DNA of 64,000 nt from Lampris incognitus (taxonomy: Eukaryota; Chordata; Actinopteri; Lampriformes; Lampridae), in the NCBI RefSeq assembly GCF_029633865.1, contig NC_079230.1, forward strand, positions 30,205,388-30,269,387, written 5' to 3'. The translations under genes and the position numbers were made by a program. The notes below the pieces were generated by a model. It did no database searches, was not told the origin of the DNA, and saw only the letters and a program-made list of their open reading frames with translations. Below are positions 1 to 64,000 of the stretch, piece after piece; position 1 is the first letter of the stretch; each line of letters opens with the position of its first letter.

Positions 1-49
1 CTCATGACAGGTACCTGCCCCCAACTGCCTCCTCAGTAAAGGAAGCCAC

Positions 50-812
50 ACCGCTTCCGGTGTGGGAAGATGGCGGCGCAAGTTCACATTTGCGGCGGCC
101 TCACCCAGTACCGTTCATGCAGCGTCTTTGTCCACGTCTAAGTTTGTCTTCGTTTGGTGGCTGGGAGAGCTGGCGCTGGATCGGCTGGGAGAGCTTGGTC
201 TAATGCATCCTGTGGGCCCAGGGACCACGGCCCTGACCGGAGCTGAGCCCGAAGAGGAAACACCGGAGGCGGTCTGACAGGATGCGGAAGCGGGGCAGGC
301 TAAGCTAAGTGCTAGCCCATGCAGACCAGCAGTTGGGATAACACCGAGGGCGGTCTGGCGGCGGCCTCGCCTAGCCTTGACTGTGTTTTAGCGTCGTCAG
401 GTGGAGTGCGGGGAGGTGTGTCGAAGGTGTCTGGCTGGGACAGCTGGTGCTGGATTGGCCGGGAGAGCTTGGTCTGCTGCATCCTGTGGGCCCAGGGACC
501 ACGGCCCTGACCGCAGCTGAGCCCGAAGAGGAAACACCGAGGGCGGTCTGTCAGGACGCAGAAGCAGGGCAGGCTAAGCTAACTGCTAGCCCATGCAGAC
601 CGGCAGTTCCGGCAGTCCTCCTGGCTGGCGTTCGTTCTCCTGGACAGTGATTTTTATTTATTTATTTTTGTAGTTTAGATATGCGTTAGTTTGGAAGTGT
701 GTTTTTGTCGTTGTGTTGCGCTGCTGTGCGCTGGGGAAACAATGTTTAGCTTCATTTCATGTGCGCAAGAGCATGAGATGAAATGACAGATAAAGTGTTT
801 GTCATTTCGAGT
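50..812 (+). mobile_element. Composite retroposon with internal VNTR, copy 1
   Basis: The 5' end is a GC-rich leader with an AAGATGGCGGC motif. About two ~272-bp internal units follow, each carrying GGCCCAGGGACCACGGCCC and GCTAAGCTAACTGCTAGCCC. The 3' module has CTGGGGAAACAATGTTTAGC, an inverted repeat of TTCATTTCATG, and a GACAGATAAAG signal. The same leader, unit and 3' module recur at 7313, 13021 (no leader) and 41873, so this is a dispersed family. I see no protein-coding domain, so it is presumably non-autonomous. The family name is unknown to me. Confidence 0.75.
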
Positions 813-1474
813 ATAATTGATACCTACTGATTTGCCGCTGTATTCCTGGTCGCACCCTGGGTGGTGCTGGGACGAGAGTCCGGTCGTGAGGCAGTGCGTC
901 TCACACTGCCGTTACATCACCCGTCTCCGACTTACACTCATGCATTCACTCTGGCGTCTCGAACTCGGCCTCCGCCGCTACATTTTCCCAGGCTTCATGG
1001 CGACGCCTCCTGCAAGACCTCCACAAAGACTGTTTTATGTCATCCACACATGCTTGGCCTTTTCTCATCTCTTTGCTCCTCTCAGAAGTCAGAATAAAGA
1101 GCCTTCACCAGGGTTTACTGACATAAGTCCAGCTTTACAGGGAGAGCAGACAGGCTGGAGTAAGATGTTGGACATCCTAGCAGGCCTGCCACTGGAAACA
1201 GATTTAAAGACGTGTGGGACAGATTTATCGCGTTTTTAAAAGATTCCCACAAGCTGGATATGTCATTATCTTAGAGCCACAGGACAGTCAAACATTTTGC
1301 TCTCGATACGTCTCGCTTGGTGTTGAGGTCAAAGCTGAACACATTAAGAAAGACCGACATCAGGAAGGGAAAGCACAGCACCAACTGATCTTTGAAGAGG
1401 ACGTTTTCACAGCAGGCGTTTCTTTGCAGCCGTTAACATCTGCAGGCTCCTCCCAGCCAGGCCAGTCTGCTCAT
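813..1474. other. Stretch with no recognised feature
   Basis: Mixed-composition sequence between the retroposon and the 9-bp array. Short open frames here have no recognisable domain or splice context. Confidence 0.5.
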
Positions 1475-4400
1475 CTCACATCAATCACATCAGTCACATC
1501 AATGACATCAGTCACATCAATCACATCAGTAACATCAATCACATCAGTCACATCAATCACATCAGTCACATCAGTCACATCATCACATCAATCACATCAG
1601 TCACATCATCACATCAGTCACATCATCACATCAGTCACATCAATGACATCAATCACATCAGGCACATCAATCACATCAGTCACATCAATCACATCATCAC
1701 ATCAGTCACGTCAGTCACATCAATCACATCAGTTACATCAGTCACAACAATCACATCGGTCACATCAGTCACAACAATCACATCAGTCACAGCAATCACA
1801 TCAGTCACGTCAATCACATCGGTCACATCAGTCACATCAACCACATCAATCGCATCAGTCACATCAGTCACATCATCACATCAGTCACATCAATCACATC
1901 ATCACAGCAGTCACATCAATCACATCAGTCACATCAATCACATCAGTCACAACAATCACATCAATCACATCAGTCACATCAGTCACAACAATCACATCGG
2001 TCACATCAGCCACATCAGTCACATCGGTCACAACAATCACATCAGTCACATCAATCACATCAGTCACATCGGTCACAACAATCACATCAGTCACATCAAT
2101 CACATCAGTCACATCAGTCACAACAATCACATCAATCACATCAGTCACATCGGTCACATCAGCCACATCAATCACATCGGTCACAACAATCACATCAGTC
2201 ACAACAATCACATCAGTCACATCAATCGCATCAGTCACATCAGTCACAACAATCACATCAGTCACACCACTCACATCAGTCACAACAATCACATCAGTCA
2301 CATCAGTCACATCAGTCACAACAATCACATCAGTCACAACAATCACATCAGTCGCATCAGTCATATCAGTCACATCAATCACATCAGTCACAGCAATCGC
2401 ATCAGTCACATCAGTCACATCAATCACATCAGTCACAACAATTACATCAGTCACATCAGTCACATCAGTCACAACAATCACATCAGTCGCATCAGTCACA
2501 TCAATCACATCAGTCACAACAATCGCATCAGTCACATCAGTCACATCAGTCACAACAATCGCATCAGTCACATCAGTCACATCAATCACATCAGTCACAA
2601 CAATCACATCAGTCACATCAGTCACATCCATCACTTCAGTCACATCAATCACAACAGTCACAACAGTCACATCAGTCATAACAATCACATCAGTCACATC
2701 AGTCACAACAATCACATCAGTCGCATCAGTCACATCAGTCACAACAATCACATCAGTCACATCAGTCACAACAATCACATCAGTCGCATCAGTCATATCA
2801 GTCACATCAATCACATCAGTCACAACAATCGCATCAGTCACATCAGTCACATCAATCACATCAGTCACAACAATCACATCAGTCACATCAATCACATCAG
2901 TCACAACAGTCACATCAGTCACAACAATCACATCAGTCACATCAGTCACATCAGTCACAACAATCGCATCAGTCACATCAGTCACATCAATCACATCAGT
3001 CACAACAATCACATCAGTCACATCAGTCACATCCATCACTTCAGTCACATCAATCACATCAGTCACAACAGTCACATCAGTCATAACAATCACATCAGTC
3101 ATATCAGTCACAACAATCACATCAGTCGCATCAGTCACAACAATCACATCAGTCACATCAGTCACAACAATCACATCAGTCGCATCAGTCATATCAGTCA
3201 CATCAATCACATCAGTCACAACAATCACATCAGTCACATCAGTCACAACAATCACATGAGTCACAACAATCGCATCAGTCACATCAGTCACATCAGTCAC
3301 AACAATCACATCAGTCACATCAATCACATCAGTCACATCAATCACATCAGTCACAACAGTCACAACAATCACATCAGTCACATCAGTCACAACAATCACA
3401 TCAGTCACATCAGTCACAACAATCACGTCGGTCACATCAGTCACAACAATCACATCAGTCACATCAGTCACATCGGTCACAACAATCACATCAGTCACAA
3501 CAATCACATCAGTCACAACAATCACATCAGTCACAACAATCACATCAGTCACATCAATCACATCAGTCACATCAATCACATCAGTCACAACAGTCACATC
3601 AATCACATCAGTCACATCAATCACATCAGTCACATCAATCGCATCAGTCACATCAATCACATCAGTCACATCAGTCACAACAGTCACATCAGTCACAACA
3701 ATCACATCAGTCACATCAGTCGAAACAATCACATCGGTCACATCAGTCACATCAGTCACAACAATCACATCGGTCACATCAATCACATCAGTCACATCAG
3801 TCACAACAATCACATCAATCACATCAGTCACATCAGTCACAACAATCACATCAGTCACAACAATCACACCAGTCACATCGGTCACAACAATCACATCAAT
3901 CACATCAGTCACATCAGTCACAACAATCACATCAGTCACATCAGTCACAACAATCACATCAGTCACATCATTCACATCAGTCACGTCAGTCACATCAATC
4001 GCATCAGTCACATCAATCACATCAGTCACATCAGTCACAACAGTCACATCAGTCACAACAATCACATCCATCACATCAATCACATCAGTCACATCAGTCA
4101 CAACAATCACATCAGTCACATCAGTCACAACAATCACATCAGTCACATCAATCACATCAGTCACATCAGTCACAACAGTCGCATCAGTCACATCAATCGC
4201 ATCAGTCACATCAATCGGATCAGTCACATCAGTCACAACAATCACATCAGTCACAACAGTCACATCAATCACATCAGTCACATCAATCACATCAGTCACA
4301 TCAATCGCATCAGTCACATCAATCACATCAGTCACATCAGTCACAACAGTCACATCAGTCACAACAATCACATCAGTCACATCAGTCGAAACAATCACAT

Positions 4401-6268
4401 CGGTCACATCAGTCACATCAGTCAAAACAATCACATCGGTCACATCAATCACATCAGTCACATCAGTCACAACAATCACATCGGTCACATCAATCACATC
4501 AGTCACATCAGTCACAACAATCACATCAGTCACAACAATCACACCAGTCACATCGGTCACAACAATCACATCGGTCACAACAATCACATCAATCACATCA
4601 GTCACATCAGTCACAACAATCACATCAGTCACATCAGTCACAACAATCACATCAGTCACATCATTCACATCAGTCACGTCAGTCACATCAATCGCATCAG
4701 TCACATCAATCACATCAGTCACATCAGTCACAACAGTCACATCAGTCACAACAATCACATCCATCACATCAATCACATCAGTCACATCAGTCACAACAAT
4801 CACATCAGTCACATCAGTCACAACAATCACATCAGTCACATCAATCACATCAGTCACATCAGTCACAACAGTCGCATCAGTCACATCAATCGCATCAGTC
4901 ACATCAATCGGATCAGTCACATCAGTCACAACAATCACATCAGTCGCATCAGTCATATCAGTCACATCAATCACATCAGTCACAACAATCACATCAGTCA
5001 CATCAGTCACAACAATCACATGAGTCACAACAATCGCATCAGTCACATCAGTCACATCAGTCACAACAATCACATCAGTCACATCAATCACATCAGTCAC
5101 AACAGTCACAACAATCACATCAGTCACATCAGTCACAACAATCACATCAGTCACATCAGTCACAACAATCACGTCGGTCACATCAGTCACAACAATCACA
5201 TCAGTCACATCAGTCACATCGGTCACAACAATCACATCAGTCACATCAGTCACAACAATCACATCAGTCACAACAATCACATCAGTCACAACAATCACAT
5301 CAGTCACATCAATCACATCAGTCACATCAATCACATCAGTCACAACAGTCACATCAATCACATCAGTCACATCAATCACATCAGTCACATCAATCGCATC
5401 AGTCACATCAATCACATCAGTCACATCAGTCACAACAGTCACATCAGTCACAACAATCACATCAGTCACATCAGTCGAAACAATCACATCGGTCACATCA
5501 GTCACATCAGTCACAACAATCACATCGGTCACATCAATCACATCAGTCACATCAGTCACAACAATCACATCGGTCACATCAATCACATCAGTCACATCAG
5601 TCACAACAATCACATCAGTCACAACAATCACACCAGTCACATCGGTCACAACAATCACATCAATCACATCAGTCACATCAGTCACAACAATCACATCAGT
5701 CACATCAGTCACAACAATCACATCAGTCACATCATTCACATCAGTCACGTCAGTCACATCAATCGCATCAGTCACATCAATCACATCAGTCACATCAGTC
5801 ACAACAGTCACATCAGTCACAACAATCACATCCATCACATCAATCACATCAGTCACATCAGTCACAACAATCACATCAGTCACAACAATCACATCAGTCA
5901 CATCAATCACATCAGTCACATCAGTCTCATCAGTCACAACAGTCGCATCAGTCACATCAATCGCATCAGTCACATCAATCGGATCAGTCACATCAATCAC
6001 ATCAGTCACATCAGTCACAACAGTCACATCAGTCACAACAATCACATCCATCACATCAATCACATCAGTCACATCAGTCACAACAATCACATCAGTCACA
6101 TCAGTCACAACAATCACATCAGTCACATCAATCACATCAGTCACATCAGTCACATCAGTCACAACAGTCGCATCAGTCACATCAATGACATCAGTCACAT
6201 CAATCACATCAGTCACATCAGTCACATCAGTCACAACAATCACATCAGTCACATCAGTCACAACAATC
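1475..6268 (+). repeat. 9-bp minisatellite, ~530 units, with higher-order duplications
   Basis: The array is built from 9-mers of the type TCACATCAG, TCACATCAA, TCACAACAA and TCACATCGG. Blocks of variant units recur in the same order. For example the GTCGAAACAATC variant occurs near 3720, 4385 and 5475, the CATTCACATCAGTCACGTC block near 3965, 4662 and 5735, and the CACATGAGTCACAAC block near 3253 and 5020. This indicates segmental duplications of roughly 0.7, 1.1 and 1.8 kb on top of the 9-bp period. Because 9 is a multiple of 3, several frames on both strands stay open for hundreds of codons. These are not genes. Confidence 0.97.
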
Positions 6269-6351
6269 CTCCCTGCATCACAGTGTGGCGGTGTTACTCT
6301 GTCAATTAGTCAACTGTTCAGACAGACTAATTGGCTTTAATAGGTAGCAGG

Positions 6352-6353
<2 letters not shown>

Positions 6354-6414
<61 letters not shown>

Positions 6415-6699
6415 GCAAGAGAGAGAGGCATAGAGAGGGAGACAGAGAGAGAAATAGAGGGAGACAGAGACATAGAGACATAGGGAGAGACAGAGGGAGA
6501 CATAGGGAGGGAGAGAGAGAGACAGAGAGAGAGACACACAGAGAGACACACAGAGAGACACAGAGAGAGACACAGAGAGAGAGAGAAAGACATAAAGGGA
6601 GGGAGAGAGAGACAGACAGAGAGAGAGAATGATGGTGCTGATAGGAGGGTCATAGTTATTGAGTGGGCATGTGGTGTGAATAACAAAACCTGAGACACC

Positions 6700-6741
<42 letters not shown>
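6354..6741. repeat. (AC)n, purine-rich GAGA tract and (TG)n
   Basis: A pure (AC)n run at 6354-6410 is followed by a GA/GACA-rich purine strand to about 6628, then a (TG)n run at 6702-6741. The Cys/Val-rich and Leu/Ser-rich open frames here are microsatellite artefacts. Confidence 0.95.
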
Positions 6742-6742
<1 letters not shown>

Positions 6743-7312
6743 GTGTGTGCGTGCCTGCGCACGCGTGTATACACTTGCTCACAGCAAAGGGGAGTGATCC
6801 ATGCGGTGTCTCCAGAGGGAGGCAAGCAGCTGTTCCCCCATCTCTCATCTCAGACAGGAAGTGGTCAGAGCAGCAGAGGCACGATGGAACAGCTCGCACG
6901 CAAACGCTGCCTCCGATCCAGGTCTTCGGAACAAACGGCCCACCGGAGACTTGAGAGGTTCAGCAGCGCCGGCTCTGCCAGTGCACCGCTGGCGGCAGCG
7001 GGGGCTGCGGAGCCTGTGGCAGACAGCAGCAGCCGTCTGTCCTCAGGCCTGGGCCCTCCGCGAGACGTGCGGCGCCGCCTCCCGGGCCTCCTTTTCCAAC
7101 ACGTCCTGCGTGCAGCGTGTGCGTAGGAGGCAGGTGTGCAGACAGACAAACAGACAGACGAGAGCAGACTAAATATCGTGCCCTTGAGGGTAACAAGTGC
7201 ACGATAGCTCAAAGTCAGGTCAGGTTTTAACTGGTCACAGCTTAAAAACCCTGAACACGGCGAAATAAGAAATGTATTTTCAAATAACTTGATACCGTGT
7301 TTTTTTACCATT
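6742..7312. other. Unassigned GC-rich sequence
   Basis: GC-rich, CpG-containing sequence at about 6900-7130 followed by AT-richer DNA. Open frames exist on both strands but none shows a known domain. It could be a diverged repeat or part of an untranslated exon of a neighbouring gene. Confidence 0.3.
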
Positions 7313-9262
7313 TCCTGTGTGGGGAGATGGCGGCGCACAAATTCACGTTGCAGCGGCCTCACCCAGTACCGTCCATGCAGCGTCTTCCTCCACGTCTGCG
7401 TCTAAGTTTGTCTCGGTTTGGTGGCTGGGAGAGCTGGTGCTGGATCGGCTAGGAGAGGCTGGTCTGCTGAGTCCTGTGGGCCCAAGGACCACGGCCCTGA
7501 CCGGAGCTGTGCCCGAAGAGGTAACACCGAGGCCGGTCTGACAGGATGCAGAAGCGGGTCAGCCGGGCAGGCTAAGCTAACTGCTAGCCCATGCAGACCG
7601 GCAGTTCCAATAATACCGAGGGCGGTCTGGCGGCGGCCTCGCCTAGCCTTGACTGTGTTTTAGTGTCGGCATGTGGAGTGCAGGGAGGTGTATCGAAGGT
7701 GTCTGGCTGGGAGAGCTGGTGCTGGATCGACTGGGAAAGCTTGGTCTACTGCATCCTGTAGGCCCAGGGACCACGGCCCTGACCGGAGCTGCACCTGAAG
7801 AGGAAACACCGAGACCGGTCTGACAGGACACAGAAGCGGGTCAGCCGGGCAGGCTAAGCTAACTGCTAGCTAGCCCATGCAGACCGGCAGTTCCAATAAC
7901 ACCGAGGGCGGTCTGGCGGCGCCCTCGCCTGGCCTTGACTGTGTTTTAGTGTCGGCATGTGGAGTGCAAAGGTTTCTGGCTGGGAGAGCTGGTGCTGGAT
8001 CGACTGGGAAAGCTTGGTCTACTGCATCCTGTAGGCCCAGGGACCACGGCCCTGACCGGAGCTGCGCCTGAAGAGGAAACACCGAGACCGGTCTGACAGG
8101 ACACAGAAGCGGGTCAGCTCGACAAGCTAAGCTAACTGCTAGTTAGCCCATGCAGACTGGCAGTTCCAATAACACCGAGTGCGGTCTGGCGGCGGCCTCG
8201 CCTGGCCTTGACTGTGTTTTAGTGTCGGCATGTGGAGTGCAAAGGTTTCTGGCTGGGAGAGCTGGTGCTGGATCGACTGGGAAAGCTTGGTCTACTGCAT
8301 CCTGTAGGCCCAGGGACCACGGCCCTGACCGGAGCTGCACCTGAAGAGGAAACACCGAGGCCGGTCTGACAGGACGCAGAAGCGGGTCAGCCGGACAAGC
8401 TAAGCTAACTGCTAGCTAGCCCATGCAGACTGGCAGCTCCAATAACACCGAGGGCGGTCTGGCGGCGGCCTCGCCTGGCCTTGACTGTGTTTTAGTGTCG
8501 GCATGTGGAGTGCAGGGAGGTGTGTCGAAGGTGTCTGGCTGGGAGAGCTGGTGCTGGTGCTGGATCGACTGGGAAAGCTTGGTCTACTGCATCCTGTAGG
8601 CCCAGGGACCACGGCCCTGACCGGAGCTGCACCTGAAGAGGAAACACCGAGGCTGGTCTGACAGGACGCAGAAGCGGGTCAGCCGGGCAAGCTAAGCTAA
8701 CTGCTAGCCCATGCAGACCGGCAGTTCCAATAATACCGAGGGCGGTCTGGCGGCGGCCTCGCCTGGCCTTGACTGTGTTTTAGTGTCGGCATGCGCAGTG
8801 CAGGGAGGTGTGTCAAAGGTGTCTGGCTGGGAGAGCTGGTGCTGGATCGACTGGGAAAGCTTGGTCTACTGCATCCTGTAGGCCCAGGGACCACGGCCCT
8901 GACCGGAGCTGCGCCTGAAGAGGTAACACCGAGGCCGGTCTGACAGGACGCAGAAGCGGGTCAGCCGGGCAAGCTAAGCTAACTGCTAGCCCATGCAGAC
9001 CGGCAGTTCCAATAACACCGAGGCCGGTCTGACAGGACCTAGCTGGCGTTCGTTCTCCTGCACAGTGATTTTATTTTTTTGTAGTTGGATGTGTTACTTT
9101 GGATGCGTGTCTTGTGGTAGTTCTTGTAGTTTTTGGAAGTGTTTGTGTCTTTGTGTTGCACTGCTGTGCGCTGGGGAAACGATGTTTCGCTTCATTTCAT
9201 GTGTGCAAGTGCATGAAATGAAACGACAAATAAAGTGTTTCTGATTCTGATTCTACCTTTAC
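7313..9262 (+). mobile_element. Composite retroposon with expanded internal VNTR, copy 2 (most complete)
   Basis: The leader with GGAGATGGCGGCG begins at about 7320. About five tandem ~272-292-bp units follow; the GGCGGTCTGGCGGCGGCCTC landmark and its variants recur near 7620, 7910, 8180, 8455 and 8745. The 3' module at about 9030-9260 has the TTCATTTCATG / CATGAAATGAA hairpin, an AAATAAAGTG signal and a terminal (CTGATT)n-like tail. The order leader, VNTR, 3' module with a short tandem tail resembles a LINE-mobilised composite retroposon, by analogy to hominoid SVA. The homology itself is not claimed. Confidence 0.8.
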
Positions 9263-9599
9263 CCATAACTGTTCGCCATTGTCTCGGAAACGGGGGGGCG
9301 TGGTCTGGTGATATTAATATTCATGAGCTGGCCTTGGACTGACAAGTACAACCCAGGGCTGGCGGTAAGGGTGGGCGGAGTTTCCCATTTGGATGCGTTG
9401 ATCCGACTAGGTGCAAGTAAATGACTGAGTGATGACATCATGAGTGTCAGCGGAAAAGACCAGCGGAGAGGAGCAGGAGTCGGGTTCTCCTTCCAGACGC
9501 AGAAACTGGATTCTGCTTTTATACGAACATTCTCTTCAGTAGGACGAGAAGGCAGGAAGCCACTTCATTTTGTATTGTATGCTTACAGTGAATGTGTCT
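9263..9599. other. Unassigned spacer
   Basis: Short unique-looking DNA with no recognised repeat or coding signal. Confidence 0.4.
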
Positions 9600-9895
9600 T
9601 CTGCAGGTAACCACCCTGTCGTATAGGAGCAGTGGGCCGCTGCAGCGCCCGGGGACCAACTCCAGTTCTTCTTTCCATTGCCTTGCTCAGGGGCACAGGC
9701 AGGAGTATTAACCCTAACATGCGTGTCTTTTTGATGGTGGGAGGACACCGGAGCACCCGGAGGAAACCCACGAGGAGAGCATGCAAACTCCACACAGAAA
9801 GGACCTGGGACGGCCTGGGGTTCGAACCCAGGACCTTCTTGCTGCGAGGCCACAGTGTTAACCCCTGGGCCACCGTGCCGCCAACAATACATGTA
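9600..9895 (-). mobile_element. V-SINE-like element, variant with GCAGCGCCCGGGGACC core
   Basis: Read on the minus strand it starts GGCGGCACGGTGG, has a tRNA-like A box and the B box GGGTTCGAACCCC, and then the GTGGAGTTTGCATGCTCTC core typical of vertebrate V-SINEs. The 3' side carries the GCAGCGCCCGGGG segment also found at 22020 and 42959. Confidence 0.85.
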
Positions 9896-10333
9896 AATGG
9901 GCAGTACAAAATGCTGGATGACTAAAGTTATGACCGATGTTAGAAAACATCAGGGTTTCAAATTTGGACCGACTAACATGTCCTCGTGCATCTTCCCCCA
10001 GTGTACCCGCACACACTTTATCCGCAAGCAATGAGATTCCTCCATACTAGAAGGTCACCGTGCTCTCTCAGGAAGGCTTGGGTCCAGAACACATCCCCCG
10101 GTTTGGACCGACCAACTGTGCGCGTCTTGACAGTAATGGAGACTACACAGCCCTCCGGCCAACATTAAGCAACCTGCAGATTTACTGCTTGCTCTTTCGG
10201 GTTTCTGGTTAATGAAAAGGAATTGCTCATTACTCTTTCCCTGCACCACCCCCACCCATACTCTCTTTCTCTGGCTAGCTCGGCGTCACCCGAGGCCATT
10301 TTAATCTGCCTATGTTGGAGCCGTCTCCTTACA

Positions 10334-11471
10334 CAGATGGATGAGAAAGTGGAGCGAGTGCAGCAGAGCAGGAGACGTAGATGACGTGTGCAGGTGAGAA
10401 GTGGAGCGAGTGCAGGAGACGTGGATGATGTGTGCAGGTGGATGAGAAGTGGAGCGAGTGCAGGAGACGTAGATGACGTGTGCAGGTGGATGAGAAGTGG
10501 AGCGAGTGCAGGAGACGTAGATGATGTGTGCAGGTGGATGAGAAGTGGAGCGAGTGCAGCAGAGCAGGAGATGTACAGGACGTGTGCGGGTGGATGAGAA
10601 GTGCAGCAGAGCAGGAGATGTAGAGGACGTGTGCGGGTGGATGAGAAGTGCAGCAGAGCAGGAGACGTAGATGACTTGTGCAGGTGGATGAGAAGTGGAG
10701 CGAGTGCAGCAGTGCAGGAGACGTAGATGACTTGTGCAGGTGGATGAGAAGTGCAGCAGAGCAGGAGATGTACAGGACGTGTGCGGGTGGATGAGAAGTG
10801 GAGCGAGCGCAGCAGAGCAGGAGATGTAGATGACGTGTGCGGGTGGATGAGAAGTGGAGCGAGTGCAGCAGAGCAGGAGATGTAGAGGACGTGTGCGGGT
10901 GGATGAGAAGTGGAGCGAGTGCAGCAGAGCAGGAGATGTAGAGGACGTGTGCGGGTGGATGAGAAGTGGAGCGAGTGCAGCAGAGCAGGAGACGTAGATG
11001 ACGTGTGCAGGTGGATGAGAAGTGGAGCGAGTGCAGGAGACGTAGATGATGTGTGCAGGTGGATGAGAAGTGGAGCGAGTGCAGCAGAGCAGGAGATGTA
11101 CAGGACGTGTGCGGGTGGATGAGAAGTGGAGCGAGCGCAGCAGAGCAGGAGATGTACAGGACGTGTGCGGGTGGATGAGAAGTGGAGCGAGTGCAGCAGA
11201 GCAGGAGACGTAGATGATGTAGATGACTTGTGCAGGTGGATGAGAAGTGGAGCGAGTGCAGCAGAGCAGGAGATGTAGATGATGTGTGCAGGTGGATGAG
11301 GAGTGCAGCAGAGCAGGAGACGTAGATGATGTGTGCGGGTGGATGAGAAGTGGAGCGTGTGCAGCAGAGCAGGAGACGTAGATGATGTAGATGACGTGTG
11401 CAGGTGGATGAGAAGTGGAGCGAGTGCAGCAGAGCAGGAGACGTAGATGATGTAGATGACGTGTGCAGGTG
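10334..11471 (+). repeat. ~47-56-bp minisatellite, about 21 units
   Basis: Units read GAGAAGTGGAGCGAGTGCAG, then CAGAGCAGGAGACGTAGATG, then ACGTGTGCAGGTGGAT. Some copies lack the CAGCAGAGCAG segment (47 bp instead of 56), and a few carry an extra ATGTAGATG. The Ser/His/Leu-rich minus-strand open frames across the array have no domain and are artefacts. Confidence 0.95.
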
Positions 11472-12524
11472 GGCCTGCTCCACAAGAGCTCCAGAGAGCA
11501 GCTGGCGTGTGGGGGATGGGGAGATACGGAGGGGGAAGGGGGGGGGGTTCTGGTGTGGTACTCATCAGCCCAACAAGGTCCTGAAGGCTCCAGCTGGCCA
11601 GCTGCAGACTGGGACTCTAACCTTTAGCGCCAGTCACTCCCCTCGGACTGACTTATGCGGCTGAAGACGACCCAGCTCGTCTCTTATCTCCCCGTCCTGG
11701 ATTTGACCGCCTTACAGTTGCATTTGTGGGCTTTTGGAGGTCCACCAGGGTCTCTGAGGGAGCACGTTTGCTGCACGCCAAAGCCATGAAGCTGAATCGG
11801 TCCAACGCACGTGAGGCCAACGTGCTTCTTCACACTTTCCCCCGCACGTCAGCAGCGCCTACAAGACTTCCTGAGGCGTCGGGGCACGAAGGATATTAAC
11901 ATGCAAATCTCCTCTAAGCCACGCAGCGGAGGCGTGTCGGCGAGCAACTCACAGCCCAGGAAAGAAACGCGGCTGCTGGACTATTGCGCCACCCCGCGGC
12001 ACGGCTCTGTAACTGCAGAGGGGATGAGCGGAAACGCCAGAAATCCCCGTCGGTTTTTTTTAATCGTTCATGCTACAGCCTTGCTCCTTCCGTTTTGTAT
12101 TCGTGGCCGCCGGACCTCTAGAAGCACGTCATCGTGAACTCGGACGCCGCCGGTCCGAGACCCCCCACACCACAACACCCACATGCTGGACTACCTGAGT
12201 CCAAACGCAACACACACTCACACAGTGCAATCATCTTCTAAGCTGGAAACCCGGGCAAACCAGTGTAAAGCAGTGGGGCTTGTTGTGATATGTTAATTAG
12301 GACCGGATGCTAGGTGGAGTGATACAGGAAGTGATGTCTTGACGCCTGAGCATAATGTGGAGTGAAGTTATGTTAAACCCTAGTCTGCCTTGTCGTCCAC
12401 TAATACTTCAGGGCTGTTATTACCACCTGGCGTGTCATTTCATCATCTCACCGTCAGGGGGCGTCTCATTGTGGAGTAACGAGCATCGGGGACAACCGAA
12501 TTTCACTTATAATACCACATGACT
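11472..12524. other. Unassigned intergenic DNA
   Basis: Mixed sequence with a G run at about 11538-11549. No exon, repeat family or RNA gene recognised. Confidence 0.4.
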
Positions 12525-12745
12525 GGCGGCACGGTGGCGCAGGGGTTAGCACAGTCGCCTCACGGCAAGAAGGTCCTGGGTTCGAGCCTCGGGGTAGTCC
12601 AACCTTGGGGGTCGTCCCGGGTCGTCCTCTGTGTGGAGTTTGCATGTTCTCCCCGTTTGGGTTTCCTCCCACAGTCCAAAGACATGTAGGTCAGCTGACT
12701 CGGCCTTACTACACTGGCCCTAGGTGTGTGTGTGTGTGAGGAAAG
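12525..12745 (+). mobile_element. V-SINE, 5' portion
   Basis: Begins GGCGGCACGGTGGCGCAGG with A box, B box GGGTTCGAGCC and core GTGTGGAGTTTGCATGTTC, followed by CACAGTCCAAAGACATG. It runs into a short (GT)n at 12725 and lacks the 3' region with the GGAT tail. Confidence 0.9.
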
Positions 12746-12861
12746 TCTAGAAGGTAGTAAAGGCTGACTCTAAACCCTCCATTCCAAACACGGAGAACTG
12801 ACCAAACACGGATGAGGGGCTGAAACATCCATTTAAGTTGCACAGTTGCAATAACAGACGC

Positions 12862-13020
12862 AAGGGACGTGTCGGTTGCTCTTCACGGGGAACTCGAGAC
12901 GCAGAACAAACCTCGAGACTGGGCAGGGTTATCTACCGGAGTCACGTGCACTACAGCTCCAACCTGCACACAGCACCAACCTGCTCCAGCCAAGCTGGTT
13001 CAGACGCTCATCAAGTGGCG
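12862..13020 (+). repeat. Left copy of ~155-bp direct repeat flanking a retroposon VNTR
   Basis: Contains TCGGTTGCTCTTCACGGG, GCAGAACAAACCTCGAGAC and TATCTACCGG. The same block recurs at 14101-14260 on the far side of the VNTR. Confidence 0.85.
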
Positions 13021-14100
13021 GTCTGACGGGACGCGGAGGCGGGGCAGGCTAAGCTAACCGCTAGCCCATGCAGGCCGGCAGTTCCGACAACACCGAGGGC
13101 GGTCTGGCGGCGGCCTCGCCTGGCCTTGCCTGTGTGTTTGTGGTGTGGTCGTGTGGAGGGCGGGGAGGTGTGTCAAGGGTGTCTGGCTGGGAGAGCTGGC
13201 GCTGGGTCGGCTTAGGGGAGCCTGGTCTGCTGCGTCCGGTGGGCCCAAGGACCACGGCCTGCCTGGAGCTGCGCCTGAGGAGGAAGCACCGAGGGCGGTC
13301 TGACAGGACGCGGAGGCGGGGCAGGCTAAGCTAACCGCTAGCCCATGCAGACCGGCGGTTCCGACAACACCGAGGGCGGTCTGGCGGCGGTCTGGCCTGG
13401 CCTTGGCTGTGTGTTTGTGGTGTGGTCGTGTGGAGTGCAGGGTGGTGTGTCGAGGGTGTCTGGCTGGGTGAGCTGGCGCTGGTCGGCTTAGGGGAGTCTG
13501 GTCTGCTGCGTCCGGTGGGCCCAAGGACCACGGCCCCTGCCTGGAGCTGCACCCGAGGAGGAAGGACCGAGGGTGGTCTGACAGGACGCGGAGGCGGGGC
13601 AGGCTAAGCTAACCGCTAGCCCATGCAGACCGGCGGTTCCGACAACACTGAGGGCGGTCTGGCGGCGGTCTGGCCTGGCCTTGCCTGTGTGTTTGTGGTG
13701 TGGTCGTGCGGAGGGCGGGGAGGTGTGTCGAGGGTGTCTGGCTGGGAGAGCTGGCGCTGGGTCGGCTTAGGGGAGTCTGGTCTGCTGCGTCTGGTGGGCC
13801 CAAGGACCACGGCCCTGCCTGGAGCTGCGCCCGAGGAGGAAGCACCGAGGGCGGTCTGACAGGACGCGGAGGCGGGGCAGGCTAAGCTAACTGCTAGCCC
13901 ATGCAGGCCGGAAGTCCTCCTGGCTGGCGCTGGTTCTTCTGGACGGTGGACTTGTCATGTTTGGTATATACTACGTGCTAGTTTAGAGATGGGCGTCAGT
14001 TAGTATCCGTGTTCTTGTGGTTTTGGACGTGTTCTTGTCCTTGCGCTGCACTGCTGCGGGCTGGGGGAAACCATATGAACTGACGGTGCTCCTGATTCCT
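13021..14100 (+). mobile_element. Composite retroposon, copy 3 (leaderless; three VNTR units plus 3' module)
   Basis: Three ~275-bp units, with GCTAAGCTAACCGCTAGCCC at about 13047, 13326 and 13601 and a further start at about 13880. They lead into a degraded 3' module (CTGGGGGAAACCATATG, then CCTGATTCCTGA). The ATGGCGGC leader is missing. Units here are more similar to one another than to copies 1 and 2, indicating local homogenisation. Confidence 0.8.
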
Positions 14101-14260
14101 GACGGGACGCGTCGGTTGCTCTTCACGGGAAACTCGAGATGCAGAACAAACCTCGAGACCGGGCAGGGTTATCTACCGGGAGTCACGTGCACTACGGGTC
14201 CAACCTGCGCCCAATAACGAGCCCGTCTTCAGCCCGGCTGGTCCGGACGCTCGCCAGGTG
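14101..14260 (+). repeat. Right copy of ~155-bp direct repeat
   Basis: Matches 12862-13020 through TCGGTTGCTCTTCACGGG, ACAAACCTCGAGACCGGG and the GTCCGGACGCTC end. Confidence 0.85.
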
Positions 14261-17200
14261 CGTGGATGAAGACGGCACCAAACCACCGGCGCGGAGCGGA
14301 CAGCTCAGAAATCCGGTCCACGAAACCCTGCAGGACACCGCGGCCCACGTCCTCGTGTGCCACTGGAAGACGACAACCCGACCGGAACACGACGCCTCGG
14401 CACCGTCTTCAGTGACGTAACTTGATGAAGATTTAACAGAGGCAGAGAATAACGCACAGCTTTACGACGGTGTATAAAATTATCTAATTTAATTACAAAT
14501 TTCTCTTGACATTTCTGCTGAGCGATTCCAAAGATTCTGCAAAAGACTAACGTATTAAAACAATGTGCCCAAAGAAACGGAAGTCTCCGACTGACGGCAT
14601 TGTACAACGAGGAGAGGATGAACACGAGGTACATGCAGAAACATCTGTACATTAATGTTCATATCACCAAAATAGATCTGATTACAAAACAGTATACACA
14701 GTGCCGAATATAAACATCTGTAGAGTTACCCGCCCGCCTGCCCACACACAGTCGTGGAGACAAGCTCCGGGACACGGCCTCCGGGACACGGCCCTCGGTC
14801 TGGTGCTGGATAATAAAATAGCAGAGCCGCTTTACTGTGCACCAAAATTTAGCAAAAATAGATTCATATGCGTCTGTCGATGCTGTCCTTCCAGCACATT
14901 CTACATGCAGATGATGCATCTTCTTCTCAGCAGCCAATACACATGTACGATTGTTGAAGAAAACACCCTTTGGATGAAAAATAAGTCTTAGTTTTTGTTT
15001 CTCTTTTCTTACAGCAGGAAGGGGGAGTGCTAGTGCTCCCGCTCCGAATGTCTAGCAGGTGTACATGTCAGAGTTTCAAGTCAATGGGAGGAAAATAAAA
15101 TAAAAATTAAAAAAAAAAGCTCAACAAGCATCGACACACACGCAGCAGAAGTGGGCGACGGGCCTCGCGTTGCAGACCGCTCAGGAGCGACTGCGTTGAA
15201 GCGGGTTGTGTGACGGGCGCCCGGGAGAGTGTGTGGTTCGGATGAAACATCGCTCGCCGGTTCATCGTGCTGCTACCGGCTGGGCCGGAGTCTGACAACA
15301 TCTCTGTCAGGGGACTCTCGGGTTCGAACCACGAGGGCGAGCCGGCAGCGAGCCGGCAGCGCAGCTCGGCGGCACAAAGCACGAATCCGTCCTGGCTTTT
15401 ACAAAGAAGGGGACAGTTTGCCCGCTCGCCGACTGGTGCCGGGAGAGTCAGGGCCAGAGGTCTTAAAACGCTAAGCGGTGGTTTGGCAGAGCTGCATGTA
15501 TGGAAAGCAGTTAGGGCCGCCAGGTCTTCTACATGGATCAGCAGCGAGAGCCATGCAGCCGCTACGTGAGATGGATAAAAGAAGCTTACGGTTATTGCAG
15601 AGCAACGCATGGTCTCAGATGCACAGCACCCAGAACAGGGGGGATGGCGGGGTGCGAGGGGCAGAGCGTGGCAGCAGGTCTACCGATGCTTAACGTGGTC
15701 AGAGAACTCTAAGCAGCTGGGGGAGTGTGGCGCCATTGGGTCCAAGTGCTCTCCCGGCCTCTCGTACGTCGAGCTTTCGGATTGGAACGGGGACATAATC
15801 TTGGGGAGAGCAGGGTTCAAAAAAAGTTAGGGGGAATTGTTTATTCAGCTGACAGATGACTGACGTCAGGTAAGCCAACAGTGTCAAGGGCTCTCCCGCA
15901 ACACTGCCAAAGAGATGTGGCGCCATCTGGTGGCGTTATTAAGTAGACGCAGTCTAATGTTTAAAAGATAGGCGACGTCGCCGCAAGGTTGCAGACGTTT
16001 CCCCGTTGCTCATTTCAACCCACCAGCACAACAACTCCCTGATTTCACCCTCTACATAATTTATTGCTGAAGATCCAAGTGACCCATTTCTTCACAGTAT
16101 AGTTTATGCAAGACACCTGCCACCAGTCCGGGAGTTCTCTCCAGGCTCTCTGGAGCAGCTGCAACATCTAGTCCTGTAAACAAGCCAGAACCAGTGCACA
16201 AAATACAGAAAGACACAATGAGCCTGTTCCACTGGGTAATAACCGTCTGTGCATTGCAAGGAAATAATACGTACAGGGGCAATGAGGCTGGCTGGGGCAA
16301 ATGACCAAGAACGAATGATCATCCGAAACAGACCACCACCCCCTAGAATCAATAACGCACCCCGGCATCTCTTCTAGTGCATTCCAGTCAGCATCTCCCA
16401 AATGGCCCATCTAGTGCAATGAGCTGCGATAGTCTCCGGTCAAATAAATAGAGAAACCCCACCGCAGACACGGGGAGGACGCCGGGCTCGTCGCACACAA
16501 AAGTAATGCAACGACTGTAACCACAAAGAGCAGGTCGTCTGCAAACATCTTCACAAGTCCTGTACTGAAGCAACAGTCAATATGTGCACGCGAGTCTGTG
16601 TGTGTGCGTCAGTGTGTGAGTGAGCGACACCGCTTTCCTGGGTCTTTGTATTGAAAAGTTCACATGTTAGAGCATTGAAAATAGTGGTTTAAAGCGTTCC
16701 CGTCGCCATACGACTACACCTGAGAGTTACGGCTAAAACCAGACAACCTTCTCTTCTGGAAGGGTGCTTCCCGCCACATTTAACAGGCAGTTAAAGCAGA
16801 ACAAAAGCAAAACACGACAACATGAGCGCACATCTTCCTGCTCCATACACTGATGACCAGCTGGGACACCGATTAGACGAACACGATGGAGATGCTGGTG
16901 TAGCAACCGGAAGCTTCTATAAGCGAGGCGTCTGGAAATGATAACAGGAAGCTAGCTGAGGATCACTGAGCTCAGGAGACAAACGGCGTCGTGGGCCAGC
17001 TGTTTGGCGTTGCGAGAGTGAGAAAACGACTTGGGGGGGCCATTACTCTACATGTGAGTAAAGAGCCTCGGAAATCAGCCAGAGCTTATTAAAGTGAGCT
17101 AGCCTCCACCGTGAGGAAAAATAACCCCTAACCAATTCCACCACCCACCCTCAACAACAAACACTACCAACACTGAAACATGCAGATGCATATAAATATC

Positions 17201-17560
17201 AATTTTCACAAACTATAGCATTTATGTTAACATCTCTCCACATATAAAACATTTTCTTATTCATCAGAATGTGTCGTAGTCCTGTGTATTATATTAGCCT
17301 ACAGTATGACCGCATGTTTACTGCCTAAGGTTTACCATGCGGTAGAGAATGGCCATTTGATACCCTTACTGCCCTGCGGCAGCGTAGAGTAGCGTAGCTA
17401 CATGGCTGTTAGCACTGACAGTACAGAGCGGACCTGGCGTGACATGACATCACCCAACAATCCTGTAAGAAGTTCTGATATCTCCGTTACGCTGGTGGTC
17501 GAGGCGGTGGCAGTGGTCCACCGGGTCTGAGGAGGTGACATTGCCAAGAGTCGACAAGGG
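14261..17560. other. Unassigned region downstream of RCE1; possible RCE1 3' UTR in part
   Basis: Unique-looking, partly AT-rich DNA directly 3' of the RCE1 stop codon (minus strand). Minus-strand polyadenylation-like hexamers exist (for example the reverse complement of TTTATT near 15840 and 16056), but none can be chosen from sequence alone. No open frame has a recognisable domain. Confidence 0.35.
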
Positions 17561-17790
17561 TCAGGAGACACATAGCACGCTTGGGGAGGAGGCCAGGGTA
17601 CAAACAGGGGTGGGAAGGCCATAAAAGACCGGGTCTGTGAGGGGAAAAAGGAAGAGAAGGAAGAGAAAGACCCCGAGCAGGTAACAGGAGAGGACGGTGA
17701 GGCGGTGCGGGTGCTCCAGGGCTGTGCTGATGGCAGGGAAACCCATGTAGTTGCAGAAGGAGTGACACAGAACCGGGCCCACCAGGTGAC
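17561..17790 (-). CDS. rce1: RCE1 coding exon 8 (HxxxN motif, stop codon)
   Basis: Acceptor CTCTGTCGTAG. Encodes [18 protein letters not shown], with the HxxxN active-site pair, then a hydrophobic helix and the TDPVFYG C-terminal tail, with the stop at 17561-17563. Confidence 0.95.
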
Positions 17791-20700
17791 CTACGACAGA
17801 GAGAGAAGAGGAGAAAAAGAGAGATGACAGCTGGTATATGCACTGACAGTCCAAATGAGGGTTTGATCCCGGTGACCATTAGCGCTGACTTGACCAAAAG
17901 TTACAGCACTGGGGTCAAACACGCCTTTAAGTCTGCCGACAGCCACTAACCACACAACCATCACGTGACAGAACACTCGGACCAGACAACCTGGACCTGA
18001 ACCTGAACAGTCAGGAAACTTTAAGCAATAACTAGAGGGAACTACGTAGGGTGTTGTGCTCCATGCAGGACAAGAAGGTCTAACATACACCGTAAAGCTG
18101 ACCTGTTCTGATGAATATGAAGGCAGTGTAGGCTCCAAACACGGCTGTGTAGGAAAACTGGAACACTGTGGTGAAAGAGAGCAACACGGCCCACCATCAA
18201 GCTCTTCCCCGGCATGTTCAACCAGTCCCATCATGAATGTTTGAATAGGCCGTATGGATTTTTACCTGCTGAAAGGAAGATCCCCGACATGGTCCCCTGT
18301 CTGAAGCGCAGCAGCTCAATCACATGGTGGAAGTGGGCTGCAAGGACAGCAACGCTGTTATTAGAGCCGCATCACGCAAATACTGGTTCTTACTTTAGTT
18401 TTTCTATGGGAGAGGGCAAAACAGGTAGTCCAGATAGGAGCATCAAACCCAACCAACTTCTGCTAGTTCTGTCACGACAACAGCCACCACAACACATTTT
18501 CACTGGCTTGGGTCACAAGCGGTGAGACCCAAGTCCTCATTCTGTCCATACCTGGGATTAAAACTGCCTGACCGACTAAAGAGTCTCACCTACTCCAAAA
18601 AAGAGTGGGCAGGTGAAGATGGCGGTTGAAGGGCTGGCGCAGGGCACCAACATGGGTAGCATGCAGGCTCGGAACACCAGCTCCTCAGTCAGCGGCGCCA
18701 CCACCTGGTTTCTCAGCCAGCGCATGTCACTGAAGCACAACGTCCAGAACCAGGGGTCTGCAGGATGGACAGCAGGGACACAAAGCTAGTTAGGGGAAAG
18801 GACTAAGCCCTTTCTTTCTTCTTTTTTGTTTTTTTTTTTCTGTGCTGATCCGGGGAGGGCTGCAGACTACCACATGCCTCCTCCCATACATGTGGAGTCA
18901 CCAGCCGCTTCTTTTCACCTGACAGTGAGGAGTTTCACCAGGGGGACGTAGCGCGTGGGAGGAACACACTATTCCCCCCAGTTTCCCCTTCCCCCCGGAA
19001 CAGGCACCCCGACTGACCAGAGGAGGCGCTAGTGCAGCGACCAGGACACATACCCACATCCGGCTTCCCACCCACAGACACGGCCAATTGTGTCTGTAGG
19101 GACGCCCGACCAAGCCGGAGGTAACACGGGGATTCGAATTGGCGATCCCCATGTTGGTAGGCAACAGAATAGACCGCCACGCCACCCGGACGCCCGACTA
19201 ATCCCTTTGTGACTCAACACAAAACTGGCTCTGTCTTTTCCTATATCTCTGACAAAGACGCATTCAACTTGTATACATTTAAATTTACACATTTGTAAAG
19301 CAGTAGAGGTCCGGGAAAAGTTGTTCAGTGTAAAACTGCAAAAGTAGGCCTCCGGGTGGCGTGGCGGTCTATTCTGTTGCCTACCAACACGGGAATCCCG
19401 GTTCAAATCCCCGTGTTACCTCCGGCTCAGTCGGACATTCCTACAGATACAATTGGCCATGTCTACAGGTGGGAGGCCAGATATGTGTCCTGGCTGATTC
19501 ACTAGCGCCTCCTCTGGTTGGTCGAGATGCCTGTCCGGGGGGGTGGCAGCGTGATCTTCCCACACGCTACGTCCCCCTGGTGAAACTCCTCACTGTCAGG
19601 TGAAAAGAAGCGGCTGGCGACTCCACATGTATGGGAGGAGGCATGTGGTAGTCTGCAGCCCTCCCCGGATCAGCAGAAGGGGTGGAGCAGCGGGGGTGGA
19701 GCAGAGCGGGTAAAGCAGAAGGGGTGGAGCAGAGCGGGTGGAGCAGAGACTTACTATTTAAACCGGCTCATTATTTAAATTGGAATACTTGCAAAATAGC
19801 TTTCATATTTGCTCCGTGCAGCCCAGATGGATAATCCAAAAAAAAATCTCTTTCCATTTTCTTCCATTGTGCAGTGAAGCGCCTCAAATTCACACGTGTA
19901 GCACACAAATAAACACGCACAGAGTGACTTCTGCCCCAATACCAAATCAAGACCCCCTTCGTTCCTGTTTTTCATGCTAATTTAACGCGTGAAATTTAGA
20001 AGTTAGCTCGCTAGCATGCTATGAGAGACATATTCACTTTTACCATAACTGTAAACACCCCAAAACATGACTGACAGGGCTGGTAATTATATATATAATT
20101 ATATACACTACCGTTCAAAAGTTTGGGATCACATTGAAATGTCCATATTTTTGAAGGAAAAGCACTGTATTTTTCAATGAAGATAACTTTAAACTAGTCT
20201 TAACTTTAAAGAAATACACTCTATACATTGCTAATGTGGTAAATGACTATTCTAGCTGCAAATGTCTGGTTTTTGGTGCAATATCTACATAGGTGTATAG
20301 AGGCCCATTTCAAGCAACTATCACTCCAGTGTTCTAATGGTACAATGTGTTTGCTCATTGGCTCAGAAGGCTAATTGATGATTAGAAAACCCTTGTGCAA
20401 TCATGTTCACACATCTGAAAACAGTTTAGCTCGTTACAGAAGCTACAAAACTGACCTTCCTTTGAGCAGATTGAGTTTCTGGAGCATCACATTTGTGGGG
20501 TCAATTAAACGCTCAAAATGGCCAGAAAAAGAGAACTTTCATCTGAAACTCGACAGTCTATTCTTGTTCTTAGAAATGAAGGCTATTCCATGCGAGAAAT
20601 TGCTAAGAAATTGAAGATTTCCTACACCGGTGTGTACTACTCCCTTCAGAGGACAGCACAAACAGGCTCTAACCAGAGTAGAAAAAGAAGTGGGAGGCCG

Positions 20701-21720
20701 CGTTGCACAACTGAGCAAGAAGATAAGTACATTAGAGTCTCTAGTTTGAGAAACAGACGCCTCACAGGTCCCCAACTGGCATCTTCATTAAATAGTACCC
20801 GCAAAACACCAGTGTCAACATCTACAGTGAAGAGGCGGCTGCGGGATTCTGGGCTTCAGGGCAGAGTGGCAAAGAAAAAGCCATATCTGAGACTGACCAA
20901 TAAAAGAAAAAGATTAAGATGGGCAAAAGAACACAGACATTGGACAGAGGAAGACTGGAAAAAAGTGTTGTGGACGGATGAATCCAAGTTTGAGGTGTTT
21001 GGATCACAAAGAAGAACGTTTGTGAGACGCAGAACAAATGAAAAGATGCTGGAAGAATGCCTGACGCCATCTGTTAAGCATGGTGGAGGTAATGTGATGG
21101 TCTGGGGTTGCTTTGGTGCTGGTAAGGTGGGAGATTTGTACAGGGTAAAAGGGATTCTGAATAAGGAAGGCTATCACTCCATTTTGCAACGCCATGCCAT
21201 ACCCAGTGGACAGCGCTTGATTGGAGCCAATTTCATCCTACAACAGGACAATGACCCTAAACACACCTCCAAATTTTGCAAGAACTATTTAGAGCAGAAG
21301 CAGGCAGCTGGTATTCTATCGGTAATGGAGTGGCCAGCGCAGTCACCAGATCTGAACCCCATTGAGCTGTTGTGGGAGCAGCTTGACCGTATGGTACGCA
21401 AGAAGTGCCCATCCAACCAATCCAACTTGTGGGAGCTGCTTCTGGAAGCGTGGGGTGCAATTTCTCCAGATTACCTCAACAAATTAACAGCTAGAATGCC
21501 AAAGGTCTGCAATGCTGTAATTGCTGCAAATGGAGGATTCTTTGACGAAAGCAAAGTTTGATGTAAAAAAAATCTTATTTCAAATACAAATCATTATTTC
21601 TAACCTTGTCAATGTCTTGACTCTATTTTCTATTCATTTCACAACATATGGTGGTGAATAAGTGTGACTTTTCATGGAAAACACAAAATTGTTTGGGTGA
21701 TCCCAAACTTTTGAACGGTA

Positions 21721-21760
<40 letters not shown>

Positions 21761-24700
21761 TATATATGTGTGTGTGTGTGTAATTATATATATATACTGG
21801 CAGAATCTAGTTTGTTTAAGTTCATTTATCTGCTAATGTGTGACGCCGAGACTTGTTTCCACCCACGATGGAGGTGAAGGAGGAGGAAAACATCCATCTG
21901 GGCTGCACGGAGCATCTGCTGAAGAGATTTTGTGATTACCTGCTCTCATATCGTGGCCAGGTAACGACACCCTTCTCCCAAACTAACATCACTTCAGCAT
22001 CACAGCATGTGACTTCAGAGAAACTCTATTGAGCCCCGTGGGGGCAATTCTTCCTCTGCATTTAACCCATCCTAGTTGTGCAGCGAGGAGCAGCGAGGAG
22101 CAGCGGGCAGCCGCCGTGCAGCGCCCGGGGACCGGAGCACCCCGAGAAACCCCACCGCAGACACGGGGAGAACATGCAAACGACCTGGGATGACCCCCAC
22201 GGTTGGGACTACCCCGGGGTTCGAACCCAGGACCCTTCTTGCCGCGAGGCGACAGCGCTAACCACTGCGCCACCGTGCCGCCGCACTTCCCCTGAACCAC
22301 GGTGTTGAAGGACGATGAACAGACGCTGTGACGAGGTCTGACTGAATACTTCTCCCGTCTCTGAGGGTCTGGGTTTGAACGTTTACTCAGAGCAGTACAC
22401 TCAGCCTTCCAGCTTTCAGAACGTAATGAGCCTCGAGTCAGAGCACGCTGCAGTCCCTCTGGATTACTACATCACATCACATTAAACTACACATGTGAGG
22501 GGATGCAACCAAAAACACAAAAAAAGGAAAATGACATCACGATATATTTGAAAATGCTCAATACGCGTCGAACTGGCACTAAAATATCATCTTGAACAGG
22601 GAGGTGCCAGCCAGGAGCAGCCAGGAGCAGCAGTGAATGGACTGCCTTTCATGTAGCGCTTTTGGGGCTACAACAGCCGCTCAAAGCACTTTACAGTCAG
22701 TGAATGCCTCATATTCACACACACACACACTCTCTCGTACACCGAGTACCAGCCGTACAAGGTAACAACCAGCTAGTCGGGGGCAGTCAGGGGTTCGGTG
22801 TCTTGCACTGTGACACCTCGACGCCTTTGCAAGGAGGAGCCGAGGATCAAACCAGCAACCTTCCGGTCACTACACAACCATGACAAGTATGGGTGTGTGT
22901 GTGTGTGTGTGTGTGTGTTTTCCTCTGCGTGGTGTTCAGGATCTGTAATGGCAGACAAAACAGGACAAACAAGACAACATGTTGTGCGTCAGCTGTCTCA
23001 CCGAAGGCCACCCGCAGGCCGTCCATGAAGCTCCAGGGACAGTCCATGGCCAGCTGGATGAGGGGGCCCAGGAACAGCACCTGATGCAGTGAGGGAGGAC
23101 ACAGTGAGAAAGAAAGTAAGAGTCTCCCGTCTTGTTCCCCGAGAACAAATAATCACCGTTCTCCCTGACACGACTCGTGTGCAGTCCCTCCGGCCGCCCA
23201 ACACAGCCAGCAAGACTCAAGCGCTCCTCCAGCCGACCAACACAGCCAGCGGGACTCAAGCTCTCCTCCAGCCGCCCAACACAGCCAGCGGGACTCAAGC
23301 GCTCCTCCAGCCGCCCAATACAGCCAGCAGGACTCAAGCTCTCCTCCGGCCGCCCAACACAGCCAGCAAGACTCAAGCGCTCCTCCAGCCGACAAACACA
23401 GCCAGCGGGACTCAAGCTCTCCTCCAGCCGCCCAACACAGCCAGCGGGACTCAAGCGCTCCTCCAGCCGCCCAACACGGCCAGCGGGACTCAAGCTCTCC
23501 TCCAGCCGACCAACACAGCCAGCGGGACTCAAGCTCTCCTCCAGCCGCCCAATACAGCCAGCAGGACTCAAGCTCTCCTCCAGCCGCCCAACACAGCCAG
23601 CGGGACTCAAACGCTCCTCCAACCCCCTCTGCCGATCCGGGGAGGGCTGCAGACTATCACATGCCTCCTCTGATACACATGGAGTCGTCAGCCGCTTCTT
23701 TTCACCCGACAGTGAGGCGTTTCACCAGGGGGACGTAGCGCATGGGAGGATCACGCTATTCCCCCCAGTTCCCCCTCCCCCCCGAACAGGCACCCCGACC
23801 GACCAGAGGAGGCGCTAGTGCGGCGACCAGGACACATACCCACATCCGGCATCCCACCCGCAGACACGACCAATTGTGTCTGTAGGGGCAACCGACCAAG
23901 CCGGAGGTAATGCGGGGATTCGAACTGGTGATCCCTGTGTTGGTAGGTAACAGAATAGACCGCTACGCTACCCGGACGCCCACGAAGGGAAAATGTGATA
24001 AACTTTCCCCTTGCCAACTGTCAGTTTTGCCAAGTGCTGGGACTGCCTGGCTTATCTAAGAGCCCTACATCAGCTTAAGGGAAACTCACTGGGAAAAGGC
24101 ATCTTTAACTGTATTCACACCGAGGGACCCGTTTCAAAAGATATGCTGCACCTAATGACTTCCTGGTCGCGTAAACCTGTACCCCTTTGCTATTAATTAT
24201 TCATGAATCATATTCGAGTGCTTTCTAATTCAGAAGAAGAGGAACGGCACGAGACAACGGACCTCGTTCATCAATTATTCCTAAGTACATACAAATGTGT
24301 TCTTACACACCCATGGAAATGTGCAGCCCTGCAGTCTGTCTCAGAGACCAGTGCAGAACCTAGTAACCCCTGCATATAGACACCAGTTGGCTAGCGCTGA
24401 TGTCTTTGTAAGCCTGGGGGACTGCTCGTTGCAAGAGGTAGACAACAGATGTTAGGAGGAAGGAGTCAAATGTCTTGATGCATGCTCAATAGTCCAGGTA
24501 AGGACACCACAGAAAGGTGAACCAGTTCATCTGGACACAACTCCAGTTAATGGTCACGGCAACTTGAACATGAAACCGATAGTTGTTTTCGGTCGTTATG
24601 CCACCGCATTGTTTATCATCGGCAGTCACTTGGGGTCGAGTATGACTGTCCTTCTAGGTCCTTGTACTTGCAGGACTTTTTATGTGGAGTGGCTGATGCT

Positions 24701-27700
24701 CCTGCAGCCACCACGCGTTCCTTGGCAGGGGGTGGTCAGAGTCCAATGGCATGGAGAACCAAGACGATTTGGGATCACCCTCTCTTGCAGCCTTCATCCA
24801 CCTTCACTGCCGCTGTGACCTGGAGACATCTTCCACCAGTTCCACCATCGGGGTCTTTGTTGGATCGCGCTTCATCTGGAACCTCCCCATCACCCTATCT
24901 GCCTTGGGTGATCCTACCAGGAGCCAAGCTCCGGACGGCATAGCTCTTGGGATCATTGGTACATGCATGGTGGCGATCCAGGAGAAGTGCATAGTTTATA
25001 AGGGCGGGGATACCTACAGTCAGTTTGGACTGAAGAAGTCACTTAGATGAGTGAACGCTGATGAACTGATTCACCTTTCTGTGATTAGGGGAAAGGAATT
25101 AGAAATAACCATCAGGCTTTGCTTCTGACTGTCATGTAATCTGAAGAGCTAAGAAAAATCCCATAGGTATGTAAGAACAAATCTGTATGCAGGAACGATT
25201 GATGAATGAGGCCCATTGTGTGAGGGAGCCTCAATGTGGCAAGTCCTATTTTCTGTATTTCATGCATTAGTGTTATTTAACATTGGAATATCATCATCAT
25301 CATTTGGGTTCAAGATTACAGGGCTTGACCCTTAATAATATAGACTGGTTAATTATTACAATTTTTCTTCTGCAGTTGTTAAATTTACTCAGTTGATTTA
25401 TGGTGATCACATGTATACTGGAATAATGACAGAAACAAGTGCCACAAGCCCAGCAGTTGTTACTCCAATCAGCCACATGAGGGTGCTGTGATGAAAGGTC
25501 TAAATTACACAATTTGGATGGCTACTACTGCTACACTTTTAAGTGTCACAGACCCAAAATGGGGCAGATATATTGAGCTACGCTGGCTCTACAAATCTTA
25601 ATCAGGACCACCAAAGTCCAGCAGACTGGATCTTTGATTAATTTGTTTAGTTTTGTTCTGTTTTAAACAGTAATACCCAGAGGCTTGTTCAATTTATCAG
25701 CTGTTGGCACTAAATTTGGCAAGTGTGCTAAAGAGACCAAGGTGCCTGAATGACTCATAAATAGGCCTCTGGATAAAATGCATGAATTTGAGGTAAACAA
25801 TGCACATTCAACCAGCCATCCACGGGATGTAAAAGAAAACAGATTCATCAGACCAGGCCACCTTCTTCCACTGCTTCACGGTCCAATTCTGATGCTCACG
25901 TGGAAATTGTAGGTGCTTTTGGTGGTGGACATGGGTCAGCATGGGTTCTCTGACTGATCCGTGGCTATGCAGCCCCATACACAGCAAGCTGTGATGCACT
26001 GGGTGTTCTCACACCTGTCCGTCATAGCCAGCATCAACTTTTTCAGCAACTTGAGCTACAGAAGCTCTTCTGTGGGATCGGACCAGACGGGCTAGCCTTC
26101 ACTCCCCATGCACATCAATGAGCCTTGGGCGCCCATGACCCTGTTGCCAGTTCACAGGTTGCCCTTCCTTGGACCACTTTTTGTAGGTACTGACCAATGC
26201 ATACCGGGAACAATCCACAAGACCTGCCGTTTTAGAGATGTTCTGACCCAGTCATCTAGCCATCACTATTTGGTCCTTGTCAAAGTCACTCAGATCCTTA
26301 TGCTTGTCCATTTTTCCTGCTCCCAACACATCAACTTCAAGAACTGACTTTTCTCTTGCTGCCTATTACATCCCACCCCTTGACAGGTGCCATGGTAACG
26401 ACATAATCAAGTTATCACTCACCTGTCAGTGGTTTTAATGTTTTGGCTGATTAGTGTATGGCCAACATTAATCAATGACTTGAGAAATGTGTGTGCCTTG
26501 ACAGAAAACGGGCTTTAGTGCACTGACCATTCACCCAATTGTTACAGCTTTGTGCAGACAATAGTTAAGAACCATGAAGGTAGGCCACACAAAAATATAT
26601 CCACAATTAAAAGGGGAGCCACAAAAGATAACATCTTACAAAATTTAGAGCTGAGAAGATTTCGAGCCTCGTATAAATCATAATTACAAGGTGCGGTCAT
26701 GAACAAGGAGCATACAGGTTTCACCTATCAAATGATGGCTGAAAAGGCTTAAAAATGATTCAGAAAAATAATCTGTTTCTGGTAATAAAGTGTCATCTAA
26801 CACCCTTATTTGATTGGACAATCAGTGAATTATCATCAGTCGGTCTGTTTTCAAATAGTTGGTTCGCCTCATTGTGCAAGTTAGTGAGCCCACTAGCTAT
26901 CGAAGAGTCTGGTGAACTCGAGGCCATGCCCCTCAACCTTCCCAGAGCCCCTCAACCTTCCCAGAGCCCCTCAATCTTCCCAGAGCCCCTCAACCTTCCC
27001 AGAGCCCCTCAACCTTCCCAGAGCCCCTCCACCTCCCGAGAGAAGTGGCTGTGCGTAAGTGTCCTGGTCGCTGCGCTAGCGCCTCCTCTGGTTGGTCGGG
27101 GTGCCTGTTCGGGGGGAGGGAGAACTGGAGGGGAATAGTGTGATCATCCCGTGCGCTACGTCTGCCTGGTGAAACTCCTCACTGTCAGGTGAAAAGAAGC
27201 GGCTGGCAACTCCACATGTATGGGAGGAGGCACGTGGTAGTCTGCAGCCCCCCTCAGATCAGCAGAGGGGGTGGAGCAGCGACCGGGATGGCTAGGAAGA
27301 GTGGGATAATTGGCCGGGTACAATTGGGGAGAAAATGCGGGGCGGAAGTGGGGGGGACTCCAAATGTGACTGTGCAATTGCTGACTTGCAAAGCTACTAT
27401 AGTGATATGAATGCTGTGGCAGTGAGCAGAGAGGTTGGGCGTGCAGACTGTTTACCAGGGGAAACCTTTCTGTGACGAGGCTGGGAAGTTTGTAGAGATT
27501 TATAGAAATGTCCAGACATGAGGAATTAACACTTAAAGGAAGTCTCTTAATGATGGAATATGAAATGGCTGACACAGTTACAGTATTGTTACAACGTGAC
27601 TGGTCAAACAGTCAGAGCGTTGTGCTGTCCCGCTGGCCAGGGATTTGAGGTGACTGTTAAAATTACTGTAAATGTTGGTCGGGTTTTAAAGTACTCGAGC

Positions 27701-28561
27701 AAACCTACCCTGACTGCCCCCCCCTTTTACCCCCCCCCCGACTATATTCGGCCAATTACCCCACTCTTCTGAGCCGTCCCGGTCTCTGCTCCGCCCCCTC
27801 TGCCGATCCGGGGAGGGCTGCAGACTACCACATGCCTCCTCCCATACATGTGGAGTCACCAGCCGCTTCTTTTCACCTGACAGTGAGGAGTTTCACCAGG
27901 GGGACGTAGCGCGTGGGAGGATCACGCTATTCCCCCCAGTTCCCCCTCCCCCCCGAACAGGCACCCCGACCAACCAGAGGAGGCGCTAGTGCAGCAACCA
28001 GGACACATACCCACATCCTGGTTCCCACCCGTAGACACGTCCAATTGTGTCTGTAGGGACGCCCGACCGAGCCGGAGGTAACACGGGGATTCGAACCGGG
28101 ATCCCCGTGTTGGTAGGCAACGGAATAGACCGCTACGCTACCCGGATGCCCCGACAGTTGGAGGAGTCTTAATGAGCCGTTAGTCAGACAGCAGTCACCC
28201 AACAATTCTTTGGCTCTTGTTGGAGAAACTGTACGTCGTCTTCGCCACCAGCTGGGGTGCAACAATCCACAGACACATGCTTTAGCCAAATCATATACAG
28301 TGTCATTACCTACACAGATCTCAAGTTATTCATCATCCTCTTGAGAAAAACAAACAAACAAACACAATCAAAAGGGACAGAGTACAACACGTCTCTGGAT
28401 GTACAACACACAGATGAAGATGATGCATTACCATGGTCAGCAGCAGAGGCAGTACGACCGCAGGAATCAGGCCCTCCAAGTGAATCCCCATCAGAGCCAG
28501 CAGAGACGGGCCAGGCTGGCATGAGAGATACAGAACACACACACAGACACACAGACACACA

Positions 28562-28607
<46 letters not shown>

Positions 28608-31600
28608 TAAGTGCAAGGCAAATTCATGAACTAAAACTGGGTTGAACACAGCACAAAAATAAACCCAGGTACACTTTTCAATCATCACCAGTTAGAACTT
28701 CCTGGCTGCAGGAGCTGCAGACCAGGTCTGCAGATGGGATGTAAGCAGTTAACCCAGAACAAACCCCCTCTCCTAAACTGGAGTGAGTGCAGTTAACCCA
28801 GAACAAACCCCCTCTCCTAAACTGGAGTGAGTGTAGTTAACCCAGACCAAACCCCCTCTCCTAAACTGGAGTGAGTGCAGTTAACCCAGAACAAACCCCC
28901 TCTCCTAAAATGGAGTGAGTGTAGTTAACCCAGAATAAACCCCCTCTCCTAAAATGGAGTGAGTGTAGTTAACCCAGAACAAACCCCCTCTCCTAAAATG
29001 GAGTGAGTGTAGTTAACCCAGAACAAATGCCCTCTCCTAAACTGGAGTGAGTGTAGTTAACCCAGAACAAACCCCCTCTCCTAAACTGGAGTGAGTGTAG
29101 TTAACCCAGAACAAACCCCTTCTCCTAAACTGGAGTGAGTGTAGTTAACCCAGAACAAACCCCTTCTCCTAAACTGGAGTGAGTGTAGTTAACCCAGAAC
29201 AAACCCCCTCTCCTAAACTGGAGTGAGTGTAGTTAACCCAGAACAAACCCCCTCTCCTAAACTGGAGTGAGTGCCGTTAACCCAGAACAAACCCCCTCTC
29301 CTAAACTGGAGTGAGTGCCGTTAACCCAGAACAAACCCCCTCTCCTAAACTGGAGTGAGTGCCGTTAACCCAGAACAAACCCCCTCTCCTAAACTGGAGT
29401 GAGTGCAGTTAACCCAGAACAAACCCCCTCTCCTAAACTGGAGTGAGTGTAGTTAACCCAGAACAAACCCCTTCTCCTAAACTGGAGTGAGTGCAGTTAA
29501 CCCAGAACAAACCCCCTCTCCTAAACTGGAGTGAGTACAGTTAACCCAGAACAAACGCCCTCTCCTAAACTGGAGTGAGTGTAGTTAACCCAGAACAAAC
29601 GCCCTCTCCTAAACTGGAGTGAGTGCCGTTAACCCAGAACAAACCCCCTCTCCTAAACTGGAGTGAGTGTAGTTAACCCAGAACAAACCCCCATCTCCTA
29701 AACTGGAGTGAGTGTAGTTAACCCAGAACAAACCCCTTCTCCTAAACTGGAGTGAGTGTAGTTAACCCAGAACAAACCCCTTCTCCTAAACTGGAGTGAG
29801 TGTAGTTAACCCAGAACAAACCCCCATCTCCTAAACTGGAGTGAGTGTAGTTAACCCAGAACAAACCCCTTCTCCTAAACTGGAGTGAGTGTAGTTAACC
29901 CAGAACAAACCCCTTCTCCTAAACTGGAGTGAGTGCAGTTAACCCAGAACAAACCCCCTCTCCTAAACTGGAGTGAGTGTAGTTAACCCAGAACAAACCC
30001 CCTCTCCTAAACTGGAGTGAGTGTAGTTAACCCAGAACAAACCCCCTCTCCTAAACTGGAGTGAGTGTAGTTAACCCAGAACAAACCCCCTCTCCTAAAC
30101 TGGAGTGAGTGTAGTTAACCCAGAACAAACCCCTTCTCCTAAACTGGAGTGAGTGCCGTTAACCCAGAACAAACCCCTTCTCCTAAACTGGAGTGAATGC
30201 AGTTAACCGAGAACAAACCCCCTCTCCTAAGCTGGAGTGAGTGCAGTTAACCCAGAACAAACCCCCTCTCCTAAACTGGAGTGAGTATAGTTAACCCAGA
30301 ACAAACCCCTTCTCCTAAACTGGAGTGAGTGTAGTTAACCCAGAACAAACCCCCTCTCCTAAACTGGAGTGAGTGTAGTTAACCCAGAACAAACCCCTTC
30401 TCCTAAACTAGAGTGAGTGCCGTTAACCCAGAACAAACCCCTTCTCCTAAACTGGAGTGAGTGCCGTTAACCCAGAACAAACCCCTTCTCCTAAACTGGA
30501 GTGAGTGTAGTTAACCCAGAACAAACCCCTTCTCCTAAACTGGAGTGAGTGCAGTTAACCCAGAACAAACCCCCTCTCCTAAACTGGAGTGAGTACAGTT
30601 AACCCAGAACAAACGCCCTCTCCTAAACTGGAGTGAGTGTAGTTAACCCAGAACAAACACCCTCTCCTAAACTGGAGTGAGTGTAGTTAACCCAGAACAA
30701 ACCCCTTCTCCTAAACTGGAGTGAGTGCCGTTAACCCAGAACAAACCCCTTCTCCTAAACTGGAGTGAATGCAGTTAACCGAGAACAAACCCCCTCTCCT
30801 AAGCTGGAGTGAGTGCCGTTAACCCAGAACAAACCCCTTCTCCTAAACTGGAGTGAGTGCCGTTAACCCAGAACAAACCCCTTCTCCTAAACTGGAGTGA
30901 GTGTAGTTAACCCAGAACAAACCCCTTCTCCTAAACTGGAGTGAGTGCCGTTAACCCAGAACAAACCCCTTCTCCTAAACTGGAGTGAGTGTAGTTAACC
31001 CAGAACAAACCCCTTCTCCTAAACTGGAGTGAGTGCCGTTAACCCAGAACAAACCCCTTCTCCTAAACTGGAGTGAGTGCAGTTAACCCAGAACAAACCC
31101 CCTCTCCTAAACTGGAGTGAGTGCCGTTAACCCAGAACAAACCCCCTCTCCTAAACTGGAGTGCACCAACACCAAACAGCTTTTATCCTCTCCTTACAAA
31201 CTACATTTATTTTCTTTCTTTTTTGGATTTGTTCCCCCATTTTCTCCTCAATTGCATCCGGCCAATGACCCCAATCTTCCAAGCCGTCCCGGTCGCTGCT
31301 CCACCTCCTCTGCTGATCCGGGGAGGGCTGCAAGACTACCCACATCCGGCTTCCCACCCGCAGACGCGGCCAACTGTGTCCGTAGGGACGCCCGACCAAG
31401 CCGGAGGTAACACGGGGGTTCGAACCGCCGATCCCCGCGTTGGTAGGCAACGCAACAGACCGCTACGCTACCCGGATGCCTTGGAAAACTTTACTACCTC
31501 AGTGACATGAGACAAGTGGCAAAATACCTGTGTGATGGTTTCACGTTTGGCCTGCGTGTAGACCATCTCCGAGTTTACCTCGTGTCAAATAAAGGACACG

Positions 31601-33860
31601 TTCCATACGAGACGGCAGATGCGGGCTTGAACACACGTCCCTTATATCCAAATAACACCTCAGCTGTGGTAAATGAACAAATAAGTGAAAAGTGTTGGGA
31701 GGAATATCGGAGCTACTAAACATCTGTTTTGTTAGCCCCCTGCTGTGATGACGCGTTCAGTAAGGACACTTCCACCGATGAGCCAAAACATTATGACCAC
31801 CAGCCTGTTATGCTGTTAGGCCTCTGTGTGCCGCCAAAACAGCACCAACCCGCCGAGGCATGGACTCTACAAGACCCCTGAAGTTGTCCTGTGGTATCTG
31901 GCACCAAAACATTAGCAGCAGATCCTTCCAAGTCCTGTAAGTTACGAGGTGCAGCCGCCGTGGATCGGACTCGTCGGTCCAGCACATCCCACAGATGCTC
32001 AATCAGACTGAGATCTGGAGAACTTGGAGGCCAGGACAACACCTTGAACGCGTCATCGTGTTCCTCAAACCTTTCCCGAACAATGTGTGCCGCGTGGCAG
32101 GGAGCATTATCCTGCTGAAAGAGGCCACTGCCATCAGGGAAGACCACACCACCAGGTCATGAAGGGGAGAGCCTGGTCCCTGGGTCTGCCCATTCATGTG
32201 GGCAGACCCAGGGTTTCCCAGCAGGACACTGCCAGGAGTCATCACACTGCCTCCACTGGCTTGTCGTCTTCCCTCAGTGCAACCTGGTGCCATAACATCA
32301 ACGGGTAAATGCCGCACACGTACACAACCATCCACATGATCTTAAAGAAAATGGACTCATTAGACAAGGCGACCATCCACTGCTCAAAGGTCCAGTTCCG
32401 AGGCTTGCGTGCCCATTGTAGGCACTTTCGACAGTGGACAAGAGTCATCATGGGCACCCTGACTGGTCTGTGGCTACGCAGCCCCATACACAGCAGGGGG
32501 CGACGCACCGTGGGTTGAGACACATTCCTCCTCATTAACATTTTCTGTGACTTGTGCCACAGTAGACCTTCTGTCGGTTCAGATTAGACGGGATGGCCTT
32601 CATTGCCACCGCGCATTGACGAGCCTCGGGTGCCCAACGTTTGCCCCTCCTCGGACCACTGTCGGTAGGGACTCGTCAACGCTGACCGGGAGCACCTCAC
32701 GAGCCTTGCTGCTTCAGAGATGCTCTGACCCAGTCGTCAGGCCACAACAATCGGGGCCTTGTGAAAGTCGCTCAGGTCTTCACTCCTGCCCGTTTCTGCT
32801 GCCTCCAACACGCTGGTACGAGCGCCGACTGTTTGCCAACCATCTAGTCTACCCAGACCTTGACATGTGCCCTTGTTTGGAGATGATCGTTATTCGGTTC
32901 ACCTGTGAGTCACACCTGTCAACATTGGGATTTGAGAAATAGGGAACATTTCCATTGCCCCCCCCCCCATCACCACCACTGTCCACATACCCCTACCATT
33001 TAGACAAGGGTACACACAGTGTACCCCAAAACCCCCACTTTATTTAAAATATCAGTGCAACAAGGAGTGGGTTAACTAGTTCCTACATTAATTAAGTAGG
33101 TGACTACAATTAGGTGGTCAGAATCAGATACCCAGGGCATCCGGGTTCCTGGTTCGAATCCCCGTGTTACCGCCGGCTGGGTGGGAGGTCCCTACAGACA
33201 CAACTGGCCGTGTCTGCGGGTGGGAAGCCGGATGTGGGCATGTGTCCTGGTCGCTGCACTAGCGCCTCCTCTGGTTGGTCAGGACACCTGTTCAGGGGGA
33301 GGGGGAACTGGGGGGATCCTCCCACGCGCTACGTCCCCCTGGTGAAACTCCTCACTGTCAGGTGAAAAGAAGCGGCTGGCGACTCCACATGTATGGGAGG
33401 AGGCATGTGGTAGTCTGCAGCCCTCCCCGGATCGGCAGAGGGGGTGGAGCAGCGACCGGGACGGCTCGGAGAGTGGGGTGATTGGTCAGGTACAATTGGG
33501 GAGAAAACGGATTCAGATACCTGGCCGAAAGTGAAATGCTGTGAGCATCCCTGCATTATATAACTGAAAACACAAAAGAGCACATAAGCTCAGTACTTAC
33601 ACGTTTCTTTGTGTACTACTTGAATGAGGATATGTACACATCACTTACATATGATGCTTTAGTTGTGATTTTGAGAGAGGCCGACTGGTAAGTGAGACAA
33701 CTGGTCGGGGAGGGTGATTACGGAAACGGATGGGAGACAGGATGAGTGAGAGAATGGATGGAGGATACCGTTTTATTTGCTGTGGGGGTCTCTTGCATCT
33801 GCAAGGGACTTGTACCTGTATTGGTCGCACACTTTGCATTCCTCAGCATCTTCTGAGAAG

Positions 33861-33896
<36 letters not shown>

Positions 33897-36800
33897 ATAC
33901 ACACAGGGTGTTGTGATGCGTCTAGTGCAGCAGTGTGTAGTTGGAGGGAAGGTGCATGTGTTCTTCCAACCCGCTTGTGTCCTTCCTGCCCTTAGCTTGC
34001 TGCCGCTAGCTAGCCTCTGTGGCGAATAGGGAAGCATCCTAGCGTGTTAGCCTTCCCTTGCCAGTACATAGCCTCTCCTTCACCAAGACTCCTGCCAGGC
34101 CTCCCCGTGGCCACACGTGGTAACTGGGGTCTTGCGGCCCCAGGCTAACTTGGCAGGGGATCTCGGAGCAGCAGTGGGCCCCAGAGATATGGTGTGCAGG
34201 CCCACCCTGGTGGACACGCCCTGGCACCTATCAACCACTGCCCCGCTGCCTTGTGGGTGAGTCTGGAAGACATAAGGCTAAGGGAGCTCACCCCAACAGA
34301 AAAGCAAGCTGTGGCGGCACGCTTCGAGGCGGTTTCCGAAAAACTGGATTTCCGGCAGCCCCCCTGCAGTTGTGTGGAGGTGCCGGTCGTCTAGGGATCC
34401 CCCTTGCCATCGGAACCATCTCCTCTACAATCAAGTCATGTGGCGTTGGGAGAAGCGCCCCACCCCTCATGCCACTTTAAAAACCATCTCTGCTGCGCAG
34501 GTATCTTCTGCTATCTGAGTCCTCAAAGGACCCACAAAGAGAAGAAGATGGTCATCATCGGGCACGATGGACAACCAGCAAGCAAGCAAGCGTGTGTGAT
34601 GCTGACATATTTTACAAAAAGCATGACTTTGACCGACGCTGCTCTTCGCTAAGTTCCGGTAAGCCCCTCCCATTTAGTGAGATACCTGCACAAACTTTTA
34701 GCCTTTTTGGAGGGTATTCCATCCCTCTCACATTCATCCATCCTTGAATCAATGCTCTCTTCTTCTTGGTCTTCTTCTTGGTCTTCTTCTTGGTCTTCTT
34801 CTTGGTCTTTTCTTATTGACGGATGCCGTCTGATTGAATGACTTCTTGTCACTAGATGTTACAGCTCGTGTTCTACATACTGCCACCTGCCTTACCTGAG
34901 GGGAATGTAGCATACACATCGAATACGCCCGGTGGTTATGTCTACCATCAGCATTACCCCTGACCTTTTCTTTTTTTTGGAAAGGTTAAAAATACCAGAG
35001 AATCCCAGGGGGAAGGGGGGCGGGGGGGTTGACAGGTATGCTGTGAGTGGTCATAATGCTTTGGCTCATCAGTGTATATCTTTTCATTTCATTTGATGAG
35101 CTTCACCGACATGGGCGCACAGCAATTAACGTTCTCTGATGGCCTGGCGGCCTGTCCAGGGTGTCTCCCCGCCTGCCGCCCCAATGACTGCTGGGATAGG
35201 CGCCAGCATCCCTGCGACCCCGACAGGGATAATGCATGGATGGATGGATGGATGGATGGTCAAATATTCACTGGCATGACTTATTAACTGGTAAATTCGG
35301 TCTATCGAGCAGCTGGTGTTTCAGTATAACAGCATCTCCTGACAACTGCGACCTCCAAAGGTTCCACAGCCACAAATCGTGGTGGGATGTTTGATCGATC
35401 ACTATCTTTTCAATTTCCTATTAGAGAAGTCACCAAGACCTCTTTTTTTCCACCGATGAAACGCCGCGAAAACTCGGTCTTTTCTGTCCGTGGCTGATGC
35501 CGAGATGCTGATCCATGCTTTTGATTCATCCAGACCAGATTACTGCAGTGCCCCCTTTTCCCGGCCTGCCACGCACTAAAAACCTTCAGCTGGTTCCCAA
35601 TGCTGCTGCTAGAATATTAACTAAAACAAAAATGTTTGACCAGGTCATGCCGACTCAGCCTCCCTTCACTGGATCCCCGTTCATGCTATTCATCTGACTT
35701 GAAAGTCCTACTTTTTTTCTCGGATTTTCCCCCTTTTTCCTCCCCAGTTGTACCCGGCCAATTACCCCACTCTTCCGAGCCGTCCCGGTCGCTACTCCAC
35801 CCCCTCTGGAGTCACCAGCCGCTTCTTTTCACCTGACAGTGAGGAGTTTCTCCAGGGTGACGTAGCGCGTGGGAGGATCACACTATTCCCCCCCAAGTTC
35901 CCCCTGAACAGGTGCCCCGACCGACCAGAGGAGGCGCTAGTGCAGCGACCAGGACTCATACCCACATCCGGCTTCCTATCCGCAGACACGGCCAATGGTG
36001 TCTGTAGGGACGCCCGACCAATCCGGAGGCAACATGGGGATTCGAACCGGTGATCCCCGTGTTGGTAGGCAACGGAATAGACCGCCACGCTACCCGAACA
36101 ACTTAAAGTTTTACTTTTAACCTATGAAATACTTAATGGGCCAGGGATCCCGGTTCGAATCCCCGCATTACCTCCGGCTTGGTCAGACACAAATGGTTGT
36201 GTCTGCGGGTGAGAAGCCGGATGTGGGTATATGTCCTGGTCGCTGCACTAGCACCTCCTCTGGTTGGTCGGAGCACCTGTCCAGGGGGGAGGGTGAACTG
36301 GGGGGGGAACAGCGTGATCCTCCCACATGCTACGTCACCCTGGTGAAACTCCTCAGTGTCAGGCGAAAAGAAGCAGCTGGTGACTCTCGGAGGAGGCATG
36401 TGGTAGTCTGAGCCCTCCCCGGATCGGCCGAGGGGGGTGGAGCAGCGACCGGGACAGCTTGGAAGAGTGGGGTAACTGGTCAGGTACAATTGGAGAGAAA
36501 AAGGGGGGAATTTGGCAGATCTCATACAGCCTTGTGTACCTTCCCGTGCCCTCCATTCTCAAAGTGACGGCGTCCTCTCTGTCCTCCCGAGTTAAAAAGA
36601 AGTCTGCAGGCTGCAGAGTCTTCTCTTACCGTGACCCCTTTCTTTGCAATAGTCTCCCAGCCCACAGAGAATCTGACTCTGTAGACTCTTTCACGTCTAC
36701 ACTGAAAAGCCCTCTGTTCTCATTAGCTTCCAGCTAGCCGGTTCATCTCCTTGGCAGTTTGACTTCCTCCTGAGCCATCCTCTCTTGGGAGGCTGTCAGT

Positions 36801-36924
36801 CTCAGTGTATTCATAACTGTAGGTCTCATCTCTTGGTTTTAACCTGCTGACTAGAATGTTCCTGAACTTCTTTTGAATGAATCGCACCATTCTACCCTTC
36901 TGATTGTATCTCTGAGCACGTGTG

Positions 36925-36965
<41 letters not shown>

Positions 36966-39900
36966 GCGATGTCTATTCTCTCTGCAGGGCCCCACTGAGC
37001 AGAGCTACTTTCGTGGCGCGGGGTCCCGCCAGCTCTTCACTTCCTCTTTGGGGTTCCCGACGTTGTCTTGGATGGTCACAGATTCACTGAGTTTGCCTTG
37101 CACCCTCTTCACAGGCTCCTTCACAGGCTCCTGACAGGTACCCGCAAGAGAGACCTTATTACCCCTATCCTGGCCCCTCTCCACCTAAGCAGTTCAGAAT
37201 TGATTTTAAGCTTCTCCTGTTTGTTTATGAAGCCCTAAATGGGCTGGCCCCCTACCTATATCGCAGACCTTTTAACCCTCTAGTCCACCTCCAGGTCCCT
37301 CAGGTCGGCTGGCTTGGGACTCCTGGCTGTCCCACCATCTAAAGTTAAGCTCAGGGGTGACCACGCCTTTGCGGCTGCAGCCGGTAGACTGTGGAACAGC
37401 ATTTCCCTCCCTATCAGATCTGCCCCCTCCAGCCACTCTGTTAAGTCCCGGCTCAAAACGTACTTTTCTTCTCAAGCGTTTGAATCCTCCTGGTGCGGCT
37501 GAATTCTGGCTTCTTCCTATGCCCGTGTATTGTTTATTCATCCCTACGAGCTACGTGCCTTTTGTTTTCCTGATGAGGTTTTTCTTGTGGAGATTTTCCT
37601 CATTCAGGTCTAGGGTACAAGCATAGAGGGTCCGTCTATTGTCGTATATTGTTGTATATTTGTACTGACAGCAAAGCCCTTCGGGACGACCGTGTGATTT
37701 TGAGCTATACAAATAAACTGGACTATAATCTCATATTTTGCATGACTGAAGTTGAATTATTAAACGAGAGGTGCACTGAAACTCAAAGAGAAAAGAGGAA
37801 CAAGCAACAAAAACAAAACAAAATGAAGACTTTGCTGAAGCTATACTTGGTCGATCACTTCTGAGCGATATACTCACTATTTACATCCATCCATCCATCC
37901 ATCCATTATCCCAACCGCTTATCCTGCTCTCTGGGTCACGGGGATGCTGGAGCCTATCCCAGCAGTCACTTGGCGGCAGGCGGGGAGACACCCTGGACAG
38001 GCCGCCCTGGACAGGCCGCCAGCCCATCACACACACACATTCACACATTCACACCTAGGGACAATTTAGTACGGCCGATTCACCTGACCTACATGTCTTT
38101 GGACTGTGGGAGGAAACCGGAGCCCCCGGAGGAAACCCACCAAGACACGGGGAGAACATGCAAACTCCACACAGAGGACGACCTCCAAGGTCGGACTACC
38201 CCGGGGCTCGGACCCAGGACCTTCTTGCTGTGAGGTGACTGTGCTAACCACTGTGCCACCTTGCCGCCCTACTATTTACATAATGTATGTAAATATGATA
38301 TGATAAGCAAGTCCACTTACATTGCCTGCAGCACACATTTCGTGGTTGTCGCCATTGAACAGGCACCAAACTGACATCAGAATAAGGACTGAAATATCTG
38401 CTTTATGGAAATTAAGTGAACACATGGACAATACAGCTACATCGGTTTCAGGGTGCATTAAAGTCTCTACAAGTAGGGGAACTGGCCCATTAGTTATCCT
38501 TTCATAAGCATGCACACCCAGCACATCTTGTTACTGGTCTCCGATGAGCAGCCCGAAACAAAACGTGCACTTGTAGTCATAAGAAATGTCCGTATCGATG
38601 TCTGGCGATGACCCAGAGACCTACCCTGACTCCTGTGAATTCCCTCCATGCCCACACAAAGAGGGGTGACAGGGCAGATACAATCAGTACACTTGTGAAG
38701 CGCCTCTTTATCACAGCTGGGTGATCCCTGGGGACAAAAGTGATGAAGAGGGGCAGAGGGAGCGAGGGATGGCATAGACGGAAAGGAGAGAGAGAAAAGA
38801 AAACAAAGAGGTCAAAACAGATCATCAACAAAGTGCAGCGGTGAGAAAACCCGAACAGTCACCACTAACTGAGCACCTGCCAGAATGAAGAACTCTACTC
38901 ATGGACGGATTTAATCGATTTCATTTAAACCAGGCACCGGTCCAGGGGTCCAAGGGGTCAGGGGGCCCCTAAGCCAGTGCCTCTGCGGGAGGTCAATGTT
39001 ATTAAGCAGATTTAAATGGACTCAGCTATTCAAGTCAATAACAGCTTGCTGTCACTGATTTTTTTAGGCTTTGTCATTGAAGCGCCTGTTACTGGTCTCT
39101 GACCTCATAACTGAGACAGGTGTAGTGCCTGTTACTGGTCTCTCACCTCATAACTGAGACAGGTGTAGTGCCTGTTACTGGTCTCTGACCTCATAACTGA
39201 GACAGGTGTAGTGCCTGTTACTGGTCTCTGACCCCATAACTGAGACAGGTGTAGTGCCTGTTACTGGTCTCTGACCCCATAACTGAGACAGGTGTAGTGC
39301 CTGTTGCTGGTCTCTGACCTCATAACTGAGACAGGTGTAGCGCCTGTTACTGGTCTCTGACCTCATAACTGAGACAGGTGTAGTGCCTGTTACTGGTCTC
39401 TGACCTCATAACTGAGACAGATGAACTGCCTGTTACTGGTCTCTGACCTCATAACTGAGACAGGTGTAGCGCCTGTTACTGGTCTCTGACCTCATAACTG
39501 AGACAGATGAACTGCCTGTTACTGGTCTCTGACCTCATAACTGAGACAGATGAACTGCCTGTTACTGGTCTCTGACCTCATAACTGAGACAGGTGTAGCG
39601 CCTGTTACTGGTCTCTGACCTCATAACTGAGACAGGTGTAGTGCCTGTTACTGGTCTCTGACCCCATAACTGAGACAGGTGAAGTGCCTGTTACTGGTCT
39701 CTGACCCCATAACTGAGACAGGTGTAGTGCCTGTTACTTGTCTTTGACCTCATAACTGAGACAGGTGTAGTGCCTGTTACTTGTCTCTGACCTCATAACT
39801 GAGACAGGTGAAGTGCCTGTTACTGGTCTCTGACCCCATAACTGAGACAGGTGTAGTGCCTGTTACTGGTCTCTGACCTCATAACTGAGATAGGTGTAGT

Positions 39901-42703
39901 GCCTGTTACTGGTCTCTGACCTCATAACTGAGATAGGTGTAGTGCCTGTTACTGGTCTCTGACCTCATAACTGAGACAGGTGTAGCGCCAGTTACTGGTC
40001 TCTGACCTCATAACTGAGATAGGTGTAGTGCCTGTTACTGGTCTCTGACCTCATAACTGAGATAGGTGTAGTGCCTGTTACTGGTCTCTGACCTCATAAC
40101 TGAGATAGGTATAGCGCCTGTTACTGGTCTCTGACCTCATAACTGAGACAGGTGAAGCGCCTGTTACTGGTCTCTGACCTCATAACTGACACAAGTGAAG
40201 CACCTGTTGCTTGTCTCTGACCTCATAACTGAGACAGGTGTAGTGCCTGTTACTGGTCTATGACCTCATAACTGAGACAGGTGAAGTGCCTGTTACTGGT
40301 CTCTGACCTCATAACTGAGACAGGTGAAGTGCCTGTTACTGGTCTCTGACCTCATAACTGAGAAAGGTGTAGTGCCTGTTACTGGTCTCTCACCTCATAA
40401 CTGAGACAGTTGAAGCACCTGTTACTGGTCTCTGACCTCATAACTGAGACAGGTGTAGCGCCTGTTACTGGTCTCTGACCTCATAACTGAGACAGGTGTA
40501 GCGCCTGTTACTGGTCTCTGACCTCATAACTGAGACAGTTGAAGCGCCTGTTACTGGTCTCTGACCTCATAACTGAGACAGGTGTAGCGCCTGTTACTGG
40601 TCTCTGACCTCATAACTGAGACAGGTGTAGCGCCTGTTACTGGTCTCTGACCTCATAACTGAGATAGGTGCAGTGCCTGTTACTGGTCTCTGACCTCATA
40701 ACTGAGACAGGTGTAGTGCCTGTTACTGGTCTCTGATCTCATAACTGAGACAGGTGTAGTGCCTGTTACTGGTCTCTGACCTCATAACTGAGACAGGTGA
40801 AGCGCCTGTTACTGGTCTCTGACCTCATAACTGAGACAGGTGAAGCGGCTGTTACTGGGCTCTGACCCCATAACTGAGACAGGTGAAGCCCCTGTTACTT
40901 GTCTCTGACCTCATAACTGAGACAGGTGAAGCCCCTGTTACTGGGCTCTGACCCCATAACTGAGACAGGTGAAGCCCCTGTTACTGGTCTCTGACCTCAT
41001 AACTGAGACAGGTGAAGCGCCTGTTACTGGTCTCTGACCTCATAACTGACACAAGTGAAGCACCTGTTGCTTGTCTCTGACCTCATAACTGAGACAGGTG
41101 TAGTGCCTGTTACTGGTCTCTGACCTCATAACTGAGACAGGTGAAGCGCCTGTTACTGGTCTCTGACCTCATAACTGACACAAGTGAAGCACCTGTTGCT
41201 TGTCTCTGACCTCATAACTGAGACAGGTGTAGTGCCTGTTACTGGTCTCTGACCTCATAACTGAGACAGGTGTAGTGCCTGTTACTGGTCTCTGACCTCA
41301 TAACTGAGATAGGTATAGCGCCTGTTACTGGTCTCTGACCTCATAACTGAGATAGGTATAGCGCCTGTTACTGGTCTCTGACCTCATAACTGAGACAGGT
41401 GAAGCGCCTGTTACTGGTCTCTGACCTCATAACTGACACAAGTGAAGCACCTGTTGCTTGTCTCTGACCTCATAACTGAGACAGGTGTAGTGCCTGTTAC
41501 TGGTCTCTGACCTCATAACTGAGACAGTTGAAGCGCCTGTTACTGGTCTCTGACCTCATAACTGAGACAGGTGAAGTGCCTGTTACTGGTCTCTGACCTC
41601 ATAACTGAGACAGGCTGACCTCATAACTGAGACGGGATAGTTTGTTAAGGTGCAGCAGGCTTTAACTGAGTGTACCTGTGCTCCAAATGCTATTGAGGGA
41701 AAGGTGACTCCTTAGTTAATGAGCGGTTTGTTGTAATTGAGTGTAACTGTGCTGGGGGAGGGGGGCTGCTTTCAGACATCCCAGGGACCCACCAGTCTAC
41801 GGTGTTGCCAGATGTAGGATAATTATCGTATTTGTACGATAATTTTGCCCTCCGTACGATCAACAATGCAGAGAGAAGCTTCCGCTTCCGGTGTGGCAAG
41901 ATGGCGGCACGAATTCAAGTTTGCGGCAGCCTCACCCAGTACCGTCCACGCAGTTTCTTTGTCCATGTCTGCATCAAAGTTTTGTCTTCGTTTGATGGCT
42001 GGGAGAGCTGGCGCTGGATCGGCTGGGAGAGCTTGGTCTGCCGCGTCCTGTGGGCCCAGGGACCACGGCCCTGACCGGAGCTGCGCCAAAAGAGCTAACA
42101 CCAAGGGCGATCTGACAGGATGCCGAAGCAGGGCAGGCTAAGCTAACTGCTAGCCCATGCAAATCGGCAGTTCTCATCTGGCTGGGACAGCTGGCGCTGG
42201 ATCGGCTGAGGGAGCTTGGAAACACCCGAGGGCGGTCTGACAGGACGCGAAAGCAGGACAGGCTAAGCTAACTGCTAGTCCATGCAGACCGGCAGTTCCG
42301 ACAGTCATCGTGGCTGGCATTCGTTCCCTTGGACAGTGACTTTCTTTTTCTTTTTTCTTTTTTTTAGTTGGGATATATGTGTTCGTTTGGATATGTGTGT
42401 TCTTGTAGTTATTGGATATGTGTTTTTGTCTTTGTGTTGCACTGCTGTGGGCTGGGGAAATGTAATGACAAATAAAGTATTCCTGATCCTGATTCCTGAT
42501 CCTGAAAGTCCCATGTTTTTGTTTATGTTGATTTTGATATACTTTTAATGATCCCAACAGGGAAATTCCATCCATCCATCCATCCATTATCTGAACCGCT
42601 TATCCTGCTCTCTGGGTCACGGGGATGCTGGAGCCTATCCCAGCAGTCACTGGGCGGCAGGCGGGGAGACAACCTGGACAGGCCGCCAGGCCATCACAGG
42701 GCC

Positions 42704-42734
<31 letters not shown>

Positions 42735-45700
42735 CTAGGGACAATTTAGTACGGCCGATTCACCTGACCTACATGTCTTTGGACTGTGGGAGGAAACCAG
42801 AGCCCCCGGAGGAAACCCACGCAGACACGGGGAGAACATGCAAACTCCACACAGAGGATGACCCGGGACGACCCCCAAGGTTGGACTACCCCGGGGCTCA
42901 AACCCAGGAAATTCTTGCTGTGAGGTGACCGCACTAACCACTGCGTCATCGTGCCACCCATGGGGAAATTATGCTCTGCATGTAACCCATGCTAGCTGTG
43001 TAGCTGGGAGCAGTGGGCAGCCGCCGTGCAGCACCCCCAGTTGGTCTTGCCATGCCCCGGTGAGGGGCACAGACAGGAGTATTAACCCTGACATGCATGT
43101 CTTTTTGATGGTGGGGGAAACCGGAGCACCCAAAGAAAACCCACCGCAGACACGGGGAGAACATGCAAACTCCACACAGGATGACCTGGGATGACCTCGA
43201 GGGTTTGAACCCAGGACCTTCTTGCTGCGAGTCAACGGTGCTAACCACGGCACCACTGTGCCACTAACATACGATAATGTATAATAATTTAATTTTGTGA
43301 CACTTAGTATTTGTAGTTGTAGTCAGTCTAGGCTATTCATTTCCTGACAGCAAAATCTGCAATAATAAAATATGGATCCTACATCTGTGTTTACCCGTCT
43401 CTTCTCACGTGACATCTTTCAGCCAGTCATGCTTGTGGTGATGATGAACGTTACTCACGAGCACGACGGCTGTTAAATTCCATTCGTCAAACCTAAACGG
43501 TCAGCTATCAGCTGGTACATGTACATGCCGAATAGGCCACAACTCACGTTAGAGTTTACTATGAGTTTACTGAAGAGCTACGCTTTTGTTTTCAATGTTG
43601 GGACATTTTTATTTGAGTGAGTCCCGAAAGACTACCACCTTCCACGCATCATACAACAAGGTCAGCAATTTCTTTTTTTTTAAAAAACAATGTGGCTAGA
43701 TGTGTAGGCAGTTTCAAAAAGTCGTTTGTCTCAATAAATATGCTTTCTGAAAATACTCATTTACGCTTATTTGTTCTCCTGGTTATGAATGGCGTAGGAT
43801 AATTTTCCTCAAAATAAGACTTTTAAGCCTCTGGTAGGCGACTAAATACACTGTGAGAATCCTGGCTTATTGGTATGCCCACCAGACTAGCCAAGTAAAA
43901 TGGGGTAATAGTGTTTCAGCCCCATTTGGGGTTAACAATGGTGTCAGACAAGGGGGGAATTCTGTCTCCAGTTCTCTACAATTTATATACTGATGATTTG
44001 TCCAAGCAGTTGAAAGCCTCCAACACTGGGTGCATGATGGGTAATACCTTGGTGAACCATATTATGTATGCAGATGACCTTGTCATCCTCAGTCCCTGTA
44101 GCGCTGGTCTCCAGCAGCTCCTTGATATATGTTGTGTGTACGGTGTGCAGCACGATATCAAACACAATGCTAGTAAGAGTGTTGTCATAATCTGCAGAAC
44201 CAAAGAGGTCAATCGTCTAAAATGTCCTGATTTTAAACTGTCTGATAATAATCTTGGGGTATGTAATAAGGTGACATATCTTAGACATTATATTACTGAA
44301 CAAATGACAGATGATGATGATTATTTATAGACAATGCTGCATGATGTATGCACAAGCACACACACTCTCATGCAAGTTTGGTATGTGTTCAGTTAGTGTG
44401 AAGATGTCTGTTCAGAGCATATTGTACACCACTTTATACTGCCCCCCTGTGGTCAAACTACATATTGTACACCACTTCATACTGCACCCCAGAGGTCAAA
44501 CTACATATTGTACACCACTTCATACTGCACCCCAGAGATCAAACTACATATTGTACACCACTTCATACTGCACCCCAGAGGTCAAACAACATATTGTACA
44601 CCACTTTATACTGCACCCCTGTGGTCAAACGACTTATTGTACACCACTTTATACTGCACCCCTGTGGTCAAACGACATATTGTACACCACTTTATACTGC
44701 ACCCCTGTGGTCAAACGACATATTGTACACCACGTTATACTGCACCCCTGTGGTCAAACTACATATTGTACAACACTTTATACTGCACCCCCTGTGGTCA
44801 AACTATAAAAAAGCAGGCTTACAGAGGCTTCGAGCAGCTTATAATGATGCTATGAGAATAATACTAAAAGGACCTAGATGATGTAGTGTAAGTGAAATGT
44901 TTGTGGCTGCAGGAGTCAACACCTTTCAGGCTCTTCTAAGAAATCTCATGTATATATGTATTTGCCGGCTCAGTGACTCTGATAATGTAATCATCAAGGG
45001 TTTAACTAATATAAGATTCAGTACCACACGCTACCAATCCCGGCAGCGGGACCACTGGTATAGCTGCCTTCTTATAAGACACTGATTTGTTCCATTTATG
45101 TTATTTTATTGTGTTCACTCTGTGTATTGTCTAGGGGTTTGTATTTTACCTGTTTGTCTTTGTCTGTTATAATAATAATACATTGTATTTGTGGGCGCCT
45201 TTCAGAGCACTCAAGGACACCTTAGAGAGAACAGTTTAAAAAAACAAGCAGCCCTGCATCAGACAGCATAAAACAAAGCAGGGCAGACAAGAAAAAGTTA
45301 ACACAACAGATAAGTATCAAATCATCATGTGCACACAACTCAATGAAGCGTGGCTCAGACTGAATAGGCCAGTGTGAAAAGATGGGATGTGAAGGTTGAA
45401 AGAGAGTCAGTGTTGCGAAGGTCTTGTGGGAGAGAGCTCCGTGGCCGGGGGGGGGGGGCAGAATGACTGAAGGCTCTAGACCCCATGGTAGTCACGTTGT
45501 GGACCCTGAGTCTGCAACAAAGTTCTGAACTGAACTGGCCCTTCACCGTTTCGTACCCGGCAACGCTGCCCGTCTATCGCTTCACTCGCGTGTAAACGCG
45601 GCCGCCGACTACGTTCGCCGGCTGCTGGTTGGCGCGACTGCGCAGCGGCGGGGTCGAATCAACAAAGAAACTGGCACGACTAACCTCGGTAGGTCACTCC

Positions 45701-45818
45701 GCCACACGTACAGGCTCCCCACGTAGGAGCAGGCGAGCAGTAAGCAGGACAGAATCGACACCCAGCATAAGCCGTCCGGAGGCACAAACCCGCCATTGCT
45801 GCTCATTTCCTCTGTCAT
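17561..45818 (-). CDS. rce1: RCE1, CAAX prenyl protease 2 (8 coding exons)
   Basis: ER membrane protease that removes the last three residues (-aaX) from isoprenylated CAAX proteins such as Ras and Rho GTPases, after prenylation and before carboxyl methylation. Eight exons (45685-45818, 38625-38727, 28432-28515, 23002-23080, 18590-18757, 18266-18337, 18103-18165, 17561-17790) join with GT-AG sites in matching phase into 933 bp, 310 residues; I recall human RCE1 as 329. The EExxxR motif (TEELVFR, E158/E159/R163) is in exon 5, AHFHH (residues 190-194) opens exon 6, and HSFCN (H244, N248) is in exon 8. These are the glutamate, histidine and asparagine active-site motifs of the ABI/CPBP-type intramembrane protease family. 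Hydrophobic segments run throughout. The start is taken at [10 protein letters not shown]; an in-frame upstream ATG at 45930 and a downstream one at 45804 are alternatives. Exon structure is read directly; function is from the family. Confidence 0.95.
18103..18165 (-). CDS. rce1: RCE1 coding exon 7
   Basis: 63 nt. Acceptor TTTCACCACAG, donor GTCAGC. Encodes [20 protein letters not shown], a membrane segment conserved with mammalian RCE1. Confidence 0.95.
18266..18337 (-). CDS. rce1: RCE1 coding exon 6 (FHH motif)
   Basis: 72 nt. Encodes [14 protein letters not shown] and SGIFLSA. The donor is GTAAAA, slightly off consensus. Supplies the conserved histidine of the active site. Confidence 0.95.
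18590..18757 (-). CDS. rce1: RCE1 coding exon 5 (catalytic EExxxR)
   Basis: 168 nt. Acceptor CCATCCTGCAG, donor GTGAGA. Contains [20 protein letters not shown], the most conserved stretch of the family, with the catalytic glutamate pair, and ends in CPLFFGV. Confidence 0.96.
18838..19197 (-). mobile_element. tRNA-derived SINE (family S), near full length
   Basis: On the minus strand the head reads GGGCGTCCGGGTGGCGTGGC (A-box like), followed by a B box in CCAATTCGAATCCCC. Landmarks CACTAGCGCCTCCTCTGGT, GTGAAACTCCTCACTGTCAG and CCTCCCCGGATCAGC follow. Ten or so copies in both orientations occur in this window; this set of landmarks defines family S in later entries. It lies in RCE1 intron 4, just upstream of exon 5. 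Confidence 0.9.
19349..19745 (+). mobile_element. SINE family S, plus orientation
   Basis: Head CTCCGGGTGGCGTGGCGG, B box GGTTCAAATCC, then family landmarks to about 19678. The 3' end has been tandemly amplified as a GGGGTGGAGCAG-type ~15-19-bp repeat up to 19745. Confidence 0.9.
20106..21723 (+). mobile_element. Intact Tc1/mariner-type transposon
   Basis: 1618 bp with perfect 27-bp terminal inverted repeats beginning CACTACCGTTCAAAAGTTTG and direct TA dinucleotides at 20104-20105 and 21724-21725 as target duplication. It carries one uninterrupted transposase gene and sits in a TA-rich microsatellite inside RCE1 intron 4. Perfect ends and an open reading frame indicate a recent insertion, possibly still mobile. 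Confidence 0.96.
20518..21561 (+). CDS. Tc1-like transposase, full length, DD38E
   Basis: 347 residues. N-terminal paired-like DNA-binding region with two helix-turn-helix segments (about 1-110, including [20 protein letters not shown] and a GRPR hinge at 59-62), then a DDE catalytic domain. Catalytic residues by alignment to Sleeping Beauty: D154 (WTDES), D244 (LQQDND) and E283 (NPIELLW). Classical Tc1 elements have 34 residues between the second D and E. Here there are 38, owing to four extra residues around [13 protein letters not shown]. That spacing is the hallmark described for the DD38E (Intruder) sibling family of Tc1. It mediates cut-and-paste transposition at TA sites. No stop or frameshift is seen. 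Confidence 0.95.
   Translation: MARKRELSSETRQSILVLRNEGYSMREIAKKLKISYTGVYYSLQRTAQTGSNQSRKRSGRPRCTTEQEDKYIRVSSLRNRRLTGPQLASSLNSTRKTPVSTSTVKRRLRDSGLQGRVAKKKPYLRLTNKRKRLRWAKEHRHWTEEDWKKVLWTDESKFEVFGSQRRTFVRRRTNEKMLEECLTPSVKHGGGNVMVWGCFGAGKVGDLYRVKGILNKEGYHSILQRHAIPSGQRLIGANFILQQDNDPKHTSKFCKNYLEQKQAAGILSVMEWPAQSPDLNPIELLWEQLDRMVRKKCPSNQSNLWELLLEAWGAISPDYLNKLTARMPKVCNAVIAANGGFFDESKV
21724..21800. repeat. (TA)n / (TG)n microsatellite at transposon end
   Basis: TA repeats from 21724 to about 21766, then TG repeats and more TA. The other transposon end (about 20085-20105) is also TA-rich, so the element landed in a TA microsatellite. Confidence 0.9.
22020..22283 (-). mobile_element. V-SINE-like element, GCAGCGCCCGGGG variant
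   Basis: Minus strand starts GGCGGCACGGTGGCGCAGTG with B box GGGTTCGAACCCC and ends in a segment complementary to CCCCGTGGGGGCAATTCTTC. Same variant as 9600 and 42537. Confidence 0.88.
22284..22629. other. RCE1 intron 4 sequence, nothing recognised
   Basis: Short non-repetitive stretch between two SINEs. Confidence 0.4.
22630..22900 (-). mobile_element. tRNA-derived SINE (family C), minus orientation
   Basis: The minus strand has a TGGTTTGATCCTCGGCTCC B-box region, then GTGTCACAGTGCAAGACACC. It ends with TGTAAAGTGCTTTGAGCGGC and AAAAGCGCTACATGAAAGGC, the usual fish SINE tail next to a CA repeat. Related to the copy at 47340. Confidence 0.8.
22891..22920 (+). repeat. (GT)n microsatellite downstream of RCE1 exon 4
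   Basis: (CA)n in the RCE1 sense, about 85-110 nt into intron 4. Confidence 0.9.
23002..23080 (-). CDS. rce1: RCE1 coding exon 4
   Basis: 79 nt. Acceptor CACTGCATCAG, donor GTGAGA after one base of a split Asp codon. Encodes [21 protein letters not shown] 39-bp minisatellite starts about 110 nt upstream of the acceptor and a (CA)n tract lies about 85-110 nt downstream of the donor. Confidence 0.94.
23193..23627. repeat. 39-bp minisatellite, ~11 units, upstream of RCE1 exon 4
   Basis: The unit contains CAACACAGCCAGCGGGACTC and AAGCGCTCCTCCAGCCGCC. A 39-bp length (13 codons) leaves open frames on both strands that are not genes. It abuts the 3' end of the SINE at 23628. Confidence 0.95.
23628..23982 (-). 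mobile_element. SINE family S, minus orientation
   Basis: Full-length-like copy from GCCGATCCGGGGAGGGCTGC back to the head GGGCGTCCGGGTAGCGTAGC. The B box is changed to CAGTTCGAATCCC. Confidence 0.9.
23983..25804. other. RCE1 intron 3 sequence; possible retroelement 3' fragment at 24480-25080
   Basis: The part containing GAACCAGTTCATCTGGACAC, CGGTCGTTATGCCACCG and CTGAAGAAGTCACTTAGATG looks like flanking sequence often seen around fish retroelements. I cannot name a family or find a domain. The rest is unremarkable AT-rich intron. Confidence 0.3.
25805..26457 (-). pseudogene. Tc1-like transposon remnant (transposase N-terminal part)
   Basis: The minus-strand end is CACTAATCAGCCAAAACATT, a Tc1-type terminal repeat. 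It is followed by a broken transposase with recognisable [17 protein letters not shown]-like and [18 protein letters not shown]-like segments in shifted frames. Homology stops at about 25810, so the catalytic C-terminal half and the other terminus are missing. Confidence 0.85.
26458..26925. other. RCE1 intron 3 sequence, nothing recognised
   Basis: AT-rich, no repeat family recognised. Confidence 0.4.
26926..27041. repeat. 19-bp minisatellite, ~6 units, abutting a SINE
   Basis: Unit CCCCTCAACCTTCCCAGAG, ending directly at the truncated SINE at 27042. Confidence 0.95.
27042..27345 (+). mobile_element. SINE family S, 5'-truncated
   Basis: Starts in the body (GTCCTGGTCGCTGCGCTAGC) without the tRNA head and runs to ATTGGGGAGAAAATGCGG. 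Confidence 0.88.
27346..27712. other. RCE1 intron 3 sequence, nothing recognised
   Basis: Unique-looking stretch between two SINEs. Confidence 0.4.
27713..28152 (-). mobile_element. SINE family S, full length, minus orientation
   Basis: From the pyrimidine-rich tail (complement of the G-rich 3' end) back to the head GGGGCATCCGGGTAGCGTAG with an intact B box CGGTTCGAATCCCC. Confidence 0.92.
28432..28515 (-). CDS. rce1: RCE1 coding exon 3
   Basis: 84 nt, exactly 28 codons in phase 0. Acceptor CTCTCATGCCAG, donor GTAATG. Encodes [15 protein letters not shown] and a leucine-rich membrane segment. A long (UG)n tract lies 19-89 nt upstream of the acceptor in the pre-mRNA sense. Skipping this exon would keep the frame. 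Confidence 0.94.
28535..28604 (+). repeat. rce1: (AC)n tract directly upstream of RCE1 exon 3 acceptor
   Basis: Interrupted then pure (AC)n (pure at 28562-28604). In the RCE1 sense it is (UG)n, 19-89 nt before the exon 3 acceptor. Confidence 0.95.
28746..31165 (+). repeat. 44-bp minisatellite, ~55 units
   Basis: The unit contains AGTTAACCCAGAACAAACCC, CCTCTCCTAAACTGGAGTGA and GTGT. Variants are few (CCCTTCTCC/CCCCTCTCC, GTGCAG/GTGTAG/GTGCCG), so the array is highly homogeneous. It lies in RCE1 intron 2. Confidence 0.98.
31237..31482 (-). mobile_element. SINE family S with internal deletion
   Basis: Tail region and tRNA head are present, but the middle (CACTGTCAG landmark through CTCCTCTGGT) is missing. 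A junction joins GGGCTGCAAGACTACC to CACATCCGGCTTCCC. Confidence 0.88.
33133..33515 (+). mobile_element. SINE family S nested in the hAT-like element
   Basis: Head partly lost, B box TGGTTCGAATCCCC kept. Body and 3' end are complete to ACAATTGGGGAGAAAACGG. Confidence 0.9.
34757..34812. repeat. 12-bp tandem repeat
   Basis: CTTCTTCTTGGT repeated about four times. Confidence 0.9.
35139..35262 (+). mobile_element. V-SINE 3' end
   Basis: GGCCTGGCGGCCTGTCCAGG, GACTGCTGGGATAGGC and a (TGGA)n tail. The 5' tRNA part is absent, as in 5'-truncated retrocopies. Confidence 0.85.
35712..36100 (-). mobile_element. SINE family S inserted in the LINE remnant
   Basis: Minus-oriented and internally shortened. 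LINE sequence is similar on both sides (AAAGTCCTACTTT left, AAAGTTTTACTTT right), consistent with a target duplication. Confidence 0.88.
36137..36505 (+). mobile_element. SINE family S inserted in the LINE remnant, opposite orientation
   Basis: Begins at the B box CGGTTCGAATCCCC (head truncated) and runs to CAATTGGAGAGAAAAAGG. Only about 35 bp of LINE sequence separate it from the previous SINE. Confidence 0.88.
36731..37129. other. RCE1 intron 2 sequence with (CT)n at 36927-36963
   Basis: Unassigned apart from the pure CT dinucleotide run. Confidence 0.5.
37130..37745 (+). pseudogene. Second LINE 3' end
   Basis: Contains [29 protein letters not shown]-type and [15 protein letters not shown] peptides in broken frames. 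A 3' UTR ending GCTATACAAATAAACTGGAC follows, typical of fish LINE tails. It overlaps the same protein region as the preceding remnant, so it is a separate insertion. Confidence 0.8.
37886..38270 (-). mobile_element. Full-length V-SINE with target duplication
   Basis: Complete from the head GGCGGCAAGGTGGCACAGTG (minus strand), B box and V core GTGGAGTTTGCATGTTCTCC to the tail (GGAT)n. It is flanked by the 10-bp duplication ACTATTTACA at 37876-37885 and 38271-38280. Confidence 0.95.
38271..38624. other. RCE1 intron 2, proximal part
   Basis: Unique-looking intron sequence next to exon 2. Confidence 0.5.
38625..38727 (-). CDS. rce1: RCE1 coding exon 2
   Basis: 103 nt. Acceptor TTTTGTCCCCAG, donor GTAGGT. 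Encodes [20 protein letters not shown] and then [10 protein letters not shown], nearly identical to vertebrate RCE1. The intron upstream is about 7 kb and the one downstream about 10 kb. Confidence 0.95.
39079..41628 (+). repeat. 43-bp minisatellite, ~59 units
   Basis: The unit contains CCTGTTACTGGTCTCTGACC, TCATAACTGAGACAGGTGTA and GTG. A recurring variant block with ACTGACACAAGTGAAGCACC appears near 40190, 41050, 41170 and 41430, marking duplication of unit groups. It lies in RCE1 intron 1. Confidence 0.98.
41873..42500 (+). mobile_element. Composite retroposon, copy 4 (short VNTR)
   Basis: Leader CGCTTCCGGTGTGGCAAGATG at 41881, one full and one shortened internal unit, and a 3' module ending AATGACAAATAAAGTATTCC with a (CTGATC)-like tail. 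The minimal internal part shows that VNTR length varies between copies. Confidence 0.82.
42537..43265 (-). mobile_element. V-SINE-like element (GCAGC variant) split by a second V-SINE
   Basis: The outer element continues from 43265 to about 42964 and resumes at 42567-42537 (AATGATCCCAACAGGGAAATT). The interruption duplicates GGAAATT at 42561-42567 and 42964-42970. Confidence 0.85.
42568..42963 (-). mobile_element. Full-length V-SINE nested in the previous element
   Basis: Tail (GGAT)n at 42568, V core, B box (degraded to TGGGTTTGAGCCCC) and head GGTGGCACGATGACGCAGTG. A 7-bp target duplication GGAAATT is present. Confidence 0.92.
43266..43884. other. RCE1 intron 1 sequence, nothing recognised
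   Basis: AT-rich stretch between a SINE and the LINE remnant. Confidence 0.4.
43885..45095 (+). pseudogene. LINE reverse-transcriptase remnant containing a minisatellite
   Basis: Reads [20 protein letters not shown] and then [20 protein letters not shown], where the YADD box is the reverse transcriptase catalytic motif. It continues past a stop into [18 protein letters not shown]. After the 43-bp array the same protein resumes with [20 protein letters not shown], then [17 protein letters not shown] and RDHWYSCLL. It is a CR1/Jockey-type LINE C-terminal half by its conserved downstream region. Broken by stops and by the array. Confidence 0.85.
44419..44806 (+). repeat. 43-bp minisatellite formed from LINE coding sequence, ~9 units
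   Basis: The unit contains ACATATTGTACACCACTTTA and TACTGCACCCCTGTGGTCAA. In one frame it encodes [13 protein letters not shown], the very peptide expected at this point of the LINE protein (between the KMS and YKKA segments). Because 43 is not a multiple of 3, each unit shifts frame. Confidence 0.93.
45165..45540. mobile_element. Fish interspersed repeat (type unresolved)
   Basis: Starts ATAATAATAATACATTGTAT, then GCGCCTTTCAGAGCACTCAA and GGACACCTTAGAG. Farther on are GGGAGAGAGCTCCGTGGCC and GACCCCATGGTAGTCACG. I recognise this pattern as a dispersed teleost repeat but cannot assign its class. It ends next to RCE1 exon 1. Confidence 0.6.
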
Positions 45819-46847
45819 CAGGCTCAGCCGCAAATCCCCCTCCTCCTCTCCCGTGTGGCTGGTGCGAGGACAGGCTCGGCGGTGGAGGCTAAACGAAGGG
45901 GTTGGTCGACAGCCGGACCGCTTCTCTACCATCCGGCTCGGCCGACGTCCACGAACGATAAGCCGGGGAGATTCCTTTTCAAAACACAGAGCTATGCGCG
46001 CTAGCTTCCGCGGCGCTGGATTTTTACGTCATCGCAGAGCCGCCGGCGCAGAATGTTTACGTCAGCCTTCTCCCCCGGAACGCACCTGTAGATGTCGGTA
46101 ATAAGATGCGTCGGCCCACTAATTAGGGGGGAAAAGACTGTTTTATGGTTTCCTCTCTGGCAATATTGCGGACCGCTCATCCCGAACACTGACTTATGAG
46201 GATTTTACTAAATACCAAGGACTACAGCGAGGCGTTTGTGAGACGAGCGATTTTAATGCTTGATAACATCTGTAGTCTGTTCACCCTGGTAGCCAAGTTA
46301 ATATACGATTCAAAGCGTCGCCGTTTTCCATCTAGAAACCGTTTAATCATGTTATTAAACTTGAAGTCTGGTGAAATCTGGTGTTTGTGTGTTGGAATGA
46401 TGACCCTCCAAGAGACGCCACTCTGTCTGTGTGTGCGTGCGTGCGCGCGCGCCCAGGATTATTTATTTATTGTTCTTATTTACACGAGATTATTTTTGCT
46501 CCTTGTTTCTTGAGCACGTCCCTTGCCGTTGAGAGTGTCGTATTGATATGAGAGACGGCGCCGCGATTCCAACCACCCCATCTTTCATGAAAAAAAAATA
46601 CAAATAAAAATTCTGTCGTTATTGCACGCGCACGCGCGCACGCGCCTTCCAAGATAAGCGCATCGCGCTCGTGTACCGTGGCTCTCTGCTGTGTGCCGGC
46701 GTCGCGCAGGCGGGCGGATGCTGGGGGCGGAGCCAGCACTTCGTGTGGAACCTGAAGGTGGTTTCTGATATATACGCAACAACCAGCGGAGCGTGTGGCA
46801 CACGCGTCTGTATACCACTCTTCTCTCTTTCTACTGCTTTTGGGAAG

Positions 46848-46921
<74 letters not shown>

Positions 46922-47339
46922 GTGCCGACGCGGGGAGGACGTCTGGACCACAGCAGCCAGCGGTCTCCTAGAGGAAGCGAGCATGTCGCGCCGGTCTGCG
47001 GCGGATGTGCGATGCGCACTCTCCGGCCCCGCGGTTCCTCCAGCCGACTTGCCGTCTGCCGTGGCGTGTGTTTAACGCGGCGGCGCCCGGAGCCGAGGCC
47101 GCGCCGACGACCGACGGAGCCCCAAGGAATCTAAACCGTCCACCGGACCTCCCCTCGGCAAACATCAGCGGGTACATATAGCCAGCGGCTCTTTCCCTCG
47201 CCACATGTGTCGTGACGCGATCTCGGCTGGCGTCCGTCCGCGACGAAGGCGCTGGTACCGATAAAAATGGCGAGGCATGGCCTGCTTTGCCTTGCTGCTA
47301 TTGTGTTGTGCTGCGTGACGGGGAGTATAGCGCTGCCGG
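45541..47339. promoter_or_regulatory. CpG-rich block: probable RCE1 promoter, possible divergent PELI3 promoter
   Basis: CpG-dense sequence covering RCE1 exon 1 and about 1.5 kb upstream, unlike the CpG-poor surroundings. Alternating purine-pyrimidine CG/CA tracts occur at 46434-46453 and 46623-46645, and a pure (GA)n run at about 46851-46920. RCE1 reads left. A plus-strand first exon for PELI3 is plausible at about 46.7-47.3 kb but cannot be placed. Confidence 0.6.
45685..45818 (-). CDS. rce1: RCE1 coding exon 1
   Basis: Encodes the N terminus and first membrane segment, including [18 protein letters not shown], close to the human [18 protein letters not shown]. The exon ends CCGAG with donor GTTAGT, splitting an Arg codon after two bases. 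It lies inside the CpG-rich block. Confidence 0.93.
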
Positions 47340-47357
47340 GGCGGCGCGGCTCGGGAG
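47267..47357 (+). other. Signal-peptide-like open frame running into a SINE
   Basis: ATG in good context (AAAATGG) followed by ARHGLLCLAAIVLCCVTGS, a typical hydrophobic signal-peptide profile, then LPGRRG where the SINE head starts. It may be a chance frame, or the first exon of an unrecognised secreted product. Confidence 0.2.
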
Positions 47358-47640
47358 GTACAGCGGGTCGGTCCGGTAGTCCAACGGTCGCTGGTTCGAT
47401 CCCCGGCTCCTCCGGAGAGCGTGTCGAAGTGTCCTTGAGCGAGACTCTGGACCCCTAACTGCTCCTGATGAGCAGGTTGGCATCTTTGCATGGCAGCCTC
47501 CGCCATCGTTGTGTGTGCGTGTGTGTGTGCGTGTGTGTGTGCGTGTGTGTGTGTGTGTGTGTTGATGCACTCCGAGTGGTCCGTAGACTAGGAAAGCGCT
47601 GTATAGATGCGCTCCATTTGTCATTATACCATATGCTGAC
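47340..47640 (+). mobile_element. tRNA-derived SINE (family C), plus orientation
   Basis: Head CGGCTCGGGAGGTACAGCGG (A box), B box TGGTTCGATCCCC, then GTCGAAGTGTCCTTGAGCGA, CTGATGAGCAGGTTGGC, an internal (GT)n and the tail AGGAAAGCGCTGTATAGATG. Confidence 0.9.
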
Positions 47641-49206
47641 GTTCGTGGTGATGCCCCACACACACACACACACGCATACACACGCACACACCCATAAACG
47701 TGTTTGTTGTCTGCATATGGCTGCCTGGCTAGAGGCAGACGGCTGTGCCTTGCTTCAGAAGAAAGGACGCTTAAGACCGGCTCTGAAAACATCCTCGACT
47801 CCGGTCTGGATTCCCTCGTCGTAGAAAACACCCGTGCGAACGGATCCAGCTGTGACAGATGTGTGACGGATGAGCTAAAATGGAATGTTCTTGTTTTCTA
47901 GGATGCTTTCGGTGTAATCAGATGAAGAATTATACAATCTGTTGTCATGGGGGAGGGGGGGGGCAACCCCGATAAGGGGGGGGGGCAACCCCGATAAAGG
48001 GGGGGGGCAACCCCGATAAGCAGGCCGCCGTAACCGCGTGACAAGTGGAAAACGCAATCCTCTGCAATCCGCCCGTGAAGGGGCAGACATGCAGAACCAT
48101 ACGCACCCCGAGGGGGGGAGAGAGAGAGGGGGGGGGGGGCCGTGTTAGAGCTGTTGTACATCAGCCGGTACCGGTTGCGGAGGACCTCGGTGTGTCCCGT
48201 GTTCTTTCTAGATGTTTCTTGTGGAGAGCAAAGCTGCCGGCCACGTCTCTGGACGGCCATACGGTGTGTGTGACGAGTGCATTGTAGCTATGCATGTTGG
48301 AAATGGGTCGGCTCAACGAGGAGCCACGCGTGGACGTTATTCTGTGATTCGGTGGGTCGATCCTGCGGGACTACAGCTCGCTCGGGCCGAGCCCTTTAGT
48401 CACGGCTGTCATACAGGGCTTGGAGGGGAAGGTTGGGCGGAAGCGGCGTGGATGGAGAGAGCTTGGCAAGAGAATAGGGGGGGGGAGGGAAAATGATCAT
48501 ATAATGAACGGCGAGGAAGGTGGAGATGATTATTCAGCGTGGTTGTGCGTCGGCAGGTAGGCGAGATGACACTAGCGGCCCACCTGTCAGGTGCCCACGG
48601 GGTCGAGCTGAGAAGAGGTGGCGGCAACAGGAAGAGCGAGGTAAATAGAAAAAAAAAACATCCTTCAGCTGCGGTTTGAACATTTTGAAGGGATTATTCG
48701 AACTCTTACGCCAGCAACCCCAGTGGGCCCGTTTGAACCGGAACGTGAGAGGATGGAGGGTTGTTGCTATAGAGAAGGGCTGAAAACCTGTAGAGGACGG
48801 GAGCAGAACGTGTCCCTGTCCAGCGAAGGTCTCAGCGTAGCAATAGAGATGGTCGTGTCATCAGTAGGGTTGGATGCTGCAGGTGATATCTTGGCTCTGC
48901 TGGCAGGCACTTCCTTTCTGTCTGACTGCCTCCTGAAGTGCGGCTACTAGTGCCTAATGATCTTAGTTAGTTGAATTGTCCTTCTTTGAAATTCAGATGG
49001 CCCTCCTCAACAGTGCTACAGGTGTATTCCTTCTCTCCCTCTTTTTGCCTTTCCCTTTCTCTCCAATGCCCCCCCTCCCCCTTATTTCTAATCTCCCTGC
49101 CTCTTGGCAGACAGCAGGGCGATTTAAGGCCAGTCGGGACTGCAGGATTCTCTCCATCACTGTAGTTTAGCTCCCCTACAGCATAACACAAACGCACACG
49201 TCACCG
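47641..49206. other. Probable PELI3 5' intron; G-rich tandem at 47950-48020
   Basis: Holds an (AC)n tract at 47658-47698, three copies of a ~25-bp G-rich repeat (GGGGGGGCAACCCCGATAA) and G runs at 48112-48140. No exon recognised. Confidence 0.5.
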
Positions 49207-50341
49207 CCATGCCATCATCGCCACATGCCATCAGCGCCATGCCATCAGCGCCATGCCGTCACCACCATGCCGTCACCACCATGCCGTCGCCATCATGCCA
49301 TCGACACCATGCCGTCGCCATCATGCCATCACCACCATGCCGTCACCACCATGCCATCGCCATCATGCCATCACCATCATGCCTTCACCACCATACCATC
49401 ACCATCATGCCATCGCCATCATGCCTTCACCACCATGCCATCAAAACATGCCATCACCACCATGCCATCACCACCCTGCTGTCGCCACCATACCGTCACT
49501 GCCATGCCGTCACCACCATGCCGTCGCCATCATGCCTTCACCACCATGCCATCAAAACATGCCATCACCACCATGCCGTCGCCACCATACCATCACCAAC
49601 ATGACATCACCACCATGCCGTCACCACCATGCCGTTGTCATCCTACCATCGCCACCATACCATCACCACCATGACATCACCACCATACCATCACCAACAT
49701 GACATCACCACCATGCCGTCACCACCATGACATCACCACCATACCATCACCACCATGCCATCACCACCATGACATCACCACCATACCATCACCACCATGC
49801 CATCACCATCATGCCATCACCACCATGACATCACCACCATACCGTCACCACCATACCGTCACCATCATGCCATCACCACCATGACATCACCACCATACCA
49901 TCACCATCATGCCATCACCATCATGCCATCACCACCATACCATCACCATCATGACATCACCACCATGACATCACCACCATACCATCACCATCATGACATC
50001 ACCACCATACCATCACCACCATACCATCACTATCATGCCATCACCATCATGCCATCACCACCATACCATCACCATCATGACATCACCACCATACCATCAC
50101 CATCATGCCATCACCACCATGACATCACCACCATACCATCACCACCATACCATCACCATCATGCCATCACCACCATACCATCACCATCATGCCATCACCA
50201 CCATACCATCACCACCATACCGTCACCACCATGCCATCGCCACCATGCCGTCACTGCCATGCCATCGCCACCATGCCGTTGTCATCCTACCATCACCACC
50301 ATGCCATCACCACCATGACATCACCACCATGACATCACCAC
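49207..50341 (+). repeat. 14-bp minisatellite, ~81 units
   Basis: Unit ATGCCATCACCACC with CCG/CCA/ACA and ACC/ATC variants. All three plus frames are open over long runs (Pro/Ser/His-rich) and are not genes. Confidence 0.97.
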
Positions 50342-50738
50342 TTGTATGTAGGGCCTCTTGTTCGATAGCAGCCTGCACACTGAGCTTTCTGGGTTATATA
50401 AACTGCTGTGAAGATGCACCGTAGTGTCACCACACGACGGCTCCATGTTGTGCTAAGGTCACTGACATGAGTGTGACACGCTGAGGACCGCGTTAGTGAT
50501 GGTGTTAATAACGAGGAGCCTGAGGCAAGCTGGTTTATAGAAGGGAGGCAGTAGCAGCTACCAGAGAAACGTTGGCCTGGGTGAGAGATAAATGGGGGTA
50601 GAACAGAGAAGAAGATGGTGGGGGTTTTGGGGGGGGGGGTGTAACAGTGAAAACGGTAACATCAGCTTGCAGGATGTGTACAGTACAAACTGTTATGTAA
50701 TGCGGAGCAGACGGGTTTGGCATGTTCTCTGGCTCTGC
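50342..50738. other. Spacer between two minisatellites
   Basis: Unique-looking, with a G run at about 50625-50638. Nothing recognised. Confidence 0.4.
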
Positions 50739-53700
50739 GAGGTCCTCCCTGACCAGCTCCCCACAGGCCCACCAGGTCCTCCCTGACCAGCTCCCCACAG
50801 GCCCACCAGGTCCTCCCTGACCAGCTCCCCACAGTCCCACCAGGTCCTCCCTGACCAGCTCCCCACAGTCCCACCAGGTCCTCCCTGACCAGCTCCCCAC
50901 AGTCCCACCAGGTCCTCCCTGACCAGCTCCCCACAGTCCCACCAGGTCCTCCCTGACCAGCTCCCCACAGGCCCACCAGGTCCTCCCTGACCAGCTCCCC
51001 ACAGGCCCACCAGGTCCTCCCTGACCAGCTCCCCACAGGCCCACCAGGTCCTCCCTGACCAGCTCCCCACAGGCCCACCAGGTCCTCCCTGACCAGCTCC
51101 CCACAGGCCCACCAGGTCCTCCCTGACCAGCTCCCCACAGTCCCACCAGGTCCTCCCTGACCAGCTCCCCACAGTCCCACCAGGTCCTCCCTGACCAGCT
51201 CCCACCAGGTCCTCCCTGACCAGCTCCCCACAGGCCCAACAGGTCCTCCCTGACCAGCTCCCCACAGGCCCACCAGGTCCTCCCTGACCAGCTCCCCACA
51301 GGCCCACCAGGTCCTCCCTGACCAGCTCCCCACAGGCCCACCAGGTCCTCCCTGACCAGCTCCCCACAGGCCCACCAGGTCCTCCCTGACCAGCTCCCCA
51401 CTGGCCCACCATGTCCTCCCTGACCAGCTCCCCACAGGCCCACCAGGTCCTCCCTGACCAGCTCCCACCAGGTCCTCCCTGACCAGCTCCCCACAGGCCC
51501 ACCAGGTCCTCCCTGACCAGCTCCCCACAGGCCCACCAGGTCCTCCCTGACCAGCTCCCCACAGGCCCACCAGGTCCTCCCTGACCAGCTCCCCACTGGC
51601 CCACCAGGTCCTCCCTGACCAGCACCCCACAGGCCCACCAGGTGCTCCCTGACCAGCTCCCCAAAGGCCCACCAGGTCCTCCCTGACCAGCTCCCCACAG
51701 GTCCACCAAGTCCTCCCTGACCAGCTCCCCACAGTCCCACCAGGTCCTCCCTGACCAGCTCCCCACAGTCTAACCAGGTCCTCCCTGACACGCTCCCCAC
51801 AGGCCCACCAGGTCCTCCCTGACCAGCTCCCCACAGGCCCACCAGGTCCTCCCTGACCAGCTCCCCACAGTCCAATCAGGTCCTCCCTGACCAGCTCCCC
51901 ACAGGCCCACCAGGTCCTCCCTGACCAGCTCCCCACAGGCCCACCAGGTCCTCCCTGACCAGCTCCCCACAGTCCCACCAGGTCCCCCCTGACCAGCTCC
52001 CCACAGGCCCACCAGGTCCTCCCTGACCAGCTCCCCACAGGCCCACCAGGTCCTCCCTGACCAGCTCCCCACAGGCCCACCAGGTCCTCCCTGACCAGCT
52101 CCCCACAGTCCCATCAGGTCCTCCCTGACCAGCTCCCCACAGGCCCACCAGGTCCTCCCTGACCAGCTCCCCACAGGCCCATCAGGTCCTCCCTGACCAG
52201 CTCCCCACAGGCCCACCAGGTCCTCCCTGACCAGCTCCCCACAGGCCCACCAGGTCCTCCCTGACCAGCTCCCACCAGGTCATCCCTGACCAGCTCCCCA
52301 CAGGCCCACCAGGTCCTCCCTGACCAGCTCCCCACAGGCCCACCAGGTCCTCCCTGACCAGCTCCCCACAGGCCCACCAGGTCCTCCCTGACCAGCTCCC
52401 CACAGGCCCACCAGGTCCTCCCTGACCAGCTCCCCACAGGCCCACCAGGTCCTCCCTGACCAGCTCCCCACAGTCCCACCAGGTCCTCCCTGACCAGCTC
52501 CCCACAGTCCCACCAGGTCCTCCCTGACCAGCTCCCCACAGGCCCACCAGGTCCTCCCTGACCAGCTCCCCACAGTCCCACCAGGTCCTCCCTGACCAGC
52601 TCCCCACAGTCTAACCAGGTCCTCCCTGACCAGCTCCCCACAGGCCCACCAGGTCCTCCCTGACCAGCTCCTCACAGGCCCACCAGGTCCTCCCTGACCA
52701 GCTCCCCACAGTCCCATCAGGTCCTCCCTGACCAGCTCCCCACAGGCCCACCAGGTCCTCCCTGACCAGCTCCCCACAGGCCCACCAGGTCCTCCCTGAC
52801 CAGCTCCCACCAGGTCATCCCTGACCAGCTCCCCACAGGCCCACCAGGTCCTCCCTGACCAGCTCCCCACAGGCCCACCAGGTCCTCCCTGACCAGCTCC
52901 CCACAGGCCCACCAGGTCCTCCCTGACCAGCTCCCACCAGGTCCTCCCTGACCAGCTCCCCACAGGCCCACCAGGTCCTCCCTGACCAGCTCCCCACAGG
53001 CCCACCAGGTCCTCCCTGACCAGCTCCCCACAGGCCCACCAGGTCCTCCCTGACCAGCTCCCCACAGGCCCACCAGGTCCTCCCTGACCAGCTCCCCACA
53101 GGCCCACCAGGTCCTCCCTGACCAGCTCCCCACAGTCCCACCAGGTCCTCCCTGACCAGCTCCCCACAGGCCCACCAGGTCCTCCCTGACCAGCTCCCCA
53201 CAGTCCCACCAGGTCCTCCCTGACCAGCTCCCCACAGTCTAACCAGGTCCTCCCTGACCAGCTCCCCACAGGCCCACCAGGTCCTCCCTGACCAGCTCCC
53301 CACAGGCCCACCAGGTCCTCCCTGACCAGCTCCCCACAGGCCCACCAGGTCCTCCCTGACCAGCTCCCCACAGGCCCACCAGGTCCTCCCTGACCAGCTC
53401 CCCACAGTCCCACCAGGTCCCCCCTGACCAGCTCCCCATAGGCCCACCAGGTCCTCCCTGACCAGCTCCCCACAGTCTAACCAGGTCCTCCCTGACCAGC
53501 TCCCCACAGGCCCACCAGGTCCTCCCTGACCAGCTCCCCACAGGCCCACCAGGTCCTCCCTGACCAGCTCCCCACAGTCCAATCAGGTCCTCCCTGACCA
53601 GCTCCCCACAGGCCCACCAGGTCCTCCCTGACCAGCTCCCCACAGTCCCACCAGGTCCCCCCTGACCAGCTCCCCATAGGCCCACCAGGTCCTCCCTGAC

Positions 53701-53874
53701 CAGCTCCCCACAGGCCCACCAGGTCCTCCCTGACCAGCTCCCCACAGTCCCACCAGGTCCTCCCTGACCAGCTCCCCATAGGCCCACCAGGTCCTCCCTG
53801 ACCAGCTCCCCATAGGCCCACCAGGTCCTCCCTGACCAGCTCCCCACAGGCCCACCAGGTCCTCCCTGACCAGC
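50739..53874 (+). repeat. 34-bp minisatellite, ~92 units
   Basis: The unit contains CCACCAGGTCCTCCCTGACC and AGCTCCCCACAGGC. Occasional 23-bp short units (CAGCTCCCACCAGG) and variants (CAGTC, CATAGGC, CAGTCTAACC) recur in blocks. Minus-strand frames give Gly/Trp-rich repeats with no biological basis. Confidence 0.98.
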
Positions 53875-54861
53875 AGGGCAGTCTAGATGGAGGACCAGAG
53901 GATAGTTCTCAGTGTCTTCATGACTACATGATAGTGAAGGTGAGATGACAGCCGGAAAAAAAGACAAGGAGAGACTAGAAATGTCCCGGGGGGGAGGGGG
54001 GGGGTAGGGGTTAGAGGAGCGTTGATGAGAAAATATGAGATTATGAAACGAAGGGCAGTTTGTGGACAATAGGGGGGGACAGGGCTGTGTCTGCCCTGCT
54101 GGCCAGAGAACTACAACATGCAGTTTTTCCTACAACAGCCCCTCCACCCACCCCCCCCTCCCTTATCTATTTCTCTCTATTATTTTCTCTTCTCTTTGTC
54201 ATCCTTTGTCAGACAGCTCTTCTTTGTTTCTTTCCCTCTCTTTCAGTCTCTCTCCCTCGATGGGCCCTCACTCAACACCCCCCTCCCTCCCTCCCAATGC
54301 ACACCCACCCACCCACCCACCCACACCCACCCACACACACACACAGAATGTGGCTGTGGGTTGATTAGAAAATGCGTGGCACAGAACAGGCAATCCATCA
54401 CCCTGCCAAAGCCTGGCCCGCCTGCGCCTGCGCCATGCAGCAGACACACAACCCAGCGTACACACACACTGAGACGCACAGCAAACCACCCCCACCCCCA
54501 CCCCGCAGCACCACCCTCTGCCTCCCGCTACTCTTTTCTTCCTCCTCTCATCATCTTTCTGTTCCACGAGGCCGTTAGCCTCAGAGATCCACAGTCCACA
54601 CGCACACACACAGAAGATGTGCAGCATTTAAACATCTGCCTACATCTGCCTGTCCTCGTCATCCAGACCCTCACTTCTCCAACCTTCTCACTTCTCCGTC
54701 CGTCTCATCCCTCCAACCTTCTCACTCGTCCGCCGTACCCCGACACCTACCGGTGTTTATTGATTTATTTTGTACGAGATCTCCGTTCTAGTGCTGCACA
54801 TCATGTGAGAGGGGGAGATGTGCAGTTAAAGGTCGTGAGCTGGACCTGAACCGTTGTTGTC

Positions 54862-54892
<31 letters not shown>

Positions 54893-55656
54893 TAAATGCA
54901 TGCTATTCTGCACCACAGTCTATTGTCACTGTCGGAGAACGCCCGCCCTACCCCATACCCCCACGTTTCCATCGCCTCCCATTAAGTCGTCCCTTCTCTT
55001 TTCCTCGTGTACCTCTTTCCCCGGCCTCCCCTGAGTCTACTCCCCCCACCCCACCCCTGCAGCACTGAACCCGCTCCACCCTCCATCCCCTCATATCAAG
55101 CCAAGGCATGGATAGCTGGGGGGGGGGATGAAATGACTGAGTCTGCTGCCAGCCATCCGTCATCTGATTATGAGAACATTTTCTCCTCATCGGGGTCCAG
55201 ATTTAATAAAACCTGGTATCGGACATCAGTTGACTTCTGGGTAAGGTAGTCCAGTATGGGTCAGCGCCTGCTTTGCGGGAGCGTCGCTCCGAGGCGTTGG
55301 GAAAACAAGGCAGGCAGGACGGGAGGGTTTCGAAATCACGATAACGTGTTCACCGGCATCGTGTTTGTGTTTCTAAGACTGTTATCTAATCTCCACAAAG
55401 AGAGAACAAAGCTTGTGAGGGGGGTTGTCATGCTTTTGCACCACTTGTTTTCCACCGTGTAGGTGGTCTCGCCCACTTTTGATTAATAATAGGTTTGAGT
55501 ATCAAGGCACCGGCTTAAAACCTGTGCGCCTCTCTGCCGATGGAGGCCCGGGATTCAGGGCTGTTTTTCTTCTGTAAAACGGCTCATGTCAAAATATCTA
55601 CATAAACACGGTGAGTCAGACGTGGCAGAAAGGAGCCAACTGTTTTCACATAGTAG
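53875..55656. other. Probable PELI3 intron; (GTT)n at 54853-54891
   Basis: Pyrimidine-rich stretches at 54140-54330 and 54480-54560, CA/CCCA runs, and a GTT trinucleotide repeat. No exon recognised. Confidence 0.45.
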
Positions 55657-58144
55657 TGTAACCGGTTATATTGTTGCCCGGTGCGGGATTCGATACGGGG
55701 TGTACCGCACCACAAGGCGACCTCACTAACCGCTCGGCTAAAGGGTCAGACCCGTTAGTCAGACCCGTTAGCTAGGGGCTAACGTGTCTTATTAGTAGTT
55801 TACAATCGTCACCCTCTCCCGGAAGCGCGCCCTCTGTTCTTCCCGCGCTCCGAAGAGACTTCTGAGGATCTGCACAGTTCCGGATCCCACCGCTGCCACC
55901 AATGTAAGCGGTTATTTTCTTGCCCGGTGCGGGATTTGATACGGGTGTACTGCACCACAAGGCCACATCACTAACCGCTCGGCTAAAGGGTCAGACCCAT
56001 TAGCTAGGGGCTAACGTGTCTAGTTAGTAGTTTACAGTCGTCACCCTCCCCGGAAGCGCGCCCTCGCGCTTTGTTCTTCCCGCGCTCCGAAGAGACTTCT
56101 GAGGATCTGCACACTTCCGGATCCCACCGCTGCCACCAATGTAAGCGGTTATTTTCTTGCCCGGTGCGGGATTCGATACGGGTGTACTGCAGCACAAGGC
56201 GACCTCACTAACCGCTCGGCTAAAGGGTCAGACTCGTTAGCTAGCGGCTAACATGTCTAATTAGTAGTTTACAGTCGTCACCCTCCACCGGAAGCGCGCC
56301 CTCGTGCTTTGTTCTTCCCGCGCTCCGAAGAGACTTCTGAGGATCTGCACACTTCCGGATCCCACCGCTGCCACCAATGTAACCGGTTATTTTCTTGCCC
56401 GGTGCGGGATTCGATACGGGTGTACTGCAGCACAAGGCGACATCACTAACCGCTCGGCTAAAGGGTCAGACTCGTTAGCTAGGGGCTAACGTGTCTAGTT
56501 AGTAGTTTACAGTCGTCACCCTCCCCGGAAGCGCGCCCTCGCGCTTTGTTCTTCCCGCGCTCCGAAGAGACTTCTGAGGATCTGCACACTTCCGGATCCC
56601 ACCTCTGCCACCAATGTAAGCGGTTATTTTCTTGCCCGGTGCGGGATTCGATACGGGGTCTACTGCACCACAAGGCGACATCGCTAACCGCTCGGCTAAA
56701 GGGTCAGACCCGTTAGCTAGGGGCTAACGTGTCTTATTAGTAGATTACAGTATGCTTATGTAATCGGTTATTTTCTTGCCCGGTGCGGGATTCGATACGG
56801 GTGTACTGCAGCACAAGGCGACCTCACTAACCGCTCGGCTAAAGGGTCAGACTCGTTAGCTAGCGGCTAACATGTCTAATTAGTAGTTTACAGTCGTCAC
56901 CCTCCACCGGAAGCGCGCCCTCGTGCTTTGTTCTTCCCGCGCTCCGAAGAGACTTCTGAGGATCTGCACACTTCCGGATCCCACCGCTGCCACCAATGTA
57001 ACCGGTTATTTTCTTGCCCGGTGCGGGATTTGATACGGGTGTACTGCAGCACAAGGCGACATCACTAACCGCTCGGCTAAAGGGTCAGACTCGTTAGCTA
57101 GGGGCTAACGTGTCTAGTTAGTAGTTTACAGTCGTCACCCTCCCCGGAAGCGCGCCCTCGCGCTTTGTTCTTCCCGCGCTCCGAAGAGACTTCTGAGGAT
57201 CTGCACACTTCCGGATCCCACCGCTGCCACCAATGTAAGCGGTTATTTTCTTGCCCGGTGCGGGATTCGATACGGGGTCTACTGCACCACAAGGCGACAT
57301 CGCTAACCGCTCGGCTAAAGGGTCAGACCCGTTAGCTAGGGGCTAACGTGTCTTATTAGTAGATTACAGTATGCTTATGTAATCGGTTATTTTCTTGCCC
57401 GGTGCGGGATTCGATACGGGTGTACTGCAGCACAAGGCGACCTCACTAACCGCTCGGCTAAAGGGTCAGACTCGTTAGCTAGCGGCTAACATGTCTAATT
57501 AGTAGTTTACAGTCGTCACCCTCCACCGGAAGCGCGCCCTCGTGCTTTGTTCTTCCCGCGCTCCGAAGAGACTTCTGAGGATCTGCACACTTCCGGATCC
57601 CACCGCTGCCACCAATGTAACCGGTTATTTTCTTGCCCGGTGCGGGATTTGATACGGGTGTACTGCAGCACAAGGCGACATCACTAACCGCTCGGCTAAA
57701 GGGTCAGACTCGTTAGCTAGGGGCTAACGTGTCTAGTTGGTAGTTTACAGTCGTCACCCTCCCCGGAAGCGCGCCGTCGCGCTTTGTTCTTCCCGCGCTC
57801 CGAAGAGACTTCTGAGGATCTGCACACTTCCGGATCCCACCGCTGCCACCAATGTAAGCGGTTATTTTCTTGCCCGGTGCGGGATTCGATACGGGGTCTA
57901 CTGCACCACAAGGCGACATCGCTAACCGCTCGGCTAAAGGGTCAGACCCGTTAGCTAGGGGCTAACGTGTCTTATTAGTAGATTACAGTATGCTTATGTA
58001 ATCGGTTATTTTCTTGCCCGGTGCGGGATTCGATACGGGGTGTACTGCACCACAAGGCGACCTCGCTAACCGCTCGGCTAAAGGGTCAGACCCGTTAGTC
58101 AGACCCGTTAGCTAGGGGCTAACGTGTCTAATTAGTCGTTTACA
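55657..58144 (-). mobile_element. Tandem array of a miniature LTR retrotransposon (TRIM-like)
   Basis: Repeats of ~133-148 bp with TGT...ACA ends (TGTAACCGGTTAT to TAGTTTACA on the plus strand) alternate with a 98-bp internal segment or a 9-bp spacer (GTATGCTTA). On the minus strand the segment after each LTR begins, after one base, with TGGTGGCAGCGGTGGGAT, complementary to the 3' end of tRNA-Leu(AAG) as I recall it: a primer-binding site (for example 55884-55901). The array is bounded by the 4-bp duplication GTAG (55653-55656, 58145-58148). A G-rich GGGGAGGG lies close to the other LTR edge, as a polypurine tract would. No gag or pol. Confidence 0.8.
56148..58004 (-). repeat. 619-bp higher-order repeat within the LTR array
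   Basis: The junction AGTATGCTTATGTAATCGG recurs at about 56749, 57368 and 57987, exactly 619 bp apart. Each period contains two LTR-plus-internal units (~238 bp) and one LTR-plus-spacer unit (~141 bp). Confidence 0.93.
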
Positions 58145-58179
58145 GTAGTGTAACGTGCATGGATTAGTAGACACGCTGG

Positions 58180-58312
58180 GCGCAGGCTGGCGGGTCTGAC
58201 CCTTTAGTCGAGCGGATAGCGATCTCTCCTGCGGTGCGGGCGATACGGGTTCGCCTCCCGGCCGCGGCAGTTCCAGTGGTTGCGTTGTCCCCCCGAATTC
58301 GCTACATACAGT
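58180..58312 (+). mobile_element. tRNA-like SINE head next to the LTR array
   Basis: GACCCTTTAGTCGAGCGGATAG (A-box like) and CGGGTTCGCCTCCCGG (B box) with normal spacing, followed by GCCGCGGCAGTTCC. It resembles, in opposite orientation, the tRNA-like stretch inside the array LTRs. Confidence 0.6.
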
Positions 58313-58769
58313 ATTCTTATTTATTGTCAATTAAAACACTAATGGTGTGGAATGCAGTCTCACAGTATTGCGGATTTCTCTGAAGATTGTATGGATGGCT
58401 GTAGAAGCTTGAGGGGGACGTGCACGCTTCTTACCTTTAGCCTGCCTGCCTGGAGCTTATTTCCCAGCACCGCTTGCCAGCGCTCCGACAGAAGCTCGTG
58501 TCATCATCGCAGTAAGATGATGGAGCGCTAACGGGGGCAGGGGTGCAGGTTTCTGTTTATCTGCCTTTGTGGGGGGAAAAGCCTTATTACTTTTACTGAT
58601 CCAATCCAATTGGCTGGGCCGGGGGGCTCAGCAAATATCCTGGGTCAGCAAGCCAAAAGCACTTCAGTCAAGGACCATGAAAATTACCAGAAGAGCAAAC
58701 GTCAGAAAGTCACTCTGGCCACCGAGGCAGTGGCTGAGTGATGAGGCGCATCCTGCCCATTGTTCCCGA
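58313..58769. other. Probable PELI3 intron, nothing recognised
   Basis: Unique-looking stretch. Confidence 0.4.
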
Positions 58770-59635
58770 ACCTGTTAATGTATGAGTCTGTTATGACTTA
58801 TGAATCTGTTAATGTATAACTCTGTTATGAATATGTTCGCTGTATGACTCTGTTAGCTGTATTAATCTGTTAGCTGTATGAATCTGTTAGCTGTATGAAT
58901 GTGTTAGCTGTATGAATGTGTTAGCTGTTTGACTCTGTTAGCTTTATGAATCTGTTAGCTGTATTAATGTGTTAGCTGTTTGGATCTGTTGGCTGTATGA
59001 ATCTGTTAGCTGTATTAATGTGTTAGCTGTTTGGATCTGTTGGCTGTATGAATGTGTTAGCTGTATGAATCTGTTAGCTGTTTGGATCTGTTAGCTGTAT
59101 GAATGTGTTAGCTGTTTGGATCTGTTAGCTGTATGAATGTGGTAGCTGTTTGGATCTGTTGGCTGTATGAATCTGTTAGCTGTTTGGATCTGTTAGCTGT
59201 ATGAATGTGGTAGCTGTTTGGATCCATTAGGTGTATGAATCTGTTAGCTGTTTGGATCTGTTGGCTGTATGAATGCGTTAGCTGTATGAATGTGTTAGCT
59301 GTGTGGATTTGTTGGCTGTATGAATCTGTTAGCTGTTTGGAACTGTTGGCTGTATGAATGCGTTAGCTGTATGAATGTGTTAGCTGTTTGGATCTGTTGG
59401 CTGTATGAACGCGTAGGCTGTATGAGTCTGTTAGCTGTGTGGATCTGTTGGCTGTATGAATCTGTTAGCTGTATGAATGTATTAGCTGTTTGGATCTGTT
59501 GGCTGTATGAATGTGTTAGCTGTATGAATCTGTTAGCTGTATGAATTTGTTAGCTGTTTGACTCTGTTAGCTGTAGCTGTTGGACTCTGTTAGCTGTTTG
59601 ACTCTTTTAGCTGTTTGACTCGGTTAGCTGTTTGG
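58770..59635 (+). repeat. 17-bp minisatellite, ~50 units
   Basis: Unit GTTAGCTGTATGAATCT alternating with GTTAGCTGTTTGGATCT and variants. It ends about 315 bp before the PELI3 exon. Confidence 0.97.
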
Positions 59636-59950
59636 CGGCTTCAGCAATGATGCAAAGGAGAAGGATTTGTCACACAGCGTTTTTCCAAATGAGCAAACCT
59701 GTATAAAATGTATCTGACTTTTTATAATCTTACCAAAATCCTACATAGATTTGAGAGTCATCATGCAGTACCAGAAGCTCTGTAAGGTCATGGTTGGTAT
59801 GACTAAGAAAACATAATAGTGAAAATGAAATGTTTTCAATGTCGTCAATTCATATTCAAGTACAGTTATTCAGTGTCACAGGTGTAGGTTATCTATCTGA
59901 CTCCCCGCCCTCTCTCTCTTTGTCTGTCTGTCTCTCCTTTCTCCCCCTAG

Positions 59951-60151
59951 CCGTGAGCCCCCGTTGTGGCCGGTGGGCATGGTTTTGGAGGGTAGCTCAG
60001 AAGCTCTGTGTCCCCCCCCATCTCTGGAGCTGCGCCCATCCTGCAACAAGAGCCAGCCCTCCCCACCCCTGAGCTCAGGCTCGCAGCCCCACGACGGGGT
60101 CTTCCCAGGGGACAAGGAGCCCATCAAGTATGGCGAGCTCATCGTCCTAGG
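59951..60151 (+). CDS. peli3: PELI3 first coding exon (Pellino E3 ubiquitin ligase 3), partial gene
   Basis: Pellino proteins are FHA-like/RING-like E3 ubiquitin ligases acting on IRAK kinases in Toll-like and IL-1 receptor signalling. A pyrimidine tract and acceptor (TTTCTCCCCCTAG) precede 28 nt of 5' UTR. The ATG at 59979 opens 57 codons plus GG of a split Gly, then donor GTGAGA. The start MVLEGSSEAL matches the PELI3 beginning MVLEG, and the end EPIKYGELIVLG is the conserved Pellino start of the FHA-like region, with an exon junction at the same Gly. The middle (P/S-rich, about residues 11-44) is not conserved. PELI3 is favoured over PELI1/2 by the MVLEG start and EPIKYG. All later exons lie beyond 64000. 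At least one upstream noncoding exon is implied by the acceptor. Confidence 0.9.
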
Positions 60152-60520
60152 GTGAGACACTGGAGAATCGCATCTGTGTACATCGTCTTGAGTGTTTGCT
60201 TGTTGGTGGATATGAGCTCTGAGAGACAGTTTGAAGAGAGGTGGATGAGTTGCACATGCTTGCCTGTATGGGTATGTGTGTGAATGTTGTTTTCAAGCCA
60301 GTATGTTTTCAGATGCAGTGGGTGCCGCATCAAGGGTATGATGTTTCATTGGTTGCACACTCAAAAACCCTTCCCTCTAAGGGTATCCTCGATCAGACCA
60401 TCTGGGTATTGGCATCTTGATAACAGTCATATGGCCCATTGAAGGGTACCTTTAAAAAAAAAAGTACTGTTTTTGACATCAGTCTGAATTATTCTGCGCT
60501 CCCTCAAACTTCCTACTGGA
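60152..60520. other. PELI3 intron following the first coding exon
   Basis: Intron sequence with no repeat recognised apart from an A run at about 60453-60464. Confidence 0.6.
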
Positions 60521-60936
60521 GGGCGTCTGGATAGCACGGCATACCGTTGCCTACCAACATGGGGATTGGTGGTTCGAATCTTCGTGTTACCTCCAGCTTG
60601 GTCGGGCGCCCCTACAGACACAATTGGCCGTGCCGTGTCTGCAGTTGGGAAGCCGGATGTGGATATGTGTCCTGGTCGTTGCACTAGCGCCTCCTCTGGT
60701 CAGTCCGGGCGCCGGTTCGGGGGGGAATAGCGTGATCCTCCCGTGCGCTACATCCCCCTGGTGAAACTCCTCACTGTCAGGTGAAAAGAAGCAGCTGGCA
60801 ACTCCCCATGTATCAGAGGAGGCACGTGGTAGTCGGCAGCCCTCTCCGGATCAGCAGAGGGGGTGGAGCAGAGGCCGGCACAGCTTGGAAGAGTGGGGTC
60901 ATTGGCCGGATACAATTGGGAAGAGAAAGGGGGAAG
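60521..60936 (+). mobile_element. SINE family S in the PELI3 intron
   Basis: Full-length-like copy with a diverged head (GGGCGTCTGGATAGCACGGC), B box TGGTTCGAATCTTCG and complete body to CAATTGGGAAGAGAAAGGGG. Confidence 0.9.
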
Positions 60937-61261
60937 ATATCCGCACGAAAAACTGCCTACAGGGCCAGAAGCACTCCAGCTGTGGAGCAAATGTGTGTGA
61001 GTGAGTGGCTCATCTGACCCCATAGAAAGGTGTCTTTCAAGCACTGAGGCGTATGGACACAAAGAGACATTAAACCCTTAGCTGCTGAAGGGAGTGACGG
61101 ACATGTTCAGATACACCAACATGTTGCTATCTGCACGTGAGCGATAGAAAAGCAGACATGCTACAGAACTATTTTATGTACAGGGACAGACACGTCTTAT
61201 CTACTCCTTGGCCTTATGGATCCATGTGCAGATGGATTATGGGAATCAGTTGGCCATGTCC
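60937..61261. other. PELI3 intron, nothing recognised
   Basis: Unique-looking stretch before the 32-bp array. Confidence 0.4.
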
Positions 61262-64000
61262 ATGTTAGTGGAGATAGAGAGGACCTCATGTCCATGTCGT
61301 TAGAGAGAGGGAGGGACCTCATGTCCATGTTATTAGAGAGAGGGGGGACCTCATGTCCATGTCGTTAAAGAGAGGGGGGGACCTCATGTCCATGTTATTA
61401 GAGAGAGGGGGGACCTCATGTCCATGTTATTAGAAATAGAGAGGACCTCATGTCCATGTCGTTAGAGAGAGGGAGGGACCTCATGTCCATGTTATTAGAG
61501 AGAGGGGGGACCTCATGTCCATGTAGTTAGAGAGAGGGGGGACCTCATGTCCATGTCGTTAGAGAGAGGGAGGACCTCATGTCCATGTTATTAGAGAGAA
61601 GGAGGACCTCATGTCCATGTTATTAGAGATAGAGAGGACCTCATGTCCATGTTATTAGAGAGAAGGAGGACCTCATGTCCATGTTATTAGAGAGAAGGAG
61701 GACCTCATGTCCTTGTTATTAGAGATAGAGAGGACCTCATGTCCATGTAGTTAGAGAGAGGGGGGACCTCATGTCCATGTTATTAGAGATAGAGAGGACC
61801 TCATGTCCATGTCGTTAGAGAGAGGGGGGACCTCATGTCCATGTCGTTAGAGAGAGGGAGGACCTCATGTCCATGTTATTAGAGAGAAGGAGGACCTCAT
61901 GTCCATGTTATTAGAGATAGAGAGGACCTCATGTCCATGTAGTTAGAGAGAGGGGGGACCTCATGTCCATGTTATTAGAGATAGAGAGGACCTCATGTCC
62001 ATGTTAGTGGAGATAGAGAGGACCTCATGTCCATGTCGTTAGAGAGAGGGAGGACCTCATGTCCATGTTATTACAGATAGAGAGGACCTCATGTCCATGT
62101 CATTAGAGATAGAGAGGACCTCATGTCCATGTCATTAGAGAGAAGGAGGACCTCATGTCCATGTTATTAGAGATAGAGAGGACCTCATGTCCATGTCATT
62201 AGAGAGAAGGAGGACCTCATGTCCATGTTATTAGAGATAGAGAGGACCTCATGTCCATGTCGTTAGAGAGATGGAGGACCTCATGTCCATGATATTAGAG
62301 ATAGAGAGGACCTCGTGTCCATCTCATTAGAGAGAGGGAGGACCTCATGTCCATGTTATTACAGATAGAGAGGACCTCATGTCCATGTCATTAGAGAGAG
62401 GGAGGACCTCATGTCCATGTTATTACAGATAGAGAGGACCTCATGTCCATGTCATTAGAGAGAAGGAGGACCTCATGTCCATGTTATTAGAGATAGAGAG
62501 GACCTCATGTCCATGTCATTAGAGAGAAGGAGGACCTCATGTCCATGTCATTAGAGAGAAGGAGGACCTCATGTCCATGTCATTAGAGAGAGGGGGGACC
62601 TCATGTCCGTGTTATTAGAGATAGAGAGGACCTCATGTCCATGTCGTTAGAGAGATGGGGGACCTCTTGTCCGTGTTATTAGAGATAGAGAGGACCTCAT
62701 GTCCATGTCGTTAGAGAGATGGGGGACCTCTTGTCCATGATATTAGAGATAGAGAGGACCTCATGTCCATGTCATTAGAGAGAGGGGGGACCTCATGTCC
62801 ATGTTATTAGAAATAGAGAGGACCTCATGTCCATGTCATTAGAGAGAAGGAGGACCTCATGTCCATGTCATTAGAGAGAAGGAGGACCTCATGTCCATGT
62901 CATTAGAGAGAAGGAGGACCTCATGTCCATGTCATTAGAGAGAGGGGGGACCTCATGTCCATGTTATTAGAGATAGAGAGGACCTCATGTCCATGTCATT
63001 AGAGAGAGGGGGGACCTCATGTCCATGTTATTAGAGATAGAGAGGACCTCATGTCCATGTTATTAGAGATAGAGAGGACCTCATGTCCATGTTATTAGAG
63101 ATAGAGAGGACCTCATGTCCATGTCGTTAGAGAGATGGAGGACCTCATGTCCATGATATTAGAGATAGAGAGGACCTCATGTCCATGTCATTAGAGAGAA
63201 GGAGGACCTCATGTCCATGTTATTAGAGATAGAGAGGACCTCATGTCCATGTCATTAGAGAGAAGGAGGACCTCATGTCCATGTTATTAGAGATAGAGAG
63301 GACCTCATGTCCATGTCGTTAGAGAGATGGAGGACCTCATGTCCATGATATTAGAGATAGAGAGGACCTCGTGTCCATCTCATTAGAGAGGGGGAGGACC
63401 TCATGTCCATGTTATTACAGATAGAGAGGACCTCATGTCCATGTCATTAGAGAGAGGGAGGACCTCATGTCCATGTTATTACAGATAGAGAGGACCTCAT
63501 GTCCATGTCATTAGAGAGAAGGAGGACCTCATGTCCATGTCATTAGAGAGAAGGAGGACCTCATGTCCATGTTATTAGAGATAGAGAGGACCTCATGTCC
63601 ATGTTATTAGAGATAGAGAGGACCTCATGTCCATGTCGTTAGAGAGATGGAGGACCTCATGTCCATGATATTAGAGATAGAGAGGACCTCATGTCCATGT
63701 CATTAGAGAGAAGGAGGACCTCATGTCCATGTTATTAGAGATAGAGAGGACCTCATGTCCATGTCATTAGAGAGAAGGAGGACCTCATGTCCATGTTATT
63801 AGAGATAGAGAGGACCTCATGTCCATGTCGTTAGAGAGATGGAGGACCTCATGTCCATGATATTAGAGATAGAGAGGACCTCGTGTCCATCTCATTAGAG
63901 AGGGGGAGGACCTCATGTCCATGTTATTACAGATAGAGAGGACCTCATGTCCATGTCATTAGAGAGAGGGAGGACCTCATGTCCATGTTATTACAGATAG
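61262..64000 (+). repeat. 32-bp minisatellite, >=85 units, continuing past the window
   Basis: Unit GACCTCATGTCCATGTTATT plus AGAGATAGAGAG, alternating with a GTCATTAGAGAGAAGGAG version. A rare variant block (CCTCGTGTCCATCTCATTAG) appears near 62311, 63367 and 63879, spacings of 33 and 16 units, showing recent multi-unit duplication. Confidence 0.97.

Follow-up and report, generated by a model that had tools for sequence, protein, structure and literature searches.

The array at positions 55657-58144 of the window (the whole stretch of 64,000 nucleotides of Lampris incognitus DNA that was analysed) is very probably a Helenus-type TRIM, a non-autonomous LTR element with a unit of about 370 bp, which was lengthened after insertion by unequal crossover between its LTRs. 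The sense strand of the array is the minus strand, and the array consists of 12 LTRs, 8 internal segments and three 9-bp spacers. It is flanked by the target-site duplication GTAG at 55653-55656 on the left and 58145-58148 on the right, where an earlier note, made from the sequence alone, had placed it. The same note described LTR-like repeats of about 140 bp with TGT...ACA ends and an internal segment of 98 bp; the ends were borne out (the LTRs start with TGTAA and end with TTACA on either strand), whereas the LTR lengths are corrected to 134-148 bp (n = 12) and 98 bp is the length of one internal segment only, the other seven measuring 103-104 bp. The LTR-internal-LTR unit is given as about 372 bp.

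Along the minus strand, LTR 12 (57997-58144, 148 bp), which forms the sense 5' end, is followed by a spacer (57988-57996), LTR 11 (57853-57987), internal 8 (57750-57852; primer-binding site, PBS, 57834-57851), LTR 10 (57616-57749), internal 7 (57512-57615; PBS 57597-57614) and LTR 9 (57378-57511). There follow a second spacer (57369-57377), LTR 8 (57234-57368), internal 6 (57131-57233; PBS 57215-57232), LTR 7 (56997-57130), internal 5 (56893-56996; PBS 56978-56995) and LTR 6 (56759-56892). The remainder comprises the third spacer (56750-56758), LTR 5 (56615-56749), internal 4 (56512-56614; PBS 56596-56613), LTR 4 (56378-56511), internal 3 (56274-56377; PBS 56359-56376), LTR 3 (56140-56273), internal 2 (56037-56139; PBS 56121-56138), LTR 2 (55903-56036), the 98-bp internal 1 (55805-55902; PBS 55884-55901) and LTR 1 (55657-55804, 148 bp), the sense 3' end.

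In all 8 internal segments, read along the minus strand, a single base separates the LTR from an 18-mer PBS; the PBS is perfect in 7, and that of internal 4 has one mismatch to the others. We take this 18-mer to be the complement of the 3' end of tRNA-Leu plus CCA. A PBS after each LTR, as previously described, is true of 8 of the 12 LTRs; after three others come a 9-bp spacer and another LTR, and the last is the 3' end. No open frame of at least 110 amino acids overlaps the array, in agreement with the lack of coding capacity noted before. The candidate polypurine tract on the sense strand, GGGGAGGG, is short and stands 7 bases away from the LTR.

Several features of the locus had been overlooked at first reading: the LTR-9 bp-LTR junctions, a higher-order period of 619 bp, a 13-bp duplication, tRNA-like A and B boxes, and an adjoining second LTR. 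At the three junctions, two LTRs are parted by GTATGCTTA (on the plus strand), which replaces an internal segment. An exact 19-mer spanning the 9-bp junction and the LTR ends occurs 3 times in the 1.48-Gb genome, always inside the array, and the idea that the junction is a feature of the mobile family was rejected, its exact form being confined to this locus. The junctions belong to three 619-bp blocks on the minus strand (56140-56758, 56759-57377 and 57378-57996; together 56140-57996), which differ pairwise at 2, 3 and 5 of 619 positions. Since the difference between separate LTR types of the array is larger, at 5-10 of about 135 positions, the multiplication of the blocks appears to be the youngest layer. 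A point against the explanation preferred here is that the LTR types of the array are no closer to one another than each is to its nearest LTR in other places.

LTRs 6, 9 and 12, each beside a 9-bp spacer, carry a T that was found in only 1 of 147 other LTRs; apart from this shared T, LTRs 6 and 9 follow LTR 3. We therefore read LTRs 6 and 9 as hybrids, with the left end on the plus strand like LTR 12 and the remainder like LTR 3. On the basis of this one site, they are what would be expected from an exchange between LTR 12 and LTR 3 that yielded the 619-bp blocks. The 13-bp duplication is present in the outermost LTRs 1 and 12 and absent from the ten inner ones. An exact 40-mer around it occurs twice in the genome, both times in the array, and in the alignment most columns of the duplication are filled in only 1 of the 147 other LTRs.

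Directly after the right-hand GTAG begins an LTR of a second, related tRNA-bearing family, here called family B (58149-58306, plus strand; TGTAACGTG...TTCGCTACA), with an A and a B box on the plus strand. No internal segment was seen at this LTR, and its own right flank is TACA, with no repeat of GTAG. Because it starts right after GTAG, the match between the flanks of the array seems to be 10 bp long (GTAGTGTAAC); a 10-bp target duplication was rejected, as the six additional bases already belong to the family B LTR, at its start. None of 1000 shuffles gave a box pair as good as that of this LTR, and it is about 73-87% identical to LTRs of the array family over most matches of 40-75 bases around the A box. 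Full-length relatives were found in L021 (92%) and L043 (89%). Two further relatives share 66-68% (L012) and about 77% (L040) identity with it; in both, nearby LTR ends are followed by TGGTGTCAGAAGTGGGAT, which presumably fits another tRNA-Leu. At L040:2107-2700 a family B relative has inverted tRNA-like arms that form a long foldback; Rfam matched it to MIR8670 and VA RNA below the gathering cut-offs, probably owing to the hairpin.

As to the wider surroundings, no exon was found by eye beside the array, and a Pfam search of 10 open reading frames of the window found no host gene, only one Tc1-type transposase (open frame 20509-21561, domains HTH_Tnp_Tc3_2 and DDE_3) and two Zn-ribbon matches below the cut-off. 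A tandem repeat of 17/34 bp, GAATCTGTTAGCTGTAT, occupies 58768-59000 and reaches the end of the scanned stretch. At 1208-6309 several very long open frames overlap one another, with both strands represented, perhaps in a tandem repeat; the one searched with Pfam, 3087-6188, gave no match.

The genome was queried with the whole array, which gave 48 matching rows, including the array itself and its neighbour, from the best 40 of 6109 first-look candidates. Among these best 40, the remaining 39 scored places lie elsewhere, dispersed over many contigs. Chance falls far short of accounting for such a pattern. We fetched 40 stretches, 39 around these places and one extending an array on C13, and retained 35 chains with at least one internal segment and both outer LTR ends (34 of them have at least two internals, and one is a plain LTR-internal-LTR), while 6 were dropped for missing ends. 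This sample is non-random and favours long arrays like that of the window, so that the ratio of single to multiple copies is outside its reach. The edges of the copies elsewhere coincide with LTR ends. A perfect 4-bp target duplication flanks 20 of the 35 copies, against 42 of 1190 cross-locus pairs used as a control; 7 of the 15 others match at 3 of 4 positions, and duplications of 3, 5 or 6 bp were found in none of the 35. The 20 perfect duplications comprise four of CTAG, two of CTAC and 14 further sequences seen a single time. According to the earlier note, an ordinary satellite would be indicated if all genomic copies lacked target duplications, or if copy edges elsewhere fell off the LTR boundary; the copies turned out the other way, and the TRIM identity it proposed is supported by LTR ends at the copy edges together with the 4-bp duplications. 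L010 and L051 (about C13:48584700-48588800) hold a longer array of the same family with the junctions LTR-TTAC-LTR and LTR-TTACTGCACA-LTR, apparently an independent higher-order expansion. Next to the C13 array lies a stretch whose open frames resemble those of Gypsy by eye; it gave no lead, and a tRNA-Leu-like PBS is absent from it.

In the LTR alignment the A box is perfect in all 12 LTRs of the array, and for the B box two mismatches are seen in 9 of them and three in LTRs 2, 7 and 10. On the PBS strand the boxes are 44 bases apart in LTR 1 (A box 55730-55740, B box 55686-55696) and 43 in LTR 4 (56450-56460 and 56407-56417). For each of these two LTRs, the two tested, none of 1000 dinucleotide shuffles of the PBS strand gave a box pair as good, whereas on the antisense strand of LTR 4 757 of 1000 did. 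Against this, the box columns are not singled out by conservation within the family (A box rank 46 and B box rank 69 of 125 LTR windows). Rfam gave no match of any kind in the array up to an E value of 5, ARAGORN found no tRNA gene in the whole window, and scans with Rfam and ARAGORN (8 fetched loci in one, 40 in another) found none within LTRs, as is expected if the promoter alone was kept. ARAGORN made two calls in the 40 loci, both outside LTRs: one in L028 with no assigned type, and one at L046:757-838, a good tRNA-Ser(CGA) gene of 65.6 bits between copies of both families. Judged from the boxes, the LTRs of the array carry a tRNA-like promoter of pol III type, which pol III would presumably use.

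The name Helenus was given in 2024 to TRIMs whose LTR contains a tRNA-like sequence (Kojima, PMC10886601). According to passages of that paper, Helenus units are 311-1263 bp long, make 4-bp duplications in animals and have, in vertebrates, a PBS to tRNA-His, Leu or Lys; pol III transcription is not demonstrated in those passages. They also describe LTR-11_DR of zebrafish, which has 5575 LTRs and forms tandem arrays, and whose relatives occur in three orders of Ostariophysi. By its A and B boxes and its 4-bp duplication the family of the array belongs to Helenus, and it is likened to LTR-11_DR by description, not by sequence: both have a short LTR-internal-LTR unit, A and B boxes in the LTR, a tRNA PBS, 4-bp duplications and tandem arrays. 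In contrast, the locus-private higher-order block and 9-bp junction are features of the array described here, and the parts of PMC10886601 consulted are silent on how arrays form. The suggestion that such an array might be undescribed is not supported, since tRNA-bearing fish TRIMs and the zebrafish LTR-11_DR arrays are in print (PMC10886601), as are TRIM arrays of plants (PMC7215508 and PMC4528315, in the parts seen).

Suppose that an inserted element is lengthened when the 3' LTR of one copy crosses over with the 5' LTR of a second copy. The middle LTR of a three-LTR array is then a hybrid, which is predicted to have few private changes and to resemble the 3' LTR in its left part and the 5' LTR in its right part. 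We examined this in 26 three-LTR arrays with complete segments, leaving out four longer arrays and any whose segments are incomplete. Private substitutions numbered 81 in the 5' LTRs, 65 in the middle LTRs and 128 in the 3' LTRs (64, 51 and 86, respectively, in the arrays with a target duplication). The middle LTR was below the mean of the outer ones in 19 arrays and above it in 7 (Wilcoxon p 0.012). L046 alone contributed 19 of the 128 3'-private changes; with it omitted, a binomial test of the middle share still gave p 0.0005, although the counts are clustered by array. The 5'-private changes lay to the left of 3'-private ones in 232 of 372 pairs (permutation p 0.008). In six arrays with no middle-private change, a subset picked after the polarity test of the full set, 56 of 63 pairs were polarised (p 0.00025); five of the six have countable pairs, L022 having none, and L016 gave 0 of 2. 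The clearest case is L035: its four sites private to the 5' LTR all come before the eight private to the 3' LTR, and its internals do not differ. These patterns are new evidence that supports, at the level of the family, array growth after insertion by unequal LTR-LTR crossover.

The course of events that we propose would begin with a transcript started at the tRNA-derived pol III promoter in the LTR and reverse transcribed from a tRNA-Leu primer; a borrowed Gypsy-type enzyme may then have carried out the integration that gave the 4-bp duplication. The element would have inserted at a GTAG site directly beside the sister-family LTR, although either of the two could have been first. The array would then have been lengthened stepwise as LTRs on sister or homologous chromosomes crossed over unequally; one event may have left the 9-bp LTR-LTR junction, and later LTR-LTR exchanges could have multiplied the junction-carrying 619-bp block to three copies. 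The unequal LTR recombination that the earlier note inferred finds backing in the low number of private substitutions in middle LTRs, in the polarity of the outer differences and in the hybrid LTRs of the array, with one reservation, the 13-bp duplication confined to the outer LTRs. As simple crossover should transmit this duplication, one loss must be assumed: one inner LTR may have lost it early, for example when a crossover inside the duplication took place out of register.

The reservation leads to the main alternative, that the element was already multimeric when it inserted, through template switching or read-through of an array in reverse transcription; its outer LTRs would have been renewed from one template, the inner ones would have kept the differences of the parent array, and only the 619-bp block would have multiplied later. 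The 13-bp duplication with its locus-private 40-mer, common to the first and last LTRs and missing from the ten inner ones, is what this account would explain. The six-LTR array L009 likewise has 2 sites at which the outer LTRs agree against all inner ones, while L011, L012 and L015, also with more than three LTRs, have none of this kind. Neither TTTT nor AATAAA/ATTAAA, which might stop a transcript, occurs in the whole 2488-bp sense strand, a weak point as the unit is short and repeated, and template switching has been proposed for TRIM arrays (in passages of PMC7215508). On the other hand, middle LTRs throughout the family have fewer private substitutions rather than more, and the outer differences are polarised as crossover predicts. 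Moreover, what comes after the first sense LTR is a 9-bp spacer, whereas a direct product of reverse transcription should have a PBS there. Given the family-wide test and this missing PBS, we favour early loss of the duplication from an inner LTR and consider insertion as a multimer unlikely. A further version, to which the outer-only duplication also lends itself, takes the multi-LTR array itself as the mobile unit: with no terminator inside it, it would yield a full-length transcript, from which reverse transcription would make a multimer; this would insert again with newly matched outer LTRs and then be multiplied locally. This, too, seems improbable to us.

A reading of the repeats as tRNA-derived SINEs, arrayed in tandem and mobilised by a LINE, with no LTR element involved, is suggested by the tRNA-like boxes inside them, but the PBS, the TG...CA ends and the two direct terminal repeats per unit speak against this, and the fixed 4-bp duplications contradict LINE-type insertion; we rejected this reading as very improbable. 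An ordinary satellite with accidental LTR-like ends would account for the tandem arrangement and the higher-order period, but its probability is negligible in view of the dispersal on many contigs, the copy edges at the LTR boundary, the correctly placed PBS and, decisively, the 4-bp duplications (20/35 versus 42/1190).

Growth by unequal LTR crossover, the reading we prefer, has been weighed for other LTR elements. The plant TRIM Cassandra has a pol III promoter in its LTR and forms arrays of alternating LTRs and internals with up to 12 repeats, for which recombination and template switching are called not mutually exclusive in passages of PMC7215508; it differs in that its promoter is derived from 5S rRNA and its LTR holds terminators, whereas the array described here is tRNA-like and has no TTTT on the sense strand. 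Three-, four-, six- and seven-LTR arrays among 89 intact elements of Wukong, a maize TRIM, were ascribed to unequal crossing over (PMC4528315); Wukong is a plant family, and the passages concerned mention no tRNA promoter. In rice, tandem LTR retrotransposons, apparently not TRIMs and in this unlike the present array, share internal LTRs and are flanked by target duplications, and in the passages seen the authors could not decide between complex or tandem insertion and recombination (PMC11899658).

How small LTR elements come to form tandem arrays is treated as an open question in parts of PMC7215508 and PMC11899658. In the literature on tandem LTR and TRIM arrays, surveyed in part, we noticed no use of breakpoints in middle LTRs to decide it. 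Where one genome holds many short arrays of one family, as here, LTR breakpoints can tell the two models apart, and the current sample, drawn from the best 40 of 6109 candidates, favours growth after insertion.
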